DNA of 64,000 nucleotides from Trichosporon coremiiforme. Taxonomy: Eukaryota; Basidiomycota; Tremellomycetes; Trichosporonales; Trichosporonaceae. Location: assembly GCA_039545355.1 (NCBI GenBank), contig BCJJ01000024.1, forward strand, positions 620,001 to 684,000, read 5' to 3'. Below are positions 1 through 64,000 of this stretch, one piece after another (within the stretch, counting starts at the first letter, position 1; the number at the start of each line of letters is the position of its first letter). The translations under genes were made by a program, and so were the position numbers. The notes beneath the pieces are model-generated. The model had not been told where the DNA came from. It saw only the letters and a program-made list of their open reading frames with translations, and made no database searches.

Positions 1-1906
1 GGAGGGCGACGACGAGAGAGGGCATGCCCCGTGCCTCCGTTCCTCTCCCGTTGGCGCCGAGCTCTCGAGGCAGCGACTGATGCAATTGAACTTCATAACT
101 GTACTGCAACGATATGCGATATGTCCAGTTCGACGGTCAGCACGTCCGTGCCAGTCGATCAGCGGGCGAAGCGTGCCTGCCCGCCAGCCCAACCTCGCCC
201 TGGCATTCTTGTTCCCGAGAGTCCGTGTCCTGAAGTCTGAGGAGTGCGTACTGCCTCCCTTCCTCCTAGCCTCCTGAACCCCTCCAGGTGTATTCAGACC
301 GCACCGTCTTGCACTGCTGCAGCACCGCTGCACCGACACAGGAATGCAAGCTGGAATGAGGTCGAGTGCCTTGCACCATGCTCCAGCGGGCGACAGTCAC
401 CGGAACTCCGAGGGCATATCCTGCAATTCATCCAATGCACAACGATACGAGGTCACTCGACGCCGCACGGACCCGGCTGGGCCGGCATACCTGTTGCGTC
501 CCGATGAAATGTCACTGTCCCCCAGTGGCTCTCGGTCCAGCGTTACACACACATGTCCTCGAGATTAACGACCCACTGTATTCTAGATACAGACGCAGAG
601 AACGCGTGAACATGTGAACGGCTGGATCCCGACACACTCAGAGCTGGGCAGGCGTACTCCCTTCAAGCGTGAGAGTGTGGACCGAACAGCCTGCGCAAAG
701 GAGCTTTCGGTGGAAGCTTGTAGCTTCAATGTTTGCTGCGCGCTGCGCCGGTACGGTACGCTCGGTACCGCTTCCAGCAGTAGCTTCCGAGGTTCCGAGG
801 CAGCTACCGGACCTACGCAACGCTCGGTCTGTCACTGTCACCTTCTTGTCGCTGGGATGGTCTGAGAAATGGCGGTAAGGTCCAGCGCAACGCGCAACGG
901 ACGCAGAGACGCGTCGACCGGAGTCGTACTCCGCATCCGTCCGGATACCGTGATCGACCACCCACGCAGAATCCGTCTAATCTGCAACCTCTTCGGTGAC
1001 TGGCATTGCTTCGAATTCCCCGCTACACGCCGCATACGCCCTCTTTGGTGATAGGGGCAGGGGGCCGTGTGTTGATGGCTTTGAGCAGCGCTCCCAGCGC
1101 TGCGGCGTGCCATGTGCGAGGCATGAGGCAGACGATCACTGCGCCAGCCCAACCTGCTGCAAACGTGGATAAGCTCAGCCCAGCGTCGCTCCGAACACCC
1201 CGACATGGCGACGTGACACGATGGACGCGACGAGTGTCTCGATCAAGGTTAAGAGACGCAGAGCCAAACACTTGTTCGCGTCGACGGGGGGGGGACGGAA
1301 ATGGACACCAAGATGACGGCATGACGGCGATGCTCGGTACGGCAAGTGGGTCTGCTCACTGAGGCGCACCCAGGCACGATCCGGAGTAACCCCTCTGCTC
1401 AGGTGCTTGACGTTTTGGGTTGCTGCCCCTGGCCTTTCATCCCTGAAGAGTCCTGATGATCCCCTGGTGACCCTGGTGTTTTGGAATCTGGTGTGGTCCA
1501 CTGCTCTGCTCGCTGCTGCTCGTACTTGGTGTCACTCCTGGCGCTCTCGTACACGATTGCAAGTCTGCGTGGGCACTGCACAGAGCGACGATTCCTCTCC
1601 TGGCGTCGCAGCCTGCAAAACATCCACTGACCCAGCGCATGAAAATCGCCCCTTTCATCTGGCACAGTACTCAGGCTGACGCAAGGCAGAGTAGACGGCG
1701 CGATATATATCCCCACAGCTCCCCGCCAGCCTCACCTCTTCTCGCTCTTCTCGCTCTCTTACATCCTCACTTCCTCTTGGCAACTACCTATCACCTCGCG
1801 GCATACACGCCTCGCTCTTGTCTTCGCATCGCCGCCCGTCCTCCGACTGCGCAGCGACTACGTCTCTAAACACCTCCATCGCCATATACGGTCCAGAGGG
1901 CAGGCA
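1..1906. other. Left intergenic region, no gene recognised
   Basis: Only short overlapping open frames on both strands; none shows a recognisable domain or a credible start with splice signals. There is a G-run near 1287-1297. The right end serves as the upstream region of the GH16 gene and becomes pyrimidine-rich from about 1720 to 1960, as is common before fungal start codons. I see nothing else to support. Confidence 0.5.
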
Positions 1907-1913
1907 TATAAAT
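1907..1913 (+). promoter_or_regulatory. TATA-like box of the GH16 gene
   Basis: TATAAAT lies 45 nt before the ATG at 1958, followed by a C/T-rich stretch. The position suits a core promoter, although the short distance implies a short 5' UTR. No other control site is evident. Confidence 0.4.
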
Positions 1914-1957
1914 CCACCCATCTCGACACTCTTTCCGTCCCCACCATTCCCCAAACC

Positions 1958-4779
1958 ATGCTCGCCGCGGCGCTCCTCGCTCTCGCGGGATCGGCGGCAG
2001 CCTCGCCGCTCGACCTCGCCAAGCGCGGCCCCGAACGTTCCCTAGGCTGGAAGTTGCAGGTACGTCCTCGTCTCATCACCACCCCAATCTAACCTCTAGA
2101 CAACCTTCCAGGGCGAGAACTGGTACTCGACGTGGAACTTTGAGACCTTTGACGACCCAACGCGGGGCAAGACCAAGTGAGTCCTAGTCCGGCCTTTTCT
2201 CCATACGGCGACGACGATTGTGCGCTTCGTTGCCGTGTTGTGCTGGCAACGACGGCCAAAGTTCGGTGCAGCAGGTTGTGCCAAAACCCAGCGCTTCCCG
2301 GATCGCGGGCCTGGTTCCTGAGCCTGGCTGGCTGGCGGAGGATTTGGCAGTGTTCGGTTCGCTTTAGGTTCGCGCCGACACGCACACCGAGAGCGCAGCG
2401 ACAAATCCTCCGCGCAAACCCCTCACCCTTCTTCAACTGTATGCCCGTGCCGTTCGCGATGCGTGGCGTGAACGAGGCTGAGGCGTGTCTTCGGACGCGA
2501 ATCCATGCTCATCTGTGTATCTGGGCGTCTCTGCTTGCACCGAGATTCACGCACATGTGCATGGCGCTTCTCTTCTGTGAAATCTGGCGCCCTGTTCTGT
2601 CGTCCCGCATCCGCGAACGGCGGCGCTTCATGGGTGTGCATGCGTCGTGGGCCTGTGGGCTAGCTTCCGTGAACATTCCCGCAATCCATGTTAGATCATC
2701 CCTCCGGCCCTCCGGCCCTCCGGCGCGAGCACGTTTGAAGCAGGGATGCACGGCATCGTCCGCAGCGGATGGCGCGGAAGACAGGTCGACGGGCCCGGGC
2801 CGGCGGATTAGTCTGTCATACCTGAGACGGGGGCCAGGAGAAAAGCATCGCATCTGCGCGCATTCGTCCTGGTCTCAAACAATTTGGTGGTTGGACTAGC
2901 GCCGGCGTAGATCCTGCCACCTCCCTGGGCCCATGACGTTACATTTTTGCGGGAACCCAGTGCTTGCTGCCGGAACCATTCTCCGCCATACCCGATCTAC
3001 CTTGTGCTCGCCGCCTCGCGCTCCCGTGCCGTTTTCGCGTTTCACCACTTGCACACTACTGCAGACACAATGCTGACACGCACAGCTATGTGAACCTGGA
3101 CGAGGCGCGTTCGAAGAACCTGACGTGGGTGGACGACCAGGGCCGATTCGGCATGAAGGCCGACTCGTGGAGCAAGCCTTCTCGCGACTCCGGAAGGGGG
3201 AGGGACAGTATCCGTATCCAGTCGCACGAGCGGTTCTTCGACTCGCTCCTCGTGCTGGACCTAGTGCACATCCCGACGGGGTGCGGGACGTGGCCTGCGT
3301 TCTGGACGATCGGCACTGGCGAATGGCCCCAGGGCGGCGAGATCGACATCATCGAGGGCACGAACGACCAGGGCAACAACCAGTAGGCACACGACTACGG
3401 GGTGCAAGATCCCAAAGAAGAACAATGACGACCTGTCCGGCAACAACGAGCCGTTCACTGGCGAGGCGCGCGCGCTCGATTGCTCCCCCGTGGCTGGATG
3501 TAGTGTCGACGGCCAGGACCCGGACGGGACCACCTTTGGCCCGGGGCTGAACAAGGCCGGCGGCGGCTTCCTGGTCACGCGCATCAAGCAGAGCCACGGC
3601 ATCAGCATGTGGTGGTTCCCGCGCAGCAAGGGGATTCCCGACGTCCTCACGCAGGGCAAGGACACGGTCGACGAGAAGGAGCTCGGCATGCGCATCGCCC
3701 ACTTCCCCGCGAGCGAGCAGTGCGACCTCGACAAGAGCCTGACGGAGCAGCAGCTCATCTTCAACCTTGCCATGTGTGGCGGGTGGTGCGCGAGCCGGTA
3801 CCAGGGCGCAGGCCAGTGTCAGGCCAAGTATCCCGGCAAGAGCTGGGAGGATGTCGTCTACGACCACCCCGAGGAGTTCAGCGAGGCGTACTGGCTCATC
3901 AACTCTCTGAAGGTGTTTGGGTTCTGTGAGGAGTGTGGATCGGGGCCGGACGCGCCGGCTCCTGCTTCGTCGAGCTCGGCCTCACCGTCGCCGTCGCAGT
4001 CGAGCTCCGAGTCTCCACCGCCTACGCCCACTCCCGACTCGAGTTCGCAGTCTCCTTCTCCCTCGCCCACCCCCGAGTCGAGCTCCGAGTCCCCCTCTCC
4101 CTCGCCTACCCCCGAGTCGAGCTCCGAGTCCCCCTCTCCCTCGCCTACCCCCGAGTCGAGCTCCGAGTCCCCCTCTCCCTCGCCTACCCCCGAGTCGAGC
4201 TCCGAGTCCCCCTCTCCCTCCCCCTCGCCCGAGACCACCGAGGAGTCCAAAACCGATGCGGCCCCAACTCAGACCCTCACCGCCGGCGAGACGGTAACCA
4301 TTGACGGACAGCCCTGGACCTCGACCTGGCACTCTGCCTGGACCAGTGCGTGGACGAGCACGTACACTGTGCCTGCGTCCCTGCCTACCAACTTCAACGG
4401 CGGCATCTATATGCCGGGTGAGGGGCCGAACGACGCTGGCGCCGGTGGAGAGGGTGGTAATGGGGCCCAGGGCCAGTGCCTCGGTCAACACCAGATGCCC
4501 TCCGACCGGGACTGGGACGACGCCTACGAGCAGTGGGCCGAGGAGTATCAGTGGCACTACCACTCGCAGGGGAACCGCCGTTGGAAGCATAGGGTGCACC
4601 GCGGCAATGAGAGTGGCGCGAGCCACGCGGGAGCTGAGTCGGAGCCGAAGCTCGACGCTGCTGCTGAGACTTCGGGAGAGACTGAGCAGCCCGCAGAGCC
4701 CGCAGAGCCCGCAGAGCCCGTGAAGAGGGCTCAGAGGCATGGACGCCGCAGCTGGGCCTGGGGTAGCAGGAGGCACTAG
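1958..4779 (+). CDS. Secreted GH16 beta-glucanase-like protein, frame broken
   Basis: Exons: 1958-2059, 2100-2176, then 3086 onward; introns are 40 nt and 909 nt. The product starts with a signal peptide (hydrophobic run, residues 1-16) and enters a GH16 fold. The catalytic motif EIDIIEG holds the nucleophile and acid/base Glu at about residues 145 and 150, so the expected role is hydrolysis or remodelling of beta-1,3/1,4-glucans outside the cell. The frame meets TAG at 3384, nine residues after that motif. Coding resumes +1 from 3388 (HTTTGC..., typical GH16 sequence) and runs 463 codons to 4779. Family members usually have three residues where only four bases remain here, suggesting a 5-nt deletion. 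No GT-AG intron restores the frame. The C-terminal half is a Ser/Pro repeat (about 3960-4230), a WTSTW-type motif (about 4314-4372) and an Ala/Glu/Pro tail. It may be a pseudogene or a sequencing error; family call is firm. Confidence 0.85.
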
Positions 4780-5355
4780 ACCCAACCCTCCGACCTCCTA
4801 TGACGAGCTGAACGACGACACGACTCTCGTGAATACAATAGAGACTTTACTACACGACGGCTTTCTACAGGTAGAAAAACAGACCACTGTGCACATAGAT
4901 CATAAATGGATATTTACAGGTAACCTGCTGCAGCCGGCTTTCTACAGGTAGAAAAACAGACCACTGTGCACATAGATCATAAATGGATATTTACAGGTAA
5001 CCTGCTGCAGCCTGGGACTTACATCACACGCACGAATGCGCATTCGACGCGGACCAGCGGAGCGGAGTGACGATGGATGGCGCTTGGGAACTGACACTCG
5101 ACGCTTGACGCGAATCGAACATGGGCACATACTGTATATGGTTGGCTCCGACCAAAAGGCACGAGGAACGCGGCCCTCGGCACGCCCGGCACGGCGCTCC
5201 GATCAGTGATCTGTTATCGCAATCTGCAATCATTGCTGCGAGGCATGCAAGCAACCTGAACAAGATACTTCTATACAACCGTGATTGTCGTTATTATTCT
5301 ATGCTACCATCTTCACCCCTTGCCTCTCTCCCCATTATCCCTCACCGCTGGGGTG
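4780..5355. other. Intergenic region between convergent genes
   Basis: Lies between the 3' ends of the GH16 gene (plus strand) and the Zn2Cys6 regulator (minus strand). It holds the 77-bp tandem duplication listed separately. No open frame here looks like a gene. Confidence 0.6.
4858..5011. repeat. Perfect 77-bp tandem duplication
   Basis: Copies at 4858-4934 and 4935-5011 are identical as far as I can read. Each starts CGGCTTTCTACAGGTAG and ends CCTGCTGCAGC. The repeat lies just after the GH16 stop codon, so it is probably in the 3' UTR or terminator region. Identity of the copies implies a recent duplication. Confidence 0.9.
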
Positions 5356-7803
5356 CTATGACTGCGCGGCCTTCTTCCCATTCTCGCCCGCCGTCCCCGC
5401 CACCGAAGCAGCAGCAAGAGCCTCAGCATCACACCGCCTCCAATGCGCGACGACCAGTTCCCTAGCAGCGTCAAGGTCGAAACACGCCCTCCGGCTCGTA
5501 CTCCCCAGCAGATTCATCACCACTTCCCTCGCTGGGTCCGTTCGCGCCAATTGACAGCCAGCAAGCACGACGGGCCACGCGAGCCACACCACTGAGCCGA
5601 AAGTGGAGACGGCCTCGACGGCGAGTTCGAGCACTACTTTCGCGGCGGCTTGGACGCGGCGATCGGAGGCGGGACAGTTGAACACGTCCCGAATCAGGCG
5701 GATTGTTAGGGCATGGCGGTGGGCTGCGTTGCCGTATGCGGTGCGCTGGTGCCAGGGAGAGAACTTGGCGGACTCGTCCCAGACCTTCAGCTCGGCCATG
5801 AGGGAGTCAGCTTCGGCTTCGAGGCTCTCCTCGCCGCCTGATGGGCCCTGCTTGCCTTCCGCCTTGTCCCCAGTCCCAGCCCCGCCAATGGAACCCCGTG
5901 ATCCCGGCCGATCACCAGAGGCAGCCGCGGGCGACTCGGCCTGCGACCCCCTCACATGCGCCACCAACGTGCTCGTCTTGGCAATCAGATCGACAAGGGT
6001 GCGACTCACGCCGAAGCCGCGCTCGACGCTCTCCCACTCCTCGTCGGTCGCGCTCCACGCCGCAGCATCGAAGAATGCGGCCGCGAACGCCCGATCCCGT
6101 CCCGCTTTCAGGAGCATCGGCTGCCCGCCCCCCGCGATCTCGGCCATGCAGCCCAGCACGTCGCGTACGGCGAGCTGTTCCATCACGAACCGCCTTATGC
6201 TGAGCTGGTCCCGCGGCGCTGTTGAGAGGATGTGGGCGGCGCCGCCGAGGTCGCCTAGAATGGTGACCACGTCGCGGAGAAGAGGGGTCCAGGCCGTATC
6301 TGCCGACAGGGCGCTGGCCACACAGAGCCCCAGCAATGAGCCCAGGATCAGGTCGAGTTCCACGCCCGACGGAGGGACTGAGGACGCGTTGAGCGACGAG
6401 CGGACGAGACCGAGGATCGTCGGCCGGGCTAGGGCTATGATCTTTCCTGCGCCGTGCGCGTCGAGCGGGTCGGAGAGGTAGTGCAAGTGCACTGAGCCGA
6501 TGGCCAGGAGAGCGGCGCGCAGCGCGTCGCCCGCTGGCGATTCCCTGTGGCGTCAGTACGTCTGTCTGTGACTTGGAGCGGCTTCACTCGGACCAAGCTT
6601 CAGTCAAGCCCGCGGACCAGTCTCGCCGGCGGGGTCAGTCCTCGCCTTCGGCCCACGCCTTCGCCTCAAGCCTCGCTCGAGCCTCGGCGTCACTCACCCC
6701 GGGAGATGCACGAAAGCCAGCGGCGCAAGCAAGCTGACCCACGGGTTCCACGTGCGTTTCGGATCTGGGTCATCCCTCGCGAGCCCGAGGGGGGCAGTGT
6801 GGTGCACAAAGTGGCGGAAGATGAGCCGCTCGTCGACATTGGGAAAGTACGGGGCCAGAAACGCCGCGTCCGTCATCAACCCCGCCCTCAGTCTCCTCGG
6901 CATCATCTTCTCACTCAGCCCCTTCAGGCCCTTCATCCCCTCCATCGTCCCCGCTATGCCGGCTGGGCCCGTGTCGTACCCTCTATCCCTTGGGGGAAGT
7001 TTGGGCAACGTCGCCGCGAAAGCCTGTAATGCGTGGATCGGAACGCGCAGTGTCCGTTTCGCGTCCTCTGACAACGGGGGCGGGGCTGGTGGTGCTGCCG
7101 GGGGCGAACTGGCGGGTTTGGAGTCCGACACGAGGTGGAGTTTCATCTTTCGTGGCCTGTTCTTGCGCCTTATCACGGGGTCTTCGGGCGGCCACTCGCA
7201 CCCCCGCCCGCTGTACTCGCACTTGATGCAGATGGGCGTGCGCTCGTCGCACTTCACCTTGCGCTTGCGGCAGGTGTAGCACCCGTTGCGGGAGCGCTGG
7301 ACTGGTCGCGACCCGGAGGCGGAGGCGGAGGCGGTGGGCGTGCCCGCCGAAGTGGAGGGTCCTGCTGGAGAGGCTGCTGGCGTCGCCGAGGGATGTCGCG
7401 GGTGCGTGACCGGGCGCGCGTAGGGGTTCATCTCGCGGTGGCCGTTGTGCGTGTGTGCGTGCGAGGCAAAGGTATGAGAGTGTCCGCCGTTCCTCCCCCC
7501 GCGCTGCAGCAGTGGTAGCAGGGCGGAGAGGGGGGCGCCGTAGCTCGGGTTCGTTGGGCGGCGGTGCATGGCCGCGCCGGCTGAGGAGGCGGGAGACGAG
7601 GCCGAAGTCGAGCCCGGCGCCGAGGCCGAGTGCGTCGGATGGGCGCGGTCGGAGTTGTCGAAGCGGTCATGACGTTCTCGTTCTGCTCGTTCCCGCTCTG
7701 CTCGCTCCGCTGCTCGTTCCACTCGTTCTGGGAGGCGCGGGGCGAAGCCGAGATGGTGGCTTGGCCCGGCATGCGGGAGGTCGTGCCCGCGGCCGATCGT
7801 CAT
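5356..7803 (-). CDS. Zn2Cys6 transcription factor
   Basis: Two exons, 7803-6698 and 6544-5356, joined across a 152-nt GTGAGT...CAG intron, give 764 aa with the frame preserved. Residues 1-170 are low complexity (an Arg/Glu-rich stretch, then Ser/Ala/His-rich). The binuclear zinc cluster spans about residues 175-202 with spacing C-x2-C-x6-C-x6-C-x2-C-x6-C and basic residues between the second and third Cys (RKRKVK). The remainder is a mostly helical fungal-type regulatory region resembling the Fungal_trans_2 class. Expected role: nuclear DNA-binding regulator; target genes cannot be read from sequence. Start chosen as the first ATG of the open frame; a later Met is possible in the low-complexity part. 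Confidence 0.88.
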
Positions 7804-9347
7804 TGTCGTGCCGCGCTGGCTTTTGGTCGGGCGAGAGGGGTCGCACGGTGGAGAGGAGTGTGATGGTGGTGTTGTGCGAGGGGTAGTTGTGCAATGTGCG
7901 AGGAGCTAGGAGGAGTGAGTGCCGAGCGAGGCAGCATGCAGCAGCAACAAGCAACGGCAGACAGAATAGCCTGCACATAGCCGGGTAGCGTGCGCACTGG
8001 AAATAGCCGAGTCCCTAACTCTGTCTCTTACAATGCTCCGGCCCCGGTGCCATTCCATCTGTCCTCGGCAAGCCTCCCTCGCCCCCTCGCTGCCGTTTCG
8101 CATGCATCGGACCTTCTCCGCTGTCGCCGCGCGGACCACCTCTGACGCCGCCGCTCCATCATCCGCCGAAGCATAGCGTTTGCACGACGTTGACAGACAG
8201 AAAGAGGCAGCTCTACGCGTATACACAACTCTGGCAAGCAGGCGTAAAACGGTGAATTGCGCGCGTATCGCGGGTGGGGGACTAAGGGTGATAGGGTGAT
8301 ACCCCACACGTCTTGCATCGTATGTACGAGGTCTCTGCATCACTACCGCTCTGTCACCCATCACGCCTCCCCCGTGGCGGAACTAGAGGCGGGGGAACAA
8401 GCGCCCCCCGCATCACCGTCTGGGGCTGTCGTCAGTGGGGTTCTGGGGCCACCAGGCCAGCCGACGCAACGTCCGAGCGTGCATGAGCTTATGACGGCTT
8501 GTCGCATCACCTCTCAAGTGGTCGCATCAACCTCTGAAGTAAGAGCGGGGGACACGGTCTGTGCAGCAGACCACCCCGGGGGTTCTAAGCCCAAACAATC
8601 GGCGTATATCTAGCCGTTAGACCCATTTTGGCGAGCACACCGGCCTACCGCTCTAGCATCGATCGTGCATGTGCCGGGTTCCGACGCACGCCACTTGTTT
8701 TATGATCAGCAACTGTAGGCTCGACGCCAACGCCAAGAGAGCGGCGGAATGCCCCTTCCTATCCGGACTGTTTGGGCTGAGACCAAGGCGTTATGCGCGC
8801 GCTTTCAGCGAACGAGTCCTGCCGGCTCATGCTGCCGGCGCTCTCCACATGGCCAGATGGCGGTGGGCGGAGCAAGGGCGGCGGAGAGCGCTGCCGATCG
8901 TCCCAGGTCTGCAAGCAAAACCGCAACAGTCCGTAGGCTGGACGATGCAGTGACACCTTCCCGCCATATCACCGTCCGTTGCGGCGACAGTCACGCTCCG
9001 AGCATGGAGTGGGCCAGGGTGACTCCGCGCATCCTCCGCGCGGAGCTGCGGAGAGCCAAACTATAAATGCACGCGTTGAATGCAGCGACGACGATCGTAA
9101 GTGACGAGATTCCCACAGCCCGTTTGCGACCGATCACCCGGCTGGGTTGTTCTGGGGCTCCGTCGGCGGTCGGGAAACTCGGCTTGTGGGCCCATTCATC
9201 AACATTCAGCTCGCTAATCTCAAGTCAACACGCGCCCGTGGGGTAATCCCTCGCCTAATCCTGGTGTTCATGACGTGGTGCTGCATTTATCGCGTACTTC
9301 ATTCTTACAACCTTCACATTGCTTCCTATTTATGCTTACTTTGCGGT
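7804..9347. other. Intergenic region, no gene recognised
   Basis: Sits between the 5' end of the Zn2Cys6 gene and the 3' end of the amidase gene. Both strands contain only short, mutually overlapping open frames without domains. An AT-rich spot (ACTATAAAT) occurs near 9060. Nothing further is supported. Confidence 0.5.
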
Positions 9348-11018
9348 TTACTTCTGAGCCTTCGCACTCGCCTTTGCCTTGTCCAGCGCATCGATTGCGA
9401 CACCAGTCAGCTTGAGCGCCTTCTCCTCGTGGTGCCTGGGCAGCAGCAGCTGCAGACCAACTGGCATGCCCTCGAGACGTTGCGTGTCGTACTGCTTCCA
9501 GATCCGCTCCTCGTCCTTATTCCTGTACTCTGCGGGCATGTCCTTGATCGTGTCGTCAGCCCGCGAGAAGCCAGCACGGTACGCGACGCCGCAGAAGTCG
9601 GCCACGTTCCAGAGCATGGTGTAGTTGGCGCCGATGACAAAGTCGAGCTTAGGGCTGGCCGGGGCGGGGTACACGCCGCCAATGACGCAGTCAATAGGCC
9701 TGCCCGTGCCGGTGCGTTTGCGCGTGGCGTCCCAGTCCTCCATAAACTTGCGCATGTACTGCGAGCGGTCGAGCTGGCGCTCCCACAGCTGCGTGATCGT
9801 CGGCGGGCTGTCCTTCAGCGCTTGGTAGCGTTCCTCGAACATCTCCAGGTCCTTGGGCCAGGGCTCGGGGATGGGCGCGTCCACGACCTGCTTGCGCATG
9901 AGGAAGCCGCCGTCGCCGAGGAGCAGCGCCCACGTCGTCGCGCGGCCCGTCGCCACGTCGTAGGGCACGTACTCGAGCACCTCGTGCCCGGCGGCGAGGA
10001 GGGCGCGCGCCTGTTCCTCGAGCACGCGCTTCACGCACGGCAGGGGGCGCGTGATTCCATCGTCCATGATGATGCCGAAGCAGAGCTTCTCCGGAAGCTT
10101 CTCCTCGCGGAACGGGATGGGCCACGTCCAGGGATCGCGCTCCCACTGCTTATCCTCGAGAATCGCGCGCGTGAAGAGCTCGAGACTGCTGAAGTCCGCG
10201 CTCATCGGCCCGTTGACCGCCTTGATCGTCTCCTGCCCCGGCTGGCCTGATCGCGCCCCATGGCTTGAGAAACGGCCATAGGCCGGCTTGAGGCCGTAGA
10301 TGCCACAGATTGCTGCGGGGATACGGATCGAGCCGCCAATGTCGCTCCCGATACCGAGGGGGGAGCCGCGGAGCGCGAGCAGCGCGCCCTCGCCGCCCGA
10401 GGAGCCGCCGGCGCCATACTCGGTGTTGTACGGATTGCCCGTGTGGCCCCAGACATTGTTGTACGTGTCCGCCATCAGCATGGCGGTGGGCACGTTGGTC
10501 TTGCAGAAGAAGACGGCGCCGGCGCGGCGTAAAGACGTGACGCTGTCAGCGTCCTCGGTCGCCGGCTGCCCGCAAGCGTTCACGAAGCCGACGCTGCTGT
10601 CGTAGCCGATGTAGCCGATGTTGTCCTTGAGGGAGATGGGCAGGCCGTGAAGGAGCCCCCGGGGCTTGCCTGTACGCGCGTACTCCTCGTCGATCGCGCG
10701 GGCGGCCGCGATACCCTCCTCGAAGAAGATCTCGGTCAGACAGTTCGTGAGCTGCTGCGCGATCGCGGCACGCTTGCAGAACGCAGTAACGACCTCCTCC
10801 GAGCTGTACGTCTTGGCCACCATGGCCCTGACCAGGTCCACGGCGCAGGTCTCCGTGATCTCGAGCTCGCGATCAGAGAGGATCCCACACGTGCGCGGCA
10901 CGTTCATCACGTTCGTACCCTTTGGCAGCTCCTCCAGCCGCCACGCGGCGGGGATGCGCGTCTCGCGCTCAGCCTGCTTCGCGTCCCGGACCGTCTCCCA
11001 CGTCTTCGCGACAGTCAT
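9348..11018 (-). CDS. Amidase (amidase-signature family, acetamidase-like)
   Basis: Intronless 556-aa frame starting at ATG 11018. It belongs to the amidase-signature family: catalytic Lys in SLKDN (about residue 131), cis-Ser in the glycine-rich GAGGSSGG loop (about 206) and nucleophile Ser in GSDIGGSIR (about 230). These form the Ser-cisSer-Lys triad that hydrolyses carboxamides to acid and ammonia. Length and overall plan match fungal cytosolic amidases such as acetamidase, commonly used to obtain nitrogen from amides. No signal peptide is seen. The substrate cannot be decided from sequence; an indole-acetamide or general amide hydrolase is equally possible. Confidence 0.93.
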   Translation of the reverse strand: MTVAKTWETVRDAKQAERETRIPAAWRLEELPKGTNVMNVPRTCGILSDRELEITETCAVDLVRAMVAKTYSSEEVVTAFCKRAAIAQQLTNCLTEIFFEEGIAAARAIDEEYARTGKPRGLLHGLPISLKDNIGYIGYDSSVGFVNACGQPATEDADSVTSLRRAGAVFFCKTNVPTAMLMADTYNNVWGHTGNPYNTEYGAGGSSGGEGALLALRGSPLGIGSDIGGSIRIPAAICGIYGLKPAYGRFSSHGARSGQPGQETIKAVNGPMSADFSSLELFTRAILEDKQWERDPWTWPIPFREEKLPEKLCFGIIMDDGITRPLPCVKRVLEEQARALLAAGHEVLEYVPYDVATGRATTWALLLGDGGFLMRKQVVDAPIPEPWPKDLEMFEERYQALKDSPPTITQLWERQLDRSQYMRKFMEDWDATRKRTGTGRPIDCVIGGVYPAPASPKLDFVIGANYTMLWNVADFCGVAYRAGFSRADDTIKDMPAEYRNKDEERIWKQYDTQRLEGMPVGLQLLLPRHHEEKALKLTGVAIDALDKAKASAKAQK

Positions 11019-11075
11019 TGTGTCAGTGTTAGTGGAGAGAGTTAGATGCGGGGCAGCATTTCAGAAGGACGCGAG

Positions 11076-11081
11076 TATATA
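11076..11081 (-). promoter_or_regulatory. TATA-like box of the amidase gene
   Basis: TATATA on the minus strand, 58 nt upstream of the amidase ATG. Position is reasonable for a core promoter; no nitrogen-control cluster was recognised with confidence. Confidence 0.35.
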
Positions 11082-13257
11082 GAGTGCATACCGGAGATGT
11101 CATATGCGAAGCCCCGCATACATGCCCACCTTTATCAGAGACGCCGCGTGCCCACCCCACAAATCTCTCCGCATTTGGCTCGGCGCGTGACGTACAGTCG
11201 TCGGCCTCGTCCGGGTCGATCTGTGCGTGTCTGCGAGATCTGAGTGCAATCGCGGCATGCTGGCGGGATGTGGTGATCACAGGAAGGTTCAGCCTGAAGG
11301 TGGGCAAAACGATAAGCCGAAGTTCAAGAGATCTCGAGTCGGGTTACTCCGAAGATGTCGCGCCGCGTGGCCTACTCATGGACACGGACATCTCTCGTAA
11401 ATCGCAGGTGTCAGCGCTTGATTCATCCGTCATCGTTCTTTTATACTCCTGATCGTATCCGCTCACGCGAGTGGTACAACAATACGCCGCATCCCGAGAC
11501 CACGGCTTCGTGTGTCCCTGGTGGATCGAGCGGAGCAGAGCGACGACGTCGGGCTTCAAGAATAGAAGAAACCAGGAATAGAAATATCACAGGACACCGC
11601 AGGAAGCCGTGGAGCGCCGTGCGGATCACAGTAACGCAGGCCCACGCGTGCTGCGCCGCGGCACATGTTGTACACTGAGCTCCCCGCAGCTCGGTTCCCA
11701 GGGATGGGGATGCCCGGCGCCGTGCGATACCTCTCTACCTACGGCACCAGCGTATAAACAGCACGCCGCCCTACACTTCCCCGCCCTTGCTCGGAGCAAT
11801 CTGTTCTAAACTTGATTCAGTGGTCGGTGACGCCAGAAAGCGGATCAGCCGCGGTGAGGGCAGACGGAGTCGCGGCGTTGCCCGTCAGTAGGGAGCGTAG
11901 TGTGAAAACGACAGAGACGGAGGACGAGCCGCCGGTATAGCATGGCGGTCGTACGGCGGGGCACGTCTCCCTGCGAGAACACCGATCAGGCGGGGTGTGC
12001 CGGCATTCTGTAAGAAACACCTGACCAGGGTCCAGCCGGAGTGAGTGAGTACCCTCGGCCCTCAGCACCCTCAGCGATCCCCACACCCGCAGACCTCTTG
12101 TTCGGTTCTTTCCCTGGCAAATCATCTATTTCTGCCGAGGCACATTATACCTGTCCCGTTGTTCTAACAATGGTCCGGGCTGATGTCACTGCACACCGTG
12201 CGCTGCGCTTGATCGCCGGTGCGGGGTCTCCGTTGAGTTTTTCTTGAACGCCGCAAGCCGCAAGGGCGGCCCGGACGCGTTTCGGAAGTCCCGGACCTGC
12301 TTGTAATGGCACTAGAGAGCCAAGCCGCGATTACTGAGACATAGCGCCTGTGGACGGGGAACGGGCGCAGCATGGGTCGAGCACTCCGTCGGAGACGCTC
12401 CTGCCAGCTCGGGCAGGCTCCGAACTGCCACCGAGCGGATCAAACAAGCCCGACGCTAGCATACCCGTCTCACGCGAGCTGGACAAGGTTCGAGTGTCCT
12501 GCACGCCATATCTGGAGCTGTCCCGCCCGCAGCGTGCCAGGCTGGAGGCGCTCGTAGCCGATACGCAGGGCTTGTAGACGACCGCATGAGCGGTAGACGC
12601 TGCTTAGCATCTCGCCCTTGACGAGCTAAGCGAGTGACTGGACACGCGGCCGGCCCCGGCTCATCCTTTTCGGAACTGTAGTTATTTGACCTCATTGGAG
12701 GTCAAATGCCGGCGCTGTTGGGGCGGCCGGCGAGCTCGTGCGTGGCGCGGGCATTCGCCGATGCAAGTCCTGAGTTCTGAGGTCAGGCCGCCGAGTGCTC
12801 CGCAGAGAAGGGTTAGAGTGGGGGTCTGCCATATTTGAGCAAGGTGCTACTACTTCGCGAACGGACTTTGCGAACGAGGGACCAGCGGGCAAGCACACGT
12901 TACTCCGCAGGTCGCGTGTGCAGACGGCACATGAGGGATCGCCAGTGACTTGGTGCCGGCGGGTGATTGGAGCCCCGCATTAGACCGTCGTTGTCCTTTT
13001 GTTGTCAAGTTGTCGACTGCACGCATAACAGACATGGTAAAGTCAGACGTCGAAGATAGTAAAGATGAGGGTGATTGGCATGCATGAGTCGAGAGGAGCG
13101 AGGAAGACATGAGTCAAGCGGAGGGGCGTTATCTCGGGTCCGAGCGCACGGTCCGCCGATCGCTCGTGACTCAACCTCCACCGCTGAGCTTCTTGATCTT
13201 CCTCCACCAACTTAACGCTGTCTTCCTCACCACTGACTTTCTTCTTCCGCTCGACAG
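11082..13257. other. Divergent intergenic region, no gene recognised
   Basis: About 2.2 kb between the divergently transcribed amidase and PARG-like genes. Short open frames only. It contains a perfect short inverted repeat at 12684-12707. The last 100 nt before 13258 are pyrimidine-rich, as expected for the PARG-like gene leader. Confidence 0.5.
12684..12707. repeat. Short perfect inverted repeat
   Basis: Ten-base arms (ATTTGACCTC and its complement) separated by ATTG. It could form a hairpin or be a palindromic binding site; no function is evident. Confidence 0.6.
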
Positions 13258-14475
13258 ATGACCCAATTACGCATCGACGACATGTTTGGCGCTCCGCGAT
13301 CACCGGCGTCCTCCTCTTCCACCTCAGGCCCTCGCCCCAACGCCCGCGCAGACCGGAACGACACCAAGCCCAAGCCGCGCAACCCGAGCCCGACCCGCCC
13401 GCCAGAGAAACTCGCCAAGGACAGCCCGCGCCGCGCATCAAACAGAGCGTTGGCAGAGGAGAATGGCCGCCTCACAAAACGCGGCTACGACATTGGCAAC
13501 ACGCACGTCGACCTCCCCGCCTATGTGGAGCGGTGCAAGCGTCTGACACGCAGCTACACCGAGGACGGCACGGAGCAGATCCTCACGAAACAGCGCGCGC
13601 TGCCGCACACGACTACGACTGTCTTCGAAGTCTCAGCTGAGAGCTCCATGGCGGCGGCACAGAGGCTGGCTGGCTCCAACTTCAGAACCTCTCCTCCACC
13701 TTCCTCGGACTCCTCGAATTCTACAACAGCGGTAGGAGGGGGAAACGGCCGCGTCTGCGTGCTCAACTTTGCCTCGGCGCGGCACGTCGGCGGCGGATAC
13801 CTGACCGGCGCAAAGGCGCAGGAGGAGGACGTCTGCCGTGTCTCTGGGCTTTACAGCAGTCTGCTCTGCGCGCCAGACTTTTACGCGGCGCACAAGCCCC
13901 GCGGAGCAGAGAACTTACGCTACTCCCACCGCATGGTGTATTCGCCCGACGTGCCCGTGTTCCGGGACGCGGACCGCAAGAGCTCCGCGAGCTCCGCGAG
14001 CGGTGCGAGCACTACAAGTGCAACGAGTTCTGGAGGGGGAGCCGGAGCCGGATCTACAACGAGCGGAACGAGCCCGACGAACGCAGCCGGCCCAAGCTCA
14101 AGGACGACAAGCAGCAACGGAGGCAATGCCCTCCTCCCCCGCCCCTACCTCGTCGACATCCTAACCTCACCCGCCCCGAATGCGACTGCTCTTCGGCAGA
14201 ACCTGCCCTCGGCGGCGTCCAACCTCACTGGAATCCTCAAGGAACGCGCGGGCCGCATCCTCGCCCTCGCACTGGAGCATGGCGCCGACACGATCGTGCT
14301 AGGTGCGTGGGGCTGCGGTGTGTTCGGGAACGACCTCAAGACGGTGCTGGACGTGTTCAAGGGTTGGCTCGAGGGAGAGTTGAGGGGCAGTTTTGAGCGG
14401 GTCGTCTGGGCCATGAATGACGACAAGGGGGCGAGTCGGGCGGTTCAGGCGTTCCCGAATGCGATGAGGGTCTAG
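13258..14475 (+). CDS. Microbial-type poly(ADP-ribose) glycohydrolase-like protein
   Basis: Single-exon 405-aa frame. The core carries the signature of bacterial-type PARG macrodomains (DUF2263 / TIGR02452 class): NFAS.RHVGGG followed by seven residues and QEE (GGG at about 178-180, Gln-Glu-Glu at 188-190), the loop that positions ADP-ribose and the catalytic Glu. A second conserved stretch, LGAWGCGVFGND, follows near residue 345. Expected activity is removal of poly(ADP-ribose) chains, probably in the nucleus or cytosol. The first 70 residues are Ser/Pro/Arg-rich and disordered. A Ser/Gly/Thr-rich insertion (about 240-285) splits the fold in a surface position. Start is the first ATG after a pyrimidine tract. 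The family call is strong, the exact substrate is inference. Confidence 0.88.
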   Translation: MTQLRIDDMFGAPRSPASSSSTSGPRPNARADRNDTKPKPRNPSPTRPPEKLAKDSPRRASNRALAEENGRLTKRGYDIGNTHVDLPAYVERCKRLTRSYTEDGTEQILTKQRALPHTTTTVFEVSAESSMAAAQRLAGSNFRTSPPPSSDSSNSTTAVGGGNGRVCVLNFASARHVGGGYLTGAKAQEEDVCRVSGLYSSLLCAPDFYAAHKPRGAENLRYSHRMVYSPDVPVFRDADRKSSASSASGASTTSATSSGGGAGAGSTTSGTSPTNAAGPSSRTTSSNGGNALLPRPYLVDILTSPAPNATALRQNLPSAASNLTGILKERAGRILALALEHGADTIVLGAWGCGVFGNDLKTVLDVFKGWLEGELRGSFERVVWAMNDDKGASRAVQAFPNAMRV

Positions 14476-14722
14476 CTCTAGCTCTAGGTCTTCTCACACA
14501 CTTTCCGCTTCTCTCTCTTCTCCTAGGTTCTCTTTGTCTGTAGAAAATTCCTAGAGCCTTGTGTCAATAGTAATGTCAATATTCATGCACCCCTGGGCAG
14601 CTGTGTGTGTGTGCAAAGCGCAATGAGAATGCAAGTGATACATAGGTAGCAATATCCTAAAAACACAACGTAGCGTGTACTCCCGTCCGTACTGCAGCAA
14701 AGTCATCTCCGCGACCACCCGT

Positions 14723-16818
14723 CTACCAGAGAGAGGTGACCTCGGTCCTCTGCCTCTTGAGTCCGCGCCAGTCATCCCGGTCCGCGGCCGCAATCAGGTT
14801 CCACAGCGCAGGCTTGCGGACCTCCATCGGGCGTTCGCGCTCTGCTCGCTCCGCTCGCTCGGCGGCGGCTACGCGGTCGGCACGGTCGGCGCGCTCGCGC
14901 TCCGCTGCCCGCTCGTGCTCGGCACGCTCAGCACGCTCGGCGCGCTCGGCGCGCTCCATGCGCTCCATGCGCTCGAGACGCTCGAGACGCTCAAGCCGGT
15001 CCATACGGTCCATACGGTCCATACGGTCAAGGGGACGCTCGGCGTGCAGCGCGGGCGGGGGCAGGGCGCGGGGGTCCTCGTCCTCCCTCGGCCGCTTCGG
15101 GGTGTGCGGGCGGAAAGTCGCAGAGTAGGCGGGAGGAGGCGAGTGGTGCGCATAGTGGTGCGGGTCGGAGGGCGGGGAGCGCGCAAAGGATGAGGGACGC
15201 TTGAGGTGCCTGTACTCCTCCTCGTAGTATTCCCTCGAACGGGGGCTCACCGGGGACAGAGGGGGGAGAGGGGTTCCAGACTCGCGAGACTCGCGAGACT
15301 CGCGAGGCTCACGAGGTTCGCGGGGCTCGCGCGGCTCGCGCTTCGGCTCGTACACCTCGCGCATCTCGCGCATCTCGGCGCGCGACTCGGACCGGCGCTC
15401 GTGGTGCTGGAGCTCGGAGCGGTGCTCGGAGCGCGGGAGGCTCTCCCTGCTCCCTCCACTGACGAGGGACGCGAGGGAGGTGCGGCGCTCGCTCTGGGAC
15501 ATGCTCGCCGCAACACTGGGGGCAACGCTCGGCGCATAGTCGCTGTCGTCGTTCGCGCCGTCGTCGTCCTCGATCTCGCGCACGCTGTCCAGGAAGCTAA
15601 GCACGTCCGAGCCCGTGCGGATGCCGTGCGCATCCCACCAGTCTGCGCGCGTGATGCGCTCCAGCTTGGCCGTGGGGGCTTTCGGGAGGGGGGTCTGCTT
15701 GTCAGCATTTTTATTTCGGTGCCGAGTGTCTCTGTGTGTTTCGTACGCCACGCATGTCATGAGATGTCATCCGCCACGCAGCCACGCACGCTCACATGCT
15801 TTGGCAAGCTTGAGCATTGCGGCTCCGCACTGACGCAGCCCCCTCGTCTGGCAAAGGCAGGCAGGCAGGTGCAGGCAGGTGCAGGCAGGTGCGGGTGGTG
15901 GTGATGGCCGATGGCCGAGGAGGTGGCCAAGGGTGGGGCCGGCGGGCGCCGGCAGCTCACGAGCCAGTCAGAGACTAGGGCAAAGTCCGATCGGAGAACC
16001 CGGGGATGACCCGGGTCTTCCGTGCGGCGCTTCTGCCTATTCTGCCTTATCCCAGGCACGCAAGCCCGTCTAGCGTCTGCGGCAAATTCATGCGGCGACA
16101 GCCAAGTGCTGGGCATATGGACCCACGCTGCACTGCGCAGGCTGAAGCCTTACACGCTGATCGATAAGGCCAGGCTGGTCGTGATTGCAGTGCAGACCAC
16201 AGCGCATGCGTAACTCGCTCGGCAGACAAAGGCACCCCTGCACCTGCACGGCACAGCCATGTTTCGAGTGCGGGGGTGCGATGCGGCGCTGCGCGGAGCG
16301 GCGTGTGCTGTGCGGCGACTTGCAGGCTCGAATGGACTGGAATAGAACACACCCCTCAGGCGTATGCCGGAGATGCGCGAACCTTCAACGGCACGCATTG
16401 CCACGGACACACCGGGCCACGGACATGGATGCAGAGGAAAAGAAGAACTTACGTTGTCGGCGTGTCGCCGGACGAGCTCGGCGACGTCGGGGATCGCGAG
16501 CACCCACCACAGAGCGTTCTCGCACTGCTGCACGCGCGCCTCGGCCTTCTTGCCTAGGCCTGCGACGGGGCCGCGCCGAGCCTGCGGAGGAGGGTACTCG
16601 CACCCGAGATTGAGCTTTGAGCAGAGGCCGCACGAGGGGCGCTTGTGGTCGCACTGATGTTAGCGCGGGTTGCTTGTTGCCACTGTCCGTTGGGATGGGC
16701 GGGGACGGGCAAAGGTCTTGTTGGCAGCGATCACGGGCTGATGCCCGCGATGACTACTGATATGGCAACTCACCTTCCTCTTCTTGGAGATACACCTGAG
16801 GCAAGCACGGGAGGACAT
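14723..16818 (-). CDS. Zn2Cys6 transcription factor with charged repeats
   Basis: Reconstructed from exons 16818-16774, 16653-16453 and 15694-14723 (405 aa, frame preserved; GTGAGT and GTAAGT donors, CAG acceptors). The first intron (120 nt) falls inside the zinc cluster, right before the third Cys. Splicing yields C-x2-C-x6-C-x6-C-x2-C-x6-C at about residues 6-33. A helical segment follows (about 50-82). The last exon is unusual: an acidic Ser-rich part, Arg/Glu/Pro repeats, then a long run of DRM, LER and AER triplets near residues 315-375, likely a charged helix or coiled coil. The second intron is 758 nt, far longer than most here, and holds a GCAGGCAGGT minisatellite. No middle homology region is seen, so it is a short member of the class. 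DNA-binding function is inferred from the cluster alone. Confidence 0.78.
15851..15902. repeat. GCAGGCAGGT minisatellite inside an intron
   Basis: About five imperfect units of a ten-base G-rich repeat lie within the 758-nt second intron of the Zn2Cys6 gene. Such tracts are length-variable; no function is implied. Confidence 0.65.
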
Positions 16819-19019
16819 GGTGTTGGGTGAGGAGGGGATGTGTAATGAAAGTGTCAAGAGGAGAAAAGTGGAACCGAGAAAGGATGCCGAGTTGATATGT
16901 ATTCTTGAATCAAGAAAGTGTCTTTGTAATGGTGTTGCGTCGGTGGCCGGCGGTGAGTGCGGTGTGAGGCGAGTGATGGTTAAAGCGGGGGAGGTGCAAG
17001 GGAGTGCAAGAGGTGGGCCAGGTAAGGCAGGTGAAAAGTCACCGATGGGGGTAGGGGCTGAGGACGAGGTTCAAGCCGGGACAATGATGGTCCGTTTACG
17101 ACTTTAATGGCGCAGTTGTAAGACGCAGGATCGCAGGCAGGGGAGCGAGCTAAGGAAGGACTAGTCTAGTCACAGGTTAGGTTCGGTGTGTGGATGCTGT
17201 ATATCCTCTTTCCGCTGGATCCGCGTGATGTCAGGTACGTCGATGAGCTGGCGTAAGCAGCCGGGGATAATATACGATACGCACACCGCGGACCCGGCCA
17301 ACCCGGCACTCGGGCGGCAAGGCGGCAACGCAAAGGCGGGGTACACCAGGTACACCATAGGGGGCCGGACACAGCCAACCCAGCCAGGCCAGTGTCCAGG
17401 GGCAAGGGGGGAGGGAACCCTCCAGGCCTCCAAGGGGAACGGCCAAAGTGCGTACGGCTGATCCTGCACTGTCAGGGCTGTCAGGGCCGGTACATCTTGG
17501 CTCTTCAGCATCGGTTCTTGCCGAGAACAGGCCGACTGGACTGTCCTCGACCTCTGCTCCGCGGCACGTATCGAGCAGCAACCCACATCATGTCAGGCTG
17601 CAAGATAGAACCTGTCCGTCCAAGAGTGCTCGGAATAGCAAAAGCTGCAGCGGCATTCGTAGTTTACGGCTCTATAGCTTTCTAGGCGCTAGCCCCGGTG
17701 CTCTGCAGACCATTTGGACCTTCCCGGCGGACGCCGATGTCGCCGCACGCCCCGCAAGCCCCGCAAGCCGCGACTTACCACGAAGCATGCGTCATGCGCT
17801 CAAGCATACCATGTAGCCGCCGGAGGCGTACGGACGTGCCGCGGGGAAGACACAGCAGGACGAGGGGCGCGGGCGAGCCGGCTGCTGGGTGAGACTCTGC
17901 GGAATGCAAGTAGAATGATGTGCACGCATTCGGAACGACATACGGTGTGCTCCACTTTGCCTCGTTTCGCTGCACGTCTCGTTGAAAACGTCTCGCTGTG
18001 ATGAATCGCGTTCGGCGATCCGCAACGGCGCAACTAACGGAACCACGGAGATGCATCTCGCTGTCATTCGCTGCAGGCGACGTCGGCCGGCGGCTCCAGC
18101 TCTCCCCAGACTTGGCATTGCTGGTCGGCGAGCTGCGCGAGTGGCGTCAGGACATGCATTGCGATGGTGCAAACGATACTTGGGATGTCTGCACAAGTCT
18201 GGCTGGCATGCATGCCAGTTGCAGTGGCGCAGTGGGCCAAAGTGTGCCCAGGTGAGACGGCAGATCTGGGAGCGTCGGGTCGCTCGCTCCCCTCGGTGGG
18301 GATCGGTGGCTCGCTCGGGTCGTGAAAGTGGCTCCGCAAGCAAAGCACAAGCAGCCCGCAGCAACAGCACCGCGCTAAGAGTCGTCTGAGCACCAGGAGG
18401 CTCAGAGACTCCGGGCCGGATTGACTTTGCGCCGCGACAGCATGGGGTTCTTGGCCGTAGTGCCCAAGAGCCACAGGGTCCAGCCTCAGGACGCCTCAGG
18501 GCCGGACGACAGACCGACTCCACATGCCTCTTGCTCTCTCTTGCTGGCTCTTCTGCCGTGGCGCCCGGAATCACGAAACGTCGCTTGCGTCGCTTAACAC
18601 CGTACTTGTGCGGGTGCGTTCAGCCTGTACGCAGGGAGGCGCATATGCCCGACGCTTTAGTCGCCGGTGCGTGCACCCATGCACACCTCGCCCATATGCC
18701 CATGCGATCACTCCTCGACCCTCGCCCGACGGCCTGCCCAATGATCGTGCAATCGTGACTCAGACACATGTCCGGATCCGCCCCGCACTCGTTCTCGCGC
18801 TCGGCGGACTCGGCGCCGGGCATGGGTTTCTCCCCATCATTTACTCTGCGGCCAATACGCATACGCCGCTCGCCTGCCGCTCGCCGTTGCCGCACCCATA
18901 ACGCAACGACTTGTTACGTTTGCAGATCTGCAGATCCGGCGCCCGGCTGAGTGTCACTATGCCATAGGCCGGAGATGTGCCAAGAGGCGGTAGAGCCGAG
19001 AGGGGGGAGGATCGGGGGT

Positions 19020-19081
<62 letters not shown>

Positions 19082-22000
19082 ATCTGCCTGCGCTCCCGTA
19101 ATGCATACGGCTGCGGCGGCTGGGGATGGGACAGACTGCGCGCTGTGCGGAAGTGAGGCGGCAAGTCTGATCGTTAGAGCGCCGTCGGCCTGCGCCGGGA
19201 GGTGGTACACGGTAGAAAACGAAGTGCACGACTGCGCAGGCCCGAGTCTCGCCCAAAGGTACAGAGAGATCTGCCATTCCTCGTTTGGCTATAGGTCTTG
19301 GGTATCTCGCAATACCTTGGGTCCACGATAGTGTCACCTGTGGACGCCTGGCGCGCCGGGCGGTAAACGGGAACCGAGCAAGGATCCGCCCTCGCGAGCT
19401 GACAGGTAGGATGGACGGCTCGCTACGCTCGCTGAACTCGGTGGGCCATGGACGATCGCAAGCGAGCGGCTCTGAGGTCGAGTCGGGCACGCACCGAGTG
19501 ATCCTGGGTGTGCCTGCACCGTGCCTGGGGTGCACGCGGTACCACCAGGTCCTACCCAGGTCCACCCAGGTCCACCGGATCCACTCGGTCGCACTCCGGG
19601 ATATCGGCCTCGCTTTCGCTGGGCAAAGGCTGGGCAAACCCCACGCCCAGCCAAAGGACACAGGGAGCGGAAAGGAGCCCTGTGCGGCCTCTGCATCCGG
19701 CATTGACCCCGGCAATCCCTTCATAACTCACTCACCCAAAAACACGCGTCCATGCAGGCCAATGCATCCAGCGGCGTCCTTCTGCGGACCACAGTAAACC
19801 CAGGGTCTTCGTAATGGGCCGAGCGTAAAGTGTCCGAACTCTCTTAGTCAGTCGTCCCAGGCCGTAGTGCCAACGGAACTGGTGCTTGGGCGTGCGCAAG
19901 CTTTGCTGCATGCAGCTTGCAGCTGGCGGAGAGCACGCGAGTGCGGGATACATGTACCCCACTCTTTACTTTGCTCCTTACTTTACCCCGCTTCGCCGCT
20001 GGCTGGCGCTTACGCACAACCATGACTTAACGGTCACAGGGCGTGCACGCTTGATGGCCTTCGGCCTCGAGGACAGGTGACTCAGACTGACATCCTGGGT
20101 ACGCTATACATAGAGTCTCGGGATCCCCGAGCCACGCTACGGGCAGCTCAAGGGGATGATCACCACTAGCGGCGAACGCATAGGCGGAGTGTTGGCGGCA
20201 ATCAAGCAGGACGGAGTGGGTGCTGTGCTCGGTGACCCAGTGACCCAGTGACTCTCCTAGCTGCCTAGCGACGGGTCCGAACCGAACGACTCGACTGACT
20301 CGATATACGACTGACAGCGCGCTAGTCGCTATACTTGGCACTCGCTAGGGTGGTTTAGCGCCAGATCGAGTGTCCGTCTGTGTTTCTCTACTGACTCTTC
20401 ATGCCCTGTGGCTCTGTTTAGGTCAACCGGTTCAACTTGATCCACTCTGATCGAGGCGTTCTAAACCGCGCCGAACTTGGTCGCCTCCATCACCTCCGCC
20501 CGCATTTGACACCTCCGCTTTCCAGTTCCAACGCTTGAACCCCGCTGGGCCATTCACTGTGATGCGGGGTTATCACACTCTAACGGCCTCTGGACGCTAG
20601 TGCACGACTGTAGTGTCATGGGAAAGTTGATCCGAGGCGGTGCCCTCAGCAAGTGAACGTGGGCGGGCATCGCAGTGTCGGCTGATTTTTCTCCCAGGCA
20701 CACCTGAACTCCTGTCGTCGCGACACATGAGGCTTTGCATTGCCTCGTTTCATGCTCACAATAGCACACAACCAGCTGGACTTCTGCTGCTGACGATACT
20801 GACTGTGCATGTCTGTGGTGGGAACCGACACCTGGCTGATGTCGCAGTGTGCACATGACTTGGTTTCAGCGAAATGAAACGATGCGGTGTCGTTTGCGAA
20901 ACGATGCGGTGCTGGGAGGAACGAGATGAAGAACTGGGGGTGGCACGTCGATCGACCGCTCCGCGTGATCACAGCGGCACGGAGGCGGAGTCGGGGACCT
21001 GAAGGGCCGAGATCGTGCGTCCCAAGCAGCTGACCCCGGACGTACAGTACCTCACACTTAGGTCGGAGTCGAGGCGAAATGTGGCACCGCAATGTGTGCT
21101 CCGACAACGGCATCGGGTCTGGACTCGGAGAATCGCTCGGAGTACTACGCTCGGAGCGTCGGGATGTTCCCACGTACAGCAACGATGCACCGCTGCCGTC
21201 TGAAACATGTGCTGACACGTCTGCCGACCTGCCTGTTTGTGCCGAGGAACGAGTCACGCCGACACTCCGTGGCGGACCAACGCTGTACTCCGACGACAAG
21301 GGAGTTGTGGCATCGGTACCGGCGTCGCGTCCTCGTTACTGCTTCGAAACACGGCAGTGCTCGAGTGCGAGATGGGGCACGTTTGGTTTGGACTCGGAAG
21401 ACGAGACGGGGCCGCTAGACGTCGAGAGATGGTGTGACACTCCGACACCGATCGGAACTGACATCGCAAACAGCCGCCTAGTGCTGCATAGACACCTGCA
21501 CAGCTCGGTGACTTCTGAGGTATGCATTCAAACCATCTATCGCATTCTGTGACTCTGGTGCGGCACGTAGCAGCGCCTCGCTCGATCGCTCTCGCGGGAC
21601 GGAGGTGAAGGCACGACTGGCGGTGGTCGGACAGTACCTGGACTCACGGTCCGCCACGTCGGGATGCTGGTGGCAGTGCTGTGGCCCATATCTCTAACTG
21701 CAGTCGAACCCCAACTCCGGAGCGAGCGGAGGCGCCTGGAGGGCTGCTGCCGACGAGGGCTGAGGTGTCAACTGGTGTTTGACTTGGCGACAAGTGGCAC
21801 CGCCGTCGCAGTGTGTCGGTTTCAAGGCGCGCTGCATCGCTGTCTTCGCTCAGCGACTGTGTCACCTTTCAGTGTCGTATTGAAACGTCTGCTGGTCTCA
21901 GACGCGGCAACGCACACCGCTTAGCTGTACTGCCCAGCCCCATCTTCGACACGATGTGCATTCACGTCGCCCGTCCATCATGCTTAAAGGCGGAGACTGG

Positions 22001-22231
22001 CTGTTGCGTCAGCTATCACATCGCTGCAGCTTCCTTGTTCTCTGAGCGCGGCTGGCTTGGTTGCGATAATGTTGCATTGTTCCCCGTCCCCCGCCACTCA
22101 TATTCGTTGAGCCCCACTAGCCATTGACGCTGACGACGAAGCAAGCCTCCTGGTCTATCACTACGGCTGCAGACCTCGCCGAGAAGGGTGATTTGTATGA
22201 CGCCGCGGCGCCCACTACGGGTTCGGGACGA
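16819..22231. other. Gene-poor region, 5.4 kb
   Basis: I find no supported gene. Open frames up to about 260 codons exist on both strands, but they overlap one another, have scattered composition and show no domain or signal sequence. Between about 20.6 and 21.6 kb open frames on opposite strands overlap, rich in GTCGGAGT-like words and their complements, which may be a decayed repeat. The 58-nt poly-G run at 19021 is listed separately. The region merges at its right end with the intron-like array. Confidence 0.45.
19021..19078 (+). repeat. 58-nt poly-G tract
   Basis: An uninterrupted run of 58 G, preceded by shorter G-rich stretches from about 19000. It creates a spurious poly-Pro open frame on the minus strand. 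Such a tract can form stacked G-quadruplex structures. True length is uncertain because sequencing of homopolymers is unreliable. Confidence 0.95.
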
Positions 22232-25200
22232 CTGAGGTCAGCTACACTGGGCATGCCCCTTCAGCTGTGACCTACCTGGCAAGCTGAATCACCTCCAACT
22301 CGACCTCCTCGTTGTTGCTGGTGTCAGTTTTCATTGGACATTTTGGCAACCCGCCTCATTCCGCTGACAGCTCATCGGGCATCAGTAGATGCTGGTGGAT
22401 GGCCTGGCTGTCAGTCAGCTACGAGTTCCCGGGACCGGAGCTTTGACTCACGCCTTCGGGGGGGGGGGGGGGGGACAAACAATGTAAACCTGCTTTGGAC
22501 TGGTGTTCAGCTTGCACAGTCGTAGTAGCTGACTCTCGGTGCTCACGCGCTCGGGTGTCCGATGGGCATCTTTAGTTCACCCCAGTCTGCGGCTGGCGGG
22601 CTTGACTGTCTGTTAGCTACAGTATGCGTGGCTGGCTAGCTGCTACTAACTGGCGCATGGGCATGGAGATCCTCCTGTTCTGGTGGTCAGCTCTGCGCCC
22701 ACGAAATACAACTGTGACTCACAGACGGAACGAGTCTCTCACTTAGGGAGCCTGGTCTTGCAGGCGCGACCCTGGGTCACTCTGAGTGTCAGCTTGTTCA
22801 GCCTAGGCGAGCTCAGCTTACCCTCAGGGCCAATGGCTCAGCAGCATTGTCAAGTCATCGTAGCGCGAAAGGCATGCCTGAGGTCAACTGCTTGGCTGAC
22901 GTGTGTAGCCTTGAACATTCGACTCACGAGTCCGAGCCACCGTTCCCCCCCACTGATCCGCTCGGCGCTGCCGTCAGCTTTGTTGGAGATCCGGCGAGCT
23001 GAAATCACTGTTGCATTGCAGAGGTTGCTGCTTGGCGCCAACGAGCCTTCTGACAATGCTGGCGGTCAGCTACACTCTGCAAGTATCAGCTTAACCTCAC
23101 CGCTCTGCTCGCTTTGGAGCGAAAACCCCACGCAAGACCGAGTAACTCTGCTGGTTAGCTTTTGGTGGAGCCATTACTGTACAAGCTGTTGGCTCACTGG
23201 TGGTATCAGCAGTGCTCCAGCTAGGCTGGTGGTGGGGCCAGCCGCTGCCCGCTCAGCATCGTCATATCCGTGGTCGGTCCACTTTCCCGCGTGTGAGGTG
23301 AGCTATTCCTAGCTGTGCCTCACCCTCTCGGCTGGGAGCTCAGCGCCATCGCTGCCGGCGGCTTGACTCTCTGTGCTTCCCTGGCGATCAGCTCAGATGC
23401 CCGGTTAGACTAGCTGTGACTTACCGTTCCAGGTGAACGGCTGCCGTCGATGTCTCAGACATGAGCCTAACTAGCGTCCGCACCTCTTACCACTGAGACT
23501 CGACAGACTTCGCATTGGCTGGCCCGCTGGGTGTTGCTGGCTGTCAGCTTGGACGGAATCCGCGAGCTGTGGCTTGCCAAAGCTATAACTCACTAGACGC
23601 CGATAACCCTCCCATCGGTGGGAACAATGCTGGCAGTCGGCTTCAGCTACCCTAGCTTCAGTACAACCGTGATAGCGTTCACTCACCGCTGAAAGACATC
23701 ATGTGCATGATGGACTCCACGGCCAATCTGTCGGTCAGCTGGAAAGGATCGTACGAGCTCTGAGTTGCCCCTCAATGCCAACAGCCAAAGGCACTGTAGC
23801 TCGCCGGTAGTCAGCCGGGCCATCGTTATGCTACTGCACATGTAGCTTCGAGCTTCAGAACTACCCACCTTGCAGTGTCGATGACCTTGACATCGGTGGG
23901 TCGGCCCGGTAGCTGGACGGCGCTGATCGTCAGCTCAGACGATAGCTACACGGCTGTGGCTCACCATCTTCGAACATGACAGCTGAGCGTGAACGAATAC
24001 CGCAAGTGTCTGCGCGCAGCTGGCGTCAGCTGCACGGGCAAGGGATATAGGCAGCTGGTGCCTACCGTTCCGACCATCGAAGCAACAGCCATGAGAGCTC
24101 CTCAGCAGCGCTGCTGGTAAGCTCTACTCCAAACCTTTCATAGCTCTGACCCACCCCTTCGATTAGCAGCGCACCAAAGATGTTCTTCGCATGGGCAGGT
24201 TGTGAGCAGCTGTCGGTCAGCTGTGGCGAACGGGTGCTAAGCTACATACCGTCAGCACTTCTGCGCCGCCTGTTCAGCTCGCTGCGCTCCCCGCCTGCTT
24301 TCTGGGTACTGGCCATCAGCTATTGGACGGGGGTTACGCAGCTGCGACTCACAAGTCTCCTCCGTGCTTCTGCGCTTGTCAATCGTAGCAAGGAGCAAGG
24401 GCGCATTGTTTGGAAATCGACCTTTGAAACATGCGCCCAAGAGCTGTCCTCATCGGCATCGAGACTGCGTTGCGTTGGGGGCTGGGTGTTAGCTCACAGA
24501 TACCGGGCCACGAGCTGATACTCACGCCCGCTCAAAGAAGCACACTGACAGCGGACAGGGATAGCCCAAGTTGACGCCAAGCCCGACATCGCACTGGCTG
24601 TTAGCTAGAGTGGATGGTTGGCGAGCGGGGAAACTCACGCGTGCGCTCTCCAGCATCCTCGCGTCGTCGTCGTTGACTGGGACGGGCTCGTAATGCGAGA
24701 AGTATCCCCGGCGAAGGGGAAGATTTCTGAGCCAGAAGAAGCATGATCCTGTGCGCAGGGGCGGCCAGTGGTTTAAGCTCTTCCGCCACTCTGACAGTCA
24801 GCTATCGCCATGGTCTATGGACGGTGAAGCTTACCTTTCTCACCTTTGCGAACTCCAGACTCCTTGCCGTGTCGCCGACGTGAGAGTAGTGCGGCGATAA
24901 ACCCCCCGACCGCCTCCTCGATTCCTGAGACTGGAGTCGCAAGGTCGCTTTCAGAACTGGCTGTCAGCTGTCACCCTCTTGGAGGTAGAAGCTCACCAGC
25001 GTCCTCCTTCAGCTCCCCCCCCCTCCCCCCCCTCGCATTCAGCGTCGTTGACAGACCAGACCACAGCAAAGTCCGTCCCTGGTCAAGTCCAGGAGCACGT
25101 AACATGCTGCCTGTCAGCTATCGAAACCCAATGGCCCTAGCATGAAACTAGCCTTCGTCGACAGACGACCTGATACCCTGTCTCGCTTACAGGGTGGCGA

Positions 25201-25675
25201 CGACGTTCCCAACAGTCTTCCGGAGCCCCTGACGAGGTCACCATTGAGACATGGGGAGGATGATCTGTGGGTCAACTCACGGCAAGGGCGCACAGCTCTC
25301 ACAACTCACGTGCAACGCGGGCATCATCAGCAGCTGCTCCGTCAGTTCATGGTGCTCACATCAGGGAAACTGACAGCAAGGACGTGAGCGGAGACCTGAT
25401 GGTCAGCTCAGTGTTGGGCCCCCCGAAGCTCATCTCTTCGAGAAGAGACTCTGCTTCGGAGCAGCCTTCAGTGCGTAGCCTGGGTTCAGCTCAAAGATCA
25501 GCGATAGGGCAGCTCACCTTTCCGGAGCGAGAGTCCGCATCGGAGGGACGCTCAGTGAGAAGACTTGGGGTCAGCTCACTGCAGGATCCTTGCCAGCTCA
25601 CCTCCCCAAACATCCCGCGTTGAAGGAGCGTTCAGTGCATAGACTGGAGTCAGCTTACCAAACCAAGAGCACCTA

Positions 25676-25702
25676 AACTAGGGTCACAGGTTAAGTCGAA
25701 CG
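25676..25702 (+). repeat. Left terminal inverted repeat of Tc1 element
   Basis: Twenty-seven bases, exactly complementary to 27406-27432. Sequence similarity stops directly after CGAACG, which defines the inner edge. Confidence 0.9.
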
Positions 25703-26117
25703 GATGCGCACGGTCCCGTCATCGTCAACCTCGCCGTGGCTCATGTTCTGATCCATAACTCATGCAACGGTACTCTTTATGCCTAGAAACTCCGCGTAGA
25801 GCCGAAAGGAATGCTTGGCAGCTCGGACAAATGGAGCTGCAGAGCGCACCGTGCATACTGGCCACCACACCACCACAATAAAGCTGCATGTCACCACCCT
25901 CCTTATCGCCCTAGATCTCAGCCACCGAGGCCTGTGCTTGCCCCAAATCTTTCATGTATCAAGCTCCGAAGCTGGGCTTTTGGAAAATCCAAGAATTGAG
26001 TCGAAACCATGCATATCGGCAGCGGAGTCCGTCCGACTGTCCATCTTTGTGGCATATAAGCCTCCTTGAGTGCCACTTCTCTTCCACAACAGCTCTACCT
26101 CATCAGAACTTGCAGCT

Positions 26118-27258
26118 ATGCCTCGCCCTTGCCTCACACCTCGCCGCCGCGCCAAGATTGCGTCCTTGGCTCGCTACCGCAGCTATTCCTCTGTCGCCTG
26201 GGAGTACAACGTCGCCAAGAGCACTGTGGGTTACTGTGTGATGTTAGCTCGCCTCCAGGCTCTCATTCCACCTGCTCTGGCTGTTCTGAACCCTGTCCAG
26301 GGGATCCGCATCCCCCGCAGCCACACCAAGCTCACTCCCGACAACCTCAGAGCGATCTACGAGGTCTTTGAGGCTCAGCCCTTCGCCAGCAATCGTGAGG
26401 TGTTGGACACTCTTGCAGACAGAGACATTGTCCTCTCTCTCATGACTCTGCGCCGTGCACGTCGCCAGCTTGGTTATGGCCGCTTTGTGGCTCTTGTGCG
26501 GCCGTATCTAAGCCCCCTTCACAAGGAGAAGCGTCTCGCTTATGCTCTTGAGCAGCAGCGACTCTTCCAAGAGTGGAGGAAGGTGATCTTCTGTGACGAG
26601 GTCCCTCTCTACATTGACCAGCTCCACAGAGCATATGTGACGCGCCCCATCGGTTCTGACCGTGCCAATGAGCGGTGAGTGTCTTTCCTGACGTTCTACA
26701 TGCTGTGGAAGAGTGCTGACACTCAGGTACATCCAGTACACCTCCAGATCGAGCTGTGGGTCGATTATGTGCTGGGGGGCTATCTGGTATGGCGGCAAGT
26801 CGAAGCTGGTGTGGTTTGACACCTCCCAGTCGACCTCCAAGCGCAAGGGAGTCAATGCGGCCATCTATCGCACCCAGGTGACTGAGAAGGAGTTGTTTGA
26901 TTGCTGGAAGCGTGTCAAGACTCAGTGGCGTGGTTATGGCTTGCCCTGGGTTGTAGAGGACAACGCTGTCGTCCACACAGCCAAGGCCACCCGTGGCAAG
27001 GCAGAGCAACTTGGCATGCGCTTCCTGCCTCACCCTCCCTGCTCTCCTTGCCTCAACCCCATTGAGAACCTTTGGAGCAACCTCAAGCGCCGCCTGGCCC
27101 GTCTCAACCCTCGTCCCACCACCCAGGAGGGGCTATTCGCTGCCGCTACGGAGCTCTGGAACACCTATGATCAGAATGAGATCGACCGACTTATCATGTC
27201 CATGCCTAACAGGATCAAGGACACCATCTCTGCTAATGGAGGACACATTAAGTATTGA
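26118..27258 (+). CDS. Tc1/mariner DD34E transposase
   Basis: Exons 26118-26674 and 26727-27258, separated by a 52-nt intron with GTGAGT donor, CTGAC branch and CAG acceptor; 362 aa, usual for the family. The N-terminal part (about residues 1-110) is a helix-turn-helix-rich DNA-binding region. The catalytic triad is visible: Asp in IFCDEVPLY, Asp in VVEDNAVVH, and Glu in LNPIENLWSNLK, with 34 residues between the second Asp and the Glu. It performs cut-and-paste transposition at TA sites. No stop or frameshift is present, so the protein may be functional. An in-frame GTG at 26070 was rejected as start in favour of ATG 26118. Confidence 0.95.
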
Positions 27259-27405
27259 TCCCAGGTGCACCATGCTTCGTATATAGGTTACCAAGACTCC
27301 CATGCACGTGGAACAACTGTTTATAGAGCAAGAAACATGCATATGCATGAGTTATTCGTGGTTGCAGCGAGGTCGACAGTTCACGGCCTCGTTTGTGGCA
27401 CCACT

Positions 27406-27432
27406 CGTTCGACTTAACCTGTGACCCTAGTT
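27406..27432 (-). repeat. Right terminal inverted repeat of Tc1 element
   Basis: Perfect complement of 25676-25702, followed by the TA duplication at 27433. Confidence 0.9.
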
Positions 27433-28164
27433 TAAGCTCACCTCCCCTGCGAGACTTTTGCCGTGTAACACACCAACAGTCCCCACACAGGGCAAAGGCA
27501 GCTGAGGACATGTGACGTTGGTGCTCAGCTCAGCAGGAGAGATTCCGTAGCTCACCTCCCCGAAACAGAGTGTGCATCAGGCGAAGGAGCACTCAGTGCG
27601 CAGACTTGTAGACTGGAGTCAGCTCTACCTCGCGAAAAGATCTAAGCTCTTCCCAGATCCCCTGCGTGCGACACTCGAGCTCCACAGTCGATACTCGCGC
27701 CTGGCGCTGGTGGTCAGCTACAAGAAGGGGGCTAAGCTCACCCCCGTCCAACACTGGATAACAGCTGCGTCTGGTGCTTGAATTCAGCTCCTGAATCATG
27801 GGTTTGCAGGTCCGCGGCTCGCCCTTCTCGTCTGTGGGTGTCTGCCTCGAGTGCGAGAGCAAGTCGGAGCATACGAGTCTTGACTGCAGGCAGCTAACTG
27901 GAGGTGGGCAACTTACCTTCTCCAGCGAGAGGCTGCGTTGGGATCACTCAGCAAGAAGACTGGGGTCAGCTCCAACACTGAGATGATATGAGCTCACCCC
28001 TGATCCTCTGCGTGGACACTCGATACCTCTACAGTGGATACTCGCGCGCGGGCTGGGAGTCAGCTACAGTACATGGACGGTGGGTGAGCTCACCTCCCCG
28101 CAACTGGATGACCGTCGCGTACGGATCTGGTGGTCAGCTCAACGTTCGACAGTTGCCAGCTCAT

Positions 28165-28688
28165 CCTTCCCTTGAGCTACGGGCTGAACTGGGACGCATA
28201 CTGGGTGGTGAACTTGGTGAGTGACCAACGACCAAACAGCCAAAGGATCCAAAGGACGTGTACGAGAATCAGAGAAGGTGACTGTGCACTTATGCTCCCG
28301 CTGGGCGCTGGCGGTGCTGGCGGCGCTGGAGAGGATGATTTGATCGGCGCCGGATTGAGCATGGGAGTTATGGCGATCGCTTGGGAGACTGGGGGGAGGG
28401 CGTGGGAGACGATCGGCGTCGATACTACTCCACCACACCACCTCAACATTGCCAACTCCCTCAGCGTGCGACGTTATCAGCTGTGCGCATCCTTACGCAC
28501 CTTCTGGCACTTCCCCACGTCCTAGAGACAGTCAGCAATCTCCCCTCAGTCACTAGAGCGTCAGCAGCATCAGTAGATCCAAGATGCCAGCCCTTAGCCG
28601 CCACAAACGTCTCCTCTTCCTTCTCGAGTCAAAGTCAGGATACATATGGCAATTACGGTGCCGCGAGCAACTTGGGGCTCTCGGAGAT
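28165..28688. other. Stretch between array and metacaspase gene
   Basis: Mostly unassigned. On the minus strand an ATG at 28449 opens a frame of about 90 codons with an Ala/Pro/Ser-rich part and a hydrophobic segment (about 28200-28240), stopping at 28177. This could be the first exon of the array gene, but I could not join it to a downstream segment convincingly. Confidence 0.3.
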
Positions 28689-30441
28689 TTAACAGATGAA
28701 CATGAGGTTCGTGTCGATGGGGTGCGACGCCGACAGCTGGGGTTTCTGGTCGTAGCGGCCCGCGAGCTCGTCGCGGATCGAGCGGAGGAGCATGACGTAG
28801 CTCTGGCGCGGGTTCTTCGTTAAAGCCGCAATAAAGGCGTAACTCATAGCCCCCGTAGCACGTCAGATCCGTTAGCGCTTGCAAAAGAGGAAGAAGAAAC
28901 AGTGGAGGACATGGATGGATGGAGGAGGTGGATGAGTGGTGGTTTCGTGAGAGTGTGGTATGGTGGAGGTGGAGGTTTGGTGGAGGCATGGTGGAGGTCA
29001 GATCTGGTGGTGGCAAAACTCACCCTGCTTCCTGCGTATCGGCGGAGGTCTGCGAGTCCTTGCATCCGGACCACATGACGACGTCAGCGGGCGACGTGCG
29101 GGTCTGCTTGGTGACCTCTCCCGCCTTCGAGTTGGATCCCATGAGGTTCTTGCCGACGCTCATGAGGCCCGAGACGACGCCACCAATGTCGCCGCGGAGG
29201 TACGACATGCCTGCGCCGAGCACGCCCTGCCCCGCCTCGGCGAGCAGGTTGGGTTCCTTGATCTTGCCCTCAGTCGAGTACACGTAGGGCAGGTCGAGAC
29301 AGGTGGCCGAGTGGCACGAGTCGAAGATGGCTGTGAGGCGGCATCCGGCGGGGAGAGGGCGGACGAGGCGCATGTGCACTTGTGTGTCAGTTACCACCAG
29401 GACTACACAACTTACGCTCGTCGTCGACAATGTGGCCCGCCTGCTTGAAGTCGAGGGGGTAGATGACCTCGTCGTAACCGTCGTCCTCGTCTCCGTCCTG
29501 GTCCTTGGTCTGGCCGCCGTGGCCCGAGTAGTGGAAGAAGAGGGCGTCGTTGGCGCGCGCGCCCTGCACGAGCCACTGCATCGCCGCAATCATATTGGCG
29601 CGCGTCGGGATCTGGCGCGGGTTTCGCGAGTCGTCCGTCAGCACCACCATGTCGTCGGGCTTGTACCCGTGGCGCTCGATCAGGAACTTTTGCACGTTGT
29701 GCACGTCGTTGATGCACCCGCGCAGCTCGCCCGACTGGCCGCGGTAGTTGATGCCGATCAGGAGTGCCTTTCGCTTGCCAGTACCTGATTAAGCAATGTC
29801 GGGGGCCAAAGCGCGGCGCGAATCAGTGTCAGCTGCCATAGTTACACGTCGCCACTGCGGTACTCACACTGCGAGTACTGGAAGTACGGCTGCTGCTGCT
29901 GCCCATGGTGGCCCTGGAACTGAGGGCCGTAGTGCTGAGTTCCAGACGGGGGGGCTGAGGTTAGCTGAGGTTCGATGCCGCAGCTTACGAGGAGGAGCGC
30001 CCTGGGGAGGCTGGTAGTGCTGCTGGGGCGGGCCCGACGGGGGCTGGTAACCCGCGGCGGTGGGCTGGTAGTGGCTAGGCGGGGGAGCACCGGTGGGAGG
30101 CGGGAAGTGCTGCTGCTGGTAGTTCTGAGGAGGGGGAGCCTGCGGGTATCCGCCCTGCTGGTATCCTCCCTGCTGGTACCCGCCCTGCTGCTGGTATCCG
30201 CCCTGCTGGGGGTATCCTCCGTAGCTGGATGTCAGTGCTGTCGCCTGGTCGCCGACGTCACAACAACATTGCGGCCGGCGTCGTCCGGAGGCTTGGACGG
30301 CGGACGCCAAGACTCGGGCCAATCATCACCGCCATCGCTTACTCACCCACGCTGCTGACCGCCGTACTGCTGCTGGGGCGGGGGCGGGTTGTTGGACCAC
30401 TGGGGGGGAGGGGGGTTGTTCTGATACTGGTTGTAGGCCAT
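28689..30441 (-). CDS. Type I metacaspase
   Basis: Six exons (30441-30347, 30224-29989, 29954-29868, 29784-29416, 29378-29024, 28842-28689) give 431 aa. The first 135 residues are a Gln/Pro/Tyr-rich prodomain with GYQQGGY-type repeats, typical of fungal type I metacaspases. The peptidase domain follows: catalytic His in FFHYSGHGG (about 228) and catalytic Cys in DSCHSAT (about 284). Expected role is a Ca-dependent Arg/Lys-specific cysteine protease linked to stress response, protein-aggregate handling and cell death. The end, [14 protein letters not shown], matches the family. The last intron ends in GG where AG is expected before the conserved GAMS segment; the nearest AG lies nine bases downstream and drops three residues (Ala-Met-Ser) in frame. 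The other junctions are canonical. Confidence 0.93.
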
Positions 30442-30852
30442 GATGCTTGTGTTGTGACAAGATACGGCTTGCAACGATGAGAAAGCAAGTTGACAACAAC
30501 AGGGCAACAGGGCAACCCACGTCAATGAATAGCTGGCTGGGCGCTGCACAGGTGGTGATCGACGCGTGCGGCCTACGGGACTATGGGCGACGGCGGCGAT
30601 GCGGAACCATTTGCACGGTGGGTGAGGCTAAAAGTAGCCAGGCCACCCAGGTAGCGTCCTTCTACGTACGGCCAAAGCCGCCAAGGCCGAATCTGACAGC
30701 CGCCCGCACGAAAAGCGCAGACGCGCGGCAGCTGTGCAGCTGTGTCCGACGCTTAGTCAACGTGTGCTATGCATATAACTGATCGCTAAGTCACTCTACA
30801 ATACTGCTGTTGTCTGTACTGCTGTCTGCTGCTGCTCGCCGCGGCCGCCCTC
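30442..30852. other. Intergenic, metacaspase promoter side
   Basis: Holds the upstream region of the metacaspase gene and the 3' end of the MBF1 gene; both are read on the minus strand. No further gene, TATA box or repeat was recognised. Confidence 0.5.
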
Positions 30853-31602
30853 TTACTTCTTCTTGGGTCCGTGGAGGGGCTGGCCAATCGACGACGCAGC
30901 ACCACGCAGCTTGACGCCGACAATGCGCTCGAGCTTGCCGAGCAGCTGCTGGTTGGGCAGCGCGCGTCCAGATTCGAGGTCGGCAATGTCCTGCGGCTTG
31001 GCGTTGGCGGCAGTCGCGAGCTCCTTCTGGGTCATCGACTTTCCGTCCGCGTTCTTCTTCGCCATACGCGCCGTAGCGAGCGCCTTGCCGACAGAGATGT
31101 CGACCTTCTCAGGGGGCTTGGGGGCGTCGTCGGCGTCAAGCTTGCCGAGCTTCTGGTAGTTGGTGGCTGCGGTTAGCTAAGCACATTCATGGGTGAGCAT
31201 GGACGGGCCGTACAGCGGCCGATAAACGATTGCACGTAAACAAGGGATCGCCGCCCGGCTCCCGAAAAGGGCTGCAGGAAACGACGGGTGCGGCGCCGCC
31301 CACCTCTGGCCCAGAAAACACTCACCTCCTCCAGCCTGGGCACGGCCCTTGGCGGTGGTCGAGGTGACGGTACCGGCGCGCTGGGCAGCGTTGAGGGCAG
31401 AGCCCTTGGCAACGGTAGGGCGCTTGGTTCCGAAACCGATAACGGTAGGCTTGTCGTCCCAGTTAGACTGCAGGTTGTGATTGCGTGTTTAGGCCCAAGT
31501 AATGCGTGTCGCGTGCATGTGTGCGGGTATTGTCGGTGGAGGCCAGGAGGAGCGGCACGTCAGCGCCCGCAGCGTCGCGAGTTTTCGGCAGGAACTCACC
31601 AT
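30853..31602 (-). CDS. MBF1: Multiprotein bridging factor 1
   Basis: Exons 31602-31600, 31467-31326 and 31166-30853 encode 152 aa, the usual MBF1 length. The first coding exon is just the ATG; the second begins SNWDDKPTVIGFG. The N-terminal MBF1 domain is followed from about residue 75 by a Cro/C1-type helix-turn-helix containing the MTQKELA and DIADLESGRA helices, and the basic tail HGPKKK. MBF1 is a conserved coactivator that bridges TATA-binding protein and bZIP activators, and it also binds stalled ribosomes to suppress frameshifting. Introns are 132 and 159 nt with standard signals. Recognition is secure. Confidence 0.95.
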
Positions 31603-32099
31603 GATTGCAGAAGAGTTGATCAGGGTGTTGGGGGTGACTTGAAGGTGAGAACTTTGTGGTGACCAGCTGCTTTGTGCTTGCTGTTATCAGTGGAAAGCGG
31701 TAGAAGTCGTTGCAAAACGGCCTGCCTGCTGGCGAGTCGTGATCTCGTCAGGAGTCAGAACGGTCGGAGCCGCAAATTCGCGGGAGCAAAAGCCATGTGG
31801 CACAATGCGTCATCGCCTGGTGCGAAAGGCGACTGTGTGACTGTAAGGGCGCTGCGCAGCTTCAGTGCGGAACTACTTCGGAGACATCACTACGCCAGTC
31901 AGGGCGCATTGGCAGCGGCAGGGGCCGCTCTGTCGATCATCAACGATTCAGTGGCACTTAGTTGTCATTCCGGGCATCGTGGTAGAGCACCAGGCTCATG
32001 CATGAATAACGTAGCTTGCAAGCGTGAAAGGTATAGAGTGACTACGGCATGGGACATAGGTAGGAGGCGATTATGATGGCGTGTTCCGCTAGGTGCACC
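31603..32099. other. Intergenic, MBF1 promoter side
   Basis: About 500 nt between the start of MBF1 and the stop of the CAP-protein gene. Only short unconvincing open frames; no repeat or clear control element. Confidence 0.5.
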
Positions 32100-33407
32100 T
32101 TACTGATTGCAGACCTTGCATTGGCCGATGTTCTCCTCGTAGAGCACTCCAGGCTTGTCGTAGGAGCCCTTGTTGCCTCCAGGCGAGTAGATGCAGCGGA
32201 ACATGAGCTTGCGCGACATGCCGCCCTCAGCGGGGCAGTCGTAGGTCCAGCCACATCCAACCTCGGTGGCCGACTTCCAGACCATCTGGGTGAAGTGGGA
32301 GTAGGCCTCGGCGCCGGGGTTGTCGAAGGGGTACTCCTTCCACTCGTCGGCCCAAGCCTTGCAAGCCTGGCCGCCAGCCTCGGAAGCGGACTCGTACGAC
32401 GCAGAGAACGTGTGCAGGTTGTCACTGCCGGTGTGATCCCATTTGCAGTTGTTCCAGTCCTCCTTGGACTTGCGCGCGTACTCCTCGTTCCAGGCCAGGG
32501 CCGGAGCATCAAAGTTGGCGCGGAGGTCGTTGTGGAACTTGAGGATCGACTGGGACAGGGCCGAGGTACCCTTGAAGTCCTCATCGGTGGGGTTCTCGGT
32601 GATACGGAGGCCGATGTCATAGGTGGGGACGGGGTCACCGGCCTCGCGCTTCGACGCCTCGTCCTTCTCAGCCGCGCTGTAGTCACCGCCATCGCTAGTA
32701 TCGGTGTGGGTGGACATGAACTCGTCACCAGACGATGTGGGAGCAGGAGGCTTGTACTCGGAAGAGGTATTCGGGTTAGCGTTCTCAGCCTGGGCGTCGG
32801 CGGACTGGGCAGGGGCGGCGGAAGCCTCAGCGGGAGCCGGAGACGACTGGGCGTCCTGAGACTGGGCAGGGGCGGGGGCCTGCTGCTGGGCCTGCGAGTC
32901 GGAGCCAGACTTGTCGGCGCCAGAGTCAGCCAGGTTGGCGCCTCCAGTGGCCTGAGGGCTACCCCAGGTGGAGGTCCAGCCCCAAGTGGAGGTCCAGGCC
33001 TGGTTGCCGGGGAGGTAGTGGCCACCGTTGTGCTGCTTGTTCTCTTTGACGGGAGCCTCAGCGGCGGCGGCGGAAGCACTGGGCTCGGCGGAGTTGGCAG
33101 CAGAGGGGCTGGCCGCGGCGGAGCTGGCGGCAGAGGGGCCAGCCTCAGCCGAGGCGGCGTCCGAAGGAGCAGGCTCAGCAGAGTTGACAGCCGAGGACTC
33201 GGCAGCGGCGCTCGAGGGGACAACCGAAAAGACGGCGGACGCGTCGGTCGGGGCGAGCTGGGCGTCACCGCCAGCGAAGGCAGTGACGGTGACGGTCTGG
33301 GTGACGGCCTTGCAACCGCCGTGGTGCTTGGCGTGGCGGTGCTTGTAGGGGCGGGCCTCAGTAGCCACCAGGGCTGTGAGGGCGGTGAAGAAGATGGCGT
33401 TCTTCAT
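32100..33407 (-). CDS. Secreted CAP/PR-1 (SCP) domain protein
   Basis: Single exon, 435 aa, starting at ATG 33407. A hydrophobic signal peptide covers about residues 1-19. Then follow a His/Lys-rich patch, a long Ala/Ser/Pro-rich linker (about 45-125), a Trp-rich motif with two WTSTW copies (138-148) and another Ser/Gln/Pro linker. The C-terminal CAP domain spans about 283-435 with the two characteristic His (FHNDLR at 291, HFTQMVWKSA at 371) and several Cys for disulfides. CAP proteins bind sterols or other lipids outside the cell; yeast Pry proteins export sterols. The Ser-rich linker suggests heavy O-glycosylation and cell-wall association. An open frame of 450 codons on the opposite strand is an antisense shadow. 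Confidence 0.92.
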   Translation of the reverse strand: MKNAIFFTALTALVATEARPYKHRHAKHHGGCKAVTQTVTVTAFAGGDAQLAPTDASAVFSVVPSSAAAESSAVNSAEPAPSDAASAEAGPSAASSAAASPSAANSAEPSASAAAAEAPVKENKQHNGGHYLPGNQAWTSTWGWTSTWGSPQATGGANLADSGADKSGSDSQAQQQAPAPAQSQDAQSSPAPAEASAAPAQSADAQAENANPNTSSEYKPPAPTSSGDEFMSTHTDTSDGGDYSAAEKDEASKREAGDPVPTYDIGLRITENPTDEDFKGTSALSQSILKFHNDLRANFDAPALAWNEEYARKSKEDWNNCKWDHTGSDNLHTFSASYESASEAGGQACKAWADEWKEYPFDNPGAEAYSHFTQMVWKSATEVGCGWTYDCPAEGGMSRKLMFRCIYSPGGNKGSYDKPGVLYEENIGQCKVCNQ

Positions 33408-33632
33408 TGTTATCGTCGTTTGTGATGTGCAAATTGTGTGGGCTGAGTTGATACAGATGATGCGAAATGAGTGTGAAAGGAGTGTGGGTCTTCCGACGCT
33501 GGGTCGAGAGAGGAAGAACGATAACAAGAGGCCGAACGAAGGAAAGGAAAGGAGGTCGGAAACGGTCACAGACTGTTTGCTTGCTGGTTGCAGAAAGAGA
33601 AAGGAGGAGACAAGATGATGTGAGGGAGAGGG

Positions 33633-33640
33633 TTATATAG
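33633..33640 (-). promoter_or_regulatory. TATA-like box upstream of the CAP gene
   Basis: CTATATAA on the minus strand, about 226 nt before the ATG at 33407, within otherwise GC-rich sequence. The distance implies a fairly long leader, which contains C/T-rich stretches. Confidence 0.35.
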
Positions 33641-33834
33641 AGTGGGAGACTTTGCTTTGCACGTTTGGGAGGATGGGCAGGGAGTTGGCCTTGGCGTCGG
33701 AGTGCAAAGATGAGCAGGTGTGCAGGTGTCCCATCTGAAGCCACTTGTCAGAGTCACATCAGGCGCCAGGGATCGCGCGCAGCTGCAGAAGCTAGGAGCT
33801 TGTGGTACTCGGTGAGGATTGCAGGCGTAGTAGA

Positions 33835-33878
33835 GTTCCAGAACAACGCCTGTCGCGTTCCAGAACAACGCCTGTCGC
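33835..33878. repeat. 22-bp tandem duplication
   Basis: Two adjacent copies of a unit beginning GTTCCAGAACAACGCC, identical by eye, in non-coding sequence. Confidence 0.85.
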
Positions 33879-36772
33879 GCGTCCTGCAGGAAGCTGGCGA
33901 GCTGGCGAGTGGATCATGCTCTGGACTTGCTCTCGATCGGCACAGGGGGGGGCGTCCCCAGACTGTGACCCTGAGGCGATCAGGGAGGCCAGGGAGGGGG
34001 CAAGGGTTTTGGCGCGAACTCTGACGGTAACGAGGGACTGCACCTCCACCGCACGGCCTTGCCCGCGACCCACCGGGACCTGGCTCCGAGCTTGTCATTG
34101 CACCCCTTGGGCCCAGCTCTTTCACGCACGTCCATTCATCCCTCCCAGGCCCCTGCATGTGCTGATCAGACGCAACCGCTCGACGCGACATTCGCGGAGG
34201 AGAGAAAGCCCACGCGCCCACACTGAACGGCTGCAGGGCTCGACTGTTCCAGGCAGGGGGAAGCGCTTTCTTCGGTGGTCATCGCTCACCACCACTTGAC
34301 ACGGCAGGGGACACCTCATATCCCCTCCATAACTCTCGTCATTGTCCACTCTGCTCCTGCTGTATCGAGCATGTTTGCATCTTTGGGTCACCATTCTGGG
34401 ACATCAAACTATCTGATATCAACCGTTGATCTGCTCTCACCGGTCTATCGGATGTACACATCTCGCAAGTCGTCCGGCTCAGCAGTGGGGCAAGGCTCCC
34501 GCATCACCCCACCGTTGAACATCTGCGTCGCACCCTCTGCAAACCTGCACTAAGCTAAGCACTGCACCTTCCTCGGCATCGCTAAGCGCGACATTCTCTC
34601 GCAGCCAGGCCGGCTTGCCCATGCGGGCATACACGTCCATTCCACCACCGAGACCGCCGAACAAGCTCACCTGCGTTCACTTCTCCGCCCGTTTCGGCTG
34701 CGGAGCGAACAATCCAAACCCTACTCCTTCTCTCAGCAAACTTTGGTCCACACCCCCTGCTCATGCCGCTTTCCAGCGATGGGCTGGACGTCTGCACACC
34801 GCTGCACAGCGACATGCCCGACAGGCCACCACCCACCACCCGATCGACTGGTACGAGCAAACTTTGAGGCGGGTGCCGCGTCTTCCCTGCAGCAGATGGA
34901 CTTTTCTGACGAACACTGCGAGATCAGAGCAAAAACTCTACAATTCACAATCGGCAAGAACAGGACCAGGCACACGCCTGCGTCTGCACACTCATGGCTC
35001 CTGGGGTCTTGCTACTTGGCTCAGTCCCTATTGCACGGCCGAAACGAAGGAAGGCTTACGAGATCCGATCTTGACAGCGACTGGCTGCCTTGCATCTTCC
35101 TCGCTCCAGTAACCTTTCTGACGTCGGACGGTGTACCTTCTCCGGCCCGAGAACGACCCCACGCCGCTTTCATCTTTCACAGAATGTCCGCATGCGCTCA
35201 CCTCTTTCCTGCGCCGTCTCCCACCTGACCCGGCGAGATTCGGGAACCCGTTCCAGTACTGTGGTGTACGCACTCCCTTTCGCCTGGCTCGTTGCCTGTC
35301 CAACAAGGAAGGGCGCAGGCGTGCAGGAGCATTCACGCTATGGCCGCCGGCTGCACAGCATGCTGGCCAGACCACTCCAGATTCCAGTTCCTTTCTTCGT
35401 TCTCCACTCTCGGTTCCCCGTCGCTACGTTTCGGGTGCGGACCTCACATTCTGTACACCGGTTGAGCGCTGGAGTGGGCACGCGCCGCAACGTGCGCAGC
35501 ACCTGCTCGTCCTGCGTGTTCGCTGCGGTTCCAGACTCCGTCGCTCTCCAATTCCCCAACCGACACTGGCCACTTCCCCGAGCTTGTCTCCGTGCCCAGA
35601 TCCAGACCTAACGGCAGTCCACACCTCGAACCCATCGCCGACCAAAGCAGCAGCCCATTCGCAGGCCATGGACAGTGTGCCGTCCAGCTTCCGAAACGAC
35701 CTCGACACGCCGCACGCTCTCTCCGACACGACGCCCTCGCGGCGATCCCCGGCAATCCCCCACACGCGGCGACATCACGACGGTCACCAGGCCGGGACAG
35801 CATCATCTGATCAGCACCGTGGTGGTCCATCACCATCTCGACGCAACTCTGTCCACGTCGCGACGGCGTCAGATACGTCACATAGCGCAATCCGTGCAGA
35901 CCGTGCACGGCGCTGCATTAGACTCGGCGCCCTCGACCCATACGACGGCGCAACCGGGCGACGGACGAACGCTCCGTTTCTGGGCTCCGTACCCATCCGT
36001 GCCTGAACTTTGACTTTCCGGTGCAAATGGTGGGGTCGACGCGTCGCGCGTTGCATACTGGGCAGACGTCGCGTCGCATCCTTCATCCGTCAGCTGAGTC
36101 ACGTGTTCTACTTTTCACTGCATTGTGGAGAGATGCGTCGGCGGTGCAGGGCATGAACGCGGCACACTCTGCATCGCGTTCGGGGCGTCGTACTATGTGG
36201 CACCGGGGAGGACACGGAGGACATGGAGGACGGAGGTTGAGCTTGCGATCTGATCACCCGCACTCCAACTGGCCCGACGAGCTATGCGGGCCCTTCGGGC
36301 AGTTTCCCGGCCCCACTAGCGAGTCCACCAGACGAACAGAAACAAAGGACGTTCGAAATGTTCCTTTTCACAGCGGAAGTTGGCCAACTAAGTTTGGCCA
36401 TCGAATCGACTACTTCAAGCTTTTGCAGATGCAAGCTCAAGGATGCTGAGTATGGTTGAGGGTTGTAGTTGCATGGCTGCCATGTTCCCACGAGCAAGCG
36501 AGTAGTGCACATGACGTCCTCAGTTCTATACGCAGCTCAGCACTGAGCAGCTATGTTATCTATGAACTATCATGTGCTCGGCGTGCGCTGGGCTACAGTC
36601 TGCTCTACGTTTCTGTGTCAGAGCTTGAAGCGAGATGCCCAGATCTGACGTCTTTCGCTCCACATCGCATCCTCGCGACACGGACCCCAGAACCAAGATA
36701 AGATCTGAGTCGCGGGTGATCTCTTCGCTTTCGCCACGCGGGCCACGACGAGTGGAGCAAGCGGAGACTCCA

Positions 36773-37135
36773 GACTTAAGCGCTGAAACAGCGATCAGCA
36801 GGTGAGTCACACGCCCCGCACCCCTTCGACATACGTCTCCAGATCAGCGATCTGCGATGTTGTGAAGCATGGCTCGGACTCTCCTGTGGCCTGTATCCAA
36901 GTACGATGCTCCAACACCCAAGCTCCTTTCGGCAAATGGATCTCAGTCCTTGATCTCTCATGTCTGGGGCACTTCAAGCTTTAGCGCTGAAACAACCCCA
37001 GGCTGTATCTTGGATCCCACAAACGTGTAAGTGGAGCATGCAGCGGAGACTCCACAGGAGATGCAAGAGCGGTGCTCCGGCCAGCCGTCTCGGCCCCAAA
37101 ACTCATCCAGCATGCCAAGCTTATGCGCTGAAACA
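36773..37135. repeat. Three dispersed direct repeats of an 18-nt word
   Basis: GCTTNAGCGCTGAAACA-like copies at 36773-36790, 36978-36994 and 37119-37135. The surrounding sequence also shares AGCGGAGACTCCA words. This is probably a degenerate larger repeat; no coding sense was found. Confidence 0.6.
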
Positions 37136-38449
37136 GGACGATCTGATGGTCAGCACAGAGCGAGTGTCAAATCCACCGCCAAAGATCTTGGATCGAGTCA
37201 GTGCAGAATCAGAAGGCGGTGGCCCAGTGTCCAAACGTCCAGATCTCCACGATCTCTACCCCGCCAAGCAAGCCGAGCATTGAAACGCTTCGAACATCTC
37301 GACCCCGTATCCCATACCCCGCGTGTCGACGTGTCCAAGGTACCAAGGTCTTGAGAGATCTGGAGCAGTCGCCCTCCACCGCGTCCACCGCCTCTCGGTG
37401 CCGACTGCTGCGCCATCGGCTTCTACCCTTGTTCGGCATCTTTGGCCCACCGCCTCGATCTGGTCGATCTGTCCGGGGGGTCTAGAATGTGTGTCAGTCG
37501 ATCGTTCGGGCGTATGTGACGTGTCAGTGTGTGATGGCGCTGCTGGCGTAGGATGAAGAGAGTGTGCTCGGTATAGCTGATGTCGTGTGACGTGAATCGA
37601 ATGGCTCGATTGATGGCCGGTGTCAAGAAACTGCCGCGCGCACCGTGTGCCCATCGCAAAGCATGGTTTTATGCAAGGGTGAGGGGTTAGTCACTGCTGG
37701 GTGCGTGCATGGCAGTGCATGGCAGTGTGAATACAAGAGCATGACGTGAGTGAGATGGCGCAAGCATTCGAGTAGCCAGTTGATGGCGATGGACGTTGGC
37801 GAGGGGACGAGTTAGTCCGGGGTGCAGCTCTGTGATTGGATCCGAGACTGAGACGACGGTGCAGTGGTACGGGCCGGCTAGGTGAGTATTCCGATTATCA
37901 GCATGGGTGTGATCGCGAGATTATGCCGAGGTTTGCTTTTTCCCTGGATGGTCAGAAATCGATGTCGTGATCAGTGTTGAGTGGTGGAAAGCGCGCAAGC
38001 GCGCAATGTCACGCGCTAATCGCCCAATCACACTTCCTAATTGCCGATTAGACTAGGTACCACGACGCACAGATGCCGAGACTAGCGAGCCCATCGAGTC
38101 TGGCTGCCCACTGCCAGCGCTCGCCGGCTGCCAGCTGCGATCCTTGCACGGCCATTTCGCGCTCGACCGCACGCGCCCGCACGCACCGCACGAGCACAAA
38201 GATCCCAGATTGGCCTCTCTGGCGATGGCGCAATCACGTCATTCAATCAGCCCGCCCAGCCCAGCTCAGCCAGCCAGCCAGCTACCGAACACAGCGATGA
38301 GCTTGCAACACAGAGCACACCGCTTCACCGCCCGACTCCCGAACCGAGGATTCCCCGTCACAGCTCGCTGGCCCCTCGCCCGCAATATAACCCCCGCCAG
38401 CCATCGTGTCAAGCATCTTTCACTCCCAACTTTGTTCCCCTCTACCTAG

Positions 38450-39926
<1,477 letters not shown>

Positions 39927-42332
39927 AGCGGGCGAGAGCGCCGAGGCGGAGCCGAGGCGTGATCGCGCCGATATGGCGAGGTCATTGCCAAAGCCACAAG
40001 CTATAGTTTAAAAGGACGCGCGTAGAGCCCGTCCAGATTGTAGATCTTCCTTCTTCAGAGGTTATAAATGTAGATTTGGGATTTCGTCGAGAACACCGAG
40101 CAGCGAGCAGCGGGCGGCGGGCAACTTACTCGGAAGGCTCAGCCACTGATCTGGGCCGCGTCGCCTCGAACTGGACTAACGGCTAGCACGAGAGCTGCAG
40201 GCGGTCCGAGAGCGATGGCGATGCCGGCGGCCACTGCTCGAGCGGAGCTCGCTGAGCGGGCAAGCGGTGGCCGCCGGATACTGGGCGCAGCACGCGGGGC
40301 GAGGCTCCTGCCCACCAGCACCGCCCACTACGGCAGTCACAGCCTCCACAGCAACAGTGACAATGATACTTAACACGAGCTACGATAGCACGAGCGACGC
40401 GCCTCACGAGTTGCTCCGCTCAGCTGCACAGTCTGTTGAGAGCGCACCTTGGCCATGATTCACTCTAGTATCGCATAGAGCTTTATACGCCGAGACGAAT
40501 GGTCGATGCGAAACACTTCCAACATACGACGATCAGGTCCACAAGACGCCAGCTGCATTCCGTCGGAACACTCGCTCGGATGCATCGCCAGCCCTCCAGT
40601 TTCCACGCGCTCGCTCGCACCGTAGAATTGTAAGCGTGCGACGATACGACGAGAGTCCAGAACTGAGGGTTGCCTGCAATTGTGTGCCCCCGTTTCGAGA
40701 CCGACTTAGTCTTGGCGGTTGCAAGCGAACGATCCGAGACTCACGGGTTCAGCGCGGTCTCCCCTTGTTCTTCAATGCGTTCCCCAGCCTGCAAGATCAG
40801 CCGTATCCCGCGAGTTGCATACCGCGTAGCTGCGTAGCTGTGTACCGAGACGCGCTAACCTCGCCACGCAGACCGAGCGAGGACCGTGCACATCAAGAAG
40901 ACGCCGCTGGCTCTCCTCGAACACGCTCGGTGCGTGGAATGTTTCGAAACGCCTCGCAACGCTTGCACAAGGCATGTTTCATGCAGAACGCCAGCAGCGC
41001 ACGGATAAGTGCGGGTTTGGCCGTGGACGCGGTGGGAGAAGCCGGTTGTAGCGGGCCGGCCCGAGTGCGGCTCACCGTAGACGGCAAGAGAGAAGCGGCG
41101 AGCAGGAGGGCAGGCACATGTCTGGCACATGCCCCCGCCCCACTGTCCACCGAAGAACATGGCGTCAGCCAAAGTCCCAAAGTCCGGCTGCCTCCACCTC
41201 CATCTGCTCGACCTCCTGTCCATCGCGACATGCGAGGCATCTACTCCGAATGCAGACCCAGCCCCGAGCAACAGCGCCACTCGGATCCACGGAAGAACTA
41301 AGATGCGCACGCCGTCCAGATCGGTACACCCAGTCTGGAGCTCCCCGGGGTTTGCCGGTGACCTGTGAGTGGATGGGAAGGGGCTAAGGGATACGCACGC
41401 AGACGCGCAGAGTTAATTTTCCGCTTCGTGCTGGGAGTCAGGCCGAATTATCGCCGACCGTCCACGAAACTGGCCAGTCACAACTCCACAGATCTGCTCT
41501 GTGCCTCTTGTTCCTGCTCCGCAGTGCCGTTTCTCTGCTCCATCTTGCTCCAGGAGAAGCAGGGAGAGAGCAGGGAGAACGAAAGGGTATGCGGGGTAGG
41601 CCTGCAGGTTTGGCAGGTTTTGCGGTGGTTCTGGTCAAATGAAAAGCGACAGACATACAGTACCTGCTGCCCTGGGGGCAATTCCCGGGTTCAGTTTCCG
41701 GTCTTGCCCACCGTCTCCAGGCTTGCTCAGGCATGCCCCAGGGATTAGGGCAGCCGCAATCAGCCGCCAGTCAGCAGCCCCGTTAGTTCAGGATTCTGGA
41801 CCATCAGTGCCCTGTTTCCGCCCTGGCTGCCCCCAGTCACAAGACCAGAAAGTTTCTTCCAATAGTGGCCGCTCCGCGCGCGCTCCGTCGTGCGCCGACG
41901 GCTGGCGGCTGGCGACGTCTCGGCTGAACTGGGTGTGCATTTGCGTGTTGCAGTGGTATTGGCCCCACACTCGTAACCCTGCTAGCCCTGGAGTTCCCCG
42001 CGCCGCGCAGCCCCTCCAGGCCGTCCTGGCCGGCCGCGCATCTAGTCCCCGTCGCGCAGGATGGCAAATTTCGGCGGCAGCTCCCAGCGGCCTTATGTTG
42101 CATCGAGTCATTAGCTCAGCTCGTCACTCCGCTCTCAGGCTCAGGTGCGAGCCGGATCGACACGACTCCATCTCACACTCTCTCACACCACGGTTACGGT
42201 TGCTACGAGCTTCCTGTTGCCCACTTTACACTACTACCACAGTTTTACACACTCCTTAACCACACTTTTTCAAGTCACCGGCGACAACTCGACTGAACGG
42301 ACAGAGCGACAAACGACGGCTAGTTCTACGCG
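39927..42332. other. Intergenic region, 2.4 kb
   Basis: Separates the sulfhydrylase and permease genes. Several overlapping open frames of 100-220 codons on both strands have no recognisable content. The last 100 nt before 42333 are C/T-rich and likely hold the permease promoter and leader. Nothing else supported. Confidence 0.5.
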
Positions 42333-43799
42333 ATGGCAGAAAAGAAGAAGCTCGGGCTGTTCCACAGCTCCAGCGAGAAGAAGCGGTTCGACGACAACTC
42401 GTCCGGCGCCTCGGTCACGAACCCGGACAACATTGAGCCGTACCCCAGTGTGAAGACGCAGATCGCGGCCGATGACAGGCGGCACGACGCCGTCTTCGGC
42501 GAGATCACGGAGAAGGGCCCCGACTATCGCAACGTCGGCTGGCTGGGCGCGACGGTGCTCATGATCAAGTCCGCCTTCGGTCTCGGTGTCCTCTCGATCC
42601 CCTTCGTGTTCCAGGCCGTTGGCATCGTCCCCGGTATCATCCTCATCATTGTCATTGAGGGCATCGTCACGTGGAGCGCCTGGGTGCTCGGAGAGTTCAA
42701 GCTCGCCCACCGCGACACCTACTCCCTCGCCGATGTCGGACGGACGCTCGGCGGCCGCGTCGGCGAGGAGTTCTTCACCCTCGCCGTGTGCATCTGTATG
42801 CTCTTCTTCTCTGGCTCCGGCATGGTCGGCGTCACCACCGCGCTGAACGCCGTCTCGACCCACGCCACCTGCACCGCTGTGTGGATGGTTGTCGTCTTCG
42901 TCGTCTCCTTCGCGGCCGCCTCGATCCGTACCCTCGGCAACATTACGTGGCTCGGCTGGGTCGGCCTCATCTCGATTCTCTCCGCCGTTCTCGTCATGAC
43001 GATCTCGGTCGGCGTCCAGGACCGCCCGTACGCTGCCCCCAAGGCCCCTGCTCCCTGGGACAAGGACTTCAAGGTCGTCGTCACCACCTCGTTCGCGGAC
43101 GGTATCTCGGCCGTGGCCACGATCCTGTTCGCCGCCGCCGGAACGCCGACTTACTTCGGTATCATCTCCGAGATGCGCAACCCGCGCATGTACAAGCGCG
43201 CGATGCTCATCAACCAGGCCTTTGTCACCACCGTGTACATTGTGATCGCCTCGGTCGTCTACTGGTACTGCGGCAAGTACGTGACGCAGCCCGCCCTGGG
43301 CTCCGCCGGCCCTCTCATGAAGAAGATTGCGTACGGTCTGTCCATTCCGGGTCTCTTCTTCTCCGTCTTCCTCTGGATCCACATTCCGGCCAAGTTCATC
43401 TTTGTCCGCCTCCTCCGCGGCTCGCGCCACCTCAACGCCAACACTCCCACGCACTGGGCGACCTGGATCGGCCTCGCCTTCCTCGGCACCACGATCGCGT
43501 ACATCATCGCCTCGGCCATTCCTATCCTTGACTCGATCATCTCCCTCGTCGGCGCCCTCATCGCGCCCACCCTCTGCATCATCCCCTTCGGATTCATGTA
43601 CCTCCACCTCAACGTGCGCTATCGCCGCTGGAGCGACCTGCCCCTCTCGACCAAGCTTGGCGCCATCTGGGCCTGCATCGTCATCCTCATCGGTCTCTTC
43701 ATCACTGTTGCGGGCACTTATGGCGCCGTCGTCACCATCATCAACCAGCCTGGTGACGGCAAGCCGTGGTCGTGCGCGGACAACTCGAACTCGGTCTAA
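42333..43799 (+). CDS. Amino-acid permease, AAAP family
   Basis: Single exon of 488 codons from ATG 42333. After a polar 65-residue N-terminus there are about eleven hydrophobic segments. The first (WLGATVLMIKSAFGLGVLSI) has the helix-breaking Gly-rich pattern typical of the amino acid/auxin permease (Aa_trans) family, in which it forms the unwound substrate-binding helix. Expected role is proton-coupled uptake or vacuolar movement of neutral amino acids. The sequence resembles fungal N-amino-acid-transport type proteins; substrate and membrane (plasma or vacuolar) cannot be decided. C-biased codons indicate good expression. The 445-codon frame on the opposite strand is a shadow. Confidence 0.92.
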   Translation: MAEKKKLGLFHSSSEKKRFDDNSSGASVTNPDNIEPYPSVKTQIAADDRRHDAVFGEITEKGPDYRNVGWLGATVLMIKSAFGLGVLSIPFVFQAVGIVPGIILIIVIEGIVTWSAWVLGEFKLAHRDTYSLADVGRTLGGRVGEEFFTLAVCICMLFFSGSGMVGVTTALNAVSTHATCTAVWMVVVFVVSFAAASIRTLGNITWLGWVGLISILSAVLVMTISVGVQDRPYAAPKAPAPWDKDFKVVVTTSFADGISAVATILFAAAGTPTYFGIISEMRNPRMYKRAMLINQAFVTTVYIVIASVVYWYCGKYVTQPALGSAGPLMKKIAYGLSIPGLFFSVFLWIHIPAKFIFVRLLRGSRHLNANTPTHWATWIGLAFLGTTIAYIIASAIPILDSIISLVGALIAPTLCIIPFGFMYLHLNVRYRRWSDLPLSTKLGAIWACIVILIGLFITVAGTYGAVVTIINQPGDGKPWSCADNSNSV

Positions 43800-44077
43800 G
43801 AGAAGCGAGCGTCAGCGAGCGAAGCGGTGGCGTGAGCAAAGCTCGCCTCGCCTTCCATACCAGCGAGTCGCGCCGTCCCAACACCACCTTCCACACAATC
43901 TTTTTTCAACAAATCACACAGAACCAAACGGGACTTCTGAAGCAACACGAAGCAAAACTCATCATGTACCACTAGCAACCGCCATACCAACTCATCTGCC
44001 TTCTTTTTCCTCTCTCTCTCTCTCTCTCTTCATCCATAGGGCGCGAAAAAATGTCAAATTTCCTGTTCTCTTCCCCA

Positions 44078-44555
44078 CTATCGGGGCATCGTGAGCCACT
44101 GCCACACCTCCCTTGCTGCACCGACGAGAAACCGGAGCCAGCTGAAGTCGCACTCGACGAAACGGCGAATCTGCGTGCCGGCCAGTGTATGTTCTCCGCT
44201 GGGGCTGACGTCAGCCGCGTCAGGGGGGGGGGGGAACTCACGCAGTGATCTCGTGCACCATCTTTCCCCTCAGATTCCAACACGTCCATGCGTTAACGAG
44301 GAGGCTGACCGTGGTGTTGACCCAGAACCAGGTCCCTGGGGTGGTCTCGCCGTGATACCAGTCGCGCAGCACGGGTACGACACAGCCCGTGGTCATGCCT
44401 AGGATGAAGATGGCGAGGAACGTGAACAGGGGCGTCGCGGCCGGGTTCGAGGCGAGGAGGTACGTTGGCGTGTCGAAGTGCAGGTCCACGCTGGGGTCGG
44501 AGAGCGCGCTGGCTGGAGTTCGGGGGCGGTGGATGCGGTGGATCAGCGCTGACAT
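44078..44555 (-). CDS. Small two-TM protein, paralogue A
   Basis: Exons 44555-44242 and 44204-44078 give 146 aa. A 37-nt GTGAGT...GCTGACGTCAG intron overlaps the TGA that would end the unspliced frame at 105 aa. Features: a polar N-terminus with DLHFDTP, a first membrane segment (LFTFLAIFILGMTTGCVV, about 43-60), a loop with LRDWYHGE, a second hydrophobic segment (about 78-93), LRGKMVHEIT, and a tail containing QIRRFVECDFSWL. Paralogue C at 45457-45990 has the same order of motifs, the same intron position and a matching second exon, which supports the spliced model. The intron contains a 12-nt C-run. Family and function are not recognised; it is probably an integral membrane protein. Confidence 0.7.
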
Positions 44556-44812
44556 GGCGAGATGCTTCGTGAAGATCAGTGAGGACTGAACACGGAGATG
44601 ATCTCTGACGCTGGCGTCATTGACGCTCGTTTCGCTCGTCTGAAACGCTGCCCGGGACGGTCTCGACAGGATTCCTCCTGGACCGAGACTGGACCTCATG
44701 CTACGCAACACTCGTCCCCTAGTACGGTGGAGACAGGCACCGACGGTCACATGACGCTGCTTCACATGCCATCACCTCCCAGCTCTCCCAGCCACATCAC
44801 AGCGCTTAATCA

Positions 44813-45172
44813 CTACGGACACTCCACGAACCGCCTGATGCGCAGACCATCAACGTACTCTGCCCCGATATCCACGCCCCTGCTCTCCGTCAACCAACCC
44901 TCACTCCAGACTCAGGCAGGGATCTCACGCACCCTTTCGGCGCTGTATCCGGCGCAGAACCAGAGGCACGACAGCATGTTCAGGATACTGAGCCACCCGA
45001 GCTCGGGGTCCCTCTCTCCTTCGGCGAAGGAGCGCAGGAACGGGGGAATGAAACTGCAGATCTGGTTGCCGAGCAGGACGAGCCAGAAGGCTACCCGATA
45101 GGGAGGTGGTGCGGCGCCGTGTTTGTCTGTCACGATGAGGAGAACTGGCTCTTGGAAGGGGAGGGTCGGCAT
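44813..45172 (-). CDS. Small two-TM protein, paralogue B (splice donor lost)
   Basis: The frame 45172-44912 encodes 86 aa with two hydrophobic segments (about 27-45 and 60-75) and ends AERVREIPA, aligning with the VHEIT end of exon 1 in paralogues A and C. Where those have the donor GTGAGT, this copy has CTGAGT (44915-44910), so translation stops at once. A CAG acceptor and an exon-2 relic remain at 44879-44813: joined in phase it would read RIRRFVEC like paralogue A, then stop early. I read this as a paralogue that lost its intron and tail through a donor mutation. It may still make the short protein. Also lacks the DxHxDxP segment at the N-terminus. Function unknown. Confidence 0.55.
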
Positions 45173-45456
45173 GGTTGTTGTTGCTGGTGAAGAGGATACG
45201 CAACGAGTGGGAGAGGTTGTGCGGATCGTGGGATGACTGTCGATGAGGCTTTGATGGTCCGCGTGGAGCATGGGCGGAGGATATTGTCCCGGTTGAGAGA
45301 GCGCTACTGACGATCTGAAGCGAGTATGGGGACGACATGAGTGACGCTCCTCCCAGGGGTAGTGTGCGTCATCGGATCGACGGCAAGCATGGTATTCCAT
45401 CGACAGCTCACATCGAAACAGACTAACAGACCGAACAAGCACCGCCAGCAAGCGAC

Positions 45457-45990
45457 TCATCTCAACGCCGACAATGCCGAATTCGCCTGTTGCCACATCC
45501 AGCGTCCGAGTCCCACCATGGTTTCGACGAGGCTCGAATCACACTCGGCAAAGCACCGAATGAGCATTCCGTTCACTTCAACCTCTCCGCGTCTTATGTC
45601 AGCAGGTTCATCCGTAGTACAGTGTCCAACTCACTCCGTAACCTCATGGACCAGGGTGCCTTTAAGCTGCATGGACTCGTACGCCGTCCTGAGCAGAATC
45701 AGGCCCATGCCGGTGTAATGCCGCTTGTCACCTATTTCGGTACCTAAGAGATCGTGGATCGCCTCGATGACGATACAGCCCAGTGACAGTCCAAACAGGA
45801 ACATATCCACCATGATAGTGAACAGGGATGAGGAGTTGCTGCATTTCAGGAGGATGAATGAAGGCGCGTCCAGATGGATGTCGAAGTCTGGGCGCTGGGC
45901 GAGCGGCTGGGCTGCTGGCGGGGCATCGTCGCGGTTATCAGGCATGGCTGCGGCTTGGGGATCTGTGAAGATGTGACGAGCGGAGGGCAT
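45457..45990 (-). CDS. Small two-TM protein, paralogue C
   Basis: Exons 45990-45635 and 45592-45457 (42-nt intron, GTGAGT donor, CTGAC branch, AAG acceptor) give 163 aa. Motifs parallel paralogue A: DIHLDAPSF, a membrane segment (MVDMFLFGLSLGCIVIEA), a polar loop with HDLLG, a second weakly hydrophobic segment, LKGTLVHEVTE, then exon 2 with LIRCFAECDSSL and a VG..R..WQ motif. Without splicing the frame ends at 119 aa. Start could be ATG 45990 or ATG 45945; the longer form is given. Not a recognised family. The conserved exon 2 across A and C argues that both are, or recently were, functional. Confidence 0.68.
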
Positions 45991-46577
45991 TTATGCAGCA
46001 TAAAGAACCCTCCGAGCTTGAGCGAACAAGGTCGCGAACACTTGGTGCTCCAAATTACAGGGTCCGTCTCGGTACCTGGTGTTTCACCTGAACAGCGTGC
46101 AAGCTGTCTGGACATGTGAACATGCCGTTTCAAGGTCACTTAACCCCAAATAAGTGATGCTACGGATGCGGGTTGCCATTGAGGGGACGCATACCGCCCT
46201 CCTCGGTATCATCTACTATGGCCAGTGGTCGGTGCCTCAGAGGATGGCCATGACAAACGTGACCCCACACTTCCAGCTCTCGTCACTGGGCAGTCTGATC
46301 TGTCGAAGAGTCCATTGAGTTGAAGAAACCACTGGGACTACACGAGGCTGTGTAAATTCCCACGTCTGTGGCCATCTCGCAACCTGCATCAATCTGTCGC
46401 TAACCTCGAATTCTGTAACATTCAGGGAGACCTTTATAATCTCCATCGTACAGGATCCTATACACTCTTCGTCGTACTGTCTACATAGCTGCTGCTGCCT
46501 ATACTGCGGGGTTATAGTGCAGATCATGCCATTCGAAACTATACTGAGAGTTTATCCAACCCTCCTTATAGCCGTGT
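45991..46577. other. Intergenic region in the small-TM cluster
   Basis: Upstream of paralogue C and downstream of paralogue D. A 96-codon minus-strand frame at 46237-46527 has no hydrophobic segments and no similarity to the family, so it is not called. No repeat seen. Confidence 0.4.
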
Positions 46578-46936
46578 TCATGCGTGGGGGGCGTATTGAA
46601 CAGAGTCCTTGACTTCAGCGACCTCACCATTCCCGTGGTTGCTAATTTCAGACCTGGGGTCAACGCCTTTCTTCAAGTACTTTCCGGGCCAACTCACGCC
46701 TCGGTCTCATACACAGTGCGTCCGCGAAGGTTGGCTATCCAGGCGCCGAGTCCCAGGGTGACAAGGAATACTCGAAGGCGCCTCCACGTCCAGGCCGAGT
46801 CCGGATGCCCGCTCCACATAAGGGATGTCTCGTATACCGCTTCGGTGACGTTCATGCCGAACGCGATAATGCAGATCAGAGTCGACCAGGGGCCGAAGGC
46901 GCCAGTGACTACCAGAGACTTGCGTGCTGTCGGCAT
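46578..46936 (-). CDS. Small two-TM protein, member D
   Basis: Exons 46936-46698 and 46653-46578 (44-nt intron with GTGAGT donor, TTGAC branch, CAG acceptor) give 104 aa; unspliced the frame ends at 80 aa. Two hydrophobic segments (about 15-32 and 55-68) flank a loop with MWSGHPD. The exon-1 end, LRGRTVYETEA, and intron phase match paralogues A and C (LRGKMVHEIT, LKGTLVHEVT). Its short second exon is polar and lacks the IRRFVEC motif. I treat it as a divergent member of the same group. Function not recognised. Confidence 0.55.
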
Positions 46937-49050
46937 AACGGCGAGAAGATAGGAGCGATGAGCGGTGGGGAGAGAAGAGAAGCAAGTGCTTATGTTAAGA
47001 GAAAGTGCTTATGTTAAGAGCGCCGTTGTTGCTACTGCTGATGCGGTGGGCGTTAACGTTCGCACAGTGAGAGGAGTGCCGCATCGTCTGCACCATCCCC
47101 GAAACGGCAACACAAGATTTAAATTAGGTTTGAGTGCCACACACAGCCGACGTGTGGGCCCTTGATCCCCCACAACGCTTTACGAACCAGATTGCAGCGC
47201 TACAGGGGTAGGCGTTCCACTGTGCGTCACATGACGTATCGACGTTTAGCTGATGATGAACCATATGTTGACCGATGTGCGGTCCATGTCGCTCCACCCT
47301 TACCCTCTCCCTGATCGGCCGCTTGCGCCGTGACACAACTGCTCCTGTGAACTGGACACCGAACTCGCGTGACTCGACAGACTCAAGGCAGTGCTGGCAG
47401 GGATATGATACGTGAAACACTTTTGAGATCACCGCCTACAAGCACTTAACTTGACCCGAGATCACCGGACCAGGATGTCGACTTTGACTGTTCGTGGGGA
47501 TCCTCCAGTCTAGGAACTACTGCCCGAAAGCAGGCTGCCCCGCTACGTCTCTCGTGCTCCCTGACTTCACGATGGACTTCTGTCAGCGCTTCAACACACT
47601 CGGAATGTAACAGTCTTTGAGGGCGGCTTTCACTCAGGCACCTTGGTCCAGCCCTGGCGACCCACGGCCATGCGATCGGCAGCACATCCAAAGTGGAGGG
47701 ATCACACGGACGGAGAGTAACAAGTAACGGGTCTCGTGGTCCGCGAATTTTCTCCCCCATTCCACATGCCGTCATCGCTGCAAATGTTCGCACATCTATT
47801 CAACACTGCCATGAAGAAATTGGATATCGAAGATCGAGTACAGTTTGGGCTATCATACGTCAGACCTCACTCTCTGGCATCTACTCGCATTGAAGCGAAG
47901 GGGCCGGGACTTGCAGTTGGTATGTTTTGGCGTGCCTGATGTTTTGGAGTGCCTGAATCGGGATGGCTATGCTTCATATGCAGACTCAGCCCAGGCCAGA
48001 ATTTAGAGTCCGGCTGAAACTTTGATATATTTGACGGTTTCCGTGTGTGTTTACCCCTATGGGGTTCACGTGCCGTTCAGAGGACAAAGGGGGCGAGAGG
48101 ATTGGTGGTATAACATAACGGACTGCGCTAAACATCTCATGTAGGAGGCAAATGCTCAGAGAAGACGGAAGAGTTACGCTGGCGTCGGTAACCTCCTTAA
48201 CCTTACGATGGTTATGGAGCCCGACTTTCATTGGTCATTGCCGCCACATCCCCACCACGGCGGGATGACATGTCTGCATCGTCGGCCCCCTGTCCTACGG
48301 GACTGTGGCCTGTGCGCGCCACGATGAGCGCTGGCGCGTTAAGCGAGGTGGAGTTTTGTGTTGCTTAGCTGGTACCCTCGTTGTCCGTGCTGATTTGTGG
48401 AGCCATCGGTGTACGTTGATGGGTTGAGCTTCATTATAATCACCTGACCTGCGCAAGCAGTAGCGAGCTCCCAGAGTTGCGTAAGAAAGTCGACGTTTTA
48501 TCGACGTACTTCCCATTTTGAGTATTTGGTTGCGCTGTTACACTGTACTAGGCAACTTACAGTCATGCTCTTCATGTACGAAAATGGACATTGCCTTTCT
48601 CATCAATGCCAAGCGTTGGTCGTTTGGGCTGACAAGACCACGTTCTCCCCGGCGAGTCATAAGTAGCAGGTTCTGCTCTTGGCGATTTGACAGGGGTACC
48701 TTCAGCAACCTCGTTCGAGGTCCTTGCAACGTTGGGCACCCGCCTCACTTTACAACTGTATCGATGTGGTACGTGGAGCCGCCGGTTGTCATCACGACAA
48801 GGAACTGGGCATTGCCTGGGAAGTCGGTCACGCGCCTCTTCGCTTCGGGTCGCACGTATGTGGTGCAGGGAGGTCATTTTGAGTTGGACCAAAGAGGGAA
48901 GGGAGGGTGGTCAGTCAGATGGCGGCGGAAGTGGTAGGAGCCAGCAGCCTGCGGGCTGCGGGCTGAGAGGGGTAAGCAGATCAGTCGCTGAAACGTGAGT
49001 GTGTCCGTCATTGGACCTGCCCGGAACGACCTGGATTCCTCCTCGAAAGA
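46937..49050. other. Intergenic region, possible unassigned exons near 48.5-48.9 kb
   Basis: A 19-bp-period direct repeat lies at 46984-47020. From about 48.9 to 48.4 kb the minus strand has protein-like stretches (for example AQFLVVMTTGGSTYHIDT near 48.8 kb and an open frame at 48572-48892) that could be exons of a small gene, but competing frames are open and no domain is recognised, so I do not call it. The rest shows nothing. Confidence 0.35.
46984..47020. repeat. Short tandem direct repeat
   Basis: AAGTGCTTATGTTAAGAG occurs twice, spaced 19 nt, about 50-85 nt upstream of the ATG of small-TM member D. It could be a doubled promoter element. Confidence 0.7.
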
Positions 49051-49057
49051 TATAAAG
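49051..49057 (+). promoter_or_regulatory. TATA-like box that favours ATG 49104
   Basis: TATAAAG is 8 nt before the first in-frame ATG (49065) and 47 nt before the second (49104). Transcription would probably begin after the first ATG, supporting the second as the real start, which also gives a clean signal peptide. Confidence 0.45.
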
Positions 49058-49103
49058 ACGGTCGATGGAAGTCAGAAAGGTCGAGCACCGCGCCCGCCAA
49101 GCC

Positions 49104-50012
49104 ATGACCCCCATCGCCCTCTTCCTTGCACTTGCCTCTATTGCCCGAGCACTAGACTCTCCGGGCTGCACAAATGCTCGCATTGAGGACGGCTACGTGA
49201 TCGCCGACTGCGTCGACGATGTGACCGGCAACGAATTCAACTACATCGACATTCACAATAAGTTCAGAAACGCCTTTGAGAACCCTACTCCGGGTGACGT
49301 GGATATTGCCGACCGCATTTTCGCATCCTGGGTTTCTGTTGGAAACAACACAGCTTCAGCTTCAAAGCGGTCGTTTCCCCATCGGCTCAGGTCTGACAGT
49401 GGATCTGACGCTGGATCGTTTGTGACCGCCCCTAGGATCGCTTTCGACAATCTCGGTCGAGCAGAAGAGGGCCGGGCTGGAGCCGAACTGGCGGGAGGAG
49501 TCCTTGTACAAACTGCCTCACAAACCAGTCTGCGTTCCAACCGGGCCTGCGACGGGCGCCACACAATCAAATTGGCCGTCGCCGGATTTACGTTTCTGAC
49601 CGGAACGGTCGGTTTTATCGCTGCGATCGCGACGATTCATGACGTCTGGGGTCTTGGGTCCAAGCGGTCTAAAGACGGAAAAGCTAAACGCGACCAATGT
49701 GTCGAGGTGCACGACAAGGAGCTCGACGACCGAGTGTGCTTCTCGTGGGCCAAAGGAGACGCCCTCTATTACCAAAAGGATGCGGTGGACAAGGCCATCA
49801 AAGATTGCGTCTATGGCTGCATCGCCGACAACAAGTCGTGCCAGAGGTCTTGGCATACGAAGACCCAGCAGCACAACTGCCGGTGGCCGTGGCATTTCTG
49901 GAGCGACGAATGCAGCATCGAAGAGCACATGAACAACGTCTGCCTCAGCGACCGCCCGAGGGGTTGCACAATCAACAAGAAGCTGAACGTCGATGTACCC
50001 GACCCGAAGTGA
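49104..50012 (+). CDS. Secreted Cys-rich preproprotein with Kex2-like sites
   Basis: Single exon, 302 aa from ATG 49104 (315 aa if ATG 49065 is used). A signal peptide (MTPIALFLALASIARA) leads the protein. The N-terminal half is polar. A long hydrophobic segment near residues 159-185 (LAVAGFTFLTGTVGFIAA) lies in the middle, followed by Lys-Arg pairs (SKRSKDGKAKR) that could be Kex2 sites. The last 95 residues contain nine Cys and many charged and Trp residues, and look like a disulfide-bonded domain. Another KR pair occurs near residue 90. The order signal, pro-region, hydrophobic segment, Kex2 site, Cys-rich domain resembles precursors of secreted fungal effector or killer-type proteins; that comparison rests on layout only. 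It lies between members D and E of the small-TM group. No family recognised. Confidence 0.7.
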   Translation: MTPIALFLALASIARALDSPGCTNARIEDGYVIADCVDDVTGNEFNYIDIHNKFRNAFENPTPGDVDIADRIFASWVSVGNNTASASKRSFPHRLRSDSGSDAGSFVTAPRIAFDNLGRAEEGRAGAELAGGVLVQTASQTSLRSNRACDGRHTIKLAVAGFTFLTGTVGFIAAIATIHDVWGLGSKRSKDGKAKRDQCVEVHDKELDDRVCFSWAKGDALYYQKDAVDKAIKDCVYGCIADNKSCQRSWHTKTQQHNCRWPWHFWSDECSIEEHMNNVCLSDRPRGCTINKKLNVDVPDPK

Positions 50013-51083
50013 GGTTCACGCATACGCAGCGACAACCCTGAGTTCAATATTTTCCCGTGATAACAGCTCTCCACTTTGTACAGACTTAACCGTGGGGCCT
50101 CCCCCGTCTCCCTCCCAAATCGGATGAACAAGATTAAAACATTCAAAATTCCAATATTGTGCGAAAACTCCATTATTATACGATTCGTGAAATCCCATAG
50201 CGACATGAAAAATGACTCCGAGGTCCCGTGCACACTGTGAGGTACGTGGTCAATCGGTACATACTACAGGAAATACACCGGTATCCTGCACAGCGGCGGG
50301 ACAAGAACACATCGAGATGCAGTCACCATAGCGCGGCGCCCACTGGGAAGGTCAATGGCCAGGCTTATGTATTTAAACTACCGGCAGCTAGCGTTGACGG
50401 GGTAAATCGTGAATGTGAAACAGAAGGGCTACGGACATCCGCGCGGTGTCGTCCGCAGTACACCAGCGCCTGCGCTGCTTGCCGTGTTGTTGTTGGGGCT
50501 CAAAGTCACACACAAACTGGCGGCGCACGTCAGAGCGACGCGAATGATATGACATGGCGTTCACGCCGACCGACGGCACACGGGGTAAGGAGGGAGGTGG
50601 CGGTGTTGTCTAACGTCTAGACGATGCAGATACCAGGCTTGACCGAGAAAACGGATCCTGAGTGATGGCCGCATTGGCACCACATTTGGCCTGGCGCTGG
50701 AGGGCCGTGCGAGCCACGCGTTTGGTCAGCGGGAGGTTTGCGTTAGCTAATTCGTATCATCATATTGTGAAGCAGTCCTTTCACGTAGTACGTCCTCAGG
50801 CGCATACGCCAGCTGCAGTGCGATGCGACAGACAAAACGTCCGTGCGTCAGTCAGCCGTCAGCCTGCATTGTGCAGAATCCTACACTGGGAAAGGGGGAA
50901 CGCTTCAGACAGTGTTGCTGCCCTGTTGTCCGCCTGCAACGCCACGCCACGAATGTGTCCAGCACGCGACTCCATCATGTCAGAGAATCCTCAGCTATAA
51001 GTTGAAGGCAGGAATCCTCTCGTACAACCCATCAACCACTAACAGCTCAGCACCGCGACACCAGCCTTCAAGACCTTCCAACC
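50013..51083. other. Intergenic region, 1.1 kb
   Basis: Between the Cys-rich preproprotein and small-TM member E. No gene recognised. A TATAAG word at 50996-51001, 83-88 nt before the ATG of member E, may be its core promoter. Confidence 0.45.
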
Positions 51084-51398
51084 ATGGATCCAGCCCGCAA
51101 CCGAGCCCATCCAGCGGGTTCCGAGACCGACCGCCGAGCCGCAGAGGAGATGCGAGCCACCTGCATCGTCATCAAGGGCACGCATAACCAGGGCCCCATC
51201 CGCACCGGCCTCGTACTCGTCCTCTCGGGTATACTTATTGGGATTCTCAACTGGGAGTTCACGCACGTGTGGAGTGGCGGCCAGCCCCGGATGTCGTCTA
51301 CGACGCACACTGTAGTCACTCTCGCGTTGCTCATTTCGGCCGTGCACATTATCGACCTGGCCAAGAGGATTACGGTCTTCAACTCGCCGCGTAACTAA
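51084..51398 (+). CDS. Small two-TM protein, member E
   Basis: Intronless frame of 104 aa. A charged N-terminus (residues 1-38) precedes two hydrophobic segments, GLVLVLSGILIGIL (about 43-56) and VVTLALLISAVHII (about 78-91). The loop contains WSGGQP, like MWSGHPD in member D, and the length equals D. There is no LRG..VHE ending and no second exon. Membership of the group is therefore tentative, based on size, topology, loop motif and location. It is on the opposite strand to A-D. Function not recognised. Confidence 0.5.
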   Translation: MDPARNRAHPAGSETDRRAAEEMRATCIVIKGTHNQGPIRTGLVLVLSGILIGILNWEFTHVWSGGQPRMSSTTHTVVTLALLISAVHIIDLAKRITVFNSPRN

Positions 51399-52074
51399 GT
51401 AGAGGCATGGAGGCCGAGTCAGACGCAAGGAAACACGGATCACACAGAGAGCGTTCCGTGCTGCTGACGAGCAGCGAGACAATAGGTTAGTTGTAGTGTC
51501 AGTGATGTCAGAATTGTGAACGTATAGAGTGGATATCTGCAAAGTCGTGTCAGTTGCGCAAGGTAGTCTAGTCAGGCATCAATCTGGGACAGACGGAGGG
51601 CCATGTTGAAGCGGCGTCGCGGGGCCGATACTGCACGGACCTCGGCGGTGGAGGTGGCTTGTGAGCGGAGACATGGGCGGAGGTGGGTGTCGGGGTGGAG
51701 GTGTCACGTGATTGGATGCATATCGCCGGAATCTCCGACCGCGTGGCTTTCCGATATCGTCACGAACTTTTGCTAGAGCACGGCAGGCACGAGGCGCCGA
51801 GGCTACGGTGAGCGAGCGAGCGCCTGGGCCACCCAGCGTCACGGGCCTGAGCCAGTGAACCTAGCCCAGCCTGCGTGCCAGCCAGTGCCAGCCAGTGTGC
51901 CAGCCTAGCCAGCCTAGCCAGCCTACCGCCAGCCGCCAGCCAGAGCCAGCCAGAGTGCTCGACGGCGACGAGTCTGTCACAGTCACTGTCACTGTCGACG
52001 GCAACGCCCTCCAACCCACCTCAAACTTTCCTTCCAACCCCCCTACCCCACCAACCAACAAAACAACAGTCACC
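51399..52074. other. Intergenic region with CAGC-rich tract
   Basis: Upstream of the eIF4B-like gene. From 51870 to 51955 the sequence is an irregular CCAGCCAG/CCTAGCCAG tract, followed by a C/T-rich leader up to the ATG at 52075. No gene recognised. Confidence 0.55.
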
Positions 52075-53671
52075 ATGCGTGAGTCCCCGCAACGAGCACG
52101 CACAGACAAAAGAACCAGTCCGATGCGCCTGCGACTCACTCCGAAATGTCATCCGATCATGCGAAAACTGACATCCGTAGCTCCCAAGAAAAAGGCTCAG
52201 AAGATGGCCCTCGCCGACTTCTTCGCCGAGACCAGTACGTCCGAATCCGCGAAGGAGCGCTGACAAAATCCAGCCGGCGGAAGCTCGTGGGCCGACGAGA
52301 TGGAGTCGCTCCCCACTGCGCGTATGTTTACCTTTGGGTGCTAGGGACCCCAGGGACCTGGAACTGGAACACTGAACGGGAACACTGACGCTCACAGCCG
52401 CCGCCCGTGAGGACACCGGCCCCCGCCGCGGCGAGCCCGGCTACCTCGACAGCATGCCCGACCGCGCTGCGCGCTCGTTCGGCGGTGCGCCTATGGGTCG
52501 CGCCGAGAACCCGCTCCCGGACGTGCCGCCGTTCACTGCCTTTGTCGGCAACCTCACCTTTGAGGTCCAGGACGACGAAGTGCGTGACTTCTTCGCCGAG
52601 GTCAAGCCCATCTCGGTCCGCCTCGTCAAGGACTCGGAGGGCAAGGCCAAGGGTTTCGGCTACGTCGAGTTCGGCTCGCGCGACGACCTCAAGAACGCGC
52701 TCGACCTTTCGGGCCAGAACCTCGGCGGACGCACTGTGCGCATCAACGTCGCCGAGGCCCCCTCGCGCCCCGGCCGCGAGTACACCCCGTCGGCTGCCGA
52801 CGAGGCTTCGCAGTGGCGTCGCACTGCCCCGCTTGCCCCGCGTGAGCCCCCTGCCCCCCGCCGCACCTTCTCGGGTGCGTCCCACGACGACCGTGACTGG
52901 GGAGCTGCCCGTGGTGCCAAGTTCACCCCCTCGCGCGAGAGCAGCGGCTACGGCCGTCCCCGTGGCGAGCGTGAGCACCACCACGAGCCCACCGTCGCCG
53001 ACGAGGCCAACCAGTGGCGCTCGGCTAAGCCCCTCGTCGCTGCTTCCGAGGGTGCCCGTGGACCCCGTGGCGGACGGGATACGCCCCCTCACCGCCCCGC
53101 CGGCCCGGCCGACACGGAGAGCACGTGGGCTCGCGGCACGCGTGTCGCTACGCCGCCTGCTGCGCCGGCCGAGCCGCAGCGCCCGCGCCTGAACCTCCTT
53201 GCGCGTAGCGAGAAGGCCGAGGGCGGAGCTGCCGGAGCCTCGTCGGCGGGCAGCGGTGCGTCGCCGTTCGGCGCCGCGCGTCCCGTCGACACGCTGTCGC
53301 GTGAGCGCGAGGCCGAGGAGCGCCTCGCCGCCCGCCAGGCTGCGGCCAGCAAGCAGCGCGAGGACGCCGAGAAGGCCAAGCAGGCGGCCAAGGAGCGCCG
53401 CGAGCGCGAGCACCAGGAGGCGCGCGAGCGCCGCCCCGTCCGCGTCCACCCCTCCCGCCTGCCCCCCAAGGAGCCCAAGGAGGCCAAGGAGGACGAGGAC
53501 GGCTTCGAGGCCGTGCCCGCCAAGGGAACACGAGCGGCCGCCGCCCACGTTGAAGACAGCGCACCCAAGTCGTCTGGCCTCAAGAAGGAGAACAAGGGCT
53601 TCTCCTTTGCTGCCGCTGCCGGCGCCCTCGACGACGAGCTCGCAGAGGACACTGACAAGTTGCATGTGTAG
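52075..53671 (+). CDS. eIF4B-like RRM translation initiation factor
   Basis: Exons 52075-52078, 52181-52234, 52274-52321 and 52398-53671 give 459 aa. The first coding exon is only four bases (ATG plus C); introns are 102, 39 and 76 nt. The N-terminus (PPKKKAQKMALADFF, then WADEMESLP) matches the start of eIF4B proteins. One RRM spans about residues 82-155 with RNP2 AFVGNL and RNP1 KGFGYVEF. Downstream are Arg/Asp-rich repeats with recurring ADEA.QWR segments, then a long Glu/Arg/Ala/Lys helix (about 320-375) and a Lys-rich tail ending in an acidic patch. eIF4B stimulates the eIF4A helicase and recruits mRNA to the 40S subunit in the cytosol. Plan and motifs fit; I leave the symbol empty because fungal names differ (TIF3). 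Confidence 0.88.
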
Positions 53672-54066
53672 ACTTAGTTAGACTGGATGTCATGTTTGGG
53701 TTTGGGCAGATGTCTGTCTCAGCCGAGGTCGCGCAGCGGCTGCAGGCTGGGGCGAGGCGAGGGGCACGCTGAGAGGCAGAGCAAGCAAGTCACGCAGCCA
53801 AAGCGATGGATTACATGACGGATTCAGGTATCCATGATCAATTGTGTACGAATATGTTTGACACACTCCGAGCTAGCCTCTAACAGCGGCAACTGCAAGC
53901 CCGGTCAGAACCGTCATGACCACGAACAGATAACAATGTGCTACTTCATACATTCTTGTCTCGTTACATCGTCCGTGCTGGTCGTTCCAGTATCTTGTAT
54001 GGTGTGTACGGGTGTGTACTTTTGGTTACGCCTCCCAACTCGACTCTCCCTCGTCCTCCTCCACGT
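53672..54066. other. Intergenic between convergent genes
   Basis: Carries the 3' ends of the eIF4B-like gene and of the third Zn2Cys6 gene. No gene, repeat or hairpin terminator recognised. Confidence 0.55.
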
Positions 54067-55654
54067 CTAGACCAAGTCAATAGCAAGGCTCTTGGCAATC
54101 GTCGGCCAATCAATGCCTGTCCGATCATGTCCACAGTCCGCCGGCCACGCCGCCCTCAACGCATCGAAGGCCGCGTCTCCGGGACTACTCTTGGTTCGTG
54201 ACGGAATACCAAAGACGGAGGTCCACGGCCCCACGCCCTTGCGTCCCCTGCTCTTCTCGCCAATCTCGAGCACGAGCCGGGCCTGCGGGGCGCCATACAC
54301 GTTCGCAATGGCGAGTTGGCGCAGGTGGTCCAGGAGCACGAAGGCCGGATCGCCCAGGTTCTGGAGCAGGTCGCACACGGCCTGCACCTGGATCATGGTC
54401 GCGCGTGCCAGTGGGGACTTGGGCGCCGTGATAGCCACCGAAGTGAGTGTCACGGCGGCAATCGTGGCGTAGTACCGCATGAACCAGTGCGTCTTGGCTA
54501 CTTCGGGCATGACGGAGAACAAGGACAGGGACGTCGCAATCATCATGTTGCACCGTCTCAGCAGGGCACTGAACGCCGTCGCCTGGTCGGTGTACGGCCG
54601 GAGTATGGAGAGGATCACTGCGCTCATGGCTGACGCGAGTGCGTGCTGTTGCAATGTCAAGGGTGCGTTTTCGGGATCCACGGCAGGCGCCGTGTTCTCG
54701 GGGTTTCCGCCTGCTACGACAGACGCGCGACACTTGAAGTTGAACGGCATCACGGCCTCGAAGTCGATGAGGCGCTCGTAGATGGGCCATACTTCGTCGT
54801 GGGGCACCTTGGCGCCGGACATTGTGATCTGGAGCGCCCTGCATTGTCAGCTGGCATCCCCATCATGAGAGAGTATGAACAACGAGCATTGAGTACTGAG
54901 CATTGAGCATTGAGCGAAGCGAACCCCGAGTCATCCCACACCAGCCCCGAGTCACCATCACACGAGATCACCCACAGACCGAACCCATCGTCACACAAGG
55001 AAACGGAAGGAGTAACGTGGAATTCGATCGCGTCCCGATTTCCTGGGTGGTAGTTCTGCCACAACTCAAATGAGTTGAGGGCGACCAACGAACCTGAGTT
55101 CGCTTAGGCGAGGCATTCGGGCGTCGGTCGTCGCGACTCCCGACACACACTTGTTTCCCGATGCTTCGCCCGAATTCTTAACTCCGGCGGCACACCAGTG
55201 CAAGCTTTCAGGCGCCAAAACTCTCTGGCTCCCAGGATCCATGTTTCCCCCACTCTGATTCGACGCATGCCCGCTCGGTCGGTCGCGGAGTAGCACCCGC
55301 TACAGGAAGACCGCCTTAACGCCCCTCCGGACCGGCGGCAGGAGCCTCGTTACTGCCGCTGAAGCACAACTAGAGTCACTCGGCGCCACGCCATACAAGG
55401 TGGACAGCTGCAACCGCCGGCAATAGCACAGGCGGTTGAAACCGCAAGCGAGCCTCGCCCTGGCCACAGCCGTGCCAAGACCTGCGACAGCCGGGATCGC
55501 GGACAGGTTCTGCACAAACGAGAGGACGTACATCCGACGTTCATGCGATGAACCGCCGGAGCTAAGCATGGCTTGGGGCTGCAACGCGGTATCGCCCGGC
55601 TGGCAAACCGTGGGAGTCCACGCAGCTGGCGACGCAACCTTGCGCAGCTCCCAG

Positions 55655-55723
<69 letters not shown>

Positions 55724-57503
55724 CTGCGGTTCACTGCCCGCTCGCAGTCACCCGAGCCGTACTCGCTACTCATCGCCCGCTCTGCTCTTCGCTCACCATC
55801 ACGATGTACTCACTCATTGGCCAGCTTGGCGAAAGCAAACTTGCACTTGTTGAACTCGCTGTCCTGGGGCATGGGCACGTCAAACTGCTTGAGGGGCAGG
55901 CCGCCGGGGCGCCCCGTCGCGTGCGCGAGGATGACGTCCTCGAGCAGCACCTCCCAGAAGACGTTGGGTGCCTCGTGCGACCGGCCGCGATGCAGGCCCA
56001 TGCTCTGCATGATGCGCATCGTCTCGCCGAACACGGGGCTGCACTGTCGCGCACCCTCTGATGGGTCGCTGTAGAGACTGTAGTTGATGAGGATGTGGAG
56101 ACATTGCGCGGCCGCAACCGTGTGGCTCGTCGTCACGCGCAGACACTCGCCCGCCAGACGGAAGTACCGCTCGTGCTGGACCGGCGGGTCGATCTTGGGT
56201 GCAAACATGCCGCCCATGCCTAGGACGGCGTAGAGGAGGGCGAGGCGGTGGGGGTGGGTCGTGTCCGTCCAGATCGGGGTGGGAGGGGAGGAGTAGAAGC
56301 CCTCGAGGAGGCGGGCGAGCTCGTCGTGCGGCACCACGTCGTGCGACCACGCATAGTGCCGCCAGTACATGCCCAGCAGCGTTACGGCCATGTCGCGCGA
56401 GGGGAGCTGGTTCACGAGCGTCGCAAAGTTGTTGCCCACGCCGCCGGGCGTCGCGCCGCCCTCCTCCTCGTGGATCTCGTACCCGAACCCGTGGCCCGTA
56501 CCGTACCGCCCATCAGCAGAGGGGCGGAGCACCGTCTCGCCGTCGCCCTGCTGCTGCCCGCCGCACTCGCGCACGCGGTGCTGGAGGACAGAGAACCACT
56601 CGTCACCGACGGGGAAGCCGCCGTTCATCTCCTGCTCCAGGGCGCCGGGTAGGCTGCCCGGGGGCGTGTACTCCATGTGCAGCGGCATGTTCATCGGCAC
56701 GTCTGAGATGGCGAGCGCGTCCAGGCCGCCCGTCGCGCCGCCGAGCTGTGAGTGATTCTGCGCAGACAGGTTCTGCGCCGTGAGCATGTGGCTGTGGCCG
56801 TGGCCGTGGTGCGCGCCGCCGAGCCAGGAGTGCGAGTGAGAATGCGAGCTTCCACTAGCCGAGGTCGCGGTCGCGCTCGTCGCACTCGCCGACGAGCCGA
56901 GGTCGGAGCCCGAGTCGTCCCCCTCCAGGTCGCGAGGGAGGGCAATGCCGTGGTTCCGCAGAGCTCCCTCCAGTTGTCGGATCCGGGCTTGCAGCTGCTC
57001 AGTCGGCTGCGACGAGATCCTGCCCGTCAGCTACGTTAAAGGATGAGATGCTTACAGAGCGTACTTCGGCCGACGAGTGCCATTGGGGCACCGGTCGCCC
57101 ATCCCAACGCGCACACAGTTCGTGCATGGCACTGCGGCGGTTAGCTATCCATTGATTCGGACTCGGAATTCAGATCTGGATGTCTTGCGCTTGGCGCACA
57201 GCGCCGGAGCGCCGTCGGTCGTTTCCGTTGTGAGAACTCACCCTGCCTGTTGCATCGCAGTTTCAGTCGTCGGCATTCTGCGTCGTTAGCGTCGATCTCG
57301 GTGCACACATGCAGAGAAGAGCTTGGACAGCTGATTACGGCTAGCACTCGGCACGGCTCGCCTCGGCTCGCTATTGCGGCGGCAGACGGCTGTACCGGCC
57401 GGCTCTGGGGGACGAGTTACTCACCAGCACAAGAGGTCCGGACGGCCCCCCTCTTCTTCGGCGGGGGATTCGGCACCTCGTTGTCCATGTTGTTGGCCGT
57501 CAT
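54067..57503 (-). CDS. Zn2Cys6 transcription factor with Fungal_trans-like domain
   Basis: Five exons (57503-57425, 57277-57242, 57131-57056, 57019-55814, 54838-54067) keep one frame for 722 aa. The zinc cluster, residues 25-53, is spread over exons 1-3: C-x2-C-x6-C, then C-x2-C-x8-C, with exon 2 only 36 nt long. A short helix with EQLQARIRQLEG follows (possible dimerisation). His/Ser/Gly-rich linkers lead to a central regulatory domain of the Fungal_trans type from about residue 255 (LLGMYWRHYAWSHDVV, then YAVLGMGGMFAP). It is a likely nuclear regulator with unknown targets. The fourth intron is 974 nt and contains a 68-nt C-run (G on the coding strand), yet donor, acceptor and phase are correct and the domain continues across it. 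Third intron is only 36 nt. Confidence 0.85.
55655..55722 (-). repeat. 68-nt poly-G tract (poly-C on plus) in an intron
   Basis: Unbroken run of 68 C on the plus strand, inside the 974-nt intron of the Zn2Cys6 gene, so the pre-mRNA would carry a 68-nt G-run able to form quadruplexes. Precise length is uncertain. Confidence 0.95.
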
Positions 57504-60500
57504 GTATGGTGTGGCGTGGTGGTGTTGGGGGTCGAGGCCGGTGTCGGACTCGTAGCGGATCGAGGTACGAGATACGCAGGTAGATACGACCACGGAGGGG
57601 CAGACGGTTACCGTATCAAATGTGCGGCGAGGAAAGTTGAGAGGTAGAGTTGAAGCCGTGTCAGGCGGAGGTCGGTTATCACTGGTCGTGTCGTCGTCGC
57701 TGTGAGTGCGTCGTCGTCAAGTTCGTGCAAGGAGTATGCAGTGATGAGACGTGTGCAGAGATGAAGGGGGCGCGGGGGCGAGAACAAGGACAACTAATAA
57801 CAGATATGAAGACCAGGCGGCAAGGCCGTCGTGGGTTGCGGCTGAGTCGCAGCTGAGCGGCATGAGCGGATCATATCAGCTGCCAGGTGCTGACTGCTGC
57901 TGGCCTGGTCAGGTCCAGGGCCCAGCGGCAGTAGGTGGATGTACGCTGAGTGATTGCCCGGCGGCTCCTTGGCCAGCCTCGCCTTGTCGGGTGCTGGCTG
58001 ACTCGCTCATGCTTGTTCCTGTCGCTGGTCGTCGCTGGTCGTCGCTGTTCTCTGCTCTGCTGCCCTACTGTGCTGCCGCTGCCCTTGCCGCTTTGGTGCT
58101 CGGTGGGATCTCGCGGCGCCCTTCCAGGTGATGTGGCCCCTCATGTCCCCTCACTGTCCCTCGTTCGTCCCTCGATCCTGTCGTTGAAAGCATCTCGGCG
58201 GGCGAACCGCGGCCAATGAATGCAGCGTCAGGTTCCTTGCATGTGCTGCCCTTGTTGTGCCCGGCTTCCATCGTCCTGTCCTGTGCCTGCAGCTCTGCTT
58301 TTCCTGAGCCCAGCTGTCCCTTGCGCCGCTCCGGCCCTCGCTCCGCCCCTGCCTCCACTCGGGCACTCAGGCCTTCGAAAGCCGACTCGCCAACCTGATT
58401 CTACGCCAGGCGTGGGCGGCGGGCGCCTCACGTCATCGCTATCGCGGACGACCGATCGTCTACGCCTGTACGCTGAAGCATTTCTGTAAAAAAGTCTGAA
58501 AAAAACCAAAACCAAAACACTCGCCCTCCGATCTTCCTTGCACCCGCCCCACTCTCCAAACCTTGTCCGCGTGCTGGCGTGCGGGGCTCGTGCCTTGCCG
58601 CGTCTGCTGGCGGAATCATCCGGATCCCCCAGCCGATGAAGCCTGTCTCGAAGCCTCGACGTTTGGCTGGACCTCCTGCAACCAATGCTGAGCTGTCGGG
58701 CATTTCTCCAGCTCTCTGTCAGGGCGTTACGGCTGTCGAAAGCGAGAAGAGAACGGTGCCAGGATTCGGTGGACAGCGTGATCAGCTGGTTCTCGCAAAG
58801 CTCTGCCCCGATGCCCGACAGTGGGAGGTGCGCTGCACCGGTCCTCAGGAAGAAACTTGGTAGCGGACAGTTGTGCAGAGTAACAAGCTTAGACACTTAC
58901 GGCAACTGTGCCCTCGCAGCCCCTCGGTGCCCCCACTCCTCAGAGCGAGAGCGTGTTTCACGGGGCATGCGCAGTAGGAGAGTGAAGATCACAGCGGTCG
59001 GCCAGGTTGTGAGAGTCAGTTGGCTTTCGATCGCTCGGTCCGATGCGTCTCGGGCCAGGACAACTCGCTCCGCATTTGCCGACCTGTCACCCCTCTCACC
59101 ATCCATCACACCTTGTCTATTTCTAACACGCACTACAGCCCAGGACCGTGCGTTGTTGACAGGGCGCATCACGTGACTCGGTCTCGGGGACCAGCGTGCA
59201 GGAGTCTGGCGCAGAGAGCGAGACAAGGTGCAATGAAAGCCAGAGTAATGCGCCGAGGAGCGAGTCAAAACCCATATCGCAAGCCAAACGAAGGCGTCGA
59301 ATACTCGACTAAGCTGGACCGATATCCCGGCTTGTTCGGCTCAACACTGTGGCGATGGGGGCCACCGGGGAGCTGGAGAGGCCATGGAGCGGAGAAGGAG
59401 AGCCGCGAGGTGCAAGGCAACAGCATTGTCAGGGGTACTACCCCACACTCAGGCCCGGTCGTGATTGGCACGGTAGGCAACCCTATTGCGACCCTTCAGT
59501 CATATGTCGTGCCAAGAGAATGACACAGAGCTCTGCGAGCGAGGACGCGAGCGAGCCCCTCGACGCTTTACGCCATTGCGCGACGTTGTAGCGCGGTTTG
59601 GATCCGCTTCCAAACGACGGGAGGTCTTCTTGCGAGCGTGGCTGACTCTTTTTGTGAATGCCATTCGGCAATAATCGTGTCCGGAGCGACTGTGCCCCAC
59701 CGATTCTCATCTGTCCGCAGACCTTGCTCCCAGTGTCGCAGATCCTCATTCACGGCGTACCTTCGCAGCTGCTTGTCGAAGCCCGGCCATTGGGAGATGA
59801 CCGTGACATTCGAGCGCGTGATTACGCGGGGACAGCGGGGTCGAAGTCGGTGTGGGGCATCAGTATTGAGCGAACCAGGGGCGGCGGAGCAAACCCCGCC
59901 GCTAAATCAGATTGCCTAACTCTATCCCCTCCACCAGCGATGTGGACCTCGGCAAGCCTTTCGTCATGCCAAATGCTTTGCGGTAATGAACAAATGCAAA
60001 TCCAGGACTTCAGAAGGCACGGCACACGCTACGGGGTCTGGTCGGTCCACGATCCGGATATCTAGCTCCCGCAACGCCGCGTGTGCTGTTCTGGCCGAGG
60101 GGAGGTGTCGCGGGAGACACCATATTGGTCGTTGACGCAAGAGGTGAGACGTGGCACGGCACACGTTTCGTATGCATGTCCGTCGTATAGCGTTCATCAG
60201 AGCAGAGTGGGGGAGAGAAGTTAGTCAGCGCAGGTGAGCGACGGGTCGGAGCACCTCTGGAAGCGACTCACGAGGCACACAGGGTCTTTGTCCAGTCGAA
60301 ATGAATGTGAATGCGCGGCTCATGGTCGGCCGACCCGTCGCTCTTCCAAGCTCTCGGGTGGGTTTCTCTCGGGCATTGGCTCTCGGGTTCAAACTCCTCA
60401 GGCGTTGTGCCCTCGGACACAGCATCGGGGCAGCGCATCGGAGCCGTCGGACAGCAAGTCACTGGCACGCAGCAGGTACCCGCATGCAAGTTGCATTCCT

Positions 60501-61977
60501 CACCCCCTTCGTCCATGCTTCATTACCCTCGTCTCCTTTCGGCTGGGTGCGATCGAGAGCTTGACAGCGTTGCGATGCGACTACTGGCGACTGAAGCGAC
60601 TGATGTTATTTGGGGCCGCCGGTTTGGGGCGCCTTCAGCGAGCAAACAGTTGGGGGACACTGAAGCGTCTGCTCGAACGTTTGCAGTTCGCTTGTTGCGG
60701 ACCGGAAATCGAGGATGCATGCGGCCGCACCGGTGATGGATGAGGAGATGATGCTGACGCATACAGCAGATACGGATCCGTTGGGCGTTAGCAAACAACG
60801 GGCGAGAGTGCTCGCGCTCGCTGAGTTCCAGCCTGTACGCGCTGCTTACCGTCCTGTTTCATTCCTTCCTCTCTGCATGCATTTGGTGCCACCCCAATGT
60901 GTACAAGCATTCCGCTGATCGCACGTGCGGCACCCAGAACTGTCGATCCATGCGCAGCGATTCCAGAGGATACGTAGTGTCCGGAAATAGTGACGACAGG
61001 ATCATCGCGGCATGCGGGCCACAACACTCGACGATAAGATATCGATAGCGGCACTGGCATCGACGCCTTCTCCGTGCACGTATCGATGCATCGGTGCCGC
61101 TATCAGCTGCGAGGCCCCGGGATGTGCGGGCTTTTGCTCGGCTTGCACAGATATGGAGAGCGCGGGGCATGCGCCGGGGCCAACGTATCGAAGCGCCAGG
61201 AGTCCGGTGTCGGACTGCCGCGGATGGAGGATCGCAGCTTTAGCTGGGCAGAACGGCCGCGGCGCCGCGTACCTGTACCTTGGCGTGGGTATGGGTTTCG
61301 GCGTCTGCGGGGAAATATTCCAGATTCCTTCGGCGGTTTCTCTCGCTTTGTTCGCCTGATGCTGCGAAAGATAACGACACAGCATAAAGGCCGCTGCTTA
61401 TCCTGGGCATGCATGCGGGGTAGCAGAGATAAAGAGGAATGGAGGGATAAGGGAGGAAAAGAAAGACCCACGGAGGAACCAAGTGGCTCCGCAGGCACTG
61501 GCAGCCACCACCGCCGTCGGCACGGACCTTGGGATGGCGTACGGGGCCAGAGTCGTACTTTTGTGATGGACGCGAGTCTGTCTGGACTCTATGCATAGAC
61601 CGATGAAGTCTGCAGTCTGCCTAACAATGATTTACATTTGCACATACTCTCAACAGGCAGGCACTTCAATCCAAATGGCGGAAATCTCTGCGGTGACAGC
61701 ATTCGATGGGAGCCGTCGTACCCGGAATCGCCCTTCAACTCCTGGCGTTTCTGTCAACATGCAACTGAATACCAGCACACGAGCACGGTGTACACGAGCG
61801 GACAGTCGACGTCGGAAGTGCACAGGCACGATAGCGAGCAACGCCGTCCAACGAGGTCGATGGACGACTGCCTCGTGACGAGCCACCAACGAGCCAGTGA
61901 ACATCGTCGATCTGTAAGCGACCTCTAACAACCCTGCGTCATCCATTCTAACATATCGGGCATAACATATCGGGCAA
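57504..61977. other. Gene-poor region, 4.5 kb
   Basis: Starts with the upstream region of the Zn2Cys6 gene. Many overlapping open frames of 60-220 codons on both strands; none has a domain, signal peptide or convincing splice-linked partner. No tRNA, repeat array or transposon end recognised. Confidence 0.45.
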
Positions 61978-64000
61978 CTAAAATACAACTCTCTGGGCCT
62001 TGGCGATGATGTCGTGCAGGTCTCCATCGACCTTGTTCTTCTCCCCGCAGACTTCGCACGGCCCCGCTCTCACTTCACTGACGAAGCTCACGTCCTCCTC
62101 TTTCTTGCCATACTTCTCCTCGAGCTCCTGCAACCTCCTCGCTCTCCGATACCTAGCGCTAGCCTCCTGGGCTCTCTGCACCCTGTCCTGGCAAACATCC
62201 CTTCTCACGGTTGTCGTCCTCACCGCCTCTCGCGCTGCCACGAGACCCTCGTGTTCATCCAGGTACCGGTCCAGAGAGGCAAGTTCGGGGTGTTCAGCTC
62301 TGAATGTCTTCGCCATGCCAGCAATAGCGACGCTGTCGAGCCTCACGGCGTCACGTTCCGCATCCTCGGCGTATGCGTCCACCTCGTGGTGTCGCTCCAA
62401 GAGCTGTTTGTGCCTCGCGGCAGACTTGCCCTTGTACGCGCGCACGTCGCGCAGCGCCTTCTCCCGCTTCTCGCGCCAGTGCGCCGCCTCCGTCTCCAGC
62501 TGGGCCAGCGAGGCTCCAATGGCGGGCGCGAGGGCCGTCACGGCTGAGACGTAGTCGTCCCTCGCCTGCTTGAGGGCGGCGTCAGCCGCTTCGGTGGCAG
62601 ACGCCGCGGCGTGCCGCGCCTTCAACAGGTCCGCATGCGCGCGCTGTAGGTCGGCGGGGTCAAACTCGCCCGAGTTCAGGTCGCCGTACTCGGGCGCATT
62701 CTCCGGTCGGGAGAGCAGGTCATGAACCCGCTCTACGGTTGAGAGGGGCACGGGACCCGCGAACTCCCACGTCTGCGGGTTCGGCGCCGAGTCGGGGAAC
62801 GCTTCGTCCTGCGGAATCCCCATGCGTGTTGCCACGATCGCATCAGCCAGATCCGGTTCCTCAGCGGTCGGCGCGTAGAACACCCTGTTCCGAGTGCCCA
62901 GGCCGCCGTTCATCGGAATGCACGGCTTGCGCTCACCCCACCTGCGCTGCGACCAGACGGGCGGCGTGGGCGTGTACCCGCCGTGCCGGAGGTTGTGCAC
63001 CGTGAAGCTCTCCAGTGACGGGGGCAGCATGCGCCGGATGCGAGCGGCGGGGTCGTCTCGAGCCGCGCGCCAGCTGACAGGTACACGGAGGACCTGCTCG
63101 CGTGTGACCTTTGCCGCTGGCCGAGCAATTGTCCGGCGGAAGTGCGCGGCCACGTCGAACCGGGCCGGAATGGTGAGACAGGCATGACGGGGCTGCATGA
63201 AGGCGGGCGACTCCAGGGCTGCTCGGAGGCGATACAGCTGTCTCTGCTGCAGCACACGGCTCGAGAAGGCTACCCTCTGAACACGGGGAAAGATGACCGG
63301 CCCGTCATAGGCATCCCAGTACTCCCAGGCGGCGCGGTGGGAGCGCTCGGCCGCCTGGTTCAGGCGCCGGCGATACGTCCGCGCCCCACCGGGGGGACAC
63401 AGGTTCGGGTCCATCGTCTCGACGGCATAGACTAGGTCCGAGGCAAACTCCCACCCTGGCACCTGAGCGAAGGTAACTGACTCGGTGTGCCGGAAGAGCT
63501 CGAGGCGACGCTCCCACGTGCACGAAGCGGATGCGGCTTGTATCTCGGCGAACGGCGGAGCGAGCTCGTCGTCGGTTTCAGCGTCGAGGGAGGCTTCGAC
63601 ACCACCGGCGTACATGATGTCGTCGTCCGTGTCCTCGAAGAAGTCCTCCTCGCTGTCGGAGTCGGAGGCGACGAAGGAGGCGTCCGAGTCGTCGTCGTCA
63701 GACAGGTCGTCATCATCGGCGGCCGCTGCAGGTGGAGCGGTATTCCCAGCGGGCGGCTGGGTGGCGACGGCGGGTGGAGCGCCGTTCGTGACTCCATTCT
63801 CGCCACCAGCCCCTGCAGCTTGCTCTTCGGCCTCGTACTCCTCGAAGATGTCAGGGAACTTGTCCCTCAGCCCCTGCGCCTCCTCCTTGAATGCCTGCCT
63901 CGATCCAGGCTTCCGGCCGGCATGGAGCTCGGCGCGGCGTGGGAGCCCGAGGAACAGCTTGTCGAGGTTGGCGCGCGTGATGACCAGGTGCCGGTATAGC
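61978..64000 (-). CDS. Unrecognised coiled-coil protein with C-terminal CxxC, partial
   Basis: Open on the minus strand from the window edge to a stop at 61978, at least 673 aa; the N-terminus is outside. Visible parts: a basic segment (LVITRANLDKLF), an Ala/Pro-rich linker, a strongly acidic Asp/Ser/Glu stretch (about 63600-63710), a globular region with many Arg and Trp, then a long Ala/Glu/Lys/Arg-rich helical region (about 62100-62650) likely to form a coiled coil, and near the end GPCEVCGEKNK, a lone CxxC that could bind metal together with a partner. No introns are needed. I do not recognise the family; a nuclear or chromatin role would fit the acidic and coiled-coil parts but is speculation. 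Codon choice matches the other genes, so it is probably real. Confidence 0.7.
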   Translation of the reverse strand, partial: LYRHLVITRANLDKLFLGLPRRAELHAGRKPGSRQAFKEEAQGLRDKFPDIFEEYEAEEQAAGAGGENGVTNGAPPAVATQPPAGNTAPPAAAADDDDLSDDDDSDASFVASDSDSEEDFFEDTDDDIMYAGGVEASLDAETDDELAPPFAEIQAASASCTWERRLELFRHTESVTFAQVPGWEFASDLVYAVETMDPNLCPPGGARTYRRRLNQAAERSHRAAWEYWDAYDGPVIFPRVQRVAFSSRVLQQRQLYRLRAALESPAFMQPRHACLTIPARFDVAAHFRRTIARPAAKVTREQVLRVPVSWRAARDDPAARIRRMLPPSLESFTVHNLRHGGYTPTPPVWSQRRWGERKPCIPMNGGLGTRNRVFYAPTAEEPDLADAIVATRMGIPQDEAFPDSAPNPQTWEFAGPVPLSTVERVHDLLSRPENAPEYGDLNSGEFDPADLQRAHADLLKARHAAASATEAADAALKQARDDYVSAVTALAPAIGASLAQLETEAAHWREKREKALRDVRAYKGKSAARHKQLLERHHEVDAYAEDAERDAVRLDSVAIAGMAKTFRAEHPELASLDRYLDEHEGLVAAREAVRTTTVRRDVCQDRVQRAQEASARYRRARRLQELEEKYGKKEEDVSFVSEVRAGPCEVCGEKNKVDGDLHDIIAKAQRVVF

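Follow-up and report, generated by a model that had tools for sequence, protein, structure and literature searches.

An array of mini-introns on the minus strand

Within a 64,000-nucleotide stretch of the Trichosporon coremiiforme genome (the window), intron-like units follow one another over several kilobases of a single strand, which raises the question of whether they belong to a gene, to a burst of intron gain, to the remains of either, or to nothing more than a cluster of chance words. The first-pass annotation had placed the array on the minus strand between 28164 and 22232, and both its coordinates and its strand proved correct. We scored each region by its best non-overlapping chain of introns. 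The main part (25673 to 22225) scored 177.9, whereas 30 Markov shuffles averaged 41.0 and peaked at 64.6, and its reverse complement reached only 44.5. The 5' part (28170 to 27435) scored 36.7, compared with a shuffle maximum of 17.6. The excess over a shuffled control, which had been named earlier as a check, is therefore present in both parts. Acceptor-side anchors, for which no donor was required, occur 22 times on the sense strand of the main part (3449 nt) and never on the antisense strand; their rate of 6.4 per kb is 36 times the background of 0.177 per kb (78 in 440 strand-kb). A donor lies 29-58 nt upstream of 17 of these 22 anchors (expected 6.4, sd 2.1).

The claim of about 40 units was right in that the array is large, but the count is softer, at about 35 over some 4 kb. 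A single threshold gives 23 strong introns between 22232 and 28164, and curation gives 31 from 25601 to 22232 (30 with a GT donor and one with AT in its place), a further four upstream of the main part and one split by a transposon. A loose chain yields 44 introns (9 + 35), a total that says little by itself because the same loose rule yields about 30 on shuffles; shuffles of the main part contain 25 weak introns on average. The median length of the 29 listed array introns is 44 nt, and acceptors are spaced about 90-105 nt apart in stretches.

The 5' part upstream of the transposon (27435..28164), delimited by its chain score relative to shuffles, holds the curated introns 28053-28093, 27960-27997, 27884-27916 and 27707-27741. 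The main part (22232..25643), supported by the chain score, the exon list and the acceptor anchors, has exons mostly of 24-74 nt, with one of 11 nt and six of 110-183 nt. Its introns, all on the minus strand and found both in the chain and in the list of 29, are 25564..25601 and 25480..25517 (38 nt each), 25265..25309 (45 nt), 24957..24996 (40 nt), 24791..24834 (44 nt), 24594..24638 (45 nt), 24482..24525 and 24309..24352 (44 nt each), 24210..24249 (40 nt, donor GTATG), 24111..24154 (44 nt, GTGGG), 24020..24065 (46 nt, GTAGG), 23923..23964 (42 nt), 23537..23593 (57 nt), 23381..23424 (44 nt), 23148..23197 (50 nt), 23059..23100 (42 nt), 22968..23008 (41 nt, GTGAT), 22878..22927 (50 nt), 22782..22821 (40 nt), 22680..22722 (43 nt), 22606..22650 (45 nt, GTTAG), 22500..22546 (47 nt), 22408..22451 (44 nt), 22318..22368 (51 nt, with the weak donor GTCAG) and, as the last of the array, 22232..22275 (44 nt, GTAGG). 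Weaker members were drawn from the chain and the exon list at 25396..25433 (donor ATGAGC in place of GTGAGC), 25334..25359 (26 nt), 23728..23782 (55 nt) and 23630..23686 (57 nt), from the exon list at 23794..23868 (75 nt) and by eye at 25107..25190 (84 nt). Upstream and on the same strand lies a metacaspase-type gene recognised by Pfam (Peptidase_C14; 28689..30627, outer limit approximate), with its stop codon near 28689.

A transposon inside one of the introns

That a transposon sits inside the array was borne out, and it could be located within one particular intron. The element (25674..27434, plus strand, 1761 bp) is a Tc1/mariner transposon: it has 29-nt perfect terminal inverted repeats, TA ends included, and a Tc-type transposase (PF01498) that is encoded on the plus strand and is thus antisense to the array. 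The interrupted intron (25644..27441, minus strand), read from the sequence and the terminal repeats, has its donor GTGAGCT at 27441, and its branch-acceptor AAGCTGACTCCAG ends at 25644; by coordinate arithmetic it would measure about 39 nt without the element.

The splice signals are those of the host genome

On the sense strand the array follows a U2-type consensus (GTRAGY donor, CTRAY branch, YAG acceptor), with several curated units having weaker donors. These donor and branch words are the ordinary intron signals of the genome, and they also occur in coding genes for an AAA ATPase, a chitin synthase, a transglutaminase-core protein, a Y-family polymerase and a Rad51-family protein. By motif, the units class as U2-type spliceosomal introns of the host genome, in the sense orientation of what would be a gene.

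Intron density had been called exceptional. This holds within the window, but two coding genes elsewhere in the genome nearly match it. In a survey of 20 random 10-kb loci, with an exon-by-exon view of the two densest, near-equal density was found in coding genes at two: the Y-family polymerase gene (L030) and the Rad51-family gene (L024). Both resemble the array in their intron words, and the polymerase gene, with about one intron per 100-130 nt, is comparable in density. Unlike the array, however, both have fewer introns and clearly coding exons (1.03 and 0.91 bits per codon). Array introns are also longer than comparison introns (medians of 43 and 46 nt versus 37 nt, the window set including one match that lies inside the transposon), and AG more often precedes the branch CTRAY (16 of 17 and 6 of 7 versus 42 of 103), the single exception in the window being that same match.

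A second copy keeps the intron pattern

A second, syntenic copy of the locus (C1) exists elsewhere in the genome; its array lies on the same strand but is shorter, with a chain score of 82.4 (shuffle maximum 36.8). The flanks of the two loci align, including a conserved patch downstream of the array (21551..21686, minus strand, 73% identity in the alignment), and blastn between the interiors finds almost nothing. The C1 array is the weaker one: a donor accompanies 7 of 10 acceptor anchors (expected 3.8, sd 1.6), and it has decayed donors. DNA searches with both arrays, which have low sensitivity for 44-nt units, matched nothing beyond the locus and its second copy, and in that copy the first search matched the flank and not the array. 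Column information is concentrated at the donor and the branch-acceptor and is near zero in exon and intron-interior columns; only the latter is independent evidence, as the introns were chosen by their splice signals. We infer that the two arrays are orthologous, and one might guess from size, GC content and synteny that the genome of the source fungus is hybrid or duplicated.

We used a simulation of neutral decay to ask how much of the signal of the window copy should have survived. It started from an idealised array, allowed substitutions only, ran 20 times per rate and assumed orthologous arrays. At d 0.05 the mean score was 170.9 (maximum 194.3), compatible with the observed 177.9; at d 0.1 it fell to 135.7 (maximum 156.7) and at d 0.2 to 91.8 (maximum 116.7), both below that observed. 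Two genes put per-lineage d at about 0.12 and 0.28; in the Cys/Met enzyme gene, four-fold sites (n=209) are 79.4% identical. Under this model, most signals of the window copy would have been lost to neutral decay at the divergence measured. The suggestion that the array is a fossil is accordingly improbable for the window copy, although it could apply to the weaker C1 copy.

The exons are unlike ordinary protein code

By one codon measure the array exons score 0.12, compared with 0.70-1.41 in seven coding controls that are also its training genes, and by a second measure 0.10, compared with 0.80 for the untrained polymerase gene, one eighth of the score of a real intron-dense gene; intergenic DNA scores about zero by both. 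The sense-strand coding excess is weak (z 2.5 in the window copy and 1.4 in C1; a real gene reaches 14.3), and open frames occur in 26 of 30 exons where chance alone predicts 27.2. Pfam recognised no family in three overlapping translations of the window copy, none of the 7998 candidates scored in a protein search was a relative, and the C1 gene model gave one sub-threshold Pfam match (DUF2967, E 0.0098). Translated comparison of the two interiors yields only short, weak protein-level matches. Neither the codon signal nor an open frame across the exons is thus that of a protein-coding gene, although faint hints of coding remain. In the fixed splice chain two of the three frames contain fewer stops than composition predicts (13, 12 and 21; expected 21.7), both arrays outscore every one of 40 exon-shuffled versions in a free gene-model search, and a frame-constrained chain that allows weak introns can be drawn with 36 introns and 1952 open nt.

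Nor do known structured RNAs account for the array: in the window and at locus L013 no Rfam family attained its gathering score, and a tRNA scan of the window found none. At about 44 nt, the array introns are too short for C/D or H/ACA snoRNAs. A snoRNA host gene found no support: no snoRNA in introns or exons reached an Rfam gathering score, a test that poorly conserved families could escape.

A proposed spliced, mostly non-coding transcription unit

The explanation that we favor, with confidence no better than even, is that the array is a spliced, mostly non-coding transcription unit with many introns, under selection for splicing. We infer its transcription, splicing and function, and the selection acting on its splicing. 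A single unit would start near 28.2 kb and extend to near 22 kb, lying downstream of the metacaspase gene and reading in the same direction. Roughly 35 canonical mini-introns of U2 type, with lengths centred on 44 nt and a branch motif a few nt ahead of the acceptor, would interrupt its primary transcript; the exons between them, about 50 nt each, would be joined by the spliceosome and make up a product of 2 kb or slightly longer. This product is most likely a non-coding RNA, because the exons are unlike ordinary protein code; exon sequence could drift freely, whereas recognition of the introns would be preserved. The likeliest role for it is as a non-coding transcript whose stability, export or processing depends on splicing. 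What is being kept may be the splicing itself, because C1 retains the intron pattern while other sequence is unrecognisable. In its strongest form, which we consider unlikely, this idea makes splicing the conserved product: exon sequence would be irrelevant, dozens of introns would be kept for spliceosome engagement or cycling, and a donor-branch hairpin would help recognition. Such engagement could, for example, feed a splicing-coupled small-RNA pathway or sequester splicing factors.

The rival that deserves most attention, although we doubt it, is a fast-evolving orphan protein gene of about 35 introns whose product has diverged past recognition and whose codon use is atypical. The codon excess of the window copy, the gene-model scores, the shortage of stops in two frames, the open 36-intron chain and the existence of coding genes of similar intron density all speak for it; the low codon score, the chance-level number of open exons, the poor protein-level likeness of the interiors and the lack of homologues by Pfam and protein search speak against it. 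The same weak coding excess would fit a long, intron-dense coding gene that has become a pseudogene or is decaying, as would the shorter C1 array with its decayed donors and a downstream stretch without a recognised gene. However, the window copy keeps its splice signals, whereas the rest of it is not shared with C1, which is the reverse of neutral decay, and the DNA searches with both arrays, which matched the two loci alone, found no parent gene; we regard a remnant as decidedly unlikely.

Growth of the array by copying of an intron + exon unit of about 95 nt, whether as an introner-like element or by tandem duplication, is improbable in our judgement, but as an origin it could be compatible with the non-coding spliced unit that we favor. 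The regular acceptor spacing, the pieces shared by some units, and the greater length and AG-rich branch context of the array introns are consistent with copying. Most units nevertheless share little except splice signals, the best repeated pairs within the array reach only 73% over 169 nt and 76% over 72 nt, and no dispersed copies turned up by DNA search, a weak test for 44-nt units. The earlier suggestions of introner-like elements and of a burst of intron gain consequently found no support: the words are host consensus words, the units have little in common beyond splice signals and weak local repeats, DNA matches occur at two loci only, and two ordinary coding genes come close to the density. 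An introner family dispersed in many genes was likewise not found, given these searches (of low sensitivity at 44 nt) and the almost complete lack of information outside splice signals. The idea that GC-rich intergenic DNA simply gathered intron-like words by chance can appeal to the frequency of loose matches in shuffles, but it is refuted by the shuffle scores and by the 36-fold excess of acceptor anchors with none antisense, and a second array at a syntenic locus also opposes it; we give it virtually no weight.

If the favored non-coding unit is real, the two copies of the locus would still have their intron architecture in common but not their sequence, which would permit a direct test of selection on splicing without a conserved exon. 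The array has more introns than any multi-exon non-coding RNA gene known to us, and if transcribed and spliced as drawn it would, to our knowledge and within a small literature search, be among the most intron-dense fungal non-coding genes. An intron-cut non-coding transcript of the kind proposed has a counterpart in multi-exon ncRNA genes, fungal snoRNA host genes among them (PMC3596301), although the array differs from snoRNA host genes in its Rfam result and its short introns, as given above. Introners and introner-like elements (PMC9860276; see also PMC4457414) resemble the array in consisting of numerous short, similar introns whose ends are partly complementary. Unlike introners, however, the array units were not found dispersed through genes as a sequence family, their interiors share little and their ends are host splice signals.

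Pairing between donor and branch site

The observation that intron ends are partly complementary and able to pair is supported by compensatory covariation in the genome's ordinary introns, where donor positions +6/+7 covary with the bases preceding the branch site. Ordinary introns with GTRAGCT donors have AGCT in 28 cases and AACT in none; those with GTRAGTT donors have AACT in 10 and AGCT in 5. Column-wise mutual information is significant for the expected donor/branch pairs, but among 60 shuffled decoys several cells are nominally significant too (e.g. donor +7 with branch -2, P 0.010), and the pairing claim is therefore based on the word table and a permutation test. In the array introns the end complementarity spans only 4-7 nt and is common to background introns.

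Yeast zipper stems (PMC12350175) have linkers of 42-85 nt and are absent from most short introns; here, by comparison, the donor would pair with the branch-site bases themselves, in introns mostly of 32-45 nt. The symmetrical proliferating stwintrons and introns of the Hypoxylaceae (PMC8469720) are like the array introns in that their two ends can pair, but their inverted repeats are 45-55 nt long, compared with 4-7 nt in array introns of about 44 nt. That donor and branch flank covary in ordinary introns yields a specific claim, open to testing, on the way in which introns of about 32-45 nt are recognised.

Intron signals in the array

Below the transposon (25673-22225) the best chain of non-overlapping introns scored 177.9, whereas 30 Markov shuffles averaged 41.0 and never exceeded 64.6; the 5' part of the array (28170-27435) scored 36.7, and its shuffles at most 17.6. 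On the reverse complements the scores were 44.5 and 9.9, respectively. Acceptor-side (branch-acceptor) anchors, whose count is free of donor choice, numbered 22 in 3449 nt of the array and 0 antisense, compared with 78 over 22 other stretches of the genome (440 strand-kb in all), and a GTRNG donor lay 29-58 nt upstream of 17 of the 22 array anchors (expected 6.4, sd 2.1). The chain scores and the donor-free anchor count therefore confirm the observation of the first-pass annotation, i.e. a minus-strand chain of donor and branch-acceptor words at 28164-22232, which has both the excess over shuffled sequence that it had proposed looking for and a strand bias. Its figure of about 40 introns was too high by a strict threshold, which passed 23, and was approached with about 36 (31, plus 4, plus 1 split by the transposon) when weaker introns, curated by eye, were included.

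The 42-Mb genome has four occurrences of the pattern GTGAGTCACAGCT...AGCTRAC: the array of C1 (a second, syntenic copy of the locus) and three introns within coding genes, which by Pfam encode an AAA ATPase, a chitin synthase and a transglutaminase-core protein. The intron words of the array are the host's own, and its units resemble ordinary spliceosomal introns. The resemblance to introner-like elements, suggested from the partly complementary unit ends, was not borne out by the introner tests made here. The density, supposed to be exceptional, was so for this window only: the densest 2-kb windows of 20 random 10-kb stretches held 10 and 9 strong introns vs 12 in the array. These two loci are a Y-family DNA polymerase gene (IMS, IMS_C; stretch L030, 6726-8581) and a Rad51-family gene (stretch L024, 89-1034, minus strand), both packed with introns of 29-57 nt, so that a density of this order is normal among some of the fungus's coding genes. 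Unlike these two, several window genes have long unbroken frames.

Possible pairing of donor and branch site

The array introns were compared with 103 background pattern introns from other genome stretches (L014, L015, L020-L039) and the window outside 21-29 kb, among which 10-30 false introns are expected from shuffles and 21 from reversed sequence. AG precedes the branch CTRAY in 16/17 window array introns (the one that lacks it is a hit inside the transposon) and 6/7 C1 introns, vs 42/103 in the background, and the median lengths are 43, 46 and 37 nt, respectively. The background introns show covariation between donor positions +6/+7 and the dinucleotide that precedes the branch CTRAY. The branch bases XYCT were complemented near the donor in 43/103, vs 22.5 (sd 3.5) when branch words were exchanged among introns, and in 13/61 vs 7.8 (P 0.03) with AGCT branches left out. 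GTRAGCT donors accompanied the branch AGCT in 28 cases, AACT in 0 and others in 4; GTRAGTT donors accompanied AACT in 10, AGCT in 5 and others in 5 (Fisher 1.6e-6 for the four main cells). This two-sided change of words supports the idea of a short donor-branch hairpin, and suggests that one forms in the ordinary mini-introns of this genome.

Predicted pairing was 0.61 in 24 array introns vs 0.32 with shuffled interiors (67% of introns above 0.5), and 0.54 vs 0.42 in background introns (54% above 0.5). The earlier proposal that the complementary ends could fold is thus favoured by the covariation in background introns, but the permutation test on the array alone was not significant (17/24 vs 15.0, P 0.059) because AGCT is the branch word in 22/24. 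Yeast zipper stems span 42-85 nt of linker between the two sites and are absent from most short introns (PMC12350175); compared with what is described there, the arrangement here is more compact. A small literature search found no description of such donor-branch pairing in introns this short.

Coding content of the exons

The array exons scored 0.12 per codon in their best frame, vs 0.70-1.41 in seven coding genes that had also served for training; intergenic DNA scored 0.01 and -0.02. A second measure, penalising stops and with shuffled exons as its null, gave 0.10 per codon (z 2.5; antisense z 0.2) for the window exons, -0.09 (z 1.4) for the C1 exons, 0.80 (z 14.3) for the polymerase exons, which lie outside the training set, and z 0.2 and -0.8 for intergenic pieces. 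A free gene model recovered the polymerase gene at 1.03 bits per codon and the Rad51-family gene at 0.91. Its value was 0.47 for the main array of the window, 0.61 for that of C1, and 0.28 and 0.46 for intergenic DNA; for the array part upstream of the transposon it was 1.01, over only 68 codons. Three overlapping window array translations matched no Pfam family, and a protein search that scored 7998 candidates yielded no relative at E 0.01.

A non-coding reading is nevertheless opposed by several observations. The free gene model scores exceeded those of all 40 exon-shuffled versions in both arrays (window array, 249.0 vs a maximum of 240.3; C1, 157.6 vs 122.0); the fixed splice chain had 13, 12 and 21 stops per frame where 21.7 were expected, low in two frames; and admitting weak introns makes it possible to draw an open chain of 36 introns and 1952 nt, although its frame-constrained score of 92.3 (at most 7.4 in 12 shuffles) is due to the intron signals. 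A faint coding signal therefore persists in exons that are not ordinary coding sequence. The array failed the tests made for an ordinary coding gene, as the best-frame codon score illustrates, and those made for a snoRNA host, no Rfam family being matched.

Comparison with the second copy and possible selection on the introns

The window is collinear with C1 from 6886 to 42204 (C1 1674-1704 kb), and identity in the main aligned blocks is about 70-83%; the genome holds two diverged collinear copies of the region, as in a hybrid or duplicated genome. The array flanks align (from 28548 upward, 78%; 21551-21686, 73%) and the interior hardly does so, its best blastn matches being 22 and 32 nt (E 0.005, 4-base words). 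In the syntenic place C1 carries an array of its own, of about 1.8 kb and in the same orientation, whose chain scores 82.4 vs a shuffle maximum of 36.8; it is weaker, with a donor at 7/10 acceptor anchors (expected 3.8, sd 1.6). Downstream of the window array, some 4 kb (17200-21500) are without a recognised gene, and conserved patches lie at 20619-20954 and 21551-21686.

Column information around the introns is concentrated at the donor and AGCTGAC...CAG, with hardly any in exons or in the inner parts of introns; because the introns were chosen by these signals, the independent result is confined to the empty columns. Four-fold sites of the neighbouring amidase and Cys/Met enzyme genes differ between window and C1 by 0.57 (265 sites) and 0.24 (209 sites) substitutions per site, i.e. 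about 0.28 and 0.12 per lineage. We simulated neutral decay from an idealised array (20 runs per rate), obtaining mean scores of 170.9 (maximum 194.3) at 0.05, 135.7 (156.7) at 0.1 and 91.8 (116.7) at 0.2, vs the observed 177.9. If the arrays are orthologous, the window copy has therefore not been freely decaying for most of the divergence time. The best explanation, to which we give about an even chance, is that the array is a transcription unit with many introns, spliced and mainly non-coding, in which splicing is under selection; we infer its transcription, splicing and function.

The transposon within the array

The Tc1/mariner-type element (25674-27434) has 29-nt perfect terminal repeats, encodes a Tc-type transposase domain on the strand opposite to the array and lies within one array intron (donor 27441, acceptor 25644). 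At least 40 full-length copies were found, at 100% identity among the matches listed (40 scored of 132 candidates), and the family is therefore young. This shows a recent insertion into an array intron and is uninformative about function.
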